A stretch of 55,788 bases of DNA from a virus: IMG/VR virus record IMGVR_UViG_3300027996_000041, positions 1 to 55,788 of that record. One strand, 5' to 3'. This document shows, in pieces, positions 1-55,788 of the stretch. Under the pieces are notes generated by a model. That model saw only the letters and a program-made list of their open reading frames with translations. It had not been told where the DNA came from and searched no databases. The translations under genes were made by a program, and so were the position numbers. Every line of letters starts with the position of its first letter. Positions within the stretch are counted from its first letter, which is position 1.

Positions 1-172
1 GGTCTGTCGCTTCATAAAAAGGAACAGCGTCTAATAAATTAGCTGTCATAGATTTACCAGCAGATGATGTACCATCTATTAATATAGCAACCTTATCAGA
101 TGTTTGCTCAGTTAAAACCCTTATATTGGCTTCTTTGATTAATTGTCTCTTTAGTTTTTCTATTCTACCCAT
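1..172 (-). CDS. P-loop kinase-like protein, 3' end cut by window edge
   Basis: The gene starts at ATG (172-170) and runs off the left edge, leaving 57 N-terminal residues. After about 27 residues comes a hydrophobic strand and a Walker A loop, DGTSSAGKS (about residues 33-41), followed by a helix. The GTSSAGKS form is typical of small-molecule kinases such as chloramphenicol phosphotransferase-like and zeta-toxin-like P-loop kinases, rather than of motor ATPases. The catalytic part lies outside the window, so the substrate cannot be told. It could be a nucleotide kinase or an antibiotic/UDP-sugar kinase type. Its start is preceded at 14 bases by the ATATTTAT element seen before other operon heads. 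Confidence 0.6.
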   Translation of the reverse strand, partial: MGRIEKLKRQLIKEANIRVLTEQTSDKVAILIDGTSSAGKSMTANLLDAVPFYEATD

Positions 173-186
173 ATTATCTTTTTATT

Positions 187-194
187 ATAAATAT
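187..194 (-). promoter_or_regulatory. ATATTTAT operon-head element
   Basis: On the minus strand this reads ATATTTAT followed by AATAAAAAG, and it ends 14 bases before the ATG at 172. The same element at the same spacing precedes 2128 and 5431. Inferred to be a promoter core of a phage-specific class; no transcript data. Confidence 0.4.
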
Positions 195-200
195 GTAGGC

Positions 201-226
201 AAAAAAATAAGGTCAGAAGACCTTAT
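201..226 (-). terminator. Rho-independent terminator after the 274-744 gene
   Basis: On the minus strand there is a perfect 8-bp stem, ATAAGGTC/GACCTTAT with a TTCT loop (207-226), followed directly by a run of T (201-206). It follows the 274-744 gene and separates it from the kinase-like gene, which has its own ATATTTAT element. Confidence 0.8.
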
Positions 227-273
227 ATATTTTTAGGTTAAAAATTTGTCCCACCTTTTTATAGGTTTGTATT

Positions 274-744
274 TTATTTTTCTTTTGGTTTTGGTTCGGA
301 ACCCATTTGTGGTATATCGATATTACCAGACATTTCTTCTGACCAATTACTCCATGAAAGTTTGGGGTCTGCTTTAATACGGTCTCTTACGGAATTCTTT
401 ATGAATTCCTTGATTTTCCCACCCTCAAGACTCATCTCCTCTTGTGTGTACTCTAAAGTAGATAACCATTTTAAAAACTCTGATTCTGCCTTACTTTTTA
501 ATTTCTCGTTAAATACGATATATAACGCTTCATCAACCTTACTATCAAAATTTAATTCCATAGGGCCAAATCTAGGTTTTGAATCACCTGGTATTGGTGA
601 TTTGTTACTGTGAACACTTTCAATTAGAAGATTCTTTTTTATTTGTAATTCTGTTTCGGTTAACCTAGGAGATTCTAACCTCTCCATCATTAACTTCATT
701 TCTTTTATTTGTTTCGTTTGTTTTTCTATAAGTCCCATAATCAT
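274..744 (-). CDS. hypothetical protein, helical, possibly virion-associated
   Basis: 156 residues, no recognised family. The N-terminus is lysine-rich and helical (residues 1-40), the middle holds a mixed charged region, and the C-terminal 15 residues are a proline/lysine tail (ends PKPKEK). The start could be the first ATG (744) or the third residue (738); both lie in the same AT-rich leader. The gene is 16 bases after the stop of the 761-2128 gene and ends at the terminator at 201-226, so these two probably share a transcript. Location beside large virion-type proteins hints at a structural or chaperone role, but this is inference only. Confidence 0.65.
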   Translation of the reverse strand: MIMGLIEKQTKQIKEMKLMMERLESPRLTETELQIKKNLLIESVHSNKSPIPGDSKPRFGPMELNFDSKVDEALYIVFNEKLKSKAESEFLKWLSTLEYTQEEMSLEGGKIKEFIKNSVRDRIKADPKLSWSNWSEEMSGNIDIPQMGSEPKPKEK

Positions 745-760
745 TTAATTTTATTTAATT

Positions 761-2128
761 TTATTTAAACATTTTTCTACAAGCCGCCCCTAGTTTACTA
801 TCATTAGAGTTATCTTTAGCCATATCTTTTAACTTTTGTGTACAATTATCATCTTGTTTGATTAATTGTCTACACTTAGCCCCTAAATCAGCGTCATTAG
901 GTAATCCTTTAGCTAATTTATTAATTGTTGCTTTGTTTGCTTTTGCGTTAACAGCAACAGTCTCATTTAAAGATTCTTTCCCTTTAAGTTTGTTGAACAT
1001 TCTTTTAAATGATTCATCACTACTTTCAGTTATGTTTTTTTTAGTGGTTGTTGAATCTGAAGATTTAAATTCCCATAGATGTCTCATCTTGTTAATACTT
1101 TCATTAACAATACTCACATTTTTTTCATGGGTAACAATAACCTCACCATCTTCAGCTCCCTCCCATACTAATCTATAAGAGTTTTGACCATCAGTTATAG
1201 AAAATACCGTTTCGTCAACTCTAACTCTAGAGGGTAATCTATCAACTAATTTAATAATCTGTTTTTTATTTTTAATAGTTCCTTTAACTTTAAAAATATT
1301 TTCCTTTCCAATATCTGAATAACCTTCACGTAAATCACTAGACTTAGATGTTTTACCCTTTAAATAATTTTGAGCGTCTTCTTTTTCTGGCCCATTTAAA
1401 CCAGAAATATAGTCATTTATGGCCTTCCTATTACCATCTTTTAACCAACCATCAATAAGTTCTCTGTGATTAGGTATATCTTCAAAATCGTCACCAAACA
1501 TACCTTCGTTGATTGGTTTATCTGTTACCCTTACTTTTGGTGTGTAGTGGTATTCGTCTGGGTCCTCGTATTTGTGTTTTAAATATTTTTCACTATATTT
1601 TTTTAATTTCTCATAGGTAGCGTCACCGTCATTAAGGTCTTCCATTCTTTCCTCAAACTTATCATGTACTTCCGTACCTTCATTGTCATATTTTAATGCC
1701 TGCATCCCAGTCCCTAGAGCTTCAGTATCATAAACATCTTCTGGTTCTGTTTGGTCGTCTTTCCTATTTACCTTTGGGGAGTCAAACGCTTCGCCAATCT
1801 GTGTTGGTTCCGATTCATCTGTTTTTTGAAATCCAACCATTCTTTTAGCGACTTCTTTATAATAATCGTCAGCATCTTTTTTATCTTCTTTATGTACTTT
1901 AGTTAAAGCGGGTTGTACAGATGGTTCACCTAGTTTAGTACCCTTTTTACTGATTTTATCAAAATAATCCTCAACAGTTTCCATTGGGCCGAATTGTCCA
2001 GCCTCTTCAGAATCTAAATTATCACTTTTATCCTTAACACCAAAAGCAACCTCCATATCTTCAAAACCTGTTGTTTCGAATAGGTGGTTCATTTTTTCTT
2101 TTAATATTTTTTTAATGTTTTTTGACAT
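761..2128 (-). CDS. large acidic/charged hypothetical protein with a C-terminal duplicated motif
   Basis: 455 residues, strongly charged and low in hydrophobic stretches, not matched to a known family. The N-terminus, NIKKILKEKMNHLFE, recalls the I-K-x-I-L/I-x-E leader on other proteins here. The C-terminal 60 residues carry two related units: LPNDADLGAKCRQLI and NSNDSKLGAACRKMF (pattern N-D-x-x-L-G-A-x-C-R), about 32 residues apart, so a small duplicated domain. An ATATTTAT element lies 14 bases before the ATG. Composition and neighbours suggest a virion-internal or scaffold-like protein; function unknown. Confidence 0.65.
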   Translation of the reverse strand: MSKNIKKILKEKMNHLFETTGFEDMEVAFGVKDKSDNLDSEEAGQFGPMETVEDYFDKISKKGTKLGEPSVQPALTKVHKEDKKDADDYYKEVAKRMVGFQKTDESEPTQIGEAFDSPKVNRKDDQTEPEDVYDTEALGTGMQALKYDNEGTEVHDKFEERMEDLNDGDATYEKLKKYSEKYLKHKYEDPDEYHYTPKVRVTDKPINEGMFGDDFEDIPNHRELIDGWLKDGNRKAINDYISGLNGPEKEDAQNYLKGKTSKSSDLREGYSDIGKENIFKVKGTIKNKKQIIKLVDRLPSRVRVDETVFSITDGQNSYRLVWEGAEDGEVIVTHEKNVSIVNESINKMRHLWEFKSSDSTTTKKNITESSDESFKRMFNKLKGKESLNETVAVNAKANKATINKLAKGLPNDADLGAKCRQLIKQDDNCTQKLKDMAKDNSNDSKLGAACRKMFK

Positions 2129-2142
2129 GTTTATCTTTTTTT

Positions 2143-2150
2143 ATAAATAT
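2143..2150 (-). promoter_or_regulatory. ATATTTAT operon-head element
   Basis: Minus strand GGATATTTATAAAAAAAG; the octamer ends 14 bases before the ATG at 2128, the same distance as at 187-194 and 5446-5453. Confidence 0.4.
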
Positions 2151-2168
2151 CCTTGTTATAACGTAAAA

Positions 2169-4517
2169 TTAATTACTTCCTGTATAATTCTTCCTAGGCT
2201 CCATTTTCTCATAAAACCCCTCCTTACTACCTTTCCACCAAATGGGTAACCCATGTTCTTTATTATAGTCCATTTGTTCTGGTGTGACACCCTTTAATTT
2301 AGCTTTAATTTTATCTAATATTTTTTCTTCAGATAGTCCAGTTACTTTAGAAATCTCACCTATACTCTCAAACACTGTATCACTAAACTCCAATGGACTG
2401 TCTATAGCTCCTTGACTACACCATGGTTGGTTATTGTATTTAGCACATTTATCTTTAATCTTAACGTACTTACCACCTTTAACCCATTTAATTTTATTAA
2501 TTTCATCTAATAAAGATTCCTTTATACCTTCAGTTAATACACCACTATTATTGATTTTTTGAACTATTTTCCCACCTTTAAATATTGGTTTTCTTGATGG
2601 TATGTGGTCTTTACCTTTTGCTCCAAATATTGGTACAACGGGTGGCCCGTTTGCTCCCCATACCGAAGCGTGTGTTGTTGCTTCCTCTATCTCTTCTTCT
2701 TTTCTTCTATGTGGTTTTTTAATAGAACCCTCATAACCTATTGATGCGGTACAAACAGCGTAAGGGTTGTAATCCTTACCATCTTTTTTATTTTGTTTTT
2801 TAACATCTTTTACACAACGTTCCCATTTTTTCTTATGTATGGGACTTTCTTTTGTTTTTTTCTTTTCCCCTTCATTAACATTGTCATCACCCAATATATC
2901 AAACACGTCTTGAGCAAAGTTAGGGTCTGTTAAGTCGGACTCTATGCTTTGAATGTTTTTTTCTTCCCACTTTTTTGAAAGTATCTTATAAAAATAATAA
3001 TAAAGTTTTTTAATAGCCCACTTACTAGCTGGTAAATCTCTTCCATTTACTTTTATATACGCATAAGCACTACCTGTATTACTGTAAGAATATTTAACCT
3101 CAATTTTAGCGTTTTGTTTTATACCTGGTAACGAAAAAGTCACCGTATCACCTTCGTCCCAAACACTATATCTAGTGTCGATGAACTGAGCATCTTCAGG
3201 TAAACGTTGTTTTACTCTTTTTAAAATACTTAAAACTAATTTATCTTCTTTTGATTTGATTAACCAACCCTCATTAATCTTATCCGTTTGTTTATCAGTT
3301 AAAGATAAATCAGAGTCAGTCCAGTTTATATCCATTTTAGCTAAGATATCCGATATTTCACCACCTTCCCAAGTTAATTCATCCTTTCTTTCCCAACCTT
3401 TCTCATCGCCAACCCAAGCATCCCCATCGAAACTACCACCTTCATCCCTTAATTTACTAGAACTATTTGATGATAGTTCACTTATTAAGTCTTTTTTGGA
3501 TATGATTTTTGCTTCGGTTTTTTTAGTTACCGTATATATTTTACCGATTGGGTTACTTATAGATTTTTTTCCTGTAATTTCTTTTCCAATCTGTTTAGCG
3601 AACGGTTTTTTAATTATTGTTTCATCCTTACCACCTAGAGGGCCAATAAAAACACCAGTTGATACACCACCACCGGTATTGGTCTCATCTACGTTAAACT
3701 TAGACTCTAACTTATCTAATAGATTTGTGTATATTTTAGTTAATTTATCAACATCACTAACCTTACCTTTATGTTTCTTATAAAAGTTGTTAATCATTGT
3801 CTCTACAGTATCCTTATGTTGGTACTGTGCGGTCTTTATAGTTGATAGTATTCTTTGTACCTCATCCTTAATGGATGTACCACCCATTATAGATGTTTCT
3901 TTTAAATCTTTTTCTAACCCTTTTTCTGAAGCTATAGCCCCATGTTTTTCATTAGAATAGAAATCATGAAATTCTGTTACATGGTCCATCGCAATTTCTT
4001 TAGCTTTAACTTTTGAATTCGTATGTTCCATTTCCACTTTAGTACCTAATTTAATTTCTTTTTTAATATCACCAATGGGTACTTTATGTTTTTTAGCTAT
4101 ATCTTGTACTGTTAACCCTTCAGCTTTACCACCTTTAATTTCTTCAGCTTCCACTTTTATACCAGTGGGCTTTGGTCTTGAGCTACTTAAAGCTCTTTTA
4201 AAATTTAGACCAACCTTCATACCCATTTTATTTTTTTTGGCTCCTTGCGATAATTTAAAGTCATTACCTTCAAAAACATCAAAATCTATTTGCTCATCTG
4301 GTGGTGGTAATAAGTCGTACTTATCGATACCTGGTATAACGCCTAACATTCTACCATCATCCCATTTAACATGTAAAGTACCTAAATCATCAACCCCTTC
4401 TATAGTACCCTCTAAGTCTGTATCTACAGCATTTTGGTCCTCCATAGAAATCATGCGAATTCTCATACCTTTTTTGGCCATCCTATCTTTATAGGTATTA
4501 TTACTAACCCAACCCAT
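2169..4517 (-). CDS. multidomain phage protein with DUF4314- and DUF5661-like modules
   Basis: 782 residues. Residues about 17-72 match the DUF4314 pattern: an SH3-like module with GTIEGVDDLGTLHVKWDDG and a terminal IPGIDKYDLL. Around residues 125-190 is a DUF5661-like stretch (LGTKVEMEHT ... AKEIAMDHV ... FHDFYS), common in phage virion proteins. Near residues 545-600 is a Cys/Lys segment, KWERCVKDVKK ... YNPYAVCTASIG. A further C-terminal part (about 650-782) has two Cys (DKCAKYNNQPWCSQG). Such strings of small domains are known for 'polyvalent' proteins that enter the cell with phage DNA (established for other phages; inferred here). The ATG overlaps the last base of the 4517-4780 stop, so the two are translationally coupled. 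Confidence 0.75.
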   Translation of the reverse strand: MGWVSNNTYKDRMAKKGMRIRMISMEDQNAVDTDLEGTIEGVDDLGTLHVKWDDGRMLGVIPGIDKYDLLPPPDEQIDFDVFEGNDFKLSQGAKKNKMGMKVGLNFKRALSSSRPKPTGIKVEAEEIKGGKAEGLTVQDIAKKHKVPIGDIKKEIKLGTKVEMEHTNSKVKAKEIAMDHVTEFHDFYSNEKHGAIASEKGLEKDLKETSIMGGTSIKDEVQRILSTIKTAQYQHKDTVETMINNFYKKHKGKVSDVDKLTKIYTNLLDKLESKFNVDETNTGGGVSTGVFIGPLGGKDETIIKKPFAKQIGKEITGKKSISNPIGKIYTVTKKTEAKIISKKDLISELSSNSSSKLRDEGGSFDGDAWVGDEKGWERKDELTWEGGEISDILAKMDINWTDSDLSLTDKQTDKINEGWLIKSKEDKLVLSILKRVKQRLPEDAQFIDTRYSVWDEGDTVTFSLPGIKQNAKIEVKYSYSNTGSAYAYIKVNGRDLPASKWAIKKLYYYFYKILSKKWEEKNIQSIESDLTDPNFAQDVFDILGDDNVNEGEKKKTKESPIHKKKWERCVKDVKKQNKKDGKDYNPYAVCTASIGYEGSIKKPHRRKEEEIEEATTHASVWGANGPPVVPIFGAKGKDHIPSRKPIFKGGKIVQKINNSGVLTEGIKESLLDEINKIKWVKGGKYVKIKDKCAKYNNQPWCSQGAIDSPLEFSDTVFESIGEISKVTGLSEEKILDKIKAKLKGVTPEQMDYNKEHGLPIWWKGSKEGFYEKMEPRKNYTGSN

Positions 4518-4780
4518 TATATATTCTCTAATTTATTTGCCCAAAAACTTCTTCTTTGCCACATTGTTTTATAGAATTGTACTAATACTTTTTCAGAAAT
4601 TTTAGCTACCTCTTTCTGTGTTGGTTTGTCGTTTTTAAGTTGCTTTTTAACTAGTGTTTCGATTTTAGTCTTTATATCCGAAGACTTTAACATATCCTCG
4701 AATTCTTTTCTAGCCAACTTTTTGATTTCAGCTTTATCGTCTCTAGTTAGTTCTTCTCTAATAATTTGTTTAATCTTCAT
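4517..4780 (-). CDS. small helical protein with putative capsid-targeting leader
   Basis: 87 residues, almost wholly helical and lysine-rich. The first 11 residues, MKIKQIIREEL, are nearly the same as the start of the protein encoded at 9425-10573 (MNIKRIIREEL) and close to that at 9033-9425, though the rest of the three proteins is unrelated. In T4, packaged internal proteins begin with a 10-residue capsid-targeting sequence cut after (L/I)-x-E by gp21; I-R-E here fits that rule. Packaging is therefore an inference. The ATATTTAT element is only 4 bases before the ATG. It is the first gene of the pair with the 2169-4517 protein. Confidence 0.7.
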   Translation of the reverse strand: MKIKQIIREELTRDDKAEIKKLARKEFEDMLKSSDIKTKIETLVKKQLKNDKPTQKEVAKISEKVLVQFYKTMWQRRSFWANKLENI

Positions 4781-4784
4781 ATTA

Positions 4785-4792
4785 ATAAATAT
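4785..4792 (-). promoter_or_regulatory. ATATTTAT operon-head element (close to start)
   Basis: Minus strand CAATATTTATTAATATG: the octamer ends only 4 bases before the ATG at 4780, closer than its usual 12-16 bases. Either the start is nearly leaderless or this copy is chance. Confidence 0.25.
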
Positions 4793-4803
4793 TGACTGTA
4801 ACC

Positions 4804-4832
4804 AAAAAAATCGAACTAATGTTCGATTTTTT
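4804..4832. terminator. bidirectional terminator hairpin
   Basis: AAAAAAATCGAAC-TAAT-GTTCGATTTTTT: a 6-bp GC-containing core stem extended by A/T pairs, with T runs on both strands. It would stop leftward transcription coming from 4880-5047 and insulate the 4780 operon. Confidence 0.8.
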
Positions 4833-4879
4833 AATACACTAACTAGTGATTATAAAAGTTTTTAAATTTTTTACAATAA

Positions 4880-5047
4880 CTAAGCTCGTCTTCTTCTGTT
4901 TGGTGAACTTTTACTAGTGTGGTTTCTATTTTCTGATACCCTATTTTTAGATTCCTCCAATCTTTCTTCTCTTTTTACTCTTTTTACTATACTCTCTAAA
5001 AGAGTTACGAATTCACTTTCCGTGTATCTTAATACTTTTTTGGCCAT
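4880..5047 (-). CDS. small basic protein, MAKKVLRYTESE-type
   Basis: 55 residues, ATG at 5047, stop TAG at 4880-4882; short but clearly coding. The N-terminal half (RYTESEFVTLLESIVKRVK) resembles a short amphipathic helix often seen at the N-terminus of uncultured phage proteins (pattern RLTESDLxRxVKRVI, from memory of such sequences). The C-terminal half is Arg/Ser/Asn-rich, ending RRRRA, and could bind nucleic acid. It is followed by the terminator at 4804-4832. The ATATTTAT element lies 33 bases upstream. It may be another packaged DNA-binding peptide; not shown. Confidence 0.7.
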   Translation of the reverse strand: MAKKVLRYTESEFVTLLESIVKRVKREERLEESKNRVSENRNHTSKSSPNRRRRA

Positions 5048-5080
5048 TTTGATTGTTTTTTTTTAAATAATTATTCAATA

Positions 5081-5088
5081 ATAAATAT
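5081..5088 (-). promoter_or_regulatory. ATATTTAT operon-head element
   Basis: Minus strand ACATATTTATTATTGAATAA, 33 bases before the ATG at 5047, in the gap before 5111. Spacing is longer than at most other copies. Confidence 0.3.
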
Positions 5089-5110
5089 GTTCTAAACTAG
5101 CTAAAAATCG

Positions 5111-5431
5111 TTATAATCTAAATTTACTCATATAATATCTTTTCCTATGTTGTCTTCCCATCATCTTAGACGTTAATTCTAATGTTTCTGGTATTTTGAT
5201 GTCAGCCACATCTAACTCATCTGTTAGTTTTAATAAAACTTCTAAAAATTCCCCAGTAAGTTGTCTAACATAATCCATACGACCCAAATCATCATCAACG
5301 ATATCGGTTAAATTGTCTAATTTATTTGTTAAATCAGTTACATCAGTTACAGTATCATCGACCTCCATTAAATAATTTAATGAGCCTTTAAGTTCTGAAT
5401 TTGTAAATATGAGTTTATTAAAATAAGCCAA
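5111..5431 (-). CDS. hypothetical acidic helical protein
   Basis: 106 residues, rich in D, T, L; the stretch DDTVTDVTDLTNKLDNLTD (residues 25-43) has a heptad-like leucine/valine spacing and may form a coiled coil. The C-terminus is basic (RQHRKRYYMSKFRL). No family recognised. The reading frame has no ATG at the start: TTG at 5431 is the best start because the ATATTTAT element ends 14 bases before it, exactly as for the ATG starts at 172 and 2128. The basic/acidic split is what small scaffold or assembly factors show, but this is only suggestive. Confidence 0.6.
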   Translation of the reverse strand: MAYFNKLIFTNSELKGSLNYLMEVDDTVTDVTDLTNKLDNLTDIVDDDLGRMDYVRQLTGEFLEVLLKLTDELDVADIKIPETLELTSKMMGRQHRKRYYMSKFRL

Positions 5432-5445
5432 GAATATGTTTTTAA

Positions 5446-5453
5446 ATAAATAT
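5446..5453 (-). promoter_or_regulatory. ATATTTAT operon-head element
   Basis: Minus strand ACATATTTATTTAAAAAC, ending 14 bases before the TTG start at 5431. Confidence 0.4.
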
Positions 5454-5472
5454 GTTTTACTATGGTAAAAAT

Positions 5473-5802
5473 TTATTTAATAACTATTTTTCTATTTAAA
5501 AGATTGGTTAGGGTACAACTAATTAACTGGTTTATGTCGTTATACTCGTTTTCTTTAATCAAATAGCCATCCACCTTAACCTGTGGAGCATATTCACTAC
5601 CACCCATTTTAGCTAATTTATCCCACATAACCTGATTACCACCCATTCCAATAGTTTCAAAAACAACGCCTACCTTATCTAGTTTATTTTTTAGCTCTAC
5701 ACAAGCTGGACAACCATCTAAAGCATAAACTAAAACCTTTTTATCGCTGTTGTTTTTAATCTCCTCTAATAAACTTTTTATTTGTGAATTACTTTTATCC
5801 AT
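5473..5802 (-). CDS. glutaredoxin/thioredoxin-fold protein
   Basis: 109 residues. After a helical N-terminus, a beta strand (KKVLVYAL) leads into the redox motif CPAC (about residues 32-35), and a later YAPQVKVDGYLI segment supplies the cis-proline and following strand of the glutaredoxin fold. It would carry electrons through dithiol exchange in the cytoplasm. T4 also encodes a glutaredoxin (NrdC) that reduces its ribonucleotide reductase; here the RNR at 50328-52232 is a plausible partner, though 45 kb away (inference). It lies in a leftward series with 5111-5431, 42 bases apart. Confidence 0.8.
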   Translation of the reverse strand: MDKSNSQIKSLLEEIKNNSDKKVLVYALDGCPACVELKNKLDKVGVVFETIGMGGNQVMWDKLAKMGGSEYAPQVKVDGYLIKENEYNDINQLISCTLTNLLNRKIVIK

Positions 5803-5848
5803 ATTTAATTTTTCTTTAAATTACTAAAAAAATGGTAATAATTAAATG

Positions 5849-6244
5849 TTAATCTATAACATTTTTTACAATCCATGATGATGTTGTTATTGTAGCACAA
5901 CCAATAATAAAACCTACCCAAGGCTTATTATACCACTTATCAACCTTTTTAAGTCTTTCATCGTATAACAATATGGTTTCATTTAAAATTTCCATTTGTT
6001 TATTTTTATAACCTAATAATAAACTATCTTGTGTTGTTAAAGTATTTTGTAAGTTTACCTGGGTTTTTAAATCATTAATTAAGACTGTTTTAATACTGTC
6101 TTGGTAGACTAGTGTGTCTATTGCTTTAAAAACTTCTTCTAATTCTTGATTAGCTATAGTTGTAGAATCATTAGTTGTTTGTGAAAAACTAGTTAAGGTT
6201 AGTAAAATGAAACTAAGAATAAGAAATACAATTAATTTTTTCAT
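5849..6244 (-). CDS. secreted/membrane protein, possible spanin-type lysis component
   Basis: 131 residues. The first 21 residues form a signal peptide (charged MKK, hydrophobic core, ending SFSQ, a cleavage context common in flavobacteria). Residues 22-100 are a helical, probably coiled-coil segment. Residues about 105-128 (PWVGFIIGCATITTSSWIV) are a second hydrophobic helix near the C-terminus. It overlaps the downstream end of 6241-6552 by four bases (ATGA). A periplasmic coiled coil next to another membrane/coiled-coil protein and an amidase-fold protein fits a spanin or lysis role, but sequence alone does not prove it. Confidence 0.7.
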   Translation of the reverse strand: MKKLIVFLILSFILLTLTSFSQTTNDSTTIANQELEEVFKAIDTLVYQDSIKTVLINDLKTQVNLQNTLTTQDSLLLGYKNKQMEILNETILLYDERLKKVDKWYNKPWVGFIIGCATITTSSWIVKNVID

Positions 6245-6552
6245 TTTTTATGTTTATCTTTAAAATCTTTTAGTGTGTCTACAGCACTTTCAGTATTCTT
6301 AACCTTGGACTCTGTGTCTTTGATTTTTTCTTCGTTCTTTTTGATTTTTTCTTTAGTACTTTTTTTGGACTTTGTTACCTCATCAACCTTTTTTTGTGTT
6401 TCTTTTAGGTCGTTTTCTAATTTCTTTTTATCTTTTTTAAATTCTTTTTTTTCTTTACTTGAATTTGATATTTTAGAAAAAATAAGAAATACACTAAATA
6501 AAGCGACAATACCACCAGACACCCATAACCATATTTTTTTAATCTTTTCCAT
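6241..6552 (-). CDS. membrane-anchored coiled-coil protein (lysis cassette candidate)
   Basis: 103 residues. A short basic N-terminus precedes one transmembrane helix (about residues 8-27, WLWVSGGIVALFSVFLIF), then about 75 residues that are very Lys/Glu-rich with heptads, a long coiled coil. No enzymatic motif. The stop overlaps the ATG of 5849-6244, so both are probably made together. Such a single-span plus coiled-coil layout fits an inner-membrane spanin or an anchoring protein; a holin is less likely because only one helix is present. Confidence 0.65.
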   Translation of the reverse strand: MEKIKKIWLWVSGGIVALFSVFLIFSKISNSSKEKKEFKKDKKKLENDLKETQKKVDEVTKSKKSTKEKIKKNEEKIKDTESKVKNTESAVDTLKDFKDKHKK

Positions 6553-6554
6553 AC

Positions 6555-7112
6555 TTAAAAACCACCTTCTTCAGTCCCAAAACCACCTTCTTCAGTTCCT
6601 TCTTCAGCTCCAAATTCAGATTCTTCAGCCCCTTCTTCAGCTCCAAATTCAGATTCTTCATCTGGTAGTGTACTACCCGTTAGTCTACCACTCCATTCGT
6701 CTGACCAAACATCATAATATCCCCTTAACTTTTTAAGAACCTCCAACACTTCATCACGTAACTGAATTAATTCCGTTGTATAAACATAACACCCAACAGT
6801 ATCATCTAGTGAAAAAGTCCAATCTATTTTTTCTCTAATTAAATGGCCAGACCATTCAACATTTTCTCTATGTACTTTAATTGGGTCGAACTTAACTAGT
6901 TTGGATACTATGTCCTTAAATTTATTCTCCTCATCTTTTTGTTCATCGGGTTCAACCGTTTGTATTTCTTCTTCATTAAGAAGTTTAGACGCTTCCGATT
7001 CCATTAATAAAGCCACATTTTCTTTGTTATTAACAGGGAAATCTGTTAACCCTATTTTTTGACCACTTTCTTGTAATCTCCTTATTTTATCTAAAAATTC
7101 TCTATTATCCAT
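6555..7112 (-). CDS. hypothetical acidic protein with C-terminal Glu/Gly/Phe repeats
   Basis: 185 residues. The N-terminus (REFLDKIRRLQESGQ) is an amphipathic helix; the middle (about 75-145) looks globular, with several Trp and Tyr (VEWSGHLIREKIDW, YYDVWSDEWSGRL). The last 35 residues consist of imperfect repeats of ESEFGAEEG, strongly acidic. Acidic tails of this kind occur in phage assembly and scaffold-like proteins, but I do not recognise the family. It sits two bases from 7115-7702 and two from 6241-6552, so it is part of the same transcript. Confidence 0.6.
   Translation of the reverse strand: MDNREFLDKIRRLQESGQKIGLTDFPVNNKENVALLMESEASKLLNEEEIQTVEPDEQKDEENKFKDIVSKLVKFDPIKVHRENVEWSGHLIREKIDWTFSLDDTVGCYVYTTELIQLRDEVLEVLKKLRGYYDVWSDEWSGRLTGSTLPDEESEFGAEEGAEESEFGAEEGTEEGGFGTEEGGF
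6557..6663. repeat. imperfect tandem repeats in the 3' end of 6555-7112
   Basis: A 33-base unit (TTCTTCAGCTCCAAATTCAG...) occurs twice with period 33 (about 6601 and 6634), preceded by two shorter related copies with AACCACCTTCTTCAGT. They encode the acidic ESEFGAEEG-type repeats and could change copy number by slippage. Confidence 0.75.
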
Positions 7113-7114
7113 TT

Positions 7115-7702
7115 TTATATTATTTTTTCAAATTCAAAAGCCGGACTTACATCCGTTATATCTTTAAAGTAGTTACTTCTAAATGTTATACCTTTAAATA
7201 TATCGACATTCTCATTATATACATTATTACCTATAATTTCTTTAGGTATCTCAAACTCCACACACAAATGGTCTATAAGATTTTTTAATGATTCAAATTG
7301 TTTGTCTGTGTACTTTTTCCAATATTTTTTATTTCTCCAACTCTTTTCAATGAAATCAGATTCTTTACTATAAGTATGCCCAAGCCAATCAACAAAAACG
7401 TTCATTTCGTTTAATCTTAACCATCCCTCATTCACCAACGTTATAGATATGTTACACCTATCTTGTTCACAACCTAAAAAATCAGAATAGTTTTTTGGGT
7501 CGAAGTGTTGGTATACGTTACCATCTTTGTCTATAGTAAAAGTTGAAGTTTTTTTATAATTACCGTTTCTACGATTTATCCAAGACTCAAAATGTATCAT
7601 ACCTTTTCTACTATTATGACCAACTACTATTTGTGTTTTTTTATAGTTTTTTTTATAGTAATTACTAATAGGTAACTTATATGTTTTTTTATCTATCTCC
7701 AT
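7115..7702 (-). CDS. N-acetylmuramoyl-L-alanine amidase-fold protein (endolysin candidate)
   Basis: 195 residues. It follows the Amidase_2/PGRP layout: first strand ending in a potential zinc His (IVVGHNSRKG, about residues 26-35), a middle with YKKTSTFTIDKDGNVYQHF, then SITLVNEGWL, a helix YTDKQFESLKNLIDHLC, and the terminal TDVSPAFEFEKI that corresponds to the usual CPG-F motif. The expected second and third zinc ligands (His, then Cys) appear to be Tyr/Asn and Ser, so it may bind rather than cut peptidoglycan or use other ligands. Location among membrane genes supports lysis. Confidence 0.7.
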   Translation of the reverse strand: MEIDKKTYKLPISNYYKKNYKKTQIVVGHNSRKGMIHFESWINRRNGNYKKTSTFTIDKDGNVYQHFDPKNYSDFLGCEQDRCNISITLVNEGWLRLNEMNVFVDWLGHTYSKESDFIEKSWRNKKYWKKYTDKQFESLKNLIDHLCVEFEIPKEIIGNNVYNENVDIFKGITFRSNYFKDITDVSPAFEFEKII

Positions 7703-8484
7703 TACTCAACTACCCTTTTTGTTTCGCCGTCCTCTTGAATTCCCTCCAAGGGTTCATGTTTTACTTTTAATTTTTCCTTAACCTCTTGGGCATATTCTTT
7801 TACTTCTGCTTTAGGTATATCGTTTACTTCTGCTTTAGGTATATCGTTTACTTCTGCTTTAGGTATATCGTTTACTTCTGCTTTAGGTATATCGTTTACT
7901 TCTGCTTTAAAAACACTTCCATAACTTTTAGGTGTATAAACATCTTCAGGATGGTTTGTCATTGTGTTATACATGTCTTCCTCTACATCGTCAACCTTAT
8001 AGTTTACTAAAGTATCTTCTTCAGGTTTTTCATACTTAACAAAGAAATGTAATGATGTTAAAGATATTATAGGTAATAAACCACCCTCTAAAAAGGCTAA
8101 CCATCTTTTCATACCAACTAAGTCAGTTGTCTCAGTCCCCATTAGTTCCCATACAGGGCCCGTTAATTCTATCCAAGATTTGAATAACTCACCATTTTCA
8201 TCTATTTCTTTAAAGGAATAAAAAATGTTGCCTATCATTTGAATAAAGGTAACTATACCAAACATAAACCAAATACCACCCTTAACCTTATTGGATGCAG
8301 CAACTAACGCTGTTATAGCCCCAACTTCAATAGCTATAGATAGGTATATAGCCCAATTTATAGGGTTAGCCATGTCGTACCAAGATACAACGTGCGATAT
8401 AGATATTCCAGCTACCAAAAGTATGGGTAACAAAAACATTGACCTATTCGGATTATTTTTTATCCAGTTCCAGAAACTTATCAT
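7702..8484 (-). CDS. multi-pass membrane protein with C-terminal octapeptide repeats
   Basis: 260 residues. The N-terminal 150 residues have four to five hydrophobic helices (about 15-35, 42-64, 68-90, and 130-150). The cytoplasmic-type C-terminus is charged and contains KAEVNDIP repeated four times and a fifth partial copy (KAEVKEY). The gene overlaps 8481-8669 by four bases and the amidase-like gene by one. Holin-like or membrane-sensor roles are possible; no family recognised. The repeats are identical in DNA, see the repeat entry. Confidence 0.7.
   Translation of the reverse strand: MISFWNWIKNNPNRSMFLLPILLVAGISISHVVSWYDMANPINWAIYLSIAIEVGAITALVAASNKVKGGIWFMFGIVTFIQMIGNIFYSFKEIDENGELFKSWIELTGPVWELMGTETTDLVGMKRWLAFLEGGLLPIISLTSLHFFVKYEKPEEDTLVNYKVDDVEEDMYNTMTNHPEDVYTPKSYGSVFKAEVNDIPKAEVNDIPKAEVNDIPKAEVNDIPKAEVKEYAQEVKEKLKVKHEPLEGIQEDGETKRVVE
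7802..7909. repeat. 24-bp direct tandem repeat, 4.5 copies
   Basis: The unit ACTTCTGCTTTAGGTATATC+GTTT is repeated four times without change (7802-7897) plus a 12-base partial copy. It is in frame (8 codons), encoding KAEVNDIP. Perfect identity at DNA level suggests recent expansion. Not CRISPR: there are no spacers. Confidence 0.95.
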
Positions 8485-8669
8485 ACCTCAAAACCAAAAT
8501 TAAGTACCATCACCCTAAGTCTAGCACATTTTTCATTATTACATGGGCATATTTTAAATTCTAATAATGTTAACTTCCCAAATCGGATAGTTATACTCCA
8601 TTTATTTTTTTTATTTCCGCCCTTCCAAGAGTTAATCCAATTTACCATAATTTTATTTTTCTTCATCAT
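8481..8669 (-). CDS. small hypothetical protein with a CPCxxEKC cluster
   Basis: 62 residues, ATG at 8669, overlapping the neighbour genes on both sides (17 bases with 8653-8958, 4 with 7702-8484), which supports its being real. Basic N-terminus, a beta-rich centre (WSITIRFGKLTLLEFKI) and three Cys in CPCNNEKC (about residues 41-48), possibly a metal site. No known family. Confidence 0.6.
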   Translation of the reverse strand: MMKKNKIMVNWINSWKGGNKKNKWSITIRFGKLTLLEFKICPCNNEKCARLRVMVLNFGFEV

Positions 8670-8958
8670 TTTTTAATTTATTTATTGGAATTCTGTCCTT
8701 GTCAGATAACTCCTCTAACTCTAATGTTTTCCAGTTAGGCGTTTTTTTAATTAACTCAACCATTTCTTCTTCAGTTATAAAGTTTTTATCATTAGCAATA
8801 TTAATTAGACTATCTAAGTTAGAAATTCTTTCATTAATACTTTTTTCTGTAGATTTAATGTTGTTATTTGTTGAACATGTTTTAAAAAACATAATCATAA
8901 ATAAAGGGAATAGTACCCTAAAACCCCATTTATCAATAAACCCTAATATATTTCCCAT
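8653..8958 (-). CDS. single-span membrane protein with coiled coil
   Basis: 101 residues. One hydrophobic helix near the N-terminus (about residues 12-28, FRVLFPLFMIMFFKTC), then a heptad-rich helical region (STEKSINERISNLDSLI), then a conserved-looking acidic tail (TPNWKTLELEELSDKDRIPINKLKND). It is the first gene of the leftward cassette that runs to 5849, starting just after the divergent control region at 8959-9032. The arrangement fits a small phage membrane protein involved in lysis or superinfection, but no motif decides. Confidence 0.65.
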   Translation of the reverse strand: MGNILGFIDKWGFRVLFPLFMIMFFKTCSTNNNIKSTEKSINERISNLDSLINIANDKNFITEEEMVELIKKTPNWKTLELEELSDKDRIPINKLKNDEEK

Positions 8959-8980
8959 AATTTTTTACTTTAATTTTAAT

Positions 8981-8998
8981 CACTTTTCGTTAAAAGTG
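8981..8998. promoter_or_regulatory. 7-bp hairpin in leader of the leftward cassette
   Basis: CACTTTT-CGTT-AAAAGTG, a perfect inverted repeat 23 bases before the ATG at 8958 on the minus strand. No T run follows in either direction that would make it a terminator. It may be an operator or an mRNA 5' stabiliser. Confidence 0.45.
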
Positions 8999-9014
8999 TA
9001 TAATTTACTTATTA

Positions 9015-9028
9015 TATAAATATTTATA
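9015..9028. promoter_or_regulatory. 14-bp palindrome TATAAATATTTATA in divergent region
   Basis: Perfect palindrome between the leftward cassette (8958) and the rightward operon (9033). It contains the ATATTTAT element in both orientations and also TATAAATA, the T4 late-promoter core. For the plus-strand gene the ATATTTAT copy (9020-9027) ends 5 bases before the ATG. Probably a shared bidirectional promoter. Confidence 0.45.
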
Positions 9029-9032
9029 AAAT

Positions 9033-9425
9033 ATGAATATTAACAATATTATAAAAGAATCTATATTAAGGGAAGAAAAATTTCACGAATTAAACACTGA
9101 AATAGAGTTTACGTTTGATTTACACCATGATATTGGTGGCCACACGGCTAATAGAAAATGGCGCCATGGTTCTGGTGAAAAAATATATGATAGGGATATT
9201 GTTATGTTATTAGATGACGCTAAAGAAGAAATCATATATTCAATTATAGATGGTGATATTAGAAACGGTAGAAGATTCATTGTTTCAAGAGATGGGGGTG
9301 ATTATTTAAATGTAGTTATAAAACCTGAAGAACTAGAGGTTAACCATTGGAATTTGGTTACTATTACAGTTATGAAAAATCAAGATTTTACTGTTGGTAA
9401 AGGTCAATTACAAATAGTTGTATAA
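9033..9425 (+). CDS. BECR-like (RelE/DUF4258-type) nuclease-fold candidate with leader peptide
   Basis: 130 residues. Residues 1-15 (MNINNIIKESILREE) resemble the leader of the proteins at 9425 and 4517 and hold two (I/L)-x-E sites. Afterwards there is a strand, then HTANRKWRHGSGEKIYDRDI followed by a helix, then strands RRFIVSRD, YLNVVIKP and LVTITVMKN. The order His/Arg-rich helix, then three to four strands ending in TITV fits the BECR fold of small phage and toxin RNases (RelE, DUF4258). The match is by pattern only. It is one of few plus-strand genes and its stop overlaps the next ATG (TAATG), so they form one operon. Confidence 0.65.
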   Translation: MNINNIIKESILREEKFHELNTEIEFTFDLHHDIGGHTANRKWRHGSGEKIYDRDIVMLLDDAKEEIIYSIIDGDIRNGRRFIVSRDGGDYLNVVIKPEELEVNHWNLVTITVMKNQDFTVGKGQLQIVV

Positions 9426-10573
9426 TGAATATAAAAAGAATTATAAGGGAGGAATTGGATTCTATTAGTGATAGTTTTTATTTACTTGTATCTGATGATG
9501 AAAGTTTCCCTATAATAGAATCCAATGAACTAGATTGGATTAAAAATGTGGACCCACTTAGTGGTGGTGAATATTACGATGATTCAAAAGCGATTTGTTT
9601 TGGTGATAAACAAAAATACTGTGATGTTAGAATCAATAATGAGTATATCGCTTTTTATTTTACTAGGGATGAGTTAAGTGATTTTTGGGATGAAGAGGGT
9701 TATTGGGAAGATGATAGGTGGATAGTGGAAGCATTATGGCAAAATGGTACACCTTATGATGGTGATGGTGATTGGTATGAGTTTGATTCAGATGAATTTA
9801 ATTACTCTTATTATAGATTAGGTGATGACCAAAAAAATAGATTTAATGAAATATTGAGTTATGTTGGTAGTGGTGAACGTATTGAAAACTTTGAGGACGA
9901 AATGACTAGTCTAACTCGTGAATTCAAACACCCAAAAATACAATCTTTATTTGAAGAGTCGATTAGTGAATACTTAAATCAATTAGGTTATATTATCCAA
10001 AAAAATAGGTGGCTAGATATTTCCAACGAATGGGATAGTGTTTCTAAACAAGTTGGGGTGGAAGTAAGTATGTCAGGTGACGAAATAGAAATTAAAATAC
10101 CGATAGAAAAGGCTTACCAAAACTACTATAGTAAAGGTGTTAATGATTTAACAGGGTTACTTAAAGCTATAATAAAAAAATTAGCTTCTATAAATTGGTA
10201 TGAGTGGTTTTATGATGAATGGGATACAAGTGGTGGTGATGAACAAATAGACCACGCTTTTAATGATTTTTTAGATAAAACAGAAGATTATTTGGATAGT
10301 GAATTTTTTGAAAAATACGAAAAAGTTTTATCTGATTTTAAAGAACTGGGTATTAAAAACAAAAATACTAATTGGTATAATTACAATCAAGTAGAAAGGG
10401 TAAACCCAAATGATGACACTATATGGATTATTGATTTTAAAAGTGGTTATGAAAAAGCTGATTTAAAGTTACACAAAAAACACAGTAGCACTTATTACGG
10501 TAATCAAGATGTTCTAGAAAAACATGTTGACGTTCCATTAGAAGAAATTTCAAAATACATAAAACCTTTATAA
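9425..10573 (+). CDS. large acidic protein with capsid-targeting-like leader
   Basis: 382 residues. The leader MNIKRIIREEL is almost identical to that of the 4517-4780 protein. The rest is very rich in Asp, Glu, Trp and Tyr (for example EEGYWEDDRWIVEALW and WYEWFYDEWDTSGGDEQID), giving a strongly acidic protein with little Lys/Arg in the first 170 residues. No family recognised. Acidic, aromatic-rich phage proteins include DNA mimics that block nucleases, which is one possibility; this is speculation. It is translationally coupled to the BECR-like gene, hinting at a functional pair. Confidence 0.65.
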   Translation: MNIKRIIREELDSISDSFYLLVSDDESFPIIESNELDWIKNVDPLSGGEYYDDSKAICFGDKQKYCDVRINNEYIAFYFTRDELSDFWDEEGYWEDDRWIVEALWQNGTPYDGDGDWYEFDSDEFNYSYYRLGDDQKNRFNEILSYVGSGERIENFEDEMTSLTREFKHPKIQSLFEESISEYLNQLGYIIQKNRWLDISNEWDSVSKQVGVEVSMSGDEIEIKIPIEKAYQNYYSKGVNDLTGLLKAIIKKLASINWYEWFYDEWDTSGGDEQIDHAFNDFLDKTEDYLDSEFFEKYEKVLSDFKELGIKNKNTNWYNYNQVERVNPNDDTIWIIDFKSGYEKADLKLHKKHSSTYYGNQDVLEKHVDVPLEEISKYIKPL

Positions 10574-10646
10574 GCAAAAAAAACCACAGTATTCTACTGT
10601 GGCTGTTCCAAATGTATTCTGACAAAAAGAACATTTAATCCCCCAT
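10568..10646 (-). pseudogene. micro-ORF for a 4-Cys zinc ribbon, frameshifted in a G5 run (or small RNA)
   Basis: From ATG at 10646-10644 the frame runs into G5 (10640-10644) and stops after three codons. With one G fewer it reads MGIKCSFCQNTFGTATVEYC... ending GFFCL, i.e. C-x2-C-x3-F-x7-YC-x3-C, the pattern of small treble-clef/zinc-ribbon fingers, ending at TAA 10568-10570. A perfect host-type promoter ends 10 bases before the ATG and a terminator hairpin lies in the 3' part. The terminator U-run comes before the stop codon, which argues against a protein. Options: base-call error, broken gene, or a non-coding RNA of about 75 bases. Confidence 0.35.
10576..10602 (-). terminator. Rho-independent terminator
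   Basis: On the minus strand CCACAGTA-GAA-TACTGTGG (10602-10584) is followed by eight T (10583-10576). It lies downstream of the sigma gene and of the micro-transcript, and converges with the plus-strand operon ending at 10573. Confidence 0.9.
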
Positions 10647-10656
10647 TCTTGTTATA

Positions 10657-10688
10657 CAAATATAAGGCCTTTTTTTTAATCGGCCAAA
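10657..10688 (-). promoter_or_regulatory. Bacteroidota-type promoter TTTG-N20-TATATTTG
   Basis: Minus strand: -33 box TTTG (10688-10685), 20-base spacer, -7 box TATATTTG (10664-10657), a full match to the Bacteroidota primary-sigma consensus TTTG/TAnnTTTG. It points at the region 10650-10576, which holds only the micro-ORF and the terminator. Confidence 0.7.
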
Positions 10689-11504
10689 TTATTTTTGAAT
10701 AAATTCAAATAAATTATCACAATTATTTTTGAGTTTTCTAATAGCTTTCTCTTTTATTTGTCTAATTCTTTCTTTAGTTAACCCAAACTCATCACCGATT
10801 TGTTCTAGTGTTAGAGAACCACCATCAACACCAAAATACATATTAATAATTTTTCTCTCCCTATCGGATAATATAGATAATGTTCTTTCTAATTCACTTT
10901 TTAGTACTTCTTCAGTTAATATGTTTGTACCTGGTTGGTCAAAAGTTTTATCCTCAACTATGTCCAAAACTTCATTACCATCTTCATTTATTTTATCATT
11001 TAATGAACCACATGTTGGGTGATTTAATACCGCTAGGTCCATATCAATATTTGTTGCTTGTCTTTCATTTTCTTGCTCAAATTTAGACATTTCTTTTTTT
11101 ATTTTGGACAACTGATTGACAATGTTAACGGGTAGTCTAACAGTTCTTGAGTTTTCACATAAAGATTGTAGTATAGACTGTTTAATCCACCAAACAGCAT
11201 AAGAGATAAATCTAAAACCTTTTGTGTGGTCAAATCTTTTTGCTGCTTTAACTAAACCATAATTACCTTCAGATATTAAATCTACTAATGGTACACCTTG
11301 ACCTTGATATTCTTTAGCTACTGAAATAACAAATCTCAAATTAGAAGTCACTAGTTTATTAAACGCTACCTCGTCATCTTTAAGTATTTTTTTAGCCAAC
11401 ACGACCTCTTCTTGGGGTGTTATTAAGTCTATTTTTCTAACTTCTTTCAAGTAGTTGGAGATGGAGTCTTCAGTGGTTTCAATAAATTTTTTGTTAGATA
11501 TCAT
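10689..11504 (-). CDS. RNA polymerase sigma factor, sigma-70 (RpoD/SigA-like)
   Basis: 271 residues. Region 1.2 (about residues 10-45, ISNYLKEVRKIDLITPQEE), region 2 (50-120, LVTSNLRFVISVAKEYQGQG and KGFRFISYAVWWIKQSI), region 3 (from 125, ENSRTVRLPVNIVNQLSKIK) and region 4 with the helix-turn-helix (LTLEQIGDEFGLTKERIRQI, about 230-250) are all present. The size and region 1.2 are those of the short primary sigma of Bacteroidota rather than of T4 gp55. It would redirect host RNA polymerase to phage promoters or keep transcription going after host shutoff. The ATG overlaps the stop of 11501-11926, one operon with a perfect host-type promoter upstream. Confidence 0.95.
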   Translation of the reverse strand: MISNKKFIETTEDSISNYLKEVRKIDLITPQEEVVLAKKILKDDEVAFNKLVTSNLRFVISVAKEYQGQGVPLVDLISEGNYGLVKAAKRFDHTKGFRFISYAVWWIKQSILQSLCENSRTVRLPVNIVNQLSKIKKEMSKFEQENERQATNIDMDLAVLNHPTCGSLNDKINEDGNEVLDIVEDKTFDQPGTNILTEEVLKSELERTLSILSDRERKIINMYFGVDGGSLTLEQIGDEFGLTKERIRQIKEKAIRKLKNNCDNLFEFIQK

Positions 11505-11926
11505 ATTTTATTTTTTTTGGTTTTATTTTTTCCGAATATTAAATTACTATTTTTAGTGTTATGACCACTTTTAGTGGATTTAGTTGTCTTTGTGTTTCTT
11601 TTTTTTAGTTGTTTTTTTGTGTTTTTTACTTTTTCTTCTTCAATTTCTAACTCTATCGCTTTTTTCTTTTTTAAGTAAGTATCACAATTTAAAGAATATG
11701 GGGCGTTCTGTAGATTATATATTAAACCTTTTATATATTGTTTTCTTTTATCTAATGAAACCCCCTTTAAATCTGTAAGAGTCGACTCTAGTTTATCAAT
11801 TTCTTTTTTTAATCCAGTTGACCATGCTATAACTAAATTAGTTAATAAGTCTTTAGGCACTTCTACACCATACCACTCTACTCTTTTACCTTTTTTAATT
11901 ATTTCATGGTATTTAGATTTATCCAT
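11501..11926 (-). CDS. hypothetical basic protein co-transcribed with the sigma factor
   Basis: 141 residues. The N-terminal two thirds look helical with a coiled-coil segment (KKEIDKLESTLTDLKG). The last 50 residues are a Lys/Thr/Asn-rich, probably disordered tail with strong positive charge (KKQLKKRNTKTTKSTKSG), suited to binding nucleic acid or polymerase. No family recognised. Gene position directly under the host-type promoter and overlapping the sigma gene by four bases suggests a transcription-related role, such as a sigma partner or co-activator; inference only. Confidence 0.65.
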   Translation of the reverse strand: MDKSKYHEIIKKGKRVEWYGVEVPKDLLTNLVIAWSTGLKKEIDKLESTLTDLKGVSLDKRKQYIKGLIYNLQNAPYSLNCDTYLKKKKAIELEIEEEKVKNTKKQLKKRNTKTTKSTKSGHNTKNSNLIFGKNKTKKNKI

Positions 11927-11931
11927 TTAAA

Positions 11932-11962
11932 CAAATATAACTAAAAAATATTAATTAACAAA
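11932..11962 (-). promoter_or_regulatory. Bacteroidota-type promoter TTTG-N19-TATATTTG for the sigma operon
   Basis: Minus strand: TTTG (11962-11959), 19-base spacer, TATATTTG (11939-11932). The -7 box ends only 5 bases before the ATG at 11926, so the message would be leaderless or nearly so. Full consensus match implies reading by the host primary sigma and early expression. Confidence 0.75.
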
Positions 11963-12418
11963 TTTTTTCTTGATTTTTTGTAAAGAATTATACCTAAGTT
12001 CTTTTTTAACCATTTCATCTTCACTATACTTATAAATATCGTCAACAAAATAATTCCACTGTTCTAAAGGTTTTAAATTTTTAATACTATTCTCTAACTG
12101 TTCACTGTATGGTTTCAACACACCCACAACACTAGAGACATAACCTTTATCACTTTCAACATAAGGTACTGGTTCAGCCCACTTCCCACTATTATTATAA
12201 AAACTAACTATTTTACCCACTACGTATGTGTCACATTCATTAGATTTTGTTAGTACTTTATCACCTAGTTTGAATAGGTTCCCATCTTTTTCGTACTCAT
12301 CAATAATTTTTATATACTTAACTTTTTCCTTTTTAAGGTCCAAAAGATGTGTATAATCATCAACTGTTTTATGTTTTACGGGGTCCTTTTTATGGAATAA
12401 CTTTTTAAATACTTTCAT
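11951..12418 (-). CDS. hypothetical protein with SH3/KOW-like central part
   Basis: 155 residues. Central residues about 45-105 have the alternating strand pattern of a small beta barrel: FKLGDKVLTKSNECDTYVVG and KIVSFYNNSGKWAEPVPYV. N- and C-termini are basic helices. No known family. The ATG overlaps the last base of 12418-12873, so the pair is coupled. Confidence 0.6.
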   Translation of the reverse strand: MKVFKKLFHKKDPVKHKTVDDYTHLLDLKKEKVKYIKIIDEYEKDGNLFKLGDKVLTKSNECDTYVVGKIVSFYNNSGKWAEPVPYVESDKGYVSSVVGVLKPYSEQLENSIKNLKPLEQWNYFVDDIYKYSEDEMVKKELRYNSLQKIKKKFVN

Positions 12419-12873
12419 TATGAACTTTTTTCTAATATACCTATTTCTTTTTCAGTTAAGCAGGTTCTATCATATTCGTTTCTACTTAACTTATCTAAAA
12501 TATCGTTAACATTATCGTACTCCTCTATTTTAACTTTTCTAAGTTTAGTGTCTGTATTGGGATTGTCTAGGTTTATTTTATTTTTTAAAATCTCCATAGA
12601 GCTTTCGTATTCTGGAAACAACCCTTTAAAGTACTTTGATGGTAGATTTATTGCGTGTTTTGATTTGTTTGTTATGTCAAAAATTAAAATTGCTGGTATG
12701 TGAACTAACATTTCATGAATTTCATCTATAATGTACTCACTATAAAAGGTTCCCATAAAAATACCATTACCATCTACATAATGTAACCCCAATTCATCAT
12801 CGGCTATATCATTAAAATCATAATCAAAGCCATCATAATTACCTAAAATTATTATTAAATATCTTTTACCCAT
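12418..12873 (-). CDS. hypothetical protein
   Basis: 151 residues. It starts with a strand-rich segment (KRYLIIILGNYDGFDYDF), includes AILIFDITNKSKHAINLP around residues 60-77 and ends in a helical acidic region with LSRNEYDRTCLTEKEIGIL. No family recognised. Likely cytoplasmic. It heads a leftward unit of two genes, with the ATATTTAT element 16 bases before the ATG. Confidence 0.6.
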   Translation of the reverse strand: MGKRYLIIILGNYDGFDYDFNDIADDELGLHYVDGNGIFMGTFYSEYIIDEIHEMLVHIPAILIFDITNKSKHAINLPSKYFKGLFPEYESSMEILKNKINLDNPNTDTKLRKVKIEEYDNVNDILDKLSRNEYDRTCLTEKEIGILEKSS

Positions 12874-12889
12874 ATAAACTGTTTTTATT

Positions 12890-12897
12890 ATAAATAT
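12890..12897 (-). promoter_or_regulatory. ATATTTAT operon-head element
   Basis: Minus strand AGATATTTATAATAAAAAC, ending 16 bases before the ATG at 12873. A TATATTTG (12911-12904) also lies just upstream but has no TTTG at the right distance. Confidence 0.4.
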
Positions 12898-12917
12898 CTA
12901 TAACAAATATATTAAAA

Positions 12918-15293
12918 TTATTGTAATAACAATGATGATATATTGTTTTTCTTTTTTATTGTGATAATTTTAGTTGCCCAATCTTTAATTAACTGATTGT
13001 GTGTTATTAAAAATATACTTGGAAACATCTCTGAACATTTCTGAAATAAATTACCAACTAAATCTAGATTCTCATCAGCTACTTTACCGAATACCTCATC
13101 AAACACTATTATATTAGGTTTTGGTAAACAACTTATTTTTGACATAACACACCTTAATGCTAAAGCTGACACTGTTTTTTCAAAACCACTACATTCGTTT
13201 AGTGGGCACTCCACTAATGCACCATTAGCTTCTTTTATTACCAAAAACTCAACTTCCTTTTTATCATTAATATCTACCACTAATTTAAATTGGGCTGTAT
13301 CTATTAATAGTCTCTCTAGTTCAGAGTTGATTAGTGGTATCACACTTTTCATAACCATTTTGATTATTCCGTTTTTACCAACCATACGAATATAAATATC
13401 GAATATCAACCTAACTTCTTCCTCAGCTTTTATTGTTTTAATATATTCTTCATTTTTACTTATTTGTATATGGTGTTGTTTAACTTCATTTTCCAATCTT
13501 TCGCCTAATTTAATTTTATTTGTTTTGTTTAATCCTAAATTATTTATTTTTGTATTATAACCTAAAATCTTACTATCTAACCCATTATTTATTTCGATAT
13601 TTTCTAAATTATCTTCATATCTTTTTTTAAGGTTTAGTTTTTCTTTCCTATCTATCCTTAATCTTTCTAAGTCTAAATCTAACTTATCCACTTTAAGTGA
13701 AGTCCTATCATATTGTGATACGGAAGATTTTATGTTATCCATTTTAACCACACTATCACTAACCTTAACTATTTTATCCTCAGTTAATTTTAATAACTTT
13801 TCGTATTCAACAATTTTATCTTTATTTTCTTTTATCTCACCACTATGGTCGACATCTACTAAACTTTGTTTACATGTCGGGCAAAACTCACCATCTTCTA
13901 ACTCAGTTATTAATTTTCTAGTGCGAGTAATTAAGGCCATATGACTATCTCTCTCTGTTTTACGTTCCCTTTCTTGTTTTACAACGTCTATATGTAATTC
14001 TTCGTCATAATCAGGCTCTACCATACTATCAAAGGAATCTTTAGCGGTCTCATAATCTTCTTTTTTCTTTTTACCTTTTTTAATTATATCCTCAACTTCC
14101 CTATCTATGTCTTCAATACGTAAATTGATGACTTCATCGTCAATATCTATTTTTTTTCCAATTAAAATTTCTTTTTTACTAGTAGCTATCTTTATGTCTG
14201 ACTCTAAATTTTTTATTTCTATAATATTTTCCTTTATTGTGTATTGTTTTTCTTTTATTTTATTGTCTAGTATTTTTATTTCACTACCCAACTCAACCAT
14301 ATTATATATGTCAGATTTTAACCCTTTAGCCCAACCCGATTTCATTTCTTTTACAATAGTTTCTTTATCCTCAATAATTTCTAAACCAATAAACCTAGAC
14401 AATATTCTACCTTTTTCTGTTGGTTTTGTGTGTATTATATCTTCTAGGTTGTCAGCGTCCGCTATTATTGTTAATAAAAAGTCATTTACTGAGCCTATAG
14501 ATTTTTTTATAAACTCTTCGGTTTCTCTTCTTTGTTCACCTTCTAAATTCTCAATTGTTTCGTCTGGTAATATTCTATAAAAAGATAGTTCTGTCCTTGT
14601 AGTGTAGTCCAAGTTATTTCTTTTTAATTTTCTAGTTACAACCCTCTCTATAATATAATCAACACCGTCAATAGTTATTTTACCTTTAACTTTAACCTCA
14701 TCACAATCACCCCTAAAAAGGTTAAACATTTTTATCGCTGTAGTACCCTTTGTTGTTGTATTAAAAAATAGGAATAGTAATAAGTCTAAAGCTAATGTTG
14801 TTTTACCACCCATATTTAATGGGTCCGATGTTATCACAGTAATACCTTCTAACTCCTTAAAAGATATTTTATTACCATCACCATAAGATAGAAAATTAGA
14901 CCACTCTAACTCCTTTATGTACCAATTCCTATACCTGTAATCTGTATCTCTTTTTTGTGATAGTTTTTCATTAACTTTGTCATCTAAACGCATTAGTCTA
15001 TCTATGTCAACATCAACTTTATTATTACTAACCCAATCTTTAAACAATTTTTTTTGGTAGTTGGTGTCCATCACGTTGTCAGATACGCTCATCTCCACAT
15101 CACCATCTTTAGCCATAACCTTTTTAGGTTTAAAAATTACCTGTGCGTTAGAATTACCGTATTTTTCGGAAATATGTTTAGCTATTCTTTTACTTCTTTC
15201 TTGTGTATAATTTTCAGGACTGTCTTCCCATATAACACGTATTTTAGCTTTAGTTGGTACCTCGGTATTGACCTTATGTATTACATTTTCCAT
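12918..15293 (-). CDS. 46: recombination nuclease ATPase subunit, gp46/Rad50/SbcC-like
   Basis: 791 residues. The ABC-type head is split: a Walker A region (LNMGGKTTLALDLLLFLFF, about residue 160) and a C-terminal signature SGFEKTVSALALR followed by Walker B, IIVFDEVFGKV (about 725-735). Long coiled coils in between surround a zinc hook CPTC near residue 470. With gp47 (16447-17247) it processes DNA ends for recombination-dependent replication and host DNA breakdown. The protein is longer than T4 gp46 (560 residues), with an extra 150-residue N-terminal region including a WSNFLSYGDGN segment. The Walker A lacks the usual Gly-x-x-Gly spacing but keeps GKT. Confidence 0.92.
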   Translation of the reverse strand: MENVIHKVNTEVPTKAKIRVIWEDSPENYTQERSKRIAKHISEKYGNSNAQVIFKPKKVMAKDGDVEMSVSDNVMDTNYQKKLFKDWVSNNKVDVDIDRLMRLDDKVNEKLSQKRDTDYRYRNWYIKELEWSNFLSYGDGNKISFKELEGITVITSDPLNMGGKTTLALDLLLFLFFNTTTKGTTAIKMFNLFRGDCDEVKVKGKITIDGVDYIIERVVTRKLKRNNLDYTTRTELSFYRILPDETIENLEGEQRRETEEFIKKSIGSVNDFLLTIIADADNLEDIIHTKPTEKGRILSRFIGLEIIEDKETIVKEMKSGWAKGLKSDIYNMVELGSEIKILDNKIKEKQYTIKENIIEIKNLESDIKIATSKKEILIGKKIDIDDEVINLRIEDIDREVEDIIKKGKKKKEDYETAKDSFDSMVEPDYDEELHIDVVKQERERKTERDSHMALITRTRKLITELEDGEFCPTCKQSLVDVDHSGEIKENKDKIVEYEKLLKLTEDKIVKVSDSVVKMDNIKSSVSQYDRTSLKVDKLDLDLERLRIDRKEKLNLKKRYEDNLENIEINNGLDSKILGYNTKINNLGLNKTNKIKLGERLENEVKQHHIQISKNEEYIKTIKAEEEVRLIFDIYIRMVGKNGIIKMVMKSVIPLINSELERLLIDTAQFKLVVDINDKKEVEFLVIKEANGALVECPLNECSGFEKTVSALALRCVMSKISCLPKPNIIVFDEVFGKVADENLDLVGNLFQKCSEMFPSIFLITHNQLIKDWATKIITIKKKNNISSLLLQ

Positions 15294-15300
15294 TATTCAG

Positions 15301-15308
15301 ATATTTAT
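15301..15308 (+). promoter_or_regulatory. ATATTTAT element in divergent gap 15294-15363
   Basis: Plus strand AGATATTTATTGTAAAAT, 55 bases before the ATG at 15364; the reverse complement (ATAAATAT) is 8 bases from the gp46 ATG. The weakest spacing match of the set. Confidence 0.25.
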
Positions 15309-15363
15309 TGTAAAATATAAACTTAATTTTTGATTAAATAAATGCTAGTAAAAAACAAATACC

Positions 15364-15630
15364 ATGAAAATACTGAGATTACCAGAAATGGTACAAAAAG
15401 TTTCATTAATGGTAAAGAACCAATCCGTACAATCACAAATAAATAATAATTCTATAACAATTTCTACCGATGTATGGGACTTTGAGTTTTTAAAGTTCGA
15501 ACAAGGTGGTTATTATATCTATGAATCCGTAACCATTAAAGATAGTGATATGGATAGTATGTGTATTGAAATTAAGAATTCCCTTATGCGTCAATTAATT
15601 TGTAAGTATGGGGTAACAATATGTTTATAA
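15364..15630 (+). CDS. hypothetical small protein, isolated plus-strand gene
   Basis: 88 residues. ATG at 15364; the stop TAA ends one base before the stop of the convergent 15631-16221 gene. Begins MKILRLPEMVQKVSLMVKNQ and has a beta-rich centre (ITISTDVWDFEFLKFEQGGYYIYESVTI written in two strands) with a C-terminal helix containing two Cys. No family recognised. Position between gp46 and gp47 on the opposite strand is unusual for a T4-like recombination cluster and suggests separate regulation. Confidence 0.6.
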   Translation: MKILRLPEMVQKVSLMVKNQSVQSQINNNSITISTDVWDFEFLKFEQGGYYIYESVTIKDSDMDSMCIEIKNSLMRQLICKYGVTICL

Positions 15631-16221
15631 TTATTCACCATATAAATCTTCTTTTATATCGTCTTTTGGTACCCATTTAATTATATTATTGAGCCCATGT
15701 TTTGGTTTTTCATGTTTTGGTTTTTCATTCTTTGGTGCCACATAATTCCTATTTTTCTCCATTTCCAACTCTATCTTTAGATTTTTTATTTGTTGTTTTA
15801 AAGTTTTAGTTGTGTTACCACCAGAGTTAGACATGTCTTTTATTGTATTACGTTCACCATCTAAATCCTCACCTAACTTAGTGATTTCACCACCAAGTTC
15901 TTTTATTTCTGCCTTTAGTTTATTAATTAATTCATTATCTGTAACCGTAACCTCCACAATTTTCTCCACCACCTTAATTACCTCGATTTCTACTGGTACC
16001 TCTCTAATAATTTCAACTTCTGTGGTTGCCGTTATAACCTTAATTACCTCTTTTTCTATTACCTCAAGTTCTTTACCGCCAATTTTAAATGGTGTTGTAC
16101 CATACTTCTCAATATTAAACCCTTGTTGTGTTGATTTAATTATAAAAGCATCAATATCTGTTATATTGTTTAATCTACAATATTCCCAAACCTCATCTTT
16201 TAGTTTTTTAGGTATTTTCAT
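15631..16221 (-). CDS. coiled-coil hypothetical protein in the gp46/47 cluster
   Basis: 196 residues. N-terminal 45 residues (MKIPKKLKDEVWEYCRLNN, then DAFIIKSTQQGFNIEKYG) look like a small helical domain that recurs in phage proteins of this group. Then a Val/Ile/Glu-rich stretch (about 50-95) and a long coiled coil (98-160) follow, and a Lys/Pro/His tail with two KPKHE copies. No catalytic motif. It may serve as a structural partner of gp46/gp47; this is from position only. Confidence 0.65.
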   Translation of the reverse strand: MKIPKKLKDEVWEYCRLNNITDIDAFIIKSTQQGFNIEKYGTTPFKIGGKELEVIEKEVIKVITATTEVEIIREVPVEIEVIKVVEKIVEVTVTDNELINKLKAEIKELGGEITKLGEDLDGERNTIKDMSNSGGNTTKTLKQQIKNLKIELEMEKNRNYVAPKNEKPKHEKPKHGLNNIIKWVPKDDIKEDLYGE

Positions 16222-16229
16222 TTACTTGT

Positions 16230-16412
16230 TTATGGGTTGTACAAATTTAATCGTTTATCCCCTATTTTTATTTTCTTAATTTCTCCATTAAAATCAATGT
16301 TCCACTCACCCTTACCTTTACACTTACATCTAGGCACTTCTTTATTTATAATTATACCATATAAAGTTTCACTTAATGGGTCTTCAAATATTACATTATC
16401 CCCTATTTCCAT
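16230..16412 (-). CDS. small SH3-like protein with CKCKG motif
   Basis: 60 residues, ATG at 16412. A predicted all-beta chain, opening with MEIGDNVIFEDPLSETLYG, typical of small SH3/KOW barrels, with two Cys in RCKCKGKGEW. It is 8 bases upstream of the ATG at 16221. Function unknown; nucleic-acid binding is plausible. Confidence 0.55.
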   Translation of the reverse strand: MEIGDNVIFEDPLSETLYGIIINKEVPRCKCKGKGEWNIDFNGEIKKIKIGDKRLNLYNP

Positions 16413-16446
16413 AATTTATGTTTTTTTACTTTCTTTAATTCACTAC

Positions 16447-17247
16447 TCACACCAACTCTTCTTCAATATCCTCTATTGAGTTTATCCTAAAAGTGTAGAA
16501 CCCATAGTCTGATTCTAAATTAATGTGTTCGTGTTCTTTTGTCCCAACGTCCCACACAACATATCCATGATTATCTACAGACTCACCAAAGTCTTGCTGT
16601 ATCATTGATGATGGTTGTACAATTGGTGTTCCATGATAATTCATTACTTGGTATAGGTGGATATCGCCACAACAAACAAAATCACAACCATCAAAAATAC
16701 TTATGTCTTGGCCATCCTCAAATTCAAAACCAATATTTGTTTTTAAACCAATTAATGGGTCGTGATATAAACCAACATATTTCTTATCACCATACTGTTC
16801 TCTTGCCTCCTCTATGTTAGGCCTCTTAGAACCTTCCATGTGACCATATAGACACCAAACTATATTATCGTCCTCATAACATCCTGTATGCTTTAAAAAT
16901 TTAAGTCTATTATCCCCCATGGTCTCAATAATAGGTGTTAAGGCATCCATTCTATCTAAGTTATTAGCTAAGAAATCGTGATTACCCAAAATAACAATAG
17001 TATCTGCCATATCACAACAACCTTTAAAAAACCAAGTAACAATATTAATTAGTTCGGGTGTCATTTGATTTTTAGAATGAACAATATCTCCAGCAATAAC
17101 AACCCTAACTTCTTCTCTAGTTAGTTCGTTATCTTCCATGTGTTGTTTTACAGAATCAAAAAATTTCTGAATCTGTTCTCTATATTCATCATGTCTTTTA
17201 TAAAGTCTGATATGGATGTCAGCACAGTGGTATAAATGTTTTATCAT
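16447..17247 (-). CDS. 47: recombination nuclease subunit, gp47/Mre11/SbcD-like phosphoesterase
   Basis: 266 residues. All motifs of the calcineurin-like metallophosphoesterase family are seen: DIH (residue 10-12), GDIVHS (about 50), GNHDFL (about 86-91), then GH near residue 134, and CCGDIHLYQ (about 192-200), giving the two-metal site. It is the nuclease partner of the Rad50-like gp46 at 12918-15293. It is shorter than T4 gp47 (339 residues), mostly at the C-terminal capping part. The ATG overlaps the stop of 17244-17531, so it belongs to the leftward series from about 20122. Confidence 0.92.
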   Translation of the reverse strand: MIKHLYHCADIHIRLYKRHDEYREQIQKFFDSVKQHMEDNELTREEVRVVIAGDIVHSKNQMTPELINIVTWFFKGCCDMADTIVILGNHDFLANNLDRMDALTPIIETMGDNRLKFLKHTGCYEDDNIVWCLYGHMEGSKRPNIEEAREQYGDKKYVGLYHDPLIGLKTNIGFEFEDGQDISIFDGCDFVCCGDIHLYQVMNYHGTPIVQPSSMIQQDFGESVDNHGYVVWDVGTKEHEHINLESDYGFYTFRINSIEDIEEELV

Positions 17248-17531
17248 AATTTAAATTCTTTTACTTGTTTTAATGGTGTGAAATCATTGTCAACTCTATA
17301 GCCATGTTGTCTAAATAAAGCATCAAATAATAATTTTCTTAATTCTCTATTACCTGAAGTGAAATCCATAATCTTTTCCAAATTCAATTCTTTTATTTCA
17401 GTTTCTCTACCAAAACGTAAAATATCAAATCTAGGGACAAGATTTTCATCATTATGGTAAGGTGTTAAATCATAACCTAGATGGCTATAATTTATTCTAA
17501 ACCATCTTTTTAATATATGATATATGTCCAT
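17244..17531 (-). CDS. hypothetical protein upstream of gp47
   Basis: 95 residues, helical, with no motif recognised. Contains aromatic residues near the N-terminus (YHILKRWFRINYSHLGYDL) and FTSGNRELRKLLFDALFRQH. It overlaps both neighbours by one to four bases, so it is translated with them. Possibly an accessory of the recombination nuclease; only position supports this. Confidence 0.6.
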   Translation of the reverse strand: MDIYHILKRWFRINYSHLGYDLTPYHNDENLVPRFDILRFGRETEIKELNLEKIMDFTSGNRELRKLLFDALFRQHGYRVDNDFTPLKQVKEFKL

Positions 17532-17926
17532 TATTTTCGTGATTTAATAAATCTATGTTTATTTACCCATTTCAAAGGTTCTAACCCTTTTTGTGATTCC
17601 CACTGCTCAACAAATAAAGCACAAATTTCAGCCTCAACATCGGTATTGGGCCAACCACTTAAATCTCGGTCATTAAGAAAAAATTCATGCGCTTGTCTAA
17701 TAAAAGATTCCACATTAGGTATGGTTTTACCTTTCTTATATATTCTATAGACTATAGGAAAAATAACATTTGAAAGTGTAGTATTCCCCATATAAGAATC
17801 ATGAGATACTACATAGTTAGCTACAAGTTCATATTTTAAAGCCAAAACAGGTTTTAAGTTTTCGGGCATTTGTTCCAAAAAACCCAATTCATACCATTTA
17901 TTTGTTATCTCTTCTATATCAAACAT
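17531..17926 (-). CDS. hypothetical helical protein
   Basis: 131 residues, largely alpha-helical (MFDIEEITNKWYELGFLEQ, then LKPVLALKYELVANYVV). Ends in a basic tail (WVNKHRFIKSRK). No family recognised. One-base overlaps with neighbours on both sides put it in the same operon as the P-loop ATPase and gp47. Confidence 0.6.
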   Translation of the reverse strand: MFDIEEITNKWYELGFLEQMPENLKPVLALKYELVANYVVSHDSYMGNTTLSNVIFPIVYRIYKKGKTIPNVESFIRQAHEFFLNDRDLSGWPNTDVEAEICALFVEQWESQKGLEPLKWVNKHRFIKSRK

Positions 17927-18333
17927 TATAGTTCGTGTTTTTTAATAAACCTATTTGGTTCTACTGTAGATTTTTTATACAATCCATCCTCATAAAAGTC
18001 CAAAATCTCCTTACATTTAATACTGTTACATGTTGTTGTAGTGTAGTAAGCATTTTCATCAACCACTAACTTATTTGACGGTAATAAATCAACCTCATCG
18101 ACAAACTGTCTCATTGTGACTGGTGACTGAAACATTTTGTGTGATGTTATAGTTCTTTTTGAACAAAAATCACCACACTTTTCATGTATATTATCTTGTA
18201 TTAACTTTCTTGTGTTTTTTTCTTTGGCCACAATTAAAGCTGTTTTATTTTTATTTTCTTTTAAAAAAGATACAACACTATTAACTAACCTTGTTGTTTT
18301 ACCACTTTGTCTTGGTTGAATTTCTACGTACAT
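17926..18333 (-). CDS. small P-loop ATPase/terminase-like fragment
   Basis: 135 residues. Walker A PRQSGKTTRLV lies at residues 7-17 and a Walker B-like strand KLVVDENAYY near residue 90. Between them KTALIVAKEKNTRKLI fits the second strand of helicase or terminase ATPase domains. The protein is too short for a full motor; it resembles the N-terminal ATPase half only, and it is a stand-alone gene with its own start and coupled neighbours. It could bind ATP in a DNA-processing complex with gp47. Substrate unknown. Confidence 0.7.
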   Translation of the reverse strand: MYVEIQPRQSGKTTRLVNSVVSFLKENKNKTALIVAKEKNTRKLIQDNIHEKCGDFCSKRTITSHKMFQSPVTMRQFVDEVDLLPSNKLVVDENAYYTTTTCNSIKCKEILDFYEDGLYKKSTVEPNRFIKKHEL

Positions 18334-18339
18334 ATTTTA

Positions 18340-18564
18340 TTACATATCTTGCATATTATTCCAGTCATACTTTTTTAGTGTTTCCAACATATCATCAGAG
18401 TCAATTAAACTTGAGAAAGCTTCCTCAATGTTGTTATAAAAATCACCTGTTGAGTGGTCACCTATTCCTACTGAATTGTCCATTAACAATTCCAAACTTG
18501 TTAACGCTTTTTCTCTTTTTTCGGTGGCTTTCGCCACTAACATTTTTAAAATTCTTTCTTTCAT
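18340..18564 (-). CDS. hypothetical small protein
   Basis: 74 residues, acidic C-terminal half (DSDDMLETLKKYDWNNMQDM) and basic N-terminus (MKERILKMLVAKATEKREK). Overlaps the 18561-18971 gene by four bases. No family recognised. Confidence 0.6.
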   Translation of the reverse strand: MKERILKMLVAKATEKREKALTSLELLMDNSVGIGDHSTGDFYNNIEEAFSSLIDSDDMLETLKKYDWNNMQDM

Positions 18565-18971
18565 TGTTCTATTTTTTTTGCTTTTATAATCATTTTTATT
18601 TTTGTGTTAAAGTTTTCTGGTATTATTGATTCAACAGATACAACATAACCACTCTCTAATAAAAGAGAACCTAATTCTTTTGCCATATCTTGTTTAATTG
18701 TGGTGATAAGTTCTTCTCTTTGGTTACCGTATGTTCTTAATATTTCTGGACTTATAACTCTTTCAACAATTACCTCTTCAATTGGTGATATTTCAAACCT
18801 TGCCGGACTTGTTTCATAATTAACGTTAATACCATCCACAACACCTATTGGGTACAACCCACCTTCCCTACTATGTGTGTTACAGTATCTTGTTGCTGAC
18901 TGAACCCAACCATTTGTGTCTAACTGTTTTTCTTTTTTAACAAATTTATGTTTTAGTTTATTTCCGTCCAT
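18561..18971 (-). CDS. hypothetical protein
   Basis: 136 residues. Basic N-terminus, a middle with THSREGGLYPIGVVDGINV and a C-terminal alpha/beta part (VVSVESIIPENFNTKIKMII). No motif identified. The ATG overlaps the stop of the DruA-like gene by one base, indicating co-translation. Confidence 0.6.
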   Translation of the reverse strand: MDGNKLKHKFVKKEKQLDTNGWVQSATRYCNTHSREGGLYPIGVVDGINVNYETSPARFEISPIEEVIVERVISPEILRTYGNQREELITTIKQDMAKELGSLLLESGYVVSVESIIPENFNTKIKMIIKAKKIEQ

Positions 18972-20122
18972 TATCTTACCATGTCCACTATTTTATTATC
19001 TATACTATATTCCGTATATATTTCCAACTCTGTTCTAATTCTATCTTCAGAACTTAATTTTTCCCATCTCTTCTGTGCTTTCTTTTTCCACCATTCATAC
19101 ATGTACTCCAAATTATGTTTATGAAAGTTTTGACCTTCTTTTAAAGGTATAGCTCCTTGGGAGTTAACGTGTTCTTTTACGTTGTCAAAACCAAAATTAG
19201 AATAGTAATATCTTTTCTTGGTTTTAGCTTTCATGCTTTCTTTGGTGAATAGGTGGAATTCTTTATAAGCCTCCTCATCGTAGTGTTTTAAATGGTTTTT
19301 GAGTATTGAAATAGCTTTATTAAACTCTCTCATTTTTGGTCCTGAAGGTTTAGGGTCAACTGTGTTACCATTCCACTCTTCTTTACCGTATAACTCCCTC
19401 ATTCTACCTCTAATTGGTTCATACACCTCTTGTGTTGGAAATAGAAATACGTCTGATTCTGTCATCGCTTGGTATCTCATAAATGGTTTAAGTCCATCAT
19501 ATTGGCTAACACCTTTTAGGTCACCATATAGTGATGTTGTTTCCATAAAACAAGTTTCAATCTTTTCACCGTACTTATCTTTTAACATATTCCTTATTTC
19601 GTGAGAACAGGCAATTAAAGCCAATAACTTCCCACCAAGACAATTAAAACCAAAAGGTTGTACTGGTACTATAATAGCCCCATTAATCATACTTCTATTA
19701 ACTTGTGTAGCGACCACTTTTTCACCAAAATAATCATTTCTAGGTTTAATAGCTAAAACTGGTGATGCCATTCTAATAAACCCCACATAAGTATTTGTGG
19801 TTGTTTCTTCTATCCCCAAGGTTATTTGCCTACCAATTTGGGGTTCTAATGGTAATGAGGTTATAATCTGTGTTGAGGGTGTGAACATTTTACCTTCAAT
19901 AACTTTTATCCTAAAATTCATGTCTTTTGGCTCTACTGTTGGGTCATTGAACATGTTTACTGTGTATTTTTCATGGTTAATGTCAACAATTTTTTCTTTT
20001 TTTCTAGCTAAAAAATAATCTTGTATCGTATCTAAATTCTCATAAAACCCAACAAAAGTGTCTCTAATTTCTAAAGTCTCTTCTTCTGTTAATAAAGGTT
20101 CGAATTCTTTTTTTTCTGCCAT
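18971..20122 (-). CDS. DUF4338/DruA-like protein
   Basis: 383 residues. The region of about residues 110-225 follows the DUF4338 plan: GFIRMASPVL, RNDYFGEK, then an N-R-S...VPVQPFGFNCLGGKLLALIACS stretch, KYGEKIETCFMETTSLYGDLKG and SQYDGL. In DruA of the Druantia anti-phage system the corresponding parts are an (A)RDEFIGW-type segment and LLETFVE...GTCYRAANW (compared from memory). The C-terminal 150 residues are helical and basic, with WWKKKAQKRWEK. Whether it blocks or mimics defence, or acts on DNA, cannot be seen. It heads the leftward operon that continues to gp47. Confidence 0.6.
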   Translation of the reverse strand: MAEKKEFEPLLTEEETLEIRDTFVGFYENLDTIQDYFLARKKEKIVDINHEKYTVNMFNDPTVEPKDMNFRIKVIEGKMFTPSTQIITSLPLEPQIGRQITLGIEETTTNTYVGFIRMASPVLAIKPRNDYFGEKVVATQVNRSMINGAIIVPVQPFGFNCLGGKLLALIACSHEIRNMLKDKYGEKIETCFMETTSLYGDLKGVSQYDGLKPFMRYQAMTESDVFLFPTQEVYEPIRGRMRELYGKEEWNGNTVDPKPSGPKMREFNKAISILKNHLKHYDEEAYKEFHLFTKESMKAKTKKRYYYSNFGFDNVKEHVNSQGAIPLKEGQNFHKHNLEYMYEWWKKKAQKRWEKLSSEDRIRTELEIYTEYSIDNKIVDMVR

Positions 20123-20125
20123 TTT

Positions 20126-20155
20126 TTTGTTTATTAATATTTTTTTATATCTTTA
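20126..20155 (+). promoter_or_regulatory. weak Bacteroidota-type promoter candidate
   Basis: TTTG (20126-20129), 18-base spacer, TATCTTTA (20148-20155), one mismatch to TAnnTTTG and a short spacer; it would give a leader of about 43 bases for the gene at 20205. Confidence 0.3.
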
Positions 20156-20204
20156 TACACCAATAGTAAGAATAATCAATAAAACAATAAACACTTTAAC
20201 TACA

Positions 20205-20501
20205 ATGAAAAAAATAATTTCAATACTAAACATTTTATTAATCTCCACAATATCTTATTCACAAATACCGATGAGTGTTGGTGTTAGTTGTGGCGATGGT
20301 AAACCGTATATTAAACAAAAAAGATTTAAACCAAAAAGTTATATTGTGATAACTGATTATGAACCTACTATGGAAGTTTTAGATTCTATTCTAAAAAAAG
20401 AGTCTTACATGCTTATTGATGGTTCTCGATGGTATATTATACCTAATAGTAAAAGAAAAAAGGTAGATAAAGCTTTGTCAAACATTGAACGTAGTGTGTA
20501 A
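20205..20501 (+). CDS. exported hypothetical protein with flavobacterial-type signal peptide
   Basis: 98 residues. ATG at 20205 is chosen over upstream in-frame starts because it begins a clear signal peptide: MKKIISILNILLISTISYSQ, with cleavage expected after SYSQ or just before. The mature part is about 78 residues, basic and beta-rich (KQKRFKPKSYIVITDYEP), containing one Cys. A plus-strand gene in a minus-strand region. It could be a periplasmic host-takeover or superinfection protein; no family recognised. Confidence 0.7.
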   Translation: MKKIISILNILLISTISYSQIPMSVGVSCGDGKPYIKQKRFKPKSYIVITDYEPTMEVLDSILKKESYMLIDGSRWYIIPNSKRKKVDKALSNIERSV

Positions 20502-20523
20502 TGATTAACATTGTGTTAATCAT
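20501..20523. terminator. perfect 10-bp inverted repeat between convergent genes
   Basis: ATGATTAACA-TTG-TGTTAATCAT; it spans the last base of the plus-strand stop and the whole stop of the minus-strand gene at 20516. The U runs are weak, so it is a possible bidirectional terminator or mRNA 3' barrier. Confidence 0.5.
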
Positions 20524-20710
20524 CTATATTACCCAACCCCCAATAAGTTTCTAAAAGGAACTTTTCTGTTTCTCTTATGTTTGGTGTAGATACCCCTAAG
20601 GCATACGGTAACCAATACCTTTCATAAAAATAAGTGGGGTCATTTTTACATTTTTCCATTTCTTTTTTTATTGAAAATATGTGATTGTATTTTTTCTTTT
20701 TAGGTTCCAA
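20516..20710 (-). CDS. hypothetical small protein
   Basis: 64 residues, basic N-terminus (MEPKKKKYNHIFSIKKEMEK) and an aromatic-rich C-terminal half with FYERYWLPYALGV and ETYWGLGN. No family recognised. Two bases from the stop of 20713-21144. Confidence 0.55.
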   Translation of the reverse strand: MEPKKKKYNHIFSIKKEMEKCKNDPTYFYERYWLPYALGVSTPNIRETEKFLLETYWGLGNIDD

Positions 20711-20712
20711 GG

Positions 20713-21144
20713 TTAAAATACTTTTGGTACCGCTTTATAGGTGTGTGTGGGTGTTTCACTTAATCTATTTAGATTTGTTTCTACATTACTAACCCATTTT
20801 ATATTGTAAAAATCATAATCCTCTAAATTTTGTCTTAAATCTACAACAAATACTTCATAACCTAACGCTCTATTTAGTTGTAAGGTTAGTTGTATCATAT
20901 TACATTGGTCATTGTGATTATAAGGTATTGCCAACCCATCATCGGTTAAAAGTGTTACATTAGAGTAGTAAGTGGTTTCGAATAAATTACCACACCAGTG
21001 TCTCATCATTTCTAATTTTCTATTAGTATCTGTTGTTGTGTTAGCTCTAGGGTGTGAACCCCACATAGACCAACACCTATAAAAAAACGTTTGTAAGTTT
21101 CCATACATTCTGAATTCACTATCATTAAATTCTTTTTCCATCAT
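20713..21144 (-). CDS. hypothetical protein with Cys/His-rich N-terminus
   Basis: 143 residues. Contains FFYRCWSMWGSHPRA and MMRHWCGNLFE in the first half, and a strand-helix pattern (LGYEVFVVDLRQNLEDYDF) in the second, suggesting an alpha/beta fold. No family identified. It lies between two small genes in the leftward replication cluster. Confidence 0.6.
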   Translation of the reverse strand: MMEKEFNDSEFRMYGNLQTFFYRCWSMWGSHPRANTTTDTNRKLEMMRHWCGNLFETTYYSNVTLLTDDGLAIPYNHNDQCNMIQLTLQLNRALGYEVFVVDLRQNLEDYDFYNIKWVSNVETNLNRLSETPTHTYKAVPKVF

Positions 21145-21155
21145 ACTCAGTCTTT

Positions 21156-21509
21156 TTATATTTCATTTTTATACATTTTATAAATCGTGAACCAATTAAC
21201 TAACCACACCCTTTTAACCTTTATTACGTAATTTAATTCTGTAGATTGTTTTAGTGACATCACCCTATGGTGCCCATCAATACAAACATTATCCCTAGTT
21301 ATTTTAGGTAAATTATTGTTATATCCATCTCCATATCCACCTTTTAAAATAGTATTCTTTAATTTTAATTGTTCCTCAGTCCAATCTAGTATCTCTATCT
21401 CATCCACCTTCTTTAACGTTTCTTTATCGGACACGAATTTTATATCACCAATTCTTATTTTAGTGTTATAACTGAGTAAGTAAGCTAATATCATAATTAA
21501 TTTTCTCAT
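21156..21509 (-). CDS. ParB/Srx-fold domain protein
   Basis: 117 residues. A short hydrophobic N-terminus is followed by the ParB-type core: KIRIGDIKFVSD, then VDEIEILDWTEEQLKLK, and finally VCIDGHHRVMSLKQ, which is the conserved G-H-H-R loop of the ParB/Srx nucleotide-binding fold (about residues 80-93). Stand-alone ParB-like domains in phages have been linked to DNA nicking, methylation partners and CTP use. The helix-turn-helix DNA-binding part of plasmid ParB is absent, so it is not a partition protein. Confidence 0.7.
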   Translation of the reverse strand: MRKLIMILAYLLSYNTKIRIGDIKFVSDKETLKKVDEIEILDWTEEQLKLKNTILKGGYGDGYNNNLPKITRDNVCIDGHHRVMSLKQSTELNYVIKVKRVWLVNWFTIYKMYKNEI

Positions 21510-21521
21510 TACTTTTTATTT

Positions 21522-22286
21522 TTATAATTTATGTTTTTCAACCCTTTTTTTAACCCAAAAATCTAAAACTTTCTTTGCTTCTAATCCCATATACGGAACT
21601 GGTATTATTTCAAACTCATAATCTTTTTCTGGGTTAAGATAAAGTAATCCCATTCTTCCCACCTTTTTACCTGTCTCCATTTGAAACATGTAAGCGTAGA
21701 TTGACATCTGTAACCCATATATGTTATATTGACAATCCGATAAATAAGTTAATGGTGACTTTAACCATTTACCATAATCAGAAACGTAATCAATTTTTTT
21801 ATTTGTTTTAAAATCCCACACATTGAAATACTCACCACAATCCTCAATAATATCCGCAGTTCCCGCTAACTCATGTTTTTCAGAAAATAAAATTGTTTCA
21901 GGGTATATTATACCCTTAGTCATTGGGTCTATCTTTTGAAACTTAGTTATTATCTCACTTTCGTAATCACTTTTTGGGATATAAATTTTGTCCGCTAATA
22001 GATACCTTTCCAATATCTCATGAACCTCTGTTCCGTATTCGTTAGCCTCATCATTAATTCTTTTCCACTCATCTAATATCTGTTGTTGATTCATACCCTT
22101 ATATTCGGGTTTTCTAACATCCTCTGATTGTTGTGAAATTCTAAGAGCTACCTCTTCAGCCGGAAACTCAGGTTCAAGCATTGCTAGGACCGTTGTGACG
22201 GACTTATACTTAACGTTTGTGTCTTTATGTATATAAACGTGCTCTTCGGGTTCTAACCAAACTTGTGAGTCTCTTTTAGTCGCCAT
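21522..22286 (-). CDS. PD-(D/E)XK nuclease, RecB/Cas4-like
   Basis: 254 residues. The catalytic order is seen: a helix with GTEVHEILERYL (about residues 80-91), AGTADIIE with the active-site Asp (about 137-144), FNVWDFKTNKK with the D-x-K (about 150-160), and the Q-x-x-x-Y helix in YNIYGLQMSIYAYMF. This is the RecB-like exonuclease family, used by phages in replication and recombination. The first 60 residues include YKSVTTVLAMLE. It sits next to the primase and a small gene it overlaps by 11 bases. Confidence 0.85.
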   Translation of the reverse strand: MATKRDSQVWLEPEEHVYIHKDTNVKYKSVTTVLAMLEPEFPAEEVALRISQQSEDVRKPEYKGMNQQQILDEWKRINDEANEYGTEVHEILERYLLADKIYIPKSDYESEIITKFQKIDPMTKGIIYPETILFSEKHELAGTADIIEDCGEYFNVWDFKTNKKIDYVSDYGKWLKSPLTYLSDCQYNIYGLQMSIYAYMFQMETGKKVGRMGLLYLNPEKDYEFEIIPVPYMGLEAKKVLDFWVKKRVEKHKL

Positions 22287-22497
22287 ATTGTTTGTCTATT
22301 ATTTTTTTAATTTCTAAAACTTTTTTAGTCTCACAATCTTCATGAAAAAAAATGTCTAATATTTTACTAACTTTTCTTGATTCTGTAACTAATGAGTCAG
22401 ATTTCCCTATATAGTCTTCAATACCCTTTATCCCATTTTCATTAAACTTTTTAATTAATACACCCTCATTTAAGTGTTTTTTATTAAATCCTGTCAT
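22276..22497 (-). CDS. hypothetical small protein between primase and nuclease
   Basis: 73 residues, Lys-rich, helical (GIEDYIGKSDSLVTESRKVS and TKKVLEIKKIIDKQ). The stop overlaps the start of the PD-(D/E)XK gene by 11 bases and its start overlaps the primase stop by four. No motif recognised. Confidence 0.6.
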   Translation of the reverse strand: MTGFNKKHLNEGVLIKKFNENGIKGIEDYIGKSDSLVTESRKVSKILDIFFHEDCETKKVLEIKKIIDKQYGD

Positions 22498-23459
22498 AAT
22501 TCACTTTCTTTTAATTTATACGCACTTTCCATAGTTTCTATAACACCCTTCCTACCAAAATCTTCATGTATTTTAGCGATGTCATAGTCTTCCTTTATTT
22601 TTATTATTTTTATTCTATTAAATAACTTACCAACATTTAATTTACTATAATGTTTTTTTGCATCATTCCAAGCGTCTGAATCCAAAAGAATTATAACATT
22701 AGCTTTAGATTTATTGAAAAGTAAATTCATTAATTTATCAGATATTTTTTTACCTAGTATGGGTATTGAGTTGTGTGTGACCACATGGTCGAATGGGCCC
22801 TCAACTAAATATATATCCGAATCCCAATTTAAAGAATGTTCATTAAATATTATTTGTTCTTTATCTGATTCTGGGTTTAGGTATTTTGGTCTAGCGTTAG
22901 CGTAGGTTCTTGTTACAAAATAATTTAATTCATTATTTTTATCGTAAGAAGGTATTATAACCCTAGAGTCATACTTGCCACCAACAGAGTACCCAATTTT
23001 AAATTTAGTTATTATATCCTCGGTTAATTTTCTTTCTTTAACCAAGTAGTTCCAAGCTTGTTTATGTAATAATGACTTCGGGTTTGATTCTTTGAAGTTT
23101 ATGTAGTGTTTTGGTAGTTTTAAATCCTCCACCACATTCTCCTCTATTTTATTGTTTTTTAAGTAGTTTAAATCGTAACCTATTAATTTTAATTTTTTAA
23201 TTTGTTGTGTTGTTGCGAAATTTTTAAATAATTTTTTTAAGGAACCTTTTGTACCATTAACCTCACCACAAGCCCAACAATTGTAAACGCCTTCCCTTAG
23301 ATTAACCTCTAGATTACCCTTACCGTCACCATCATACTCACCTTTTTCAGCTGAACATGTTGGGCAATCAAAACTATACTGTTGTTTTGTGATATTCCTT
23401 TTTTTAGGTTTACCCAAGACATCAATTAAAATACCATATATTAGTCTATTCTCTGACAT
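22494..23459 (-). CDS. 61: DNA primase, DnaG/gp61-like (zinc finger and Toprim)
   Basis: 321 residues. An N-terminal zinc ribbon with four Cys, DCPTC ... NCWAC (about residues 30-60), a middle catalytic part (RVIIPSYDKNNELNYFV) and a Toprim domain with IYLVEGPFD (about 218-226), then VIILLDSDAW (about 255-264). These are the glutamate and D-x-D of Toprim. It lays down RNA primers on the lagging strand with the helicase at 52261-53664. T4 gp61 is 342 residues, about the same. Confidence 0.88.
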   Translation of the reverse strand: MSENRLIYGILIDVLGKPKKRNITKQQYSFDCPTCSAEKGEYDGDGKGNLEVNLREGVYNCWACGEVNGTKGSLKKLFKNFATTQQIKKLKLIGYDLNYLKNNKIEENVVEDLKLPKHYINFKESNPKSLLHKQAWNYLVKERKLTEDIITKFKIGYSVGGKYDSRVIIPSYDKNNELNYFVTRTYANARPKYLNPESDKEQIIFNEHSLNWDSDIYLVEGPFDHVVTHNSIPILGKKISDKLMNLLFNKSKANVIILLDSDAWNDAKKHYSKLNVGKLFNRIKIIKIKEDYDIAKIHEDFGRKGVIETMESAYKLKESEL

Positions 23460-23501
23460 ATTATAAGACTAACATTTTTTTATGTAAAAATAAAGGGGAG
23501 A

Positions 23502-23579
23502 TTACCACCAATGATAATCATCGTTGTTTATATACACAACTAAACTAATAAAAACTACTATAGCTAATATAAGTAACAC
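23502..23579 (-). CDS. possible tiny membrane peptide
   Basis: GTG at 23579-23577, stop TAA at 23502; 25 residues: a hydrophobic helix (LLILAIVVFISLVVYI) followed by NNDDYHWW. The open frame extends 8 codons upstream with no ATG. It lies 10 bases after the resolvase stop and fills the 130-base gap before the primase. Single-helix peptides of this size occur in phages, but chance cannot be excluded. Confidence 0.3.
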   Translation of the reverse strand: MLLILAIVVFISLVVYINNDDYHWW

Positions 23580-23589
23580 AAGGTTTGGC

Positions 23590-24234
23590 CTATTCTGTTT
23601 TAACTTTTTGTTTACAATCCCAAAAACCATCACGACACATTAAAGCTCTAACACAAGCGTAACTATCGGTCATATCAAAATTTTCTTTTTTAAGGGTATT
23701 ATTTTTTGTGTATTCCCACACTATCTGTGGCTCTAGGTCAGCCACCTTTTCCCAAATAACCATTTTCTTATCTGTAGTCCAATCATAATTACCAAATAAA
23801 ACTGGTTTTTTCTTACTGATTTCTTTTTCTGTATATGGTTCACCTTTTTTATTGTGTGTCCTAATTTGCATTAGTTCTGGGAAAGAATATGCTCTAGCGT
23901 CATATGATGATATAAAATCTGGTATGACATTTAAAACCTCTGATACCATTTTTGATATCATACCATTAAACTTTAATAATGTTCCAACTGTGTAGACATT
24001 ATTACTATTTAAAAGAGGTTCTTCTATTATCACCTTTTCTATATCTAACTCTATATATCTAGTTAATAATTTCTCAAAGGCGTCAACCTTTTTAAATAAC
24101 AATTCCAACTTACTATCTGGTAACGGTTTGATTTTTGGTGTTATGTGTGTTAGTTCCAACAATTTACCATCTTCTTCGAATAGAGCTATTCCGATGGTCT
24201 TAGTTGAGACATCTAATCCTAAGATTCTTCCCAT
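23590..24234 (-). CDS. RuvC-like Holliday junction resolvase (RNase H fold)
   Basis: 214 residues. Starts with the RNase H-fold strand RILGLDVSTKTIGIAL, giving the first catalytic Asp (residue 7), followed by VIIEEPLLNSNNVYTVG with the second acidic residue (about 70) and FDMTDSYACVRALM near 190 with the C-terminal Asp. T4 uses a different resolvase (endonuclease VII, gp49), so this may replace it. It would trim branches before packaging. Order of the motifs and a GxT-type loop make it a RuvC-like family member; the exact subfamily is uncertain. Confidence 0.78.
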   Translation of the reverse strand: MGRILGLDVSTKTIGIALFEEDGKLLELTHITPKIKPLPDSKLELLFKKVDAFEKLLTRYIELDIEKVIIEEPLLNSNNVYTVGTLLKFNGMISKMVSEVLNVIPDFISSYDARAYSFPELMQIRTHNKKGEPYTEKEISKKKPVLFGNYDWTTDKKMVIWEKVADLEPQIVWEYTKNNTLKKENFDMTDSYACVRALMCRDGFWDCKQKVKTE

Positions 24235-24259
24235 TTTTTAAAACTTTTTTTATTTATTA

Positions 24260-25471
24260 TTAACAACTACCATAAACACATCCCCTACTTACTTGTAAAC
24301 TATCAACTAAGTTACCGTCAATTGGGATGTTTAATGTTGTGATAGAATAATCATCTACTGCTTTAACAACAGGTTGTTTGCTTTTTGCGACCACTAAACA
24401 ATTACCTTGTGAGTCATTAAGTGTTATAGTATTATATGCTACATTACAATTTGAACCAGTCGCTAAAGAGTCTTCTATATAAGATTGGTTTAAACTTGTG
24501 TTAAAGTCTTTTGGTGTCATAATTATGTCTACCTGTAGTGTAGTGTTTGTATCTATGTCTGAAGCATTTAAATAAGCTTCCGATGAAGCAAAAGTAACCA
24601 TTGTGGTACCAGTACCCCCTGTACCACCAGACCAATTGAAGTTATTAACAAACGATTCAGCCCATATAAAACCTATACCCGAGTTATTAAATAATGCTCC
24701 AGCGGCAACATCTCTATTTGGTCCTAAAGGTGTTATTAATGGGGCAACTTGGTTTGTGTATTTATTAACTACACTATACCCATCGGACCATGTTTTAGCG
24801 GTAGAGCTACCACTCCACGGAACCCAATCAGTGGACATTAAAAGTGTTAATCCAGAATCGTATATGGACTTATTTGAGCTTGTCGAATTACGGGATTGTT
24901 GTTTTGTCTCTATAGTGGGGTTTGTTCCCATTTGATATACATACCCTATACCATAATCATTTGTAAACATCCTATTTGGTTCTGAATATGCCATATCTAT
25001 TTTCCATGGGTCACAAACAGAAGTTGTAGATTTAACCTTTAAACTTTCAGTATCTATATATGAAGAATATAATGTTGTTGAAGAAGTTGCTCCGGTAAAA
25101 GTACCGCCAGACAATGGTATTTTAATCTCTATATTTTGACCATTAATCGATTTTCTAAAGTTTTGACTACTTACTTCGAACATAATCATACCGTTAGTAC
25201 TGTAAGCATTTAATATAGATTCCCATAAGGTATCTTTCATTCCACCATCCGAATAGTCTACATTATATGAGTCAAATATTTTTTCACTGTTTAAATTAAA
25301 CATTGACCATAAACTATTATATTTGTTTGTTTTGAATCCTGCGTCATTTACGGAATCTAATTTTGTGAACTTTAGTTCAGAACCAAAAGCCATAGTAAAA
25401 ACACTTGACACATTTTTACCATTCGTGATTCTTTTTTGGTCTGCCGGTATTTGTTTTAAAAAAGTACTCAT
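24260..25471 (-). CDS. distal tail or fibre-associated structural protein
   Basis: 403 residues, rich in Ser, Thr, Asn and Gly with many short beta strands, e.g. VFTMAFGSELKFTKL and ATGSNCNVAYNTITL. The C-terminus ends VSRGCVYGSC, two Cys. No enzyme motif. The ATG lies at the stop of 25471-25716 in a run of coupled tail genes. The composition is that of a virion surface protein. It is the last gene of the tail block and may be an adhesin-type subunit. Confidence 0.65.
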   Translation of the reverse strand: MSTFLKQIPADQKRITNGKNVSSVFTMAFGSELKFTKLDSVNDAGFKTNKYNSLWSMFNLNSEKIFDSYNVDYSDGGMKDTLWESILNAYSTNGMIMFEVSSQNFRKSINGQNIEIKIPLSGGTFTGATSSTTLYSSYIDTESLKVKSTTSVCDPWKIDMAYSEPNRMFTNDYGIGYVYQMGTNPTIETKQQSRNSTSSNKSIYDSGLTLLMSTDWVPWSGSSTAKTWSDGYSVVNKYTNQVAPLITPLGPNRDVAAGALFNNSGIGFIWAESFVNNFNWSGGTGGTGTTMVTFASSEAYLNASDIDTNTTLQVDIIMTPKDFNTSLNQSYIEDSLATGSNCNVAYNTITLNDSQGNCLVVAKSKQPVVKAVDDYSITTLNIPIDGNLVDSLQVSRGCVYGSC

Positions 25472-25716
25472 TATATATTGTTAGGTTTAATGCTTTTTAT
25501 TATAGTGCCTCCTTGAAAATGCCAAGGATTGTCTAATTGTAAAAAATCAATTCTTATTTTAGTGTTTATCTCATTGTTCTGTATGATAAATTCTTTATTC
25601 TTTGGTGAAATAAAATTATCTATAGTGGATACACCAGTATTATCGTTATTATCTGGTATTCTATTAGTGAACGTTTCTTGTCCACCATAATTTGAGTAAA
25701 ATCCTTTAGCTGCCAT
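25471..25716 (-). CDS. small tail-block protein
   Basis: 81 residues, no motif identified; contains GFYSNYGGQETFTNRIPDNN and a C-terminal FQGGTIIKSIKPNNI. One-base overlaps on both sides. Likely a minor virion component by position. Confidence 0.6.
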   Translation of the reverse strand: MAAKGFYSNYGGQETFTNRIPDNNDNTGVSTIDNFISPKNKEFIIQNNEINTKIRIDFLQLDNPWHFQGGTIIKSIKPNNI

Positions 25717-26867
25717 TAGTTTATTATGATTAATTCTGTAGAAACAGTATTTACGTTATAGTATAATTCATAAGTTAGTTCACCACCAACCTTCTTGTTT
25801 TGATAAGCCCTATTAAATTTCTTACCGCTCTTAGTGTCAAGCATGAAATTTATAACAAATCTATAAACACCTGTACTTACTTCCTCACCATTAGCCTTCA
25901 TAAATAGTTTTAATTTATCTGTTAAACCATCTATCGCTGGCTTATTATTATTATCTTTAAACCCATGCACCATATACGCAACACCATCTACACTTTCAAG
26001 GTTTTTATTCTCTTTATATTGGTATATCTTGTCATCTATCATTATAGCCGGATAAATTTGTTTATAAGCACCTGGGTTTGACTTTACTTTATTCTCCACA
26101 TCTCCAGTGTTTAAAAATGAACCGTCAGCTACATAACCCCATCTATCTACGATTAACCCTAAAGTATTAGATGTACCAAACACGTCCACCCCATCTATAA
26201 CCATAGTATCAAATGATAGTATCATGTTAGATGGGAACCTATTACTTGTTTGTCTATTAACGAATTTTTTAATTCCAGACGTAGTTAATTCCATATACTT
26301 AGGGTTCACTAGTTTATAATTGTTAACATCCTTAGCGGAAGGTAATCTATACGACACATCTAAATTAGACTGGTATGTTTCTGTTACGTCCCATGTTTTG
26401 GTTCCATAATTATACTCCTCTAAATAAGCTGAGATATAATCCCAAATCTTTATTTTTAACCCTGAAGATTTCCTACTGTAATCTGTCGATTTTAAAGCTG
26501 ACAAATCATCAATCCATTTATCTATGTTTACCCTAACTGTTATGTTATTTTTTTCAAATGGTATTGAACAATTTTCACTAACAAAAGATAATTTTACTCT
26601 ACTATCCAATGTTTGTATTTCTTCTGAACGTGGTGGGGTTATTGGTATAGGTTTTCTTTGTGAAAATGAACATGTCGGTATTTTTGTGGTACCTTCTCTA
26701 TTACCAGTTAAAGGTATTGTAAAAAAATTAGGTTTTACACTATCTTCTTCTACACCATATATGATTGATGCATCACTTACATTAAATGATGTTATCGAGT
26801 TTAATAAACCATTATTTAATAATGTTTTAAATCCTTCTTCTGTTATGTATGTGTCAAAATCAGCCAT
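25716..26867 (-). CDS. tail protein with the shared 'TEEGFKTLLNNGLL' N-terminal domain
   Basis: 383 residues. Residues 6-45 (ITEEGFKTLLNNGLLNSITS, then FNVSDASIIYGV) align with the start of the proteins at 26860-27093 and 27098-29158, so they are paralogues. The rest is beta-rich. No enzymatic motif. It is thought to be an assembly of tail or fibre-base subunits. Overlaps its neighbours by one and eight bases. Confidence 0.65.
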   Translation of the reverse strand: MADFDTYITEEGFKTLLNNGLLNSITSFNVSDASIIYGVEEDSVKPNFFTIPLTGNREGTTKIPTCSFSQRKPIPITPPRSEEIQTLDSRVKLSFVSENCSIPFEKNNITVRVNIDKWIDDLSALKSTDYSRKSSGLKIKIWDYISAYLEEYNYGTKTWDVTETYQSNLDVSYRLPSAKDVNNYKLVNPKYMELTTSGIKKFVNRQTSNRFPSNMILSFDTMVIDGVDVFGTSNTLGLIVDRWGYVADGSFLNTGDVENKVKSNPGAYKQIYPAIMIDDKIYQYKENKNLESVDGVAYMVHGFKDNNNKPAIDGLTDKLKLFMKANGEEVSTGVYRFVINFMLDTKSGKKFNRAYQNKKVGGELTYELYYNVNTVSTELIIIN

Positions 26868-27093
26868 TTCTTAATGGGTTTCTTAAACCGTTTATTATTA
26901 TTGTATAATTATTTTTCTTACCTACAATATCTGGTACTGGTTGGTCTGCTGTATTTAAAGTGTACATTACATTATCATCCCATAATGTAAAAGAACTTAT
27001 ATTTGAATATAAACCGTCACCTAACATAGTCTCCAAACCTTTTTCAGTAAAGATAATTTCAAATTTATTTTTTTCAATATCAACAAATCCCAT
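26860..27093 (-). CDS. short paralogue of the tail N-terminal domain
   Basis: 77 residues from the ATG at 27093 (a TTG at 27108 is an alternative that overlaps the upstream stop). KFEIIFTEKGLETMLGDGLY, then NISSFTLWDDNVMYTL matches the N-terminal domain of the two flanking proteins. It has nothing else, so it is either a minimal subunit or a remnant. Confidence 0.6.
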   Translation of the reverse strand: MGFVDIEKNKFEIIFTEKGLETMLGDGLYSNISSFTLWDDNVMYTLNTADQPVPDIVGKKNNYTIIINGLRNPLRNG

Positions 27094-27097
27094 TTCA

Positions 27098-29158
27098 TTA
27101 TAAATCAAAAGCCATTTCTATTATAACTGTACTAGTTGGCGTTTTTTCTATCGGTACATTCATTTTACCTATAACCACTAAATCAGCTCCACTATAAACA
27201 CCGACTTCCGTTATGTGAACATTTTGTCCACTACCAGGATAAGTAGGGTTTATTGATGTGTTATACTCTGTAGGTGATATTGTGAAATCAAATTTTGTTC
27301 TGTATTTATTTGTCACACCTTTGGTTACTACATTACCATAAAAGAATTTTTCATCGCCAAATTGTAATAACGTTGGTTCAGTTGTCAATGGTATATTTAT
27401 AAAATCATGTAAATTATATGTTGTTGCTGAATTAACATATAAATTATTTGTTATTGTAAAAGTACTATTTTCTAAATTCAGTTTATCTATTTTTTGACCT
27501 ACAACATGACTATCTATATCAGATGTTAAGTCAATCAACCTCCAACCATTAGGTGTTGGGTTAGACCCTAACACACTTCTTTGTACTACTGCGTAAAGAG
27601 TGTCAGCGTTCCAACCAGTCCCACCACTAATTTCCATAAATGGTAGTTGGCCAGATGGGAAATTAAGTGTTAAAGCTTTTGATTCTGTAGGTGGGCAATC
27701 ACCACCTAGTGACTCAAAACTACTACAAACAATATAATTACAATGTAACCCTGTTGTATACCCACTATTTGAAGCTAATAAGTATGTGACATATAAAACT
27801 TGTGTACCGTCTATAACACCATCCAAACTACCTAGTAAGTTAACATTTAATTTAGGTAACGTCCAATTTCTATTACTTTTATATGACATTGCTGAAACAA
27901 GTTCTTGGTCATCTATTGTGAATGTGTGTAACTGTGGAAAAACTCTCCCAACCTTATTACTAAATTCATCCACTAAATTAACGTACTCTATATCTGTATC
28001 AATACCACCCAATGTAACATATCTTGTGTCACCTGACCCTATGAAGGTGTGTCCCATGGTTGTTCCAGTAACTTCTTTATGCCACATTAATGTCGGCATT
28101 ACTAAGCTTGGGTAGTATTTTTCATTTAAACTATTGTTAATGTAAAATTGTTGCCCCATTCTTTTCTCGGTTTGGTTTTCGCATGTTTGTGGGTTGCTAT
28201 AGTGTATAACGCCTATTGAACTAACTAAATCACAGAACGTTCTAGCTGATGGTGCGATATCACCATCAGCGAGTGTTTCTGGTTGTAGCTCAGATGTGTA
28301 ACCGTAATATTCTTTTGTACCAATAAAATCTTCAGAACCATAGAATTCAAAACCTTCATAAGTACCAGTAATAATACCTGCTTGATTTTGAGACCATACA
28401 TTATTCATGTTCCAAACCGTACCACCACTATAAAAACCACCGCTAGAAAATGTATTTCCAGTTCCAGGATAGAAAGAAGCCCAACATTCGTTAGTTCCAG
28501 AATAACTTGGGAAGTAAGCGAAATCTCTGTCTATATTAATTTGTAGATTATTTGAAGCTAAATCGCCCGAGACATTCTGTACTTTATACCATAAATAAGG
28601 TACGGGTACATTTGTTAAGTTTTGACTTAACGTTGTGGATAACTCATCATTATTCATTTTAACAAGCATATAATCCCCAATCTTTGGTTCGTATGTATTT
28701 GAGCCATATGTCGTTGATTGTCTAACTGGTACAAACATTGTCGACCCAGTTAAACCACTAAGCGGTATTACAGTGTCAGATTGATATGAATAATCTGTTG
28801 AGGTTTGTGATGTGTATGTAACACTAGTACCTGTTGTACCACTAATAAAAAACCCTAATTCTGGTGAGTCTATTATTGTTTGTATAATATTGTCATACAA
28901 ATTCCCTACAGCAATACTTGGTGAAGTACTGGTTGGTGTTGGGTATAATGGTGTTTTTAGGTCTGGATTATTAGATTTAGCTCTTAAATCAATATTGTTT
29001 GATATGTCATACCCAACGCCTAAGGTTGAATAATCTATTTCAGAATCCCCTAATTTAAAGGTGTCAAAAGTTAATAACCCCTTGGATAATAATTGTCTAC
29101 CTTTGTCTGTAAGTCTAGCACTTATTACTATATTACTATTTTTATCGATATAACTCAC
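27098..29158 (-). CDS. tail protein with LTDKGRQLL N-terminal domain
   Basis: 686 residues. N-terminal ARLTDKGRQLLSKGLLTFDT, then FKLGDSEIDY is a form seen in structural proteins of large marine phages (recalled, not searched) and shared with the two genes downstream. The body is long, beta-rich and Gly/Thr/Ser-rich, with a Cys-containing segment around residue 450-490. The start is GTG at 29158, chosen because the ATATTTAT element ends 16 bases before it. It heads a four- to five-gene distal tail set. Confidence 0.7.
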   Translation of the reverse strand: MSYIDKNSNIVISARLTDKGRQLLSKGLLTFDTFKLGDSEIDYSTLGVGYDISNNIDLRAKSNNPDLKTPLYPTPTSTSPSIAVGNLYDNIIQTIIDSPELGFFISGTTGTSVTYTSQTSTDYSYQSDTVIPLSGLTGSTMFVPVRQSTTYGSNTYEPKIGDYMLVKMNNDELSTTLSQNLTNVPVPYLWYKVQNVSGDLASNNLQINIDRDFAYFPSYSGTNECWASFYPGTGNTFSSGGFYSGGTVWNMNNVWSQNQAGIITGTYEGFEFYGSEDFIGTKEYYGYTSELQPETLADGDIAPSARTFCDLVSSIGVIHYSNPQTCENQTEKRMGQQFYINNSLNEKYYPSLVMPTLMWHKEVTGTTMGHTFIGSGDTRYVTLGGIDTDIEYVNLVDEFSNKVGRVFPQLHTFTIDDQELVSAMSYKSNRNWTLPKLNVNLLGSLDGVIDGTQVLYVTYLLASNSGYTTGLHCNYIVCSSFESLGGDCPPTESKALTLNFPSGQLPFMEISGGTGWNADTLYAVVQRSVLGSNPTPNGWRLIDLTSDIDSHVVGQKIDKLNLENSTFTITNNLYVNSATTYNLHDFINIPLTTEPTLLQFGDEKFFYGNVVTKGVTNKYRTKFDFTISPTEYNTSINPTYPGSGQNVHITEVGVYSGADLVVIGKMNVPIEKTPTSTVIIEMAFDL

Positions 29159-29174
29159 TTCTAATCATTTTTAT

Positions 29175-29182
29175 ATAAATAT
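29175..29182 (-). promoter_or_regulatory. ATATTTAT operon-head element inside the tail block
   Basis: Minus strand ACATATTTATATAAAAATG, ending 16 bases before the GTG start at 29158. It may give the distal tail genes their own promoter. Confidence 0.4.
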
Positions 29183-29191
29183 GTTATTATT

Positions 29192-32100
29192 TTAATTTAC
29201 GAAATATTCCTTCCGTAATTTTTCAATTGCTGTCTTTCCTCCGTTTATACCAAAGTAATAATATGGTATATTTTTACTAGCGTTATGTGTGGAACCAGGA
29301 CCTGTAGGGGGGTCGTTAGCTTGTTTATCTTCACCTGACCATGGTAACGTGGGTTGATTACAGTCAGTCCCACTTGTTTGACCACAAGGACTAAATCTTT
29401 GCCCTAATGTATTATCGAATATATACCCACTTATTACTGATGCGTCATCATATTCCGCAATTCCTGGGGCGAATTGTTCTCCCTCTACATTAATATTGGA
29501 TTGTACTGTTACTATGTCATTATAAATTTTAGGTATTTCTTTGACGTATTGGTAATACTTATTCTTTAATTCATTTTCATGACATCCCTGACCCCTCTCA
29601 AATAACCCATTAACCTTACAGTTTTCAAGACCTACGATATATTTTAAAACGTCTACTGGGTCTTGGTAACTGGAGTGTCCCATGTTATTACTCCAAAACT
29701 CTGGGTCCCACCCATCTTCATAAAATGTACCAGTAAAAAACTCAGGACCTTGTTTATATAAATCAAAAACACAATCATTAGCGTTAACACATTCTTCTAT
29801 TTCATTTAATGTGTCTGGACACATCTCTACTCTACCTAAAGATACTATCTTAGTTGATGAATAATTGTTGCAGTAAATGTTATCACCAATATCTGTTGCT
29901 CCATTACCACAAGCCAACCCACCAAGGCTAGATGACCAACAATTACCTTCTACAGTATCGTTATGCCAATGTCTATGATAGTTTTCTATATAATCCACCG
30001 GTTTGTCACTAGATTCACTACCCCTTACTAAACATTTTTCACACCCCCTATTTATACCACCTATTTGAATTCCATCGTGTGGACAACATTGATTTCCGCC
30101 ATAATTGTTCCCACTTTTTTTATCAGAACCAGGTCCACAAAATTTTTCTTTTAATTGTTCTACTCCGTTTACCTTTGTTATTTTAGATTTGTATTTGTAC
30201 TGAAATAAATATAGTGTACCAACTATCCACGCGTCAAATAAACATCTTCTAATAACGTTTCTTTTTTCAGCTAACTCTATAATTCTACAACATAACCATT
30301 CTTGAATGGTATCCATTGCCTCACAATTGTCTTCACTAGGTATAATCGAGAATCCTTTAAAGCAAATGGTAGGGTTAGTTGGGCAACTGGAATTTGGGTC
30401 ATTTGCGTTTGTTGGACACCCACACGCCGATGGAACACATATGATATCAGGACAATTTATGGTGGTATTACAGCTATTGGAACTACAACCAGCGGTACCA
30501 TCACAAGGAGCTCCGTTATCAGCACCACAGACACCACCTGGACAATTAGTACATACACAATAAGAGGTTCCGGCACAATCTAAAGCAAACCCTCTATAAC
30601 CCTGTCCTACACCATAGAGCTCGTCACAATACGCTCCGTCCTCATCATCTACGAATTTGCCCATAACATCCCCAAGCCACACAAATGGTTGAATTATAAT
30701 GGCTCTGTAAAATCTAAATATACATATTGTATTGTTGAATATACTAAAACTAGCGGAAATACCAAAATAGAAACCGAACTTTAAACCTATTAATAGTATT
30801 ATAAGTTTCATGAACATTGCACCAATCTTTAGGAAAAAACTGCCTAACCCGAATAAAAAATCGGCCTTTTTCATTGCCGTATTAAATGGCATTGGGTTAT
30901 TGTTTGACCCATTACCGTCAGTATTTTTTAAACCTAAAAAACTCCACCTATTAGAACCCTTTTTATATTTTTTAATATAATTAGCGACAGTGTATAGTTG
31001 TTTCCATTCAAATAGTTGGAAGTCTCTATCAATATCTTTATAGTCACGTATGTCATCTGTAAATCTTTGGTCTTCAGTTCCTCCTATGTAGGATTGTTGT
31101 CCCGTACTTGTATACCCCTTGGAACCACCATGTAATGAACTTAAGCTAGGCACTATCATATTTGCGGTCCTTCTTTTACGGTTAGCGGGTGCTTCGTTAA
31201 AGGACATTTTCATCCTATAATAAGCTTTTGTAGGTAAACCTATCTGTGGGTCGGCTGACGCGACTAACTTTCCTGATTCATCTGTAATAACTGTACCGAC
31301 ATTCATAGGCAAAGGAAACGCGAATGTACCATCATCATCTATTAAATCACCCCCTTTAATATCAAAAAATTCTAGGCCTGTTGCCTCTATTTTTTTATTA
31401 ACAACCCACTCTACTGGGTTTATTTTGCTCGCTCTAATAAAATTTATTTTTCCTGCCCCAGTTCTAAGTTCCGCTGACTCTCCTTGGTCGTTAGTTGGGT
31501 TACACCTTTTACTTATTGAGTTTTTTTCACTATCTGAAAATATAGACCCCATAAATAAAGCTGTAGGTACAATGTCTGTGTTTGTGTCTAAATCCACCCT
31601 TGTTATACCTATTTCACAATTTTCTGGGTCACCCCAAAATGGTATAACGTCTATACCTTGGTTTGTTGTCTTTACTTGTGGTAATGTGTCAATATTTGAC
31701 GATGTTTTGAACTCTGATGTACTTTCAAAAAACCCTAAAGGGGCTCCTTGTGCGATTAAATCATACGGCCTAACACTTAAAAGTCCGGCATCACTTAAGT
31801 CCACATCCATGTGTACTAACCTTTCACCCGTTGGAACACCGAATAACATGTAATCCCCAGATTCATTAGTTTTTGTGGTATATTTAAAGTATTTTTCAAA
31901 AACTTCTATGACCAAGTCGTTGGATAGTAACGTTTCTTTATCGGGAAAAGTACCTACCGCCTTATTTAAGTCACACGTTGTTCTGTTTAATAGTAAGTTA
32001 TATCTAATGCCATCTTTTCTTTCAGGTGATATGTATGGGTATAAGTCTTTTATTAATAGATTTTTTTCATCCTCACTACTTATTGGTACAAATACGGATA

Positions 32101-32314
32101 CTTTAGCGTTAGGTACACCAAAACCCTTATTAGCTATCACCCTACCAATCACAACACCATAATTAGCACAAAAATTAGTGTATAAATCTTCTTGTGAAAT
32201 TTTTAAACTTAAAACCTCTAAAAAATCAAAACTTTGTTCTAATTTTAAAGTTAAATGTTTATCATCACCACCTGGTGTTGTACGTAATCTTATAGTTTTA
32301 TTTAGTTTTTCCAT
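29192..32314 (-). CDS. large tail protein with CarbopepD-like N-terminus and hydrophobic core segment
   Basis: 1040 residues. Residues about 50-75 (VVIGRVIANKGFGVPNAKVS) match the start of a carboxypeptidase-regulatory-like Ig domain. A long hydrophobic run lies near residues 485-545 (IGAMFMKLIILLIGLKFGFY, then IFRFYRAIIIQPFVWLG). A Cys-rich part follows (about 570-665), with CAGTSYCVCTNCPGGVCG and similar runs. The hydrophobic run is unusual for a soluble virion protein and could insert into a membrane. The ATG overlaps the upstream stop (TAATG). Confidence 0.65.
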   Translation of the reverse strand: MEKLNKTIRLRTTPGGDDKHLTLKLEQSFDFLEVLSLKISQEDLYTNFCANYGVVIGRVIANKGFGVPNAKVSVFVPISSEDEKNLLIKDLYPYISPERKDGIRYNLLLNRTTCDLNKAVGTFPDKETLLSNDLVIEVFEKYFKYTTKTNESGDYMLFGVPTGERLVHMDVDLSDAGLLSVRPYDLIAQGAPLGFFESTSEFKTSSNIDTLPQVKTTNQGIDVIPFWGDPENCEIGITRVDLDTNTDIVPTALFMGSIFSDSEKNSISKRCNPTNDQGESAELRTGAGKINFIRASKINPVEWVVNKKIEATGLEFFDIKGGDLIDDDGTFAFPLPMNVGTVITDESGKLVASADPQIGLPTKAYYRMKMSFNEAPANRKRRTANMIVPSLSSLHGGSKGYTSTGQQSYIGGTEDQRFTDDIRDYKDIDRDFQLFEWKQLYTVANYIKKYKKGSNRWSFLGLKNTDGNGSNNNPMPFNTAMKKADFLFGLGSFFLKIGAMFMKLIILLIGLKFGFYFGISASFSIFNNTICIFRFYRAIIIQPFVWLGDVMGKFVDDEDGAYCDELYGVGQGYRGFALDCAGTSYCVCTNCPGGVCGADNGAPCDGTAGCSSNSCNTTINCPDIICVPSACGCPTNANDPNSSCPTNPTICFKGFSIIPSEDNCEAMDTIQEWLCCRIIELAEKRNVIRRCLFDAWIVGTLYLFQYKYKSKITKVNGVEQLKEKFCGPGSDKKSGNNYGGNQCCPHDGIQIGGINRGCEKCLVRGSESSDKPVDYIENYHRHWHNDTVEGNCWSSSLGGLACGNGATDIGDNIYCNNYSSTKIVSLGRVEMCPDTLNEIEECVNANDCVFDLYKQGPEFFTGTFYEDGWDPEFWSNNMGHSSYQDPVDVLKYIVGLENCKVNGLFERGQGCHENELKNKYYQYVKEIPKIYNDIVTVQSNINVEGEQFAPGIAEYDDASVISGYIFDNTLGQRFSPCGQTSGTDCNQPTLPWSGEDKQANDPPTGPGSTHNASKNIPYYYFGINGGKTAIEKLRKEYFVN

Positions 32315-33864
32315 TAATAACCATAAATTATTTTATCATTTTTAGTGTTAAATTCACCCACAACATTAGAGCTTGTTATGATACTTTCTTTTAAAATATT
32401 TTTATATGTTTTTTCAAATATCACCCTAAACTTATAGTCTTTATTAACCCCTAAATTAATTATGTCTGTCTGATATGTCACATCGTTAATATTATATTTG
32501 ACATATTTTGTTGTAAATAAACTAACCCAATTAGTGTCAGATTTTTCAGTAACTTCTACCTTAAATAAACCGGTGTTATTTTTTGGTTCCCTTATTGGGG
32601 TGACCTTCCATGGTATGGTGACACTGTCTTTATCTAAAGTACCTAGATTATTATACACATCTAATCTAGTTTTAAAATACCAAAAAGAAAGTATATCACC
32701 CTTTTTAATAGTTATAAAGTGTGGGTTAAATATTATCTTGTTCGGTGTTGTTGAACTTTCATAGAACTCTATACCCGAAACTAATTTTACACCATTTAAA
32801 ACCCCCACAATTACTGAGTTTGAGTCAAAATCTGAGGTTAAAAACACCTCTTGAGTACCTTTTACTGTGTTAGTATTAACTATATTTACTGTAGAAGCTG
32901 ACACATCTTCTGTAAACCCAGTAACTTTGAACGTGTCTATATTAAATTTGTCTTGTCTACTCATCCCCAGGGCTGTTAAAAAACTTTGTGGCCCAATTAA
33001 GTAAACTATCGCTATTATATCTGTAGACTCTATTTCACCACTAAATATATTCACTATTGGTGTTGTTGATGGGAATAAGGATGTATCTAAACTATAATCT
33101 AAATTTTCTGTTAGCCTAATGCCGTTAACATATAGGTTTATTTTATTACCAAGTGGTTGACTAGCTAAATTAAAAAAGTTTTGATATGCACTCCCTTGTA
33201 TTATTTGTTGGGTTAACTCTACGCTATTCACTAAATCGGATGGTGTGTTAACAATGCTTGGTTGTGATGGGTTTGTAACCGTAGTAAAGTACCAATCATA
33301 ATTAAAATTAAAATTGTTTAACTGGTTTGAGTTTTTCCATGTGTCCACATCTTTCTTTATACAGTCTTTAGGTGTGAACTTGTAATAACTCCTTAACATA
33401 TAATCACTATTTGTAAAAGGTAGGCCACCCACACTAATAACACTATTTAAAGTTGTTGATGTTAGTGCACTAAATGCGTAACATTTTTGATAGGTAGGGG
33501 TAACGTTATTTAATGTTTTATTAGCGTTGTTTAGTACAAAATTAGACCTATTGTATATTTTATAACAAAAATTACCAGTATACCCAGTATAATCTGTAGA
33601 ACCAGTAAAATTAAAACCTAAATCAGTCTCTTGGACTTCTGAAAAATTATATACGGAATAGCAGTTTGTTGGGGTGCCACTGCACGGTGTTGTCGCCCCT
33701 GTTATAGGTTTTGTTGCCCCACTTAACCAATATGTTGGGCCTTCAAACGGTTCGAAACAAAAATTAGTGACAGAGTTAACATTATAAATGTTACTTAAAC
33801 CTAAGTCCCTATCTAAATCCCTATCTAGATATTTATTTTCTTTTATTTTACATAAAAATCCCAT
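32314..33864 (-). CDS. tail/baseplate structural protein
   Basis: 516 residues, beta-rich, with many Asn, Thr and Tyr; N-terminus includes KYLDRDLDRDLGLSNIYNVN (a short duplication RDLD). No known family. Ends at the ATG of 29192-32314, starts one base from 33864-34415. It is probably a subunit of the tail tip or a fibre connector. Confidence 0.6.
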   Translation of the reverse strand: MGFLCKIKENKYLDRDLDRDLGLSNIYNVNSVTNFCFEPFEGPTYWLSGATKPITGATTPCSGTPTNCYSVYNFSEVQETDLGFNFTGSTDYTGYTGNFCYKIYNRSNFVLNNANKTLNNVTPTYQKCYAFSALTSTTLNSVISVGGLPFTNSDYMLRSYYKFTPKDCIKKDVDTWKNSNQLNNFNFNYDWYFTTVTNPSQPSIVNTPSDLVNSVELTQQIIQGSAYQNFFNLASQPLGNKINLYVNGIRLTENLDYSLDTSLFPSTTPIVNIFSGEIESTDIIAIVYLIGPQSFLTALGMSRQDKFNIDTFKVTGFTEDVSASTVNIVNTNTVKGTQEVFLTSDFDSNSVIVGVLNGVKLVSGIEFYESSTTPNKIIFNPHFITIKKGDILSFWYFKTRLDVYNNLGTLDKDSVTIPWKVTPIREPKNNTGLFKVEVTEKSDTNWVSLFTTKYVKYNINDVTYQTDIINLGVNKDYKFRVIFEKTYKNILKESIITSSNVVGEFNTKNDKIIYGY

Positions 33865-34415
33865 TATTCAGTTATTGTTTGTGTTGGTTGTAATCTATCT
33901 TGGTATAGTTGTTTTCTTTTTTTTCTATCGTCTAAGTTAGTGACTATCAAAGGTTTTATTGTTGTTTTACCGTATTCTTTGGGTAGTGGGTTAATTTTTA
34001 CTGTGTCTGTTGATATTGGCCCATTTTTTGTTGACTCATAATCTAACGGACTAAATGTTGTGTTATTTATATCTGCGTTTACAGTGTTTGGGTCATAACT
34101 TTTTGACTTACCGTTGGCAATTCTTCTTCCTCCGTTTGTAGCACTATTTGGTATAGTGGTGACTTCACCCTCAACAAACTCATAATCAAAATCACACTCA
34201 TCATATTGTGTACATATCTCGTCTTCTCTGTTACACCATTTTTCACCAGAAACAAAGATAGTTGTAGCTGGTATAAATTGTTCAACAAACTGTACCCAAA
34301 AACTTTGGAAGGTCTTTTTGTACCCTTCTAGTTGTAATAAAGTTATTTTTTGTTCACAATATTTTTTATTAAAATCAGCTTTTACTGTTACGATATTAGT
34401 GTTATGACTACTCAT
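33864..34415 (-). CDS. tail-associated protein with FxEQFIPATT motif
   Basis: 183 residues. Residues about 35-65 read SFWVQFVEQFIPATTIFVSG followed by EKWCNREDE, a motif I recall from virion proteins of marine myoviruses near baseplate genes. C-terminal half is Lys/Thr/Pro-rich. A small cluster of four Cys (residues 19-75). The function is not known; it lies between large tail proteins and shares one base with 32314-33864. Confidence 0.6.
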   Translation of the reverse strand: MSSHNTNIVTVKADFNKKYCEQKITLLQLEGYKKTFQSFWVQFVEQFIPATTIFVSGEKWCNREDEICTQYDECDFDYEFVEGEVTTIPNSATNGGRRIANGKSKSYDPNTVNADINNTTFSPLDYESTKNGPISTDTVKINPLPKEYGKTTIKPLIVTNLDDRKKRKQLYQDRLQPTQTITE

Positions 34416-34485
34416 TTTTTATTTATTATATTTAGTTTAAATGTTATATATCTATTAGTTAATTTAAGTGTTTAATTTATACATC

Positions 34486-36663
34486 CTAAGAGTATTCTAT
34501 AAACCATTGAAATTTATATAATTTTGTACCTGAATTTGAGTTTATATTCATCTCAAACGTATAATACCCTTTACTATAACAAGTTTCACTATTACCAGGT
34601 ATAGGAGTTGTGACAGCTTGATTACCGATTATTCTGGATAAAGGATAAGCATTGGTAAAAGGAAGTTCCATATATAAGGTACCGATATCTCCAACATTAT
34701 CTCCAGCTGTTCCTCCTAAAACTTCTTGAACACCAGCCCCAGGAAAAGCTTGACTTCCTTGAAATTGTGCTACTGCTTTATTTCCTGAAGTAGTACCTGT
34801 TGGAGCGTTTTGATAACCTTGTGTAAAGAAAGCGTTAATGTTTCCTCCAGCAATATCAGCCCACTTAATATTTGAATATACTTTAAATTTCTCAACCCAA
34901 GCTGGAAAATTATTTGTGTTCCAAGTACCTGTTTCAACTACACCGCTACCACCCCATCCAAGACCTACAGAAGATTCGTTAGCAGTTCCTTGACCCGCAT
35001 TAAAACCAGCCGAAGAAACACCATTTGTATGGTTAATTTCCATTTCTTGAAGAACTATTTGCTGAATAGCGGGAGCACTCCAAGTCCAAGCACCAGGTAA
35101 AGGATTTTGTGTACAATAAAAAGTATAAGTTCTACCATCATTTGGAATAGAAGCTACACCATCAACCACACCGTTTATTTCACCACCTACTACAGATGGA
35201 AAAACTTTTATAGGTAAAAGTGAATTATTAATAAAAACTGTTTGTCTACCCGTAGTTGGGTCTGGTAGTCTTGTAGCTAAATCTGAAGTTGTGGCGGAAG
35301 TTATAATGTTAACACCATATATAGCTTGGGAAGTGGATGCGTTTGTGGTTCCTTCTAAAATTAAATTATCATTAATTTCATTTGTAGCACTTACAACATT
35401 ACCACTTGAATCAATGCCTAAGTTATTAACCGATGTTCCAGTGCCTACGGTACCAATATTAAGATTCGGAACATAAACCGTATCATTTGTTGTACCAGTA
35501 ATTCCAATACCACCAATAACAACTGTATTAGTTACACCAGAAAGTATCACTGAATTATTACTACCTATTAATACAGCTCTTTTATCACTTGGTCCAGTTT
35601 TTGCGTGATTATTAACATTTTCGTGGATAATAATTTCATCCCAATTAATATAATCGGTGAGGTCAGCAGTCCAATCTTTATCACCCCAAATAGTCATACC
35701 TATATCAAGGTTTCCGAATGAGTCACCAACACCAAATTGAAGTGCTCCATCTGTTGTACCACTACTCATATACATCCAAGGACCAGTATAGGTACCACTA
35801 TTTGTCCCAATGAATAAATCATTAAGACCAGCTTGTAGATTTATCGTACCACCACCAGTATCTGATGTAATGTCTTTACCACTTTGGACAACAAGATTCG
35901 GAACATAAACAGTATCATTAGTTGTTCCTGTTATGTTTTGCCCCCCTAAAATTACAGCTCTTTGTATACCAGATAGGACAGTATTATTGTCACCACCAAT
36001 AATAGCAGAATTACCACCACCTAATATACTATTATTATTACCACCTAATATGCTAACCCCACCAGTTGAGCCATAACTAGTACTTACAAAAGAATTAGTT
36101 GACCCTAAAATAATATTATTTTCAACCCTACTTCCACCACCAATTTCGTTAGTGTCACCACCGATAATAGCGTTGTATCTACCAATCTGAGAAGGTGTAA
36201 TTTTATTGGTACTGCCACCTAACATGACATTACTATCAAAGCTAGTACCATGCGTTCCTGTAGAAGCTGTAAGTACGTGTGAATCCCCAAAAATAAAAGA
36301 ATTAGTTGTTTCGGAATCTATTATTGAATCAACATATGTTACTGTGTCGTGAATAGTTATAGGTGAACAACCATATAAATTTGTTATATATAAATCTGTT
36401 ATACAATCTCCTGATGTGTTTCCTGTGAATGTTACACCAGCATACTCTGGAACATTTAATGTCCCACTAATTAAAGTTGATGGTCCTGTTGTACCTGTTG
36501 TTGTTAAACTAGTGAATGGGATAGAAGGTACTAAATCACCTACCCCAATTGCGAACGATGTTCCAGCTGGGTTATCTGTTGGGTCACTCACATCTACTAT
36601 GTGAATTAAATCATTACTGGCTGGTGAACCACTAAAAATTACTCTATCTGTTAAAATACTCAT
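34486..36663 (-). CDS. tail fibre with YadA/Hep_Hag-like beta-roll head
   Basis: 725 residues. The middle (about residues 150-260) shows repeated short strands with Gly/Asn: AIIGGDTNEIGGG, SILGGNNNSILGG, AIIGGDNNTVLSG, AVILGGQNITGTT. These are 14-16-residue repeats like the left-handed beta roll of trimeric adhesin heads (YadA). A 10-residue unit NDTVYVPNL occurs twice (about 247 and 401). The C-terminal part (500-725) looks globular and may be the receptor-binding tip. The DNA here looks, by eye, a little different in codon use from the flanking genes, suggesting exchange. Confidence 0.75.
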   Translation of the reverse strand: MSILTDRVIFSGSPASNDLIHIVDVSDPTDNPAGTSFAIGVGDLVPSIPFTSLTTTGTTGPSTLISGTLNVPEYAGVTFTGNTSGDCITDLYITNLYGCSPITIHDTVTYVDSIIDSETTNSFIFGDSHVLTASTGTHGTSFDSNVMLGGSTNKITPSQIGRYNAIIGGDTNEIGGGSRVENNIILGSTNSFVSTSYGSTGGVSILGGNNNSILGGGNSAIIGGDNNTVLSGIQRAVILGGQNITGTTNDTVYVPNLVVQSGKDITSDTGGGTINLQAGLNDLFIGTNSGTYTGPWMYMSSGTTDGALQFGVGDSFGNLDIGMTIWGDKDWTADLTDYINWDEIIIHENVNNHAKTGPSDKRAVLIGSNNSVILSGVTNTVVIGGIGITGTTNDTVYVPNLNIGTVGTGTSVNNLGIDSSGNVVSATNEINDNLILEGTTNASTSQAIYGVNIITSATTSDLATRLPDPTTGRQTVFINNSLLPIKVFPSVVGGEINGVVDGVASIPNDGRTYTFYCTQNPLPGAWTWSAPAIQQIVLQEMEINHTNGVSSAGFNAGQGTANESSVGLGWGGSGVVETGTWNTNNFPAWVEKFKVYSNIKWADIAGGNINAFFTQGYQNAPTGTTSGNKAVAQFQGSQAFPGAGVQEVLGGTAGDNVGDIGTLYMELPFTNAYPLSRIIGNQAVTTPIPGNSETCYSKGYYTFEMNINSNSGTKLYKFQWFIEYS

Positions 36664-36675
36664 TTTTTTTTGTTT

Positions 36676-39165
36676 TTAATTAAAATCATATTCGACACCA
36701 TCTTGGAAGTCGAAGTTTACGTTATTTTGAAATTGTTTTGTGTCAAGAACATATTTGTAACAAGTTTCAGTTCCAGCACTTAATGTGTATCCTTCTGGAC
36801 AAGGACTATATTTAACACAACAATCAGAACACATATCAAATGTTAAAAATAGTTCCTTACTATTAAGTACTAAATTACTGTGTTTTTCCAATACTGAAGA
36901 TTGTTTAAAATAATCGGTATATCTCCAATCTAAATCAGCGTCTAAACTTGGGGCGAAAGTTCTGTTTATTACACCATAACCCTGTATAAGACCAAATTGT
37001 CCCTGTTTAATTATTACATTATCAGTTAACTTACCATCGTTATTTTGTATGTTTGAATAGTTAATCTCACCAGGGTTGTAAACCCAAGATTTTTTATTAT
37101 CTATAACTGGGACTATTTCAAAACCTGGGCAATCATTGTTTATTATCTCTACTATATCAATCTCTTCGTTACAATTAAAATTAAAATTGTCTAAAAATAT
37201 ATCATAAATACAACAACAATTTAAACCATGTGTAAATTGTAGGTAAGAATTGAATCCCTCAGTTGTTCCAGTTGTTGGTATGGTAAATTGTGTTGTGAGG
37301 TCAAACCATGTCTCTACATCCACAAAAGAAAAAGGTTCAGATGTTTGTATAACATTATTATTATCGTCTCTTATAATTAAATTAACCACTATTGGTACAC
37401 CTGAGTTATAACAACAAGGTGCTTCTGTATCCCCACTCAATGGTGGTGGTGGTGCGATTTCTGCGGGTGTACGTTTGTTTATAGTTGTCGTCTTATAATC
37501 AATTAAGTTGTTGTTCTCATCAAACTCTAGTATACATGGGTCGGTTGGGTTACCTACTATGATTACATCCCCATCGTCAACAAATGGGGTACAAGGGTTT
37601 TCAGGTTTACCAAAATAAAAAGACACCGAAACATCTATTGGGGTTTCACATTTTGGTTTAATTAAATCATTATTTAACTTAAACTCTAATGGTAGACATG
37701 GGTTTGGGTCACTTGTATAACAAGAACCTTTATATACCCAAGGTAATTGATTGTCTGACGCTATTTTTAAACAACACACTTCACTTATTGATTCACCATT
37801 AATGGTCACAATTGTTATGTTTTGGTTAAAACTATCAACAGTGGTTGTCATGGTTATCTCAGTTAACCCAATATTACATTCGTCTTGTGATTTACAAAAA
37901 CACAATGTACCATCAAAAAACCCACCCAGTTCTTCACATTTAGCACTACTAACCCCTTGTGACAGTTGCCCATCTTGATTAAAGATACTACCATCTACTT
38001 GTTCACTATGTGCTGATGTTGCTGTTTCATAACATAAATAAAACCCGCCAGACAATGCTAAAGCGTTGGCCAGTAACACTCTAACTTGTACATTGTCAAC
38101 CACCCCATCATTATCTATATCACCACCACTAAACGAATTATTGATAATAAAATTTATTTCATCCGAGGTGAAACCTAAAGAGGACAAAACATTTGGCGTT
38201 AACAATAAACTAGCCCCACTAACCGTTGATATTATAGACATGAATGTGTCAATAGTTTCTACACATTCACATGTGGTTGTTGTTTCTTGTATCGTATCAC
38301 AAAGACAAGCTGACGACTCTTCATCAAACTCATTTACGTTAACCACAAAATTAGAGTCCGATAGGGCGGTACAACAATTTTCACTTATTATAGGTTCACC
38401 AGTTAACGCGTCTACATAAAAACTACCATTACCAAAAGTTGTTTCTACAGGGCTGGTTGGGTCTGATGTTATCACACTAACTAGAAAGTCCCAAAGGGGG
38501 GCGTTTATATGTTGTAAAGTGTCACCATTCATTAATGTATATAAGTTATCCCACCAAGCAAAATTGTCACAATCAATACATGTAACTCTATTTTGTAGTC
38601 CTTCAGAACTTATTAAATCTAAATCATACGTGTCACATAGACTATTAGTTTCCTCAGTCACATAACAAATTCTAATGGTGTCGTTCCACGATACGGCGGT
38701 ATTTATGGTTGATTGGTACCACGTACAACACTCATGGGTTATCGAGGACCCACCATTATAGACAATCTCACCTGAAGGTAGTTCCTCGTAATCTAATTCA
38801 TTACATGGTGTTATTGTGTCGCCGGCGTTATCTTCGAAACCGTTTGGGTTGATTACTATGTCTTCAATGGGGTTATTGGTATCTACTTCACCATATAAGC
38901 AACAATTATCACAAGGGGATGTCGCGTATTGGTCGTAGTTAATGGCTGTTGGGTCCAAACACCCAGGGCCGCCATTATTAGTGATAACTTTATAACATTC
39001 ACCTGAACATATAGTCCCAGGTGGACTACCGCCCACACAATTTGAGGCTAGGTAGGGGCCACTAGGCCCCGTACTTATAGTTGCCCACGCGTTATAGTTA
39101 ATCGCTAATGGGTCTGTACAACCTGGTGTACCTTTATCATCTCCCGTATCTAATCCTTGTGCCAT
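36676..39165 (-). CDS. Cys-rich tail protein with GCxDPxAxNY repeats and dockerin-like element
   Basis: 829 residues. Two copies of CTDPLAINYNAWAT / CLDPTAINYDQYAT lie within the first 90 residues, a repeat I know from surface proteins of flavobacteria. Around residue 345 is a dockerin-like calcium loop, GGDIDNDGVVDNVQVRVLL. Many Cys pairs appear (e.g. CCTALSD, CEELGGFFDGTLCFC, CCLKIASD) that resemble the CCESLGY units in the next upstream gene. No enzyme motif. This looks like an extracellular, disulfide- or calcium-stabilised adhesion protein of the virion. Confidence 0.7.
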   Translation of the reverse strand: MAQGLDTGDDKGTPGCTDPLAINYNAWATISTGPSGPYLASNCVGGSPPGTICSGECYKVITNNGGPGCLDPTAINYDQYATSPCDNCCLYGEVDTNNPIEDIVINPNGFEDNAGDTITPCNELDYEELPSGEIVYNGGSSITHECCTWYQSTINTAVSWNDTIRICYVTEETNSLCDTYDLDLISSEGLQNRVTCIDCDNFAWWDNLYTLMNGDTLQHINAPLWDFLVSVITSDPTSPVETTFGNGSFYVDALTGEPIISENCCTALSDSNFVVNVNEFDEESSACLCDTIQETTTTCECVETIDTFMSIISTVSGASLLLTPNVLSSLGFTSDEINFIINNSFSGGDIDNDGVVDNVQVRVLLANALALSGGFYLCYETATSAHSEQVDGSIFNQDGQLSQGVSSAKCEELGGFFDGTLCFCKSQDECNIGLTEITMTTTVDSFNQNITIVTINGESISEVCCLKIASDNQLPWVYKGSCYTSDPNPCLPLEFKLNNDLIKPKCETPIDVSVSFYFGKPENPCTPFVDDGDVIIVGNPTDPCILEFDENNNLIDYKTTTINKRTPAEIAPPPPLSGDTEAPCCYNSGVPIVVNLIIRDDNNNVIQTSEPFSFVDVETWFDLTTQFTIPTTGTTEGFNSYLQFTHGLNCCCIYDIFLDNFNFNCNEEIDIVEIINNDCPGFEIVPVIDNKKSWVYNPGEINYSNIQNNDGKLTDNVIIKQGQFGLIQGYGVINRTFAPSLDADLDWRYTDYFKQSSVLEKHSNLVLNSKELFLTFDMCSDCCVKYSPCPEGYTLSAGTETCYKYVLDTKQFQNNVNFDFQDGVEYDFN

Positions 39166-39171
39166 CTTATG

Positions 39172-40050
39172 TTAAACTTTAGTGTCACTTGTTGTTAGGT
39201 AACACCCAATGGTTGAATCCCAAACAACGTCTTGGTTCCCACTAGTCTCTCTATAATACCTACAGCAATCCAAAGACAATGTTACACCACCACTGTTTGC
39301 TACTTGAATATAGTTATTACCGTTAATTGTTGTATTAATAAATATGTAATCACCACTAGAAATAGGTGGACATACATAACAACCTGATGTTAGTGTTACT
39401 ACATCCCCTCCTGGTGCGTCATAATAATAATAACCTAATGACTCACAACAATATTTACTAACTATGGTTCCATCACCATTTTGTATAGTATTGTCCTTTA
39501 TGTTTATACTTAAGTTCTTAATACTACATGGTCGACAAAAGGTGATTGGGGGTATTGTCAGTTCAGTCAATTCTAATTGTCCGGATGTGGTTACACCATA
39601 TTCATACCCTAAAGACTCACAACAGTCAATAGATAATGTTTTACCGTTTAAATCTGCCACACCTACTGTGGTATCTTCTAATATTATTTCTTGAACATCT
39701 CTAGGACATTGGAAACACCCTGATTCTAATTTTGAATTCTCAAAGATTATTTGGGTTAGGTCACTTGGTTTAGTGGTGGTTATATTACCATCTAAATCTG
39801 TATATGTACCTTCCAAACCACCAGAATAATAACCTAAAGACTCACAACAATCCTTATCTAACACCGTAAAATTATCTAAACTAATACCACCATCTAGTTC
39901 ATTAGTTGCGGTTGTGGTACCTAATAGTCCACCTAGATGTACAACATCCTCTATAGGTGGACAAGGGTCAATATCTTGACGCATCTCACATAATTGTGCA
40001 TCCTCATTCCAAATACCACCTCTTAGTTCACAACATTCTTTATCCTTAAG
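39172..40050. repeat. coding repeats: CCESLGY modules
   Basis: In the 3' part of 39172-43200, the DNA for CCES occurs at about 39439, 39620 and 39840, with related forms near 40026 (CCEL) and 39250 (CCRY). Spacing is 180-220 bases. Each module has CC near its start and a later CxxC or C. Divergent at DNA level, so old duplications. Confidence 0.75.
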
Positions 40051-43000
40051 TATTTTATTATTAATCATATAAAAACAGTTACCCTTTTCAAAATACCCAC
40101 TCAGTAACCCTATTAAGAACTTTTTAGCTTGACCGTAGTCGGAACCAATATAACCATATTGTGTTGCTAAATTTAATATTTGTGATTCATCATAGTTTAA
40201 TAAAAAGTCATCTGGATTACAAATTAATGTTAGACTATCTGTTGGCGGACACCACCAACAATAATAGAAATTTTCGTTTAGGTTTGGTATAACCCCATCT
40301 GGCATTTTTAATACTTCACCTAACCCACCATTAGTTATTGGGCTATTTGCTCCTTCTATTGGGCCTGTTAGTGGTGCAACATTTTCAGTACCAAACATTT
40401 TAATACCGTCTATTGTGGTTATTTTTTCTTTAACTGTTATCGAAGCGTAACCACTGGTACAAGTATATGAAAGTAATGTTAACTTTAAGTTATACACACC
40501 CTCACCCAAACTTATTATTTTTTTATTATTTATGTTAGCCGGTGAGTTTAATAAATGTATTGTAGTATCTACTGTTAATGATGCGTTATAATCACAACAC
40601 AACGCTGTCCCCCCACCAAATAGGTTGAATGTTATATCTACTGTTGTGTTAGGTTCCACCGTTAACTGACCGAATAAACTATCCATACAACCGTTACCAC
40701 TACAGGGTTGATTGGTGAATGTTGTTGCGATTCCGCTTACCGTGTCATTACAATCAACAACGGCTGTAGGTATTACTATTGTTTCTAACATATTTAAACT
40801 AAACCCATTAGTTTCTTGTTTAGCTACCACAAGTTCCCCATTACCTGGACCATCTACACACCCATCAACCGCTATTGAACTGGTTACAGTCGCGAAGTTT
40901 GTCGTGGTGACGGGTAGGTAGTCTGTATTATAACAATAAGTAAAGTCACCAAATGGTAAGGGTTGAATCAGCTGCTCATCTTTACCACACGGTACATAAT
41001 ATAAAACCGCCTCACCTTTCCCACTAACGTTTACCGTTGTTGAAGCACATTTTGGTGTGGGGGTTACCGTGTTTGGTAACCAATAAAAGTCACAACATTC
41101 TTCAATGTCATGTGGAACACTTTCTCCATAATTATTTATATATATTAACCCATCTTGACCAAAAGTTAAGTCTGCTGGACAATCATTACATAGTTCCGAT
41201 TCTCCGGCTTGAAATGTTATTCTTAATGAGTATGTGTTACCACTATCTATAACATTAGTTGGTCCGTCTACATCACCAAATGAGACTAGACCAGAAGATA
41301 AAACATTTATGTTGTCATCTGGGTTTACAAGATTTGGTAAAATTTCTTCACCGTAATTAGATAAGGCTTGGCCACTTTCGTCTGGTGTAAATGTACCATT
41401 ATTATACTCTGTAAAATAATTAGTGATTAATGGTTCTGTTCTATTAAGATTAACCGTACTTTGGAAACCATCAACAAAACACCTAAACTTATCCCAATAC
41501 CTTTGACCAAAATCGTAAACACCATAATGTGGGTTATTGCCTGTGGTTCTTATGTTCCCACCATTATACCAAAAACCATCATTCTGAAACCAAAAAGTTT
41601 CTGTATCTGCTGGAACTCTAGGAAACCCATAAGTATCAAATGGGAACGTATCAAAATTCAAATCAAAATAATCAGAACCAAATAAGTTGTTAAATTGGCT
41701 CCTAACCACACTTAAATCTAATTTATTTTTGGCTAAATACACCCTTTCATCCATTGTGACTAAGCAATTATTTATGGTAAATAGTTTCATAAAAAACTCT
41801 AAAACTTTTCTAGTACCTTTTGACCTAAATAACCACCAAGCGTTTATAACTAGCCTTCTCCATAATTCAACATCTATTTGTTTTGCGGATAACTCTCTTG
41901 AGTACCCTGAAAATTGGGGGTCATCGCCCTCATCATCATTTTCTAATAAATTAAAACCATTACCAGTTGTCATTAAAGTGTCAAAACCTAACGTTTTTGC
42001 CATAATTTTTATTAGACTATCCGATGTGTTGTCTTTTTTACTATATGTAACCACATTAGCGAATGAAATGCCGTCAATATATTTTTTAACTACATCAAAT
42101 TCTACACCATATACCCTTAATAATTTAGAAACTCGCATACCAGTTCTTGAAGTCCCATCACCCTCTGTATCGTATTCTATTATAGAATCAGAAACAAATC
42201 TTCTCAAAACTAAATCGGTTTTATTTTCATCATATAAAGAGGCTATCTCAAATAACCCCTCAACATAATTTTGGTAACTAAACGTATTTATATCTAAATT
42301 ATACCCATCAGATGTTGGCCAAGCGAAACTCCTAAGTGTAAACCCAATATCACCATCTTCATATTTAAATGGTACATTTATCGTAAAGTTATACTTTGGC
42401 GTTGTTAGTCTGTCTAGTAAAAGGTTTTGAAAATCTGTTAGATTTGTAAAAAATTTATCCCTTATTTTTTTAATGGGTTTTACGTGAAACTCTTTTTGAG
42501 CGAAAGTGGTCCCAGATAATCCATTAAAAAGTTTACCCCTAACCTTAAAATATATATAATTAACACCAGTTGTCTTACCAGTCAATCCCTCAATGACAAA
42601 CTCATTATTGTTCTCATCACTTAGAATATAGTCGTTTATTTGTAATGGTATGTTGTTCGACCCAAATGGGTTTTTAGTGTAATCTAAATTATACGGATTA
42701 TTTACCGCACCAATTGGTGTTTTAAATGTTGAGGTATCTGTTGGTGGGTCGTAATCAAAATCCAATATTGTGTTTATACCAGACGGTCTTGTCTGGGTAT
42801 TACTTATTGCGTTTACCGTGACAGATAATGCGGCTGGCCATTTTACAATTATTCCTTGTATTGTGTCCTCTAAAAATTTGTAAAAACTACCAAAATAAAC
42901 ATACCTACCGATGTTGGTTTTATCATAGTTTAACCTAACATATATATTATTTGAAACTATTGTTTGTAATTCAGCTTCAGTAATATCTAAATTATTTAAA

Positions 43001-43200
43001 CAATAGTAGTCGGACCATTCCCCTAATTTAAAATCCTGTGCAACCCTCCCTTGGTAGTTTGAGGTTATGTCAAAATTACCTAAAGTAAAAAAGGCGTTGG
43101 GGTCTGTAAACTGATTACCCACTAAATTTGGTGCAAAATCTCCTTGCCCTATTTTATAAGAATCTGTTAACGAACCTGGTATTACTTTTTTTGTTGCCAT
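39172..43200 (-). CDS. very large tail/baseplate protein with C-terminal CCESLGY repeats
   Basis: 1342 residues, the longest in the window. Near residues 440-475 is LWRRLVINAWWLFRSKGTRK then VLEFFMKLFTI, a pattern like the 'SKGT...LEFF' helix of phage tail (P2 gpI-like) and baseplate proteins. Residues about 1050-1342 contain four or five Cys-rich units of 55-75 residues, each starting CCES(L)GY or CCEL. The central part (about 700-900) has other Cys pairs. It lies in the position where T4 encodes its large baseplate wedge proteins (gp7, gp10), but clear homology is not visible. Confidence 0.7.
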   Translation of the reverse strand: MATKKVIPGSLTDSYKIGQGDFAPNLVGNQFTDPNAFFTLGNFDITSNYQGRVAQDFKLGEWSDYYCLNNLDITEAELQTIVSNNIYVRLNYDKTNIGRYVYFGSFYKFLEDTIQGIIVKWPAALSVTVNAISNTQTRPSGINTILDFDYDPPTDTSTFKTPIGAVNNPYNLDYTKNPFGSNNIPLQINDYILSDENNNEFVIEGLTGKTTGVNYIYFKVRGKLFNGLSGTTFAQKEFHVKPIKKIRDKFFTNLTDFQNLLLDRLTTPKYNFTINVPFKYEDGDIGFTLRSFAWPTSDGYNLDINTFSYQNYVEGLFEIASLYDENKTDLVLRRFVSDSIIEYDTEGDGTSRTGMRVSKLLRVYGVEFDVVKKYIDGISFANVVTYSKKDNTSDSLIKIMAKTLGFDTLMTTGNGFNLLENDDEGDDPQFSGYSRELSAKQIDVELWRRLVINAWWLFRSKGTRKVLEFFMKLFTINNCLVTMDERVYLAKNKLDLSVVRSQFNNLFGSDYFDLNFDTFPFDTYGFPRVPADTETFWFQNDGFWYNGGNIRTTGNNPHYGVYDFGQRYWDKFRCFVDGFQSTVNLNRTEPLITNYFTEYNNGTFTPDESGQALSNYGEEILPNLVNPDDNINVLSSGLVSFGDVDGPTNVIDSGNTYSLRITFQAGESELCNDCPADLTFGQDGLIYINNYGESVPHDIEECCDFYWLPNTVTPTPKCASTTVNVSGKGEAVLYYVPCGKDEQLIQPLPFGDFTYCYNTDYLPVTTTNFATVTSSIAVDGCVDGPGNGELVVAKQETNGFSLNMLETIVIPTAVVDCNDTVSGIATTFTNQPCSGNGCMDSLFGQLTVEPNTTVDITFNLFGGGTALCCDYNASLTVDTTIHLLNSPANINNKKIISLGEGVYNLKLTLLSYTCTSGYASITVKEKITTIDGIKMFGTENVAPLTGPIEGANSPITNGGLGEVLKMPDGVIPNLNENFYYCWWCPPTDSLTLICNPDDFLLNYDESQILNLATQYGYIGSDYGQAKKFLIGLLSGYFEKGNCFYMINNKILKDKECCELRGGIWNEDAQLCEMRQDIDPCPPIEDVVHLGGLLGTTTATNELDGGISLDNFTVLDKDCCESLGYYSGGLEGTYTDLDGNITTTKPSDLTQIIFENSKLESGCFQCPRDVQEIILEDTTVGVADLNGKTLSIDCCESLGYEYGVTTSGQLELTELTIPPITFCRPCSIKNLSINIKDNTIQNGDGTIVSKYCCESLGYYYYDAPGGDVVTLTSGCYVCPPISSGDYIFINTTINGNNYIQVANSGGVTLSLDCCRYYRETSGNQDVVWDSTIGCYLTTSDTKV

Positions 43201-43212
43201 TGACTAATTTAT

Positions 43213-44076
43213 TTATTGTCCAACACTAGTTATTCTATCAAAATCTTTAGTTTCGTCTATATTGACCCTTTTTTCTCTAATTTCATAAAGTGGTTCACCA
43301 CTAAACTGGTCTTGTATTTCATAAAGATTGTATTGTTTATAAATCTCATTACTAAAGTTATATAAAGTATATATACCGTCTTGTATTCCCTTAGCTTGGT
43401 TACCATATAACCCTATCGCTAATGAATTAATGTCGTATTCTGTTAGTTCTAATTCTATTAGCATTGGGTCAAATATTGTTTTATTAATTTTAATTTTTTG
43501 ACCAGTTTTCCCTATATATGGTAAACTATTTGGTTTTACCGTTGGTGCTGAAGATGGGGTAACAGTTAAAAATACTAAGTTAGAGTTGTTGTTAAACCTA
43601 TATCTAATAGATTTTTGTGTAGTACTAGGTAAGTTTTGTGTTATCGCTTCCGCTCTATTGGCTGATGTTATAATTGTAAATGTGTCTGTCGCTATGCCGT
43701 CACTATAATACTCAATTCTAGACCCAACTAAAGAGTCTAAATCACCTAAGCCGTTAGCATCTAAAACAACTCCCTTTATTTTTGGGAATGCGGCTAATAC
43801 ACCACAATCGGTGATTGTTGTTGTTATTATTCTAGGTCTTATCATAATGTTATATATTCCCACATTAGAAAATTGGTCTGCGGGTAATTTTAAATTAAAA
43901 TAACCAGGTAATACATCACCGTCTGGTTGATTTAATGTTGTTAATCCACCCCCAACAACAAATTTAAAATCATTAGTTGGTTCTTTATTTCTGTTTCCAA
44001 CATAACTATATAATACTTCTATATCACCTGTCGGTACACTAGATAGTCTTTTTGTTCCGTAATTGCCTATTGCCAT
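43213..44076 (-). CDS. tail/baseplate structural protein
   Basis: 287 residues, beta-rich. N-terminal GTKRLSSVPTGDIEVLYSYV; a middle segment with KPNSLPYIGKTGQKIKINKT; C-terminal part with alternating charge ending KDFDRITSVGQ. No known family. Three bases from 44079-44555. Confidence 0.6.
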   Translation of the reverse strand: MAIGNYGTKRLSSVPTGDIEVLYSYVGNRNKEPTNDFKFVVGGGLTTLNQPDGDVLPGYFNLKLPADQFSNVGIYNIMIRPRIITTTITDCGVLAAFPKIKGVVLDANGLGDLDSLVGSRIEYYSDGIATDTFTIITSANRAEAITQNLPSTTQKSIRYRFNNNSNLVFLTVTPSSAPTVKPNSLPYIGKTGQKIKINKTIFDPMLIELELTEYDINSLAIGLYGNQAKGIQDGIYTLYNFSNEIYKQYNLYEIQDQFSGEPLYEIREKRVNIDETKDFDRITSVGQ

Positions 44077-44078
44077 AA

Positions 44079-44555
44079 TTAAATTCTTTTTATATTATAA
44101 AACCCATTTTTATAGATTTCTAATTGCCCTATGTTATTAATGTCCATTAATCTCATATGTTTTTCGTATATATTACCAACACCCCTCTCTATAAATATTT
44201 CATCTTCTATTTCAGGCAAAAAAACTTGTTCTAATTTATTTTCTTCTTTTATTAGTGGGTAAAGTTCAAAATTATCACTATTTTGAACTTTGTACGTTGT
44301 ATCTTGTCTATATGGTTCATTAACATAGTTTGGGGTGGTGTAAGTTTTTAATTTTCTTGTTTCTTTGTGTGTCGATTTCGAACCTGATGAACCGTTTGAG
44401 TCAAAAAATGTTTTATATAGTATATCATCAATCTCGTATTCAACAAAATCTGTTTGCACATTTAAGACCCCATTAACCCCAACTTTATATGGGTTGTTGA
44501 CATCTAAAGTTTTAATATCATTTAATCTATTGCTAGTGTGTCCTGTTATAAACAT
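44079..44555 (-). CDS. tail/baseplate protein
   Basis: 158 residues. Starts MFITGHTSNRLNDIKTLDV, includes YTTPNYVNEPYRQDTTYKV and ends KNGFYNIKRI. No family identified. Position between two structural genes, with gaps of two and 13 bases, supports a minor virion component. Confidence 0.6.
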   Translation of the reverse strand: MFITGHTSNRLNDIKTLDVNNPYKVGVNGVLNVQTDFVEYEIDDILYKTFFDSNGSSGSKSTHKETRKLKTYTTPNYVNEPYRQDTTYKVQNSDNFELYPLIKEENKLEQVFLPEIEDEIFIERGVGNIYEKHMRLMDINNIGQLEIYKNGFYNIKRI

Positions 44556-44568
44556 AATTTAATTTTTT

Positions 44569-45429
44569 TTAATTTGGTACACAGTAAAATTTCCACCTAC
44601 GAGTAGTCCCATACACGTATGGGTTATCGTTGGACCCATCCCCTGAAAGGATACAACCACCAGTATCATGATATGGTAGTTGCCCCAGACTCCCAACACC
44701 TATAATGAATCTTCCACCCCCATCACAGTTACACCCATTGGCGTAAGTTCCGTTATAATCAAGGTCGGGTGCTTCGGACTGAGTCAACACATGGAAAGAC
44801 CCTGCTGGTCCTGGGCAACACCCTGTACCACCACACCCATTCGGTGCACAACCGGTAATTAGATTGGTACAACCCCCTGAACACCAATCCGCAGCCGCGG
44901 CTGCCATGTCCACGTAACTTGGGGGTGTTTCTACACAACCTGATGATAAATGATAACACCCAGCACCAGCATCTAACCCAGTACCACCATCACCACCATC
45001 ACCATCACCAGTACCACCACCTTCAGTATTATCTTCATAATAATTGCAGCAACCATTACACGCTTCTGTTGCGTTTTCGTTATAATTTAACGCCTCCATA
45101 TCCATACACCCAACTTGGTCTAAGGTAGAATCCGTATTGTCTGTTTCACCATTATCATACGTGTTTGTTATCCCACTACCTATTGGGTTGGTTCCACCGT
45201 CATTAGTACCATCATTACTCGTAACCCAAAAACTACCTAAATCAATAGTTTCTTCCTTTTCTTTATGGTCAGTATACACACCCAAATCTTTAATACTTTG
45301 TTTTAAAAGTATCGGCAGGAATAGGTCCTCTTTATTTAGATAGGCAATAGTGTCATCAACACCATCACCATCGGTGTCTATAGTCGTTAAAATTCTTTTA
45401 ATCTTGATATCTCTTTCGTGTTTTTCCAC
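44569..45429 (-). CDS. Cys/Gly-rich virion protein with calcium-loop and GCxDxxAxNY repeat
   Basis: 286 residues. Near the N-terminus, TIDTDGDGVDD is a calcium-binding loop like those of thrombospondin type 3 repeats. Around residue 107 comes GCMDMEALNYNENAT, the same repeat type as in the 36676-39165 protein. It is followed by a Gly/Asp-linker (GGGTGDGDGGDGGTG) and a Cys-rich C-terminal part (about 150-286) with many CC and CxC pairs. The DNA of this part is richer in G+C than the neighbours. It is presumably a fibre or surface-decorating protein. Confidence 0.65.
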   Translation of the reverse strand: MEKHERDIKIKRILTTIDTDGDGVDDTIAYLNKEDLFLPILLKQSIKDLGVYTDHKEKEETIDLGSFWVTSNDGTNDGGTNPIGSGITNTYDNGETDNTDSTLDQVGCMDMEALNYNENATEACNGCCNYYEDNTEGGGTGDGDGGDGGTGLDAGAGCYHLSSGCVETPPSYVDMAAAAADWCSGGCTNLITGCAPNGCGGTGCCPGPAGSFHVLTQSEAPDLDYNGTYANGCNCDGGGRFIIGVGSLGQLPYHDTGGCILSGDGSNDNPYVYGTTRRWKFYCVPN

Positions 45430-46142
45430 TATAATATGACTCTTTCAGTTAAAGTAATTGTGTTAGTAGTGTTTGCCCCAACGAATGGTATTGTCGCTAT
45501 ACTATAATTACCGTTATTAATGTTTGGGTTTATTAGCATTGTTGGGCTTGTCCACCAATCAGGATTTTGACTATACTCTGTTATAGTGATTGGCGCGGTA
45601 TAAGTTAGTGGTAGATTATAAAAATCATATACTTTGCCGTTTAAAGCATTAAAAAATCTGCCGACTATGTATAGGTTTTTATTTTCATTAGTTGTATTAA
45701 ATAGTTCACTATTTCTAAACCAATAAACCCTTTTTAGTTTAAGCTTAGGTACTATCGTACCTGTAACGTCCAACTCTTCAAATAAAACTAAATTTCTATT
45801 TTCAGACTCATTTTTATCATAAAAATAAAGCCTAAAAAAACTTTTAGTGAAAGAATTTTTTGTTAACCCAGTTACGGTATTAAACCCCATAACAGAATAA
45901 TCTTCCTCATACATCTGAGTGTTTCTATTGTAAAACCTAAAGGATATATCAAAACCATTTACATCCGTAGTTTTATACGCTATTTGTTCCTCATCTTGGT
46001 ATGGGTTTATTGTTTTGTTAGTCTCATCCTCAACCAACCTATCTATTGATTCACCCAAACCTATCTGCGTAAAACTTAACCCCGATGGGATACCGATATT
46101 AACATCTTGACCTTTAACTTTATTTACACTATACCTTTCCAT
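45429..46142 (-). CDS. tail/baseplate structural protein
   Basis: 237 residues from the ATG at 46142, which overlaps the upstream stop as TAATG; an alternative TTG two codons earlier is less likely. Contains ITEYSQNPDWWTSPTML near the C-terminus and MERYSVNKVKGQDVNIGIPS at the start. Beta-rich. No family recognised. Confidence 0.6.
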   Translation of the reverse strand: MERYSVNKVKGQDVNIGIPSGLSFTQIGLGESIDRLVEDETNKTINPYQDEEQIAYKTTDVNGFDISFRFYNRNTQMYEEDYSVMGFNTVTGLTKNSFTKSFFRLYFYDKNESENRNLVLFEELDVTGTIVPKLKLKRVYWFRNSELFNTTNENKNLYIVGRFFNALNGKVYDFYNLPLTYTAPITITEYSQNPDWWTSPTMLINPNINNGNYSIATIPFVGANTTNTITLTERVIL

Positions 46143-48004
46143 TAACAAACGTCTTGTATTTCACCAACTTTAAAATCCCCTTGGTTAACTATTTTATCTT
46201 CGTTAGGTATTTGTCTTCTTATATAGAAATTATAACCTCCGTAGAAGTAATGTTTTCCGTTAACAAATGGGTAATCAACACCTTTTCCGGTATCGGGTTC
46301 TATAAACCCTATATTTAATAAATCTTTCCACGCTATCTTACCATCGGGGTATTTTTCAGCATAATTAGGTATCCCAACGGTGGGCTCATTTATACTACTA
46401 GTTTCTATTATGCCAGAAAAATTCATTATTTGTAGTTTTTTAAATGGCTTTAAAAAATACGCGTTAGTATTAGGGCTACTCTTTATTCCAAATCTATGGA
46501 CTATCTTTGATATTACTTTTTCCTCTATTTCAAAACTATTATATTCTGAGTAATCACCTATATAATCAAATAGGTTATTTGGTTTCTCTATTGAGCCAAC
46601 TCCACCAGGAACAAAAATAGATATTGTCTCTAAACTGTTGGTTGGTAATATTGTTTTACTATTGAACTCCCATCCGGAAATAACGTCTGACCATGGATAA
46701 GTGTTTTGCCCAGACCTTTTAATAAACCCCAAATACATTTCTGTTAATGGTTTATTATTGTGGTCTAATAGTGGCCCAACATCTATATCTTCATTAAAAT
46801 GGTATAACCACGTATCGTTAGCAATACCTAAAGAATTAATTATTGTTTTAGGGTATATGCTTGTACTAAAAGCACATTTATATGTGTCGTATTTATTTGT
46901 TGTTAAAACTTTATATTTTCTAACATAATATTCTGATGGTGTACCATTTAACGACCTATATGTGGGTTTATTGGTTGTGTATGTTTGTGATTGACCTTTT
47001 GATGTTAGTGGGCTTGTTGTAAATAAGACATATTTTATTATAAATGTGTTATTGTTTACTATTTGTTCTACTTTGAAAATTCCATTTAAAATACCACTAC
47101 CCCTTAAATCTATATATGATGGTATAAATTCTTGTGGTGGAATATATGATGGTGAGTTAGACCCTAACGGAAATGACGCTGAAAATGGTATGAGTAGGTT
47201 GTGTGGGGTTTGGGTCTCTATTTTTAAGTATATCTCATCAATGTTAGTAAATGACCCATTAACCCCACCATTTTGGTCTGTAACTGTAACGGAATTTATT
47301 TCTACCTGACTTTCAAAATTAATATCCATTTGTGTTGTGTTAACAATTTTACGATAATTACTTGGTATAAGATAGTCATTAATAAATGGTGTATCTAAAA
47401 CAAATTCTGTATCAAAATTTTCACCGTCTATACCCAAACTCATAATCTTATATATTCCACGATATGGGTTTTGTGGTATCTCCCTATTATATAGATAAAT
47501 ATAGTCATCCACTTTTAGATTATGTTTTTGTACACATTTTACCCCTAACTTTTGTTCATCACCATTTGGTGATGCAAGTGTTAAACTTTTAATTTGTGGG
47601 CCCATGTTTGCTTCTGAATTTATATTTGAAGTTGCACCAAAATAACTAATAATATAATTGGGGTCTTTTTTGTGTGGGTATAGTATTTGTAGTAACCAAT
47701 TGTTAGGCGTTACTTGAGGTTCTCCATCAAATAAAGGGTCCCAATCCTCGTTTAGTGCACCCGTTACAGTCGCGGTTGAAGGTGATAACTCATTTGCTGT
47801 ATAAATATTTATTTTACCAGAAAATCTATAATCTCTAACAGCGATTCTCTCCCTATCAAAAACTTCTTGTTGGTTGACCACATTAACCAAATCATATTCT
47901 ATTAGTGGTTTTGTGGAATAATTTAATTCAAGACTTATAAAAGTGGCTGTTTCTAATGCTGTAACACTGGTTAACTCTTTTGGCACTTTTAATATCTGAC
48001 TCAT
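46142..48004 (-). CDS. baseplate-region structural protein
   Basis: 620 residues, beta-rich with many Asn, Pro and Tyr. Segments such as YYVRKYKVLTTNKYDTYKCA and NFYIRRQIPNED; ends with Cys. It is directly downstream of the gp6 homologue (two bases), the place of baseplate wedge components in T4. Real homology to gp7 or gp53 is not visible, so only the location supports a baseplate role. Confidence 0.65.
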   Translation of the reverse strand: MSQILKVPKELTSVTALETATFISLELNYSTKPLIEYDLVNVVNQQEVFDRERIAVRDYRFSGKINIYTANELSPSTATVTGALNEDWDPLFDGEPQVTPNNWLLQILYPHKKDPNYIISYFGATSNINSEANMGPQIKSLTLASPNGDEQKLGVKCVQKHNLKVDDYIYLYNREIPQNPYRGIYKIMSLGIDGENFDTEFVLDTPFINDYLIPSNYRKIVNTTQMDINFESQVEINSVTVTDQNGGVNGSFTNIDEIYLKIETQTPHNLLIPFSASFPLGSNSPSYIPPQEFIPSYIDLRGSGILNGIFKVEQIVNNNTFIIKYVLFTTSPLTSKGQSQTYTTNKPTYRSLNGTPSEYYVRKYKVLTTNKYDTYKCAFSTSIYPKTIINSLGIANDTWLYHFNEDIDVGPLLDHNNKPLTEMYLGFIKRSGQNTYPWSDVISGWEFNSKTILPTNSLETISIFVPGGVGSIEKPNNLFDYIGDYSEYNSFEIEEKVISKIVHRFGIKSSPNTNAYFLKPFKKLQIMNFSGIIETSSINEPTVGIPNYAEKYPDGKIAWKDLLNIGFIEPDTGKGVDYPFVNGKHYFYGGYNFYIRRQIPNEDKIVNQGDFKVGEIQDVC

Positions 48005-48006
48005 AA

Positions 48007-49830
48007 CTATTCTTTAATTCTAACCTTTATGTCTGTCTGTGGGAATCTTATTTGGAACATGGAATCGTACTCTGCGAATAAAGCGAAATCTTCAGTTAAA
48101 TTTATTTGTAGTGTTGAGTTATCTAATATGTCTTGGACCGTAACATTAGATGAATATGGTGAACCCGTTTTATTATATATCTTGAAGTCTGTAACGTTTA
48201 AAACCCCAGCAACATTATTTATGTTTTCGACCAATTGTGATAGGTATATATTGTCACCCATATCCCAATCCTGTACCTTAAAATATTTTTGTACAGAATT
48301 TATTACCCCTACTACAACTTCACCCTTTGGGAAAGCTTTGTCTATAAAAATATCTATTTCAAACCCTAAATCAAAAATCTTACCATCCCTAGTTAAAACA
48401 TAGTCATTAATCATCCTATAATCGGCCAGCCATGAGGCTATATTTTCTTTTAATGTGTTTGAGGACGAGTTGGATAACTTTCCTTGGCTATCTAACCCTA
48501 ATATAGCTATATCTATTTTATTTTGTCTTTCAGATACATTATTTCTAAACGGTATCCCAAACGTACCTGGCATTTTGTCAATTAACACAACATAATCTTT
48601 TAGTGTTACAGCCCTATTTTGTGAAGAAAAATTATATCTAACCATTTTTTTTATTTGTTCGGTGCTTGGTGCATTTGCCCCACCGAAAGCTGGAACTGGG
48701 TTATTAACGGTTAGTGATTGTTCTACTCTTTGATTTATCTGACTACTCGGCCCATTAGCTTTCATGGTATAGGTGCCTTTTGCTGTCAATGTGTTAGCCC
48801 CAACATTTCCGTTTGCTCCACCACCTGTTCTATATCTAATATACATAGTAGTGCCAACTGTAGGTATTTCACCCATAGCTGTTGTGTTTATAAAATCACC
48901 TATCCTTAATGTGAAATTATTGTTAGCGTAAGTTTCTAATGATTCTTGGTCGGCATTACCCGAACCAAAAGTCATTTTACAAAACCCCTTATCGGTATAT
49001 TCTCTAATGAACCTTCTATTTGTGTTAACCCACTTACCTGGCGTGATTGTTGTATTATCTGTTTGTCTTGTTTTATCTTGTGTGAAAATTTTATCTTCCA
49101 TTAAGGAATCCATTTCGTACCAACTTATGTCTGGGTCTGAAAATTGGTTTAGCGTTGGGTTACCTTGTAGGTTAGTGCCTTCTAAAGATACCACCTGTTC
49201 TACAGATATAACATTGTTGTTAGGTAGTACCACCTCTAAAAATGGTATAGCGTCAGCTTCTGATATAATTTTTTTATAAACATTTGTAACCCCAGCAACA
49301 ACAAACTCTCTTTTAACTAACCGATACCCAACTAGTGTTCCATTATTATTTAAGTTTGGTAGTATTAGCCTGTTAGCGATACCACCAACACTTAGTGGTT
49401 CACTAAAGTCAATATCATCAAGTGTTTCAAAACTTTGCCCGCCACCCAAAACTTGTGCTCCATATTTTAATTTTGGTGCATATCTTATGTCAAATGTATC
49501 CCCAGCCGCGGGAACGTTTACAGAAAAATCTACTATAGATACTGAGGGTCTTTTTCCCGGTACATTTAAACCTAATGTTCTGGCTATATTTAGTATTGAT
49601 TTTCTTTCTTGTGCAAAATCTAATTGTGTTTCTTGGAACATTCTATCAGTGTTAAACGATAACATGTCCGATACTGCCGCATTTAACTCTATTAACATTG
49701 TACCAATAGAGGCGTCATTAAAGTCCTGGAATGTTTCTGGGTAATATTTTTTAACAAAATTAAACAATTCTGTTCTTACATCTGAGAAATTTCTAGCGAA
49801 GTAATTAATTTTTTTGTTTGTTGCTGCCAT
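48007..49830 (-). CDS. 6: baseplate wedge subunit gp6 (Baseplate_J-like)
   Basis: 607 residues. The N-terminus matches gp6 of T4-like phages: KKINYFARNFSDVRTELFN followed by FVKKYYPETFQDFNDASIG, then MLIELNAAVSDMLSFNTDRM, ETQLDFAQERKSILNIARTL. The middle contains GKWVNTNRRFIREYTDKGFC and the J-domain RYRTGGGANGNVGANTL (about 340). In T4, gp6 links the inner baseplate and is needed for its hexagon-to-star change. Gene order gp25-gp6 is the classical one. Confidence 0.88.
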   Translation of the reverse strand: MAATNKKINYFARNFSDVRTELFNFVKKYYPETFQDFNDASIGTMLIELNAAVSDMLSFNTDRMFQETQLDFAQERKSILNIARTLGLNVPGKRPSVSIVDFSVNVPAAGDTFDIRYAPKLKYGAQVLGGGQSFETLDDIDFSEPLSVGGIANRLILPNLNNNGTLVGYRLVKREFVVAGVTNVYKKIISEADAIPFLEVVLPNNNVISVEQVVSLEGTNLQGNPTLNQFSDPDISWYEMDSLMEDKIFTQDKTRQTDNTTITPGKWVNTNRRFIREYTDKGFCKMTFGSGNADQESLETYANNNFTLRIGDFINTTAMGEIPTVGTTMYIRYRTGGGANGNVGANTLTAKGTYTMKANGPSSQINQRVEQSLTVNNPVPAFGGANAPSTEQIKKMVRYNFSSQNRAVTLKDYVVLIDKMPGTFGIPFRNNVSERQNKIDIAILGLDSQGKLSNSSSNTLKENIASWLADYRMINDYVLTRDGKIFDLGFEIDIFIDKAFPKGEVVVGVINSVQKYFKVQDWDMGDNIYLSQLVENINNVAGVLNVTDFKIYNKTGSPYSSNVTVQDILDNSTLQINLTEDFALFAEYDSMFQIRFPQTDIKVRIKE

Positions 49831-49831
49831 T

Positions 49832-50215
49832 TTATAATTCTATTTCTATAAAATCAGTACCAGCGAAAGCGGATGCGGTGACTTTATAGTCTAATCTGAC
49901 TATTGCCGCTTTTTCGTTCCTCTCTGACTTGGTTACTGTTATTTCTAATATTGTTAGGTTTGGTATAAACTCTTTTATTGCTACCTCTATTTCTGATTGT
50001 ATGGATTTATGAATTATACCATCGTTCTGTTCAAAAATATATTGCCTTAAATTAACGCCAAAAGATGGTAAATAAAGTCTTTGTCTTTTTTGTGTTAATA
50101 AAAGATGTAGTAAATCGGATTTAATTGCACGTTTACTTGTCTTTTCCATTTTTAAAAACTTACCTTTTGGGTCTTCCTCAAATGGGAATGATATATTTAA
50201 GTATTTTTCAGCCAT
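49832..50215 (-). CDS. 25: baseplate wedge subunit gp25 (GPW/gp25 family)
   Basis: 127 residues (T4 gp25: 132). Characteristic pattern: SFPFEEDPKGKFLKMEKTSKRAIKSDLLHLLLTQKRQRLY in several parts, LPSFGVNLRQYIFEQ (about residues 64-78), SEIEVAIKEFIP and RLDYKVTAS near the C-terminus. It is a component of the wedge around the hub, with the lysozyme-like fold. First gene of the leftward tail block; the ATATTTAT element precedes its ATG. Confidence 0.88.
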   Translation of the reverse strand: MAEKYLNISFPFEEDPKGKFLKMEKTSKRAIKSDLLHLLLTQKRQRLYLPSFGVNLRQYIFEQNDGIIHKSIQSEIEVAIKEFIPNLTILEITVTKSERNEKAAIVRLDYKVTASAFAGTDFIEIEL

Positions 50216-50227
50216 TTCTTTTTATTA

Positions 50228-50235
50228 ATAAATAT
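50228..50235 (-). promoter_or_regulatory. ATATTTAT operon-head element of the tail block
   Basis: Minus strand GAATATTTATTAATAAAAAG, ending 12 bases before the ATG of gp25 at 50215; this would be the main promoter of the late tail operon. Confidence 0.45.
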
Positions 50236-50283
50236 TCAACTATATAATTTATACTAAAAATATAAAATGTAAATTTTTAGCAT

Positions 50284-50307
50284 AAAAAAAGCTTCCGTAG
50301 AAGCTTT
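50284..50307 (-). terminator. Rho-independent terminator after RNR gene
   Basis: Minus strand AAAGCTTC-TACG-GAAGC followed by seven T (50290-50284): a stem with a 4-base loop just beyond the RNR stop, isolating it from the tail block. Confidence 0.88.
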
Positions 50308-50327
50308 AATTATTATTTAACATTTTT

Positions 50328-52232
50328 TTATGTTTTTGTACCCTCTACTTTATCAATACTAGATAAGTCTATATCTATTTCACACGCTCCGCCTGCACAA
50401 GCAAGCTCACCACTTAAGTCGGTGTTGTCTTCTGTTTCCACAATTTTACTTAAGTCTATGTCCATCAATGAATTCATCATTTCTAGATATTTTTCTTTTT
50501 TAATATCTTCGAATGGTGCTTGAACGTATGACCCACCATCGTAAGGTAATACAGATAAACCATTATAAGATTTACGATTTTCCCACATCCATTCACCCGC
50601 TAAGTCCCAATCATCTTCTTTTAATGAAATTGTGGCTGAAACATTGTGTGTGTTAGAACCTTTTCTATGACCTGGATTTACCCATTCTTTTGAAACTTTC
50701 TTGATTCTTTCTAATAACTCAAAAGGTGATTCCGTTCTTAATATAGCTCCCTCTGGTGATTTTTGTGGTATTTCAATAACAGCAGTATCGTGTGGTCTAT
50801 AATATTCATCCTGAACTAATTCTGGGTGTGATTGGGATAGGTACTTGTACATAGACTCATTTTTTCCAACTCTAATTCTTCTAATGTAATAATCATTGTG
50901 CCAAGCATGTATTCCTGATGATGTCCCTAAAGTTAAAGATGTTGTTCCTGCTGGTTTAACTGTTGTACATCTAGCCGCTGAGTTTATGTTTATTAATTTA
51001 GCAACCCTATTATTTTCTCTTTTTACTAAGCTAGCCGCTTTACCCATATCATACCCTAAAACAGTACCACTACCAATACCTGTCATAGACACACCAATTA
51101 AAGCGTCTTTCTCTGTTGTTTCTCTCCATTCTTCTCTAAGATAATGAAAGTCTGTGTAACCAGCTTGTAAAGTACCAATAAATGCTGCCCCTTTAACTCT
51201 TTCGTTTAAGTCTTCTTGACTCTCAATGTCTGAAGCGTTTACCTCACATAAATTACAGAATTGGAATGGTCTTAGTGCGATTTCACAACATGGGTTTGTG
51301 CCCCAATCTTTATCGTTTGAGAAATAAATACCTGGTTCACCAGCTCCAGATAACTCAACGCGTTTCCACACATCCAAAAAGAATTCTTTCGTTACTTTGT
51401 GTCTCATTAAAACTGCTGAATTATTAGCTCTACCTCTTTGTGAGTTAAGTTCCCACCAATTACCGGCTTTACAAGAAATCATTTCATCATCATCGGCTGA
51501 AAATAAAGATATTAAAGCTGCTCTACGTATACCACCAGCCAATACAGCGTCAGCGATATAACAAACGATATCGTGTGTCTCTATTGTTGATAAGTTATTA
51601 CCATCTTCTTTTTGACTTAGTATCCCCTCTATTTTAAGTAAACATTCTTTAAGTGGTTGTGGTCCTGGTGCTTTACCCCCAGATGTTACTAACATAGCTC
51701 CCTTTGGTCTGATGTCAGAAAAATCAAACTCTATTGTAGAACTTCTTTTATCTCCAATATATGATTTCATTAATACCTTGATTGCGTCAGCCCAACCCTC
51801 TATCGAGTCACCAATCAAAAATCTTTTTTTCCTTTTTTCATATGGTTTATTGATTGGTGGTAAATGAGCTACGTGGTGTTTTTGTACTGAGTACCCAACA
51901 CCTGTTCCACCTAAAAGTAAAAACATTGTTTCACTAAAAGCTTCAACACTGTCTATAGGTAGATAAGCACAATTATAAACTCTATTTGGTGATATCTCAA
52001 TTGGTTTACCACCGAATTGCATTGACCTCATAGAGGGTAGTATTTTTTTATCGTAAACTAGTTGGTACACCGTGTTTATTTCATCTTTAAGTTTTGGGTA
52101 CCTCTTGATGTGCATGTTTTTATTACGGGTAACCAATTCATCCCAGCTCTCTCTTCTTTGTAGTTCTGGTAGGTACTTAGCGTACTTCATGTAGACAGTA
52201 ATGTCTGATAGAATCTTATTAGATAGTTCCAT
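50328..52232 (-). CDS. ribonucleoside-triphosphate reductase, adenosylcobalamin-dependent (class II)
   Basis: 634 residues. The class II monomeric RTPR pattern is complete: VYNCAYLPID (first redox Cys), GGTGVGYSVQ, NPCCEIALRPFQFCNLCEVN with two Cys 11 residues apart as in the Lactobacillus enzyme, KPAGTTSLTLGTSSGIHAWH, and a C-terminal CAGGAC pair. It reduces NTPs to dNTPs using adenosylcobalamin as radical source, without oxygen. It supplies dNTPs for replication and is unlike T4's class I NrdAB. It is flanked by a terminator downstream and the helicase upstream. Confidence 0.92.
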   Translation of the reverse strand: MELSNKILSDITVYMKYAKYLPELQRRESWDELVTRNKNMHIKRYPKLKDEINTVYQLVYDKKILPSMRSMQFGGKPIEISPNRVYNCAYLPIDSVEAFSETMFLLLGGTGVGYSVQKHHVAHLPPINKPYEKRKKRFLIGDSIEGWADAIKVLMKSYIGDKRSSTIEFDFSDIRPKGAMLVTSGGKAPGPQPLKECLLKIEGILSQKEDGNNLSTIETHDIVCYIADAVLAGGIRRAALISLFSADDDEMISCKAGNWWELNSQRGRANNSAVLMRHKVTKEFFLDVWKRVELSGAGEPGIYFSNDKDWGTNPCCEIALRPFQFCNLCEVNASDIESQEDLNERVKGAAFIGTLQAGYTDFHYLREEWRETTEKDALIGVSMTGIGSGTVLGYDMGKAASLVKRENNRVAKLININSAARCTTVKPAGTTSLTLGTSSGIHAWHNDYYIRRIRVGKNESMYKYLSQSHPELVQDEYYRPHDTAVIEIPQKSPEGAILRTESPFELLERIKKVSKEWVNPGHRKGSNTHNVSATISLKEDDWDLAGEWMWENRKSYNGLSVLPYDGGSYVQAPFEDIKKEKYLEMMNSLMDIDLSKIVETEDNTDLSGELACAGGACEIDIDLSSIDKVEGTKT

Positions 52233-52260
52233 TTTTATTTATTTTTTTTTAAATTTGTTA

Positions 52261-53664
52261 TTAATTTTGTTCAGAACTACTTTGTTCTCTTCTTAATTTA
52301 GCTATTTTTAATCGTTCTTTAGTGTTTTCCTCTTTTCTAACTTCAACTTTCTTTTCGTAACCTAAAAAAGTATCTGAAGTATCTGTGTCAATATACACCG
52401 TACCATTATTAAATGTACAATCCTCAAAAACAACCCCATCCTTACCGAATCTTGATTTTAGGACTGCTATTGTCGCTCTATTACCTTCTTTTTGTGATAA
52501 TGTTCTAGCTACTGACATTATAAAGTGTCCAATCTGAGCCTTCTTTATAGAACCACCCATTTGGTCTCCCGTTACTACATCTGAAGATATGGAACTTCTA
52601 TTTCCTTGTACAGCTGTCCACCCAACCATATTGTATTCAGTTAACATAGATTCAAAACCTCTCATTACATTACCTTCACCCGACCATTCATCGTTATATA
52701 TTCTAGCTGATTCAACACAGTCAATATAATCTAACACAACCATGTCAGGTTTAAACCCAGTTGAGATTAGGTGTCTAATGTATGTCTTTATGTGGTTTAC
52801 TGTAACACCTTCAGATGAAAATTTCCTTAACACTAAATCATTTTCTTTATTGTTTGTTTTTTCTTTTATAACTTCAATAACTTTTTCTTTGTCATCAGAT
52901 AAAGAATTTAACTCAATACCACTCCAACACGCCGCGTGTTTTCTTTTTATTACATCTGGTCTATCTTCAAAAACAATCTGTAAAACATTATACCCAGCGT
53001 TGTAAGCCGTGTTTGCCATTTTAGTTAGTATTGTTGTTTTACCAACACCATATGGTGCTAATACAACACCTAACTCTCCTCTTGATAGTCCACCGTCAGT
53101 TAGATTGTCTATACCACTTATACCCGTAGGTATTGGGTGTCTGAAATCCTCTTCTAGAACTGTGTCCCAACCTTCACTTATAGATGTTCCATCATCTTTT
53201 TCAGCTCCAACAGATAAAGCTTCTTTCATGATATCAGCACACTCCTCATATCTACCAAACTCACCATTATCGATTATTTTAGATATCTTATCGTTTGCTT
53301 TTTTAAGTTCTTGTTGTCTACAAAAATTTAAAGATTCTTTTTGTACATATTCCCAATCACCTACCTCTATCTTTTTAATTTCTTTGGTTATTTCAAAGAC
53401 GTAATCTTGTGTTATTTTATCTTTTATTTCTACCTTTAAAATAGTCTCTAGTGTGTCCCAAGCTGGTACCTTTTCGAATGTTTCAAAATAGTCTTTTACT
53501 GTCGCTATAATAAGTCTGAAATATTCATTATCAAAATATTTTGCGTGTACAATATCTATAATTCTATCAGCAAAATTTCTATTAGCTGGATGTAGTATTT
53601 GGTTTATGAACTCTGTCTGAAATCTATACCCTAGATATCCTAGAGTTGTAACTTTTTTACTCAT
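52261..53664 (-). CDS. 41: replicative DNA helicase, gp41/DnaB-like
   Basis: 467 residues (T4 gp41: 475). N-terminal helical domain, then PIPTGISGIDNLTDGGLSRGE and the Walker A LAPYGVGKTTILTKMAN (about residues 200-216), followed by LQIVFEDRP, and Walker B MVVLDYIDCV (about 313). The conserved Q/R motifs GWTAVQGNRSS and GQMG-like DQMGGSIKKAQIG are present. It unwinds the parental strands as a hexamer and works with primase gp61. The RNR lies downstream and unknown/FEN genes upstream. Confidence 0.92.
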   Translation of the reverse strand: MSKKVTTLGYLGYRFQTEFINQILHPANRNFADRIIDIVHAKYFDNEYFRLIIATVKDYFETFEKVPAWDTLETILKVEIKDKITQDYVFEITKEIKKIEVGDWEYVQKESLNFCRQQELKKANDKISKIIDNGEFGRYEECADIMKEALSVGAEKDDGTSISEGWDTVLEEDFRHPIPTGISGIDNLTDGGLSRGELGVVLAPYGVGKTTILTKMANTAYNAGYNVLQIVFEDRPDVIKRKHAACWSGIELNSLSDDKEKVIEVIKEKTNNKENDLVLRKFSSEGVTVNHIKTYIRHLISTGFKPDMVVLDYIDCVESARIYNDEWSGEGNVMRGFESMLTEYNMVGWTAVQGNRSSISSDVVTGDQMGGSIKKAQIGHFIMSVARTLSQKEGNRATIAVLKSRFGKDGVVFEDCTFNNGTVYIDTDTSDTFLGYEKKVEVRKEENTKERLKIAKLRREQSSSEQN

Positions 53665-53699
53665 ATAAATTAAGTTTTGATTTAATAATAAATAGATAT

Positions 53700-54137
53700 T
53701 TATAATACGATTCCGCTATATTCCACAGTAAAATTTTGTAAATAAAATGTTTCTTGTATTTCCTTAATTATAGAGGGGATTATCTTTCTTACATCCACCG
53801 AATATCTAACTCTTTGTGGATAAACATTACCCGTAAACCTTTTTTTGATTATAGTTCTTTCGTCCATTTTAATTTCAAAATCAAAAACATCCTCATTGTC
53901 ATATATATTTTCCACCATAATGTCTTCCTGTAATTGTTTTCTATATGGATTATAACTGTTGTACATATATTCGTATGTTTTATTTTTTAAATCTTTCTGT
54001 ATTAATCTAACACACTCTTCAGCACATTCAGTTAAATCAACAGACCTAAGTACCTTTGGGTTAAAATGTTTAACTGAGAAGTACCTTTGACAAATAATAT
54101 TGCCGTTTATGCTAAGTATAAATTCAAATTTTTTCAT
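53700..54137 (-). CDS. hypothetical protein in the replication block
   Basis: 145 residues, beta-rich start (KKFEFILSINGNIICQRYFS), a helix with Cys (TECAEECVRLI), a second similar beta section (DFEIKMDERTIIKKRF). The two halves look alike (both with an N-terminal F-E-x(I/F) strand and a following R-Y-F/RYSV), so an internal duplication is possible. No family identified. The ATG overlaps the flap nuclease stop (AATGA). Confidence 0.6.
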   Translation of the reverse strand: MKKFEFILSINGNIICQRYFSVKHFNPKVLRSVDLTECAEECVRLIQKDLKNKTYEYMYNSYNPYRKQLQEDIMVENIYDNEDVFDFEIKMDERTIIKKRFTGNVYPQRVRYSVDVRKIIPSIIKEIQETFYLQNFTVEYSGIVL

Positions 54138-55162
54138 TTTTTTTGTTTTTTAAAGTTTATTTTTTCTTTTTTTGCTAGTTTGATAAATGGTTCCATGAAA
54201 TTTAAGTAACCATTTTCACCACCTGGTAGAACGTACATGACACCGTCTTCAATCATCATTTTTAAAACATTCTTAGTATCTCTGCCACTTGGGTCTATGG
54301 GTAAGTCTATTAAATATTTTACATTATCTGTAGCCTCTTCGGTTAATAAAGGGTTATTTAAGTCTATTATTTTTTTATTTATTTCATAAAGTGGTCCTCT
54401 ATGTCTACCTCTTGTTTTGCCTTCTATTATATTTGTTAACACCTTAAGTGGTGTTTCCCTTTCTTCTTGTATTTTTTTACTTGACTCAATAATCTCTTCT
54501 AATGTAACTTTCCTTTCTTTTAGTTGTGGAAAATGTTTTAATAATGTATTTTCTGTAACACCGTCAACACCCTTTATAAAGTCACTTTTACACCCTTCAA
54601 TAATTTTTATTAACCCAGCGTTTGTGTAATGGTGTTGGAAATACCAATGGTAGTTGCCTATACCTACTATCACTTTTTTGTCGGCTAAGAAAAGTGTCAC
54701 CTCTTCATTTATTAACTGACACATATCTCTGTCGTTAGTGTAAACCACAACGTCTTCATTGTTTTTTTTATTTAAACAATAGAACGCTATTAAATCGTCT
54801 GACTCAACGTCTGGGTGTTCGTACTGTCTAATAGATAAATCTTCAGCATATTCCTTAACCCTTAGTTTTTGTAATTCATATTCCTTATCGAAAAACCTAG
54901 GTCTATTTCCTTTGTATTCAGGGTAGTAGTCTAATCTAAGGGTTCCACCCCTTTCTCCATCCCAAGTGATAACTACTTTATCTATCTTATGTTCTATAAT
55001 GATTTTTCTTAGTGTACCATAAAAGGCGGATATACCACCTATATGTTTACCTTTATGGAAAACATGTTTAGCACCACTGTAAGAACGTTTCATTAAAACG
55101 TTCCCATCAACGATAAGGGTTTTTGTTTTTTTAGGTTTTCCTCTAGGTGTTCGTAGGCCCAT
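54134..55162 (-). CDS. 5'-3' exonuclease/flap nuclease, T4 RNase H-like
   Basis: 342 residues from the ATG at 55162 (MGLRTPRGK); the frame is open to 55240 but that would overlap the upstream gene by about 100 bases. The FEN fold is shown by LIVDGNVLMKRSYSGAKH (first metal Asp), VVITWDGERGGTLRLDYYPEYKGNRP, HPDVESDDLIAFYCL (acidic metal cluster) and VVVYTNDRDMCQLI. A later IEGCKSDFIKGVDGVTENTL is the helix-hairpin-helix. It removes RNA primers at Okazaki fragments. Confidence 0.9.
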   Translation of the reverse strand: MGLRTPRGKPKKTKTLIVDGNVLMKRSYSGAKHVFHKGKHIGGISAFYGTLRKIIIEHKIDKVVITWDGERGGTLRLDYYPEYKGNRPRFFDKEYELQKLRVKEYAEDLSIRQYEHPDVESDDLIAFYCLNKKNNEDVVVYTNDRDMCQLINEEVTLFLADKKVIVGIGNYHWYFQHHYTNAGLIKIIEGCKSDFIKGVDGVTENTLLKHFPQLKERKVTLEEIIESSKKIQEERETPLKVLTNIIEGKTRGRHRGPLYEINKKIIDLNNPLLTEEATDNVKYLIDLPIDPSGRDTKNVLKMMIEDGVMYVLPGGENGYLNFMEPFIKLAKKEKINFKKQKK

Positions 55163-55394
55163 GTTGGCTAAAATTAAAAGGTCCAACAATCTGTTCTCTT
55201 GCAATATCTTCTTCAGTGGGTTCCAAAACACCCATATCAAGTAATAAATTTATTGCTTCTTGGGGTATTACATCCCCTGATATATATTTTTCTATAGATG
55301 ATTGAATTATATAAAAAGATGCTAACTGGGTTCTTTCGTTATCAATTAACGCCTCTCTATTTAATTCTAATAATCTATTATAATTTACTTTCAT
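55143..55394 (-). CDS. hypothetical small helical protein
   Basis: 83 residues, helical (YNRLLELNREALIDNERTQL and SIEKYISGDVIPQEAINLLL). Ends with GPFNFSQHGPTNT, overlapping the flap nuclease start by 20 bases, with the same local gap to 55408. No family recognised. Confidence 0.6.
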   Translation of the reverse strand: MKVNYNRLLELNREALIDNERTQLASFYIIQSSIEKYISGDVIPQEAINLLLDMGVLEPTEEDIAREQIVGPFNFSQHGPTNT

Positions 55395-55407
55395 TACTTT
55401 TTTTATT

Positions 55408-55788
55408 CTATAAACCTAAAGGTTCTTTTGTTTCGTTAAGATTGAAAGTGTCACCACCCATAACACTTTTCCAATACTCAGCGTACTCTTCTTTGTATTT
55501 ATTGATTGATTCTTTCGTGTCCTCAATATATCCATGAGGTGTTGCAATAATCTTACCATCTTTATACCCCAAACCATTAACATGGTTTTTAAGAATGGAT
55601 ATTTTTGTCTTCGTTGCGAAGGCTACTTTTCTACCATCCTTAGTTGCGTCTAGTTGTGATATTCCAGAGTTCTTTTGGTTACCAAATAAAAACACTAATG
55701 CTGAGTTTAACCAAATAGCTTCACCCCCCTTAGCTTTAATCTTAGGTTGGCCGAAAGGGTTGTCGGGTAATTCTACCCATGGTTGGTT
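55408..55788 (-). CDS. UvsX/RecA-like recombinase, C-terminal part (5' end beyond window)
   Basis: 126 residues are inside the window; the frame is open to the right edge. The sequence QPKIKAKGGEAIWLNSALVF, then LFGNQKNSG, then AFATKTKISILKNHVNGLG and KIIATPHGYI resembles the T4 UvsX part after its L2 region (GGTGVMYSADTVFFIG ... VEKSRT), where RecA-type proteins have G-G-x-A/V...Y/W-S and K-x(4)K. Its position with gp41 and flap nuclease supports this. The Walker motifs are upstream, outside the window, so the call is provisional. Confidence 0.6.
   Translation of the reverse strand, partial: NQPWVELPDNPFGQPKIKAKGGEAIWLNSALVFLFGNQKNSGISQLDATKDGRKVAFATKTKISILKNHVNGLGYKDGKIIATPHGYIEDTKESINKYKEEYAEYWKSVMGGDTFNLNETKEPLGL

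Follow-up and report, generated by a model that had tools for sequence, protein, structure and literature searches.

Leader-bearing genes of the window

The window, which is the whole 55.8-kb stretch of viral DNA analysed here, carries four genes whose products begin with a similar short N-terminal leader. All four lie inside its first 10.6 kb, and both strands are used. The genes, their leaders and their neighbours are given below; a slash in a peptide marks the putative cut, and the bit scores are those of the leader profile described in the next section.

761..2128, minus strand: gene for a 455-aa leader-bearing protein (ORF reading)
2090..2128, minus strand: leader of gene 761-2128, MSKNIKKILKE/KM (ORF start MSKNIKKILKEKM), 14.7 bits
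2169..4517, minus strand: neighbour of 782 aa with DUF4314 and DUF5661, no leader
4517..4780, minus strand: gene for an 87-aa leader-bearing protein with a highly charged body (ORF reading)
4748..4780, minus strand: leader of gene 4517-4780, MKIKQIIRE/EL, with the site I7-R8-E9, 26.7 bits, top of 62 genes
6966..7112, minus strand: first ~49 aa of gene 6555-7112, similar to a major-capsid propeptide (home-made HMM of the MCP N-domain)
9033..9425, plus strand: gene for a 130-aa leader-bearing protein (ORF reading)
9033..9065, plus strand: leader of gene 9033-9425, MNINNIIKE/SIL (ORF start MNINNIIKESILREE), 16.1 bits
Within the start of gene 9033-9425, plus strand: second L-x-E (L12-R13-E14), immediately beyond the leader
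9425..10573, plus strand: gene for a 382-aa leader-bearing protein (ORF reading)
9425..9457, plus strand: leader of gene 9425-10573, MNIKRIIRE/EL (ORF start MNIKRIIREEL), 25.7 bits

The four open reading frames and their N-termini, including the related start of the 761-2128 protein, are exactly those read in the initial annotation. The end of gene 9033-9425 overlaps the start of the tagged gene 9425-10573. The leader of gene 761-2128 is followed, about six residues downstream, by a further L-F-E/T site, and the product of gene 9425-10573 has an ELDWIKNVDP box, a type of box that in relatives directly follows the leader. The proteins had been described as otherwise unrelated, and this is borne out by the four bodies without their leaders, among which blastp finds no mutual similarity (best E 0.13). 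Scans of the four bearers against Pfam and PHROG gave no reliable family match, and no match to the IPI-III or Alt families of T4; a weak match of protein 4517-4780 to PIN_5 in these scans (E 0.045) was discarded. The body of 9425-10573 has no homologue in INPHARED or IMG/VR, and no virion protein is known to be homologous to a tagged window protein. AlphaFold models from single sequences without an alignment reached a pLDDT of 40 for 9425-10573 and 30 for 9033-9425, too low to suggest a fold.

The range 4517-10573, to which the leader set had been assigned, holds tagged genes as listed and also a candidate propeptide of another type. The N-terminus of gene 6555-7112, ENVALLMESEASKLLNE/EE, can be compared with the major-capsid propeptide ENIALLYENQASVLINE/T, and the HMM of the MCP N-domain matches it among the window proteins with an E of 2.4e-4. 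It is a weak to moderate candidate for a fifth propeptide, different in type from the four leaders. Flavobacterium phage immuto also has the DUF5661 domain of the neighbour at 2169..4517, in a protein with a leader; this is an association only.

Conservation and exchange of the leader

The leader profile was trained on 19 leaders from other viral contigs, with the window left out. After the four bearers, the fifth-best of the window's 62 genes scores 2.3 bits, and none of the window's 2,224 internal segments exceeds 7.4 bits. The four scores, from highest to lowest, were reached by 0, 0, 4 and 6 of 24,800 shuffled N-termini. Independent thresholding of the window N-termini gave 4 passes, where 0.06 are expected. 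IMG/VR was searched with a degenerate DNA pattern that encodes M[KN][IL]Kx-II-[KR]-EE, and 39 stretches matched, compared with 4 for the reversed codon order and 7 for a codon permutation of identical degeneracy. The matches lie at the start of an ORF in 43 of 45 viral cases and in 12 of 32 cases in 257 Gb of cellular genomes, where several of the ORF-start matches belong to one 265-aa family. The viral bearers form 19 body clusters, of which 18 have L, I or F at position 11 of the leader, a position that the pattern leaves free. A short N-terminal leader is thus common to otherwise unrelated proteins, as is the case for the capsid targeting sequence (CTS) of T4.

The tagged proteins could instead all belong to one family, as ordinary paralogues whose bodies can no longer be recognised as related. 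True paralogues do occur in arrays such as L008, and roughly one bearer in four has a DxDW[IVA] box immediately behind its leader. Against this, blastp finds no similarity between the 19 clusters, and the bodies of the bearers span a SAM lyase, a T4-type lysozyme, a DHH phosphoesterase, a P-loop kinase-like protein and DUF5661, which makes a single family very unlikely.

Codons for the same residue are identical between leaders on the 19 unrelated bodies at a rate of 0.56, against 0.55 expected from codon usage, which indicates selection on the protein and not on the DNA. In contig G033, the leader on an unrelated protein of 45 aa is identical to that of 9425-10573 at 30 of 33 nucleotides, while the flanks are at chance level, so this leader looks like a moved cassette. 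Such cassettes may move by recombination, and the 5' ends might then be kept as nucleic acid, as a translation-enhancing or recombination sequence of which the peptide is a by-product. The codon test largely refutes this, and leads us to reject conservation of the leader at the mRNA level; moreover, leader classes with differing DNA replace each other on paralogues. We regard this explanation as extremely improbable. The replacement is seen in two neighbouring genes of G033, whose bodies are 37% identical and whose leaders read MNLKKIIKEE and MNPQEEINRIKSIMGLLIE/G, the alignment beginning just after the leader. We argue from these paralogues that leader classes are interchangeable signals.

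The leaders are about 7-25 aa long, with the site I/L/V-x-E. One class, MKK[IV]IKL[TN]E[NS]D[IL]xxLVKKIIKE, adjoins gp21 in four contigs (G004, G017, G045 and G059), and another, MENFDLKKFLVENKLTxNSKLLKE, is found in immuto. Over 116 leaders, which were selected by an expression that itself required the leader-end motif, P3 of the cleavage-like site is I in 71, L in 32 and V in 13, and P1' is E in 76, while in the T4 sites read here that residue is A, S or T. The site ending in Glu, initially written as I-x-E, is present, and its wording should be widened to (I/L)-x-E with a P1' that is mostly E. In the huge phage LR756508, a second [IL]-x-E is found at one fixed register in 10 of 26 tagged genes; in segments further along these proteins the motif is less frequent. 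The N-termini of the DHH family were collected independently of any leader selection. There are 46 distinct orthologous N-termini, which differ in length and sequence and all stand ahead of a conserved G[IL]R. Here P4 is L, I or V and P3 is L or I in 45 of 45, P1 is E in 45 of 46, P1' is S, G or T in 46 of 46, and P2 is free. A cleavage-like site with L or I at P3, a free P2 and E at P1 is thus kept across the DHH orthologues.

Head genes and protease in leader-carrying relatives

The window is a fragment that holds no head genes, gp21, gp22 and gp23 included. Its relatives, found through the baseplate protein gp6, include the 226-kb contig G059 (gp6 identity ~59%), which has gp21 and a full-length gp23, with tagged genes directly after both. 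Judged from sequence, the phage of the window is an uncultured T4-type phage. The Bacteroidota host that had been assigned to it is putative, its sole basis being the resemblance to a Flavobacterium phage.

Among the 36 leader contigs, PF03420, the T4-gp21 protease family, is found in 9, and gp23 or pieces of it in 12. A capsid gene of the HK97 type is absent from all 47 contigs, the 36 leader contigs included; gp23 is absent from the 11 control contigs, which are small. In the large leader contigs G001 (142 kb) and G016 (168 kb), both of them fragments, gp21 and gp23 gave no match even with home-made profiles. The gp21 regions of the relatives follow the T4 order of portal, core proteins, gp21, gp22 and gp23. 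Tagged genes lie between gp21 and gp22/gp23 in G004, G017 and G059, and are also found after gp23 in relatives.

In LR756508, 31 of 723 N-termini are tagged at a threshold passed by 0.1% of internal segments, where 0.7 are expected. The tagged genes make up 16 of the 58 genes in the stretch around gp21-gp23 and 15 of the 665 elsewhere (P 4e-11), and the gene at the position of T4 gp67/gp68 begins MMNKEKLKDVIRKEVKSALNE/I. The cultured Flavobacterium phage immuto has at least five tagged genes, where 0.22 are expected; four of them lie within 100-135 kb together with gp20-gp21-gp23, an interval that was picked after inspection of the map. His85, Ser140 and Asp168 of gp21 (T4 positions), which we take to be the catalytic triad, are invariant in homologues from 12-13 such phages, so that the relatives encode a gp21 (S77) protease with its His, Ser and Asp intact. 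In the MCP, an invariant Glu (E59 in immuto), preceded by L/I/V-x-E, is aligned with E65 of T4.

Of IPIII of T4, packaging requires only the first 10 residues; residues 4 and 7 serve targeting and residues 8 and 10 processing, and gp21 cleaves after L/I-x-E (PMC9026906). The T4 sequences read here are MKTYQEFIAE/A for ipII and ipIII, MKTFKEFTSTTTPVSTITE/A for ipI and MAKINELLRE/S for gp24. With a shift of one residue, I3, I6, I7 and E9 of the window leaders fall on Y4, F7, I8 and E10 of T4, giving the same hydrophobic-x-x-hydrophobic-I/L/V-x-E spacing. The layout of ipI, a helix followed by I-T-E/A, is the same two-part layout as in leaders with a second site, for instance MNIKRIIREEINKGLITE/K. 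As with the gp21-cut CTS of IPI, IPII, IPIII and Alt, a leader of ~10-20 residues stands on unrelated small proteins, and the phages that carry it have a gp21-type protease and a gp23-type capsid. The leader sequence itself differs from that of T4, its P1' is often E, a DxDW box frequently follows, and the tagged bodies are not homologous to the IPs or Alt.

Alternatively, the leader could dock onto a partner outside the capsid, such as host RNA polymerase, a membrane or another phage protein, and the tagged proteins would act in the cell, early or late, without being packaged. An amphipathic helix could suit many partners, cargo such as lysozymes normally acts in the cell, and some tagged genes are far from the head cluster. 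This docking would not be expected to produce the enrichment beside gp21-gp22-gp23, a leader on the gene at the gp67/gp68 position, the retention of L/I-x-E in DHH orthologues despite a variable leader length, or the T4 CTS register. We consider it unlikely.

Two other systems can be compared. The giant phages phiKZ and SPN3US have inner-head proteins with N-terminal propeptides that are cut after x-E by a gp21-related protease, and the diverged proteins gp53 and gp54 have identical N-termini. However, the motif of phiKZ is S/A-x-E, and the propeptides of SPN3US are mostly longer than 100 residues, whereas the leaders described here are short, end in L/I-x-E and do not belong to this type. In phage P1, an N-terminal signal sends the anti-restriction protein DarB into the head; a consensus was not found among the Dar N-termini, unlike the leaders described here.

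Predicted loading route and cargo

We propose that the leaders are head-loading propeptides of the T4 CTS type, cut by the phage's own gp21, and give this a probability of about 0.8. During assembly, a short amphipathic N-terminal helix would attach each tagged protein to the core of the prohead. The phage's prohead protease, of the gp21 type (S77), would then cleave behind the Glu of an (L/I)-x-E motif, either at the site that closes the helix (II[KR]E/) or at a second site a few residues further on (LINE/S, VLSE/A). The cargo would thus be freed inside the head, and would leave with the DNA at infection. We infer the same route of docking, cutting, packaging and injection for the four window proteins. 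A T4-like CTS with a gp21-type site had been suggested initially, and this has strong comparative support from the CTS register, the gp21-gp22-gp23 clustering and the triad in relatives, the orthologue sites and the leader swaps on paralogues. The sequences themselves show that the leader is shared and conserved as protein, with its position and spacing, that in relatives it clusters near head genes, that the protease is intact and that cleavage-like sites are conserved.

On balance, we also favour a broader reading, in which interchangeable short leaders (MNIKKIIKEE, MKKIIKLTENDLxxLVKKIIKE, RIKSIMGLLIE, FDLKKFLVENKLTxNSKLLKE and a variable LIxE/SG type) serve uncultured and huge phages of the T4 type as a general code for head loading. 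This code would label up to ~30 proteins in one genome as cargo to be packaged and injected, many more than T4 has in its arsenal, and would be readable from sequence alone. The mechanism is known from T4. New relative to it are the interchangeable leader classes, several per genome, the up to ~30 tagged genes compared with T4's handful, and a cargo that includes a SAM lyase, lysozymes and DHH proteins. Searches of open-access papers found neither the leader strings nor a virion proteomics paper on phage immuto; as far as searched, neither this scale nor the phage group nor the existence of multiple exchangeable classes has been described there. To our knowledge, the phage proteins that enter the cell with the DNA are not known for almost all uncultured phages. 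How many proteins are delivered beyond the few internal proteins of T4 is a long-standing question that is directly testable in the cultured Flavobacterium phage. If the proposed code holds, the tag could read out large sets of injected proteins in related phages, and one search rule would rank hypothetical proteins as candidates for injection.

Pfam recognises no body in most of the 102 bearers; the remainder include T4-type lysozymes (5), DHH proteins (3), a SAM lyase (1, E 3.6e-12), a P-loop kinase-like protein (1) and DUF5661 (1). Because Alt of T4 is an ADP-ribosyltransferase, such an activity was considered for tagged LR756508 proteins that contain YRGT; Pfam did not support it, and we make no such claim. 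The tagged proteins had been read as packaged effectors. The lysozymes, which are not obvious host-takeover factors, count against a purely effector role; together with the DHH proteins they reach beyond host take-over, and the window bodies match nothing known. The SAM lyase of the relatives does fit. SAM lyase has an anti-restriction activity, as in the SAMase of T3, and would gain from injection. A list drawn up with a loading code would include candidates for anti-defence at first contact, for example this tagged SAM lyase.

Sequence modules and candidate cargo associated with the leader

A [DE]xDW[IVA] box lies 0-4 residues after the leader Glu in 27 of the 116 genes that start with a leader, a short N-terminal helix ending in [ILV]-x-E. 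The leader-bearing window gene 9425-10573(+), which encodes 382 aa, has this box at residues 34-43, 25 residues past the leader Glu. The box is possibly a second module common to leader-bearing genes. In G033, a relative of the window phage, nine leader-bearing genes are arranged in two runs (L178, 3.4-15.5 kb), each with one leader, drawn from several leader classes.

A DHH-family phage protein is very widespread, with matches in more than 600 viral contigs (L190-L269). Its leader is variable and cleavable-looking, and ends in [LI]xE, followed past the predicted cleavage site by [ST]G. Another leader-bearing protein is a candidate injected anti-restriction protein:

L009:2105-2845, SAM lyase family protein, leader MNIKKIIKEEFQRTLINE followed past the predicted cleavage site by SS

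Mini-genes resembling pieces of head genes

Runs of short ORFs resembling head-gene pieces were found in the window and in its 226 kb relative G059, where a phage-encoded homologue of the Druantia protein DruA likewise adjoins the cluster (L309:1090-2241).

Window 17244-18333(-), mini-gene run
G059, L309:2242-5096 and L310:2034-2655, mini-gene run
Window 18971-20122(-), DruA homologue (PF14236, E 8.8e-13)

Such runs also occur in the viral contigs G033, G053, G054, G056, G062, G002, G005, G010 and G045. The short ORFs imitate the N-terminal domain, the middle and the C-terminus of the major capsid protein (MCP), and the order of the pieces is shuffled. The window set includes a terminase-like P-loop protein with RQSGKTTR. 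The sets of G002, G005 and G010 have an additional gp21-like piece with changes around the Ser motif, where it reads GLATRANG instead of GISSRGVG. A full MCP is present besides the mini-genes in G059 and G045. One guess is that the mini-proteins might act as dominant-negative or competitor-exclusion proteins.

The mini-proteins have a common C-terminal tag, approximately P[ILYN][KRN]x[IVF]xK[HF]xL, as in PLKQVKEFKL, PNRFIKKHEL, PIKYIPKHKL and PYNYVKKHKL:

Window genes 17244, 17531 and 17926, three adjacent genes, tag at the gene end
L309 genes 2636, 3037, 3330 and 4782, tag carriers

An intein-like insertion and long frames in gp21

The prohead protease gp21 of the huge phage LR756508 (L066:4532-6256) has a long intein-like insertion immediately past the conserved His-Pro-Asp. 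The gp21 frames of G003 and G007 are also long, at 749 and 618 aa, respectively, and the match is split in G007.
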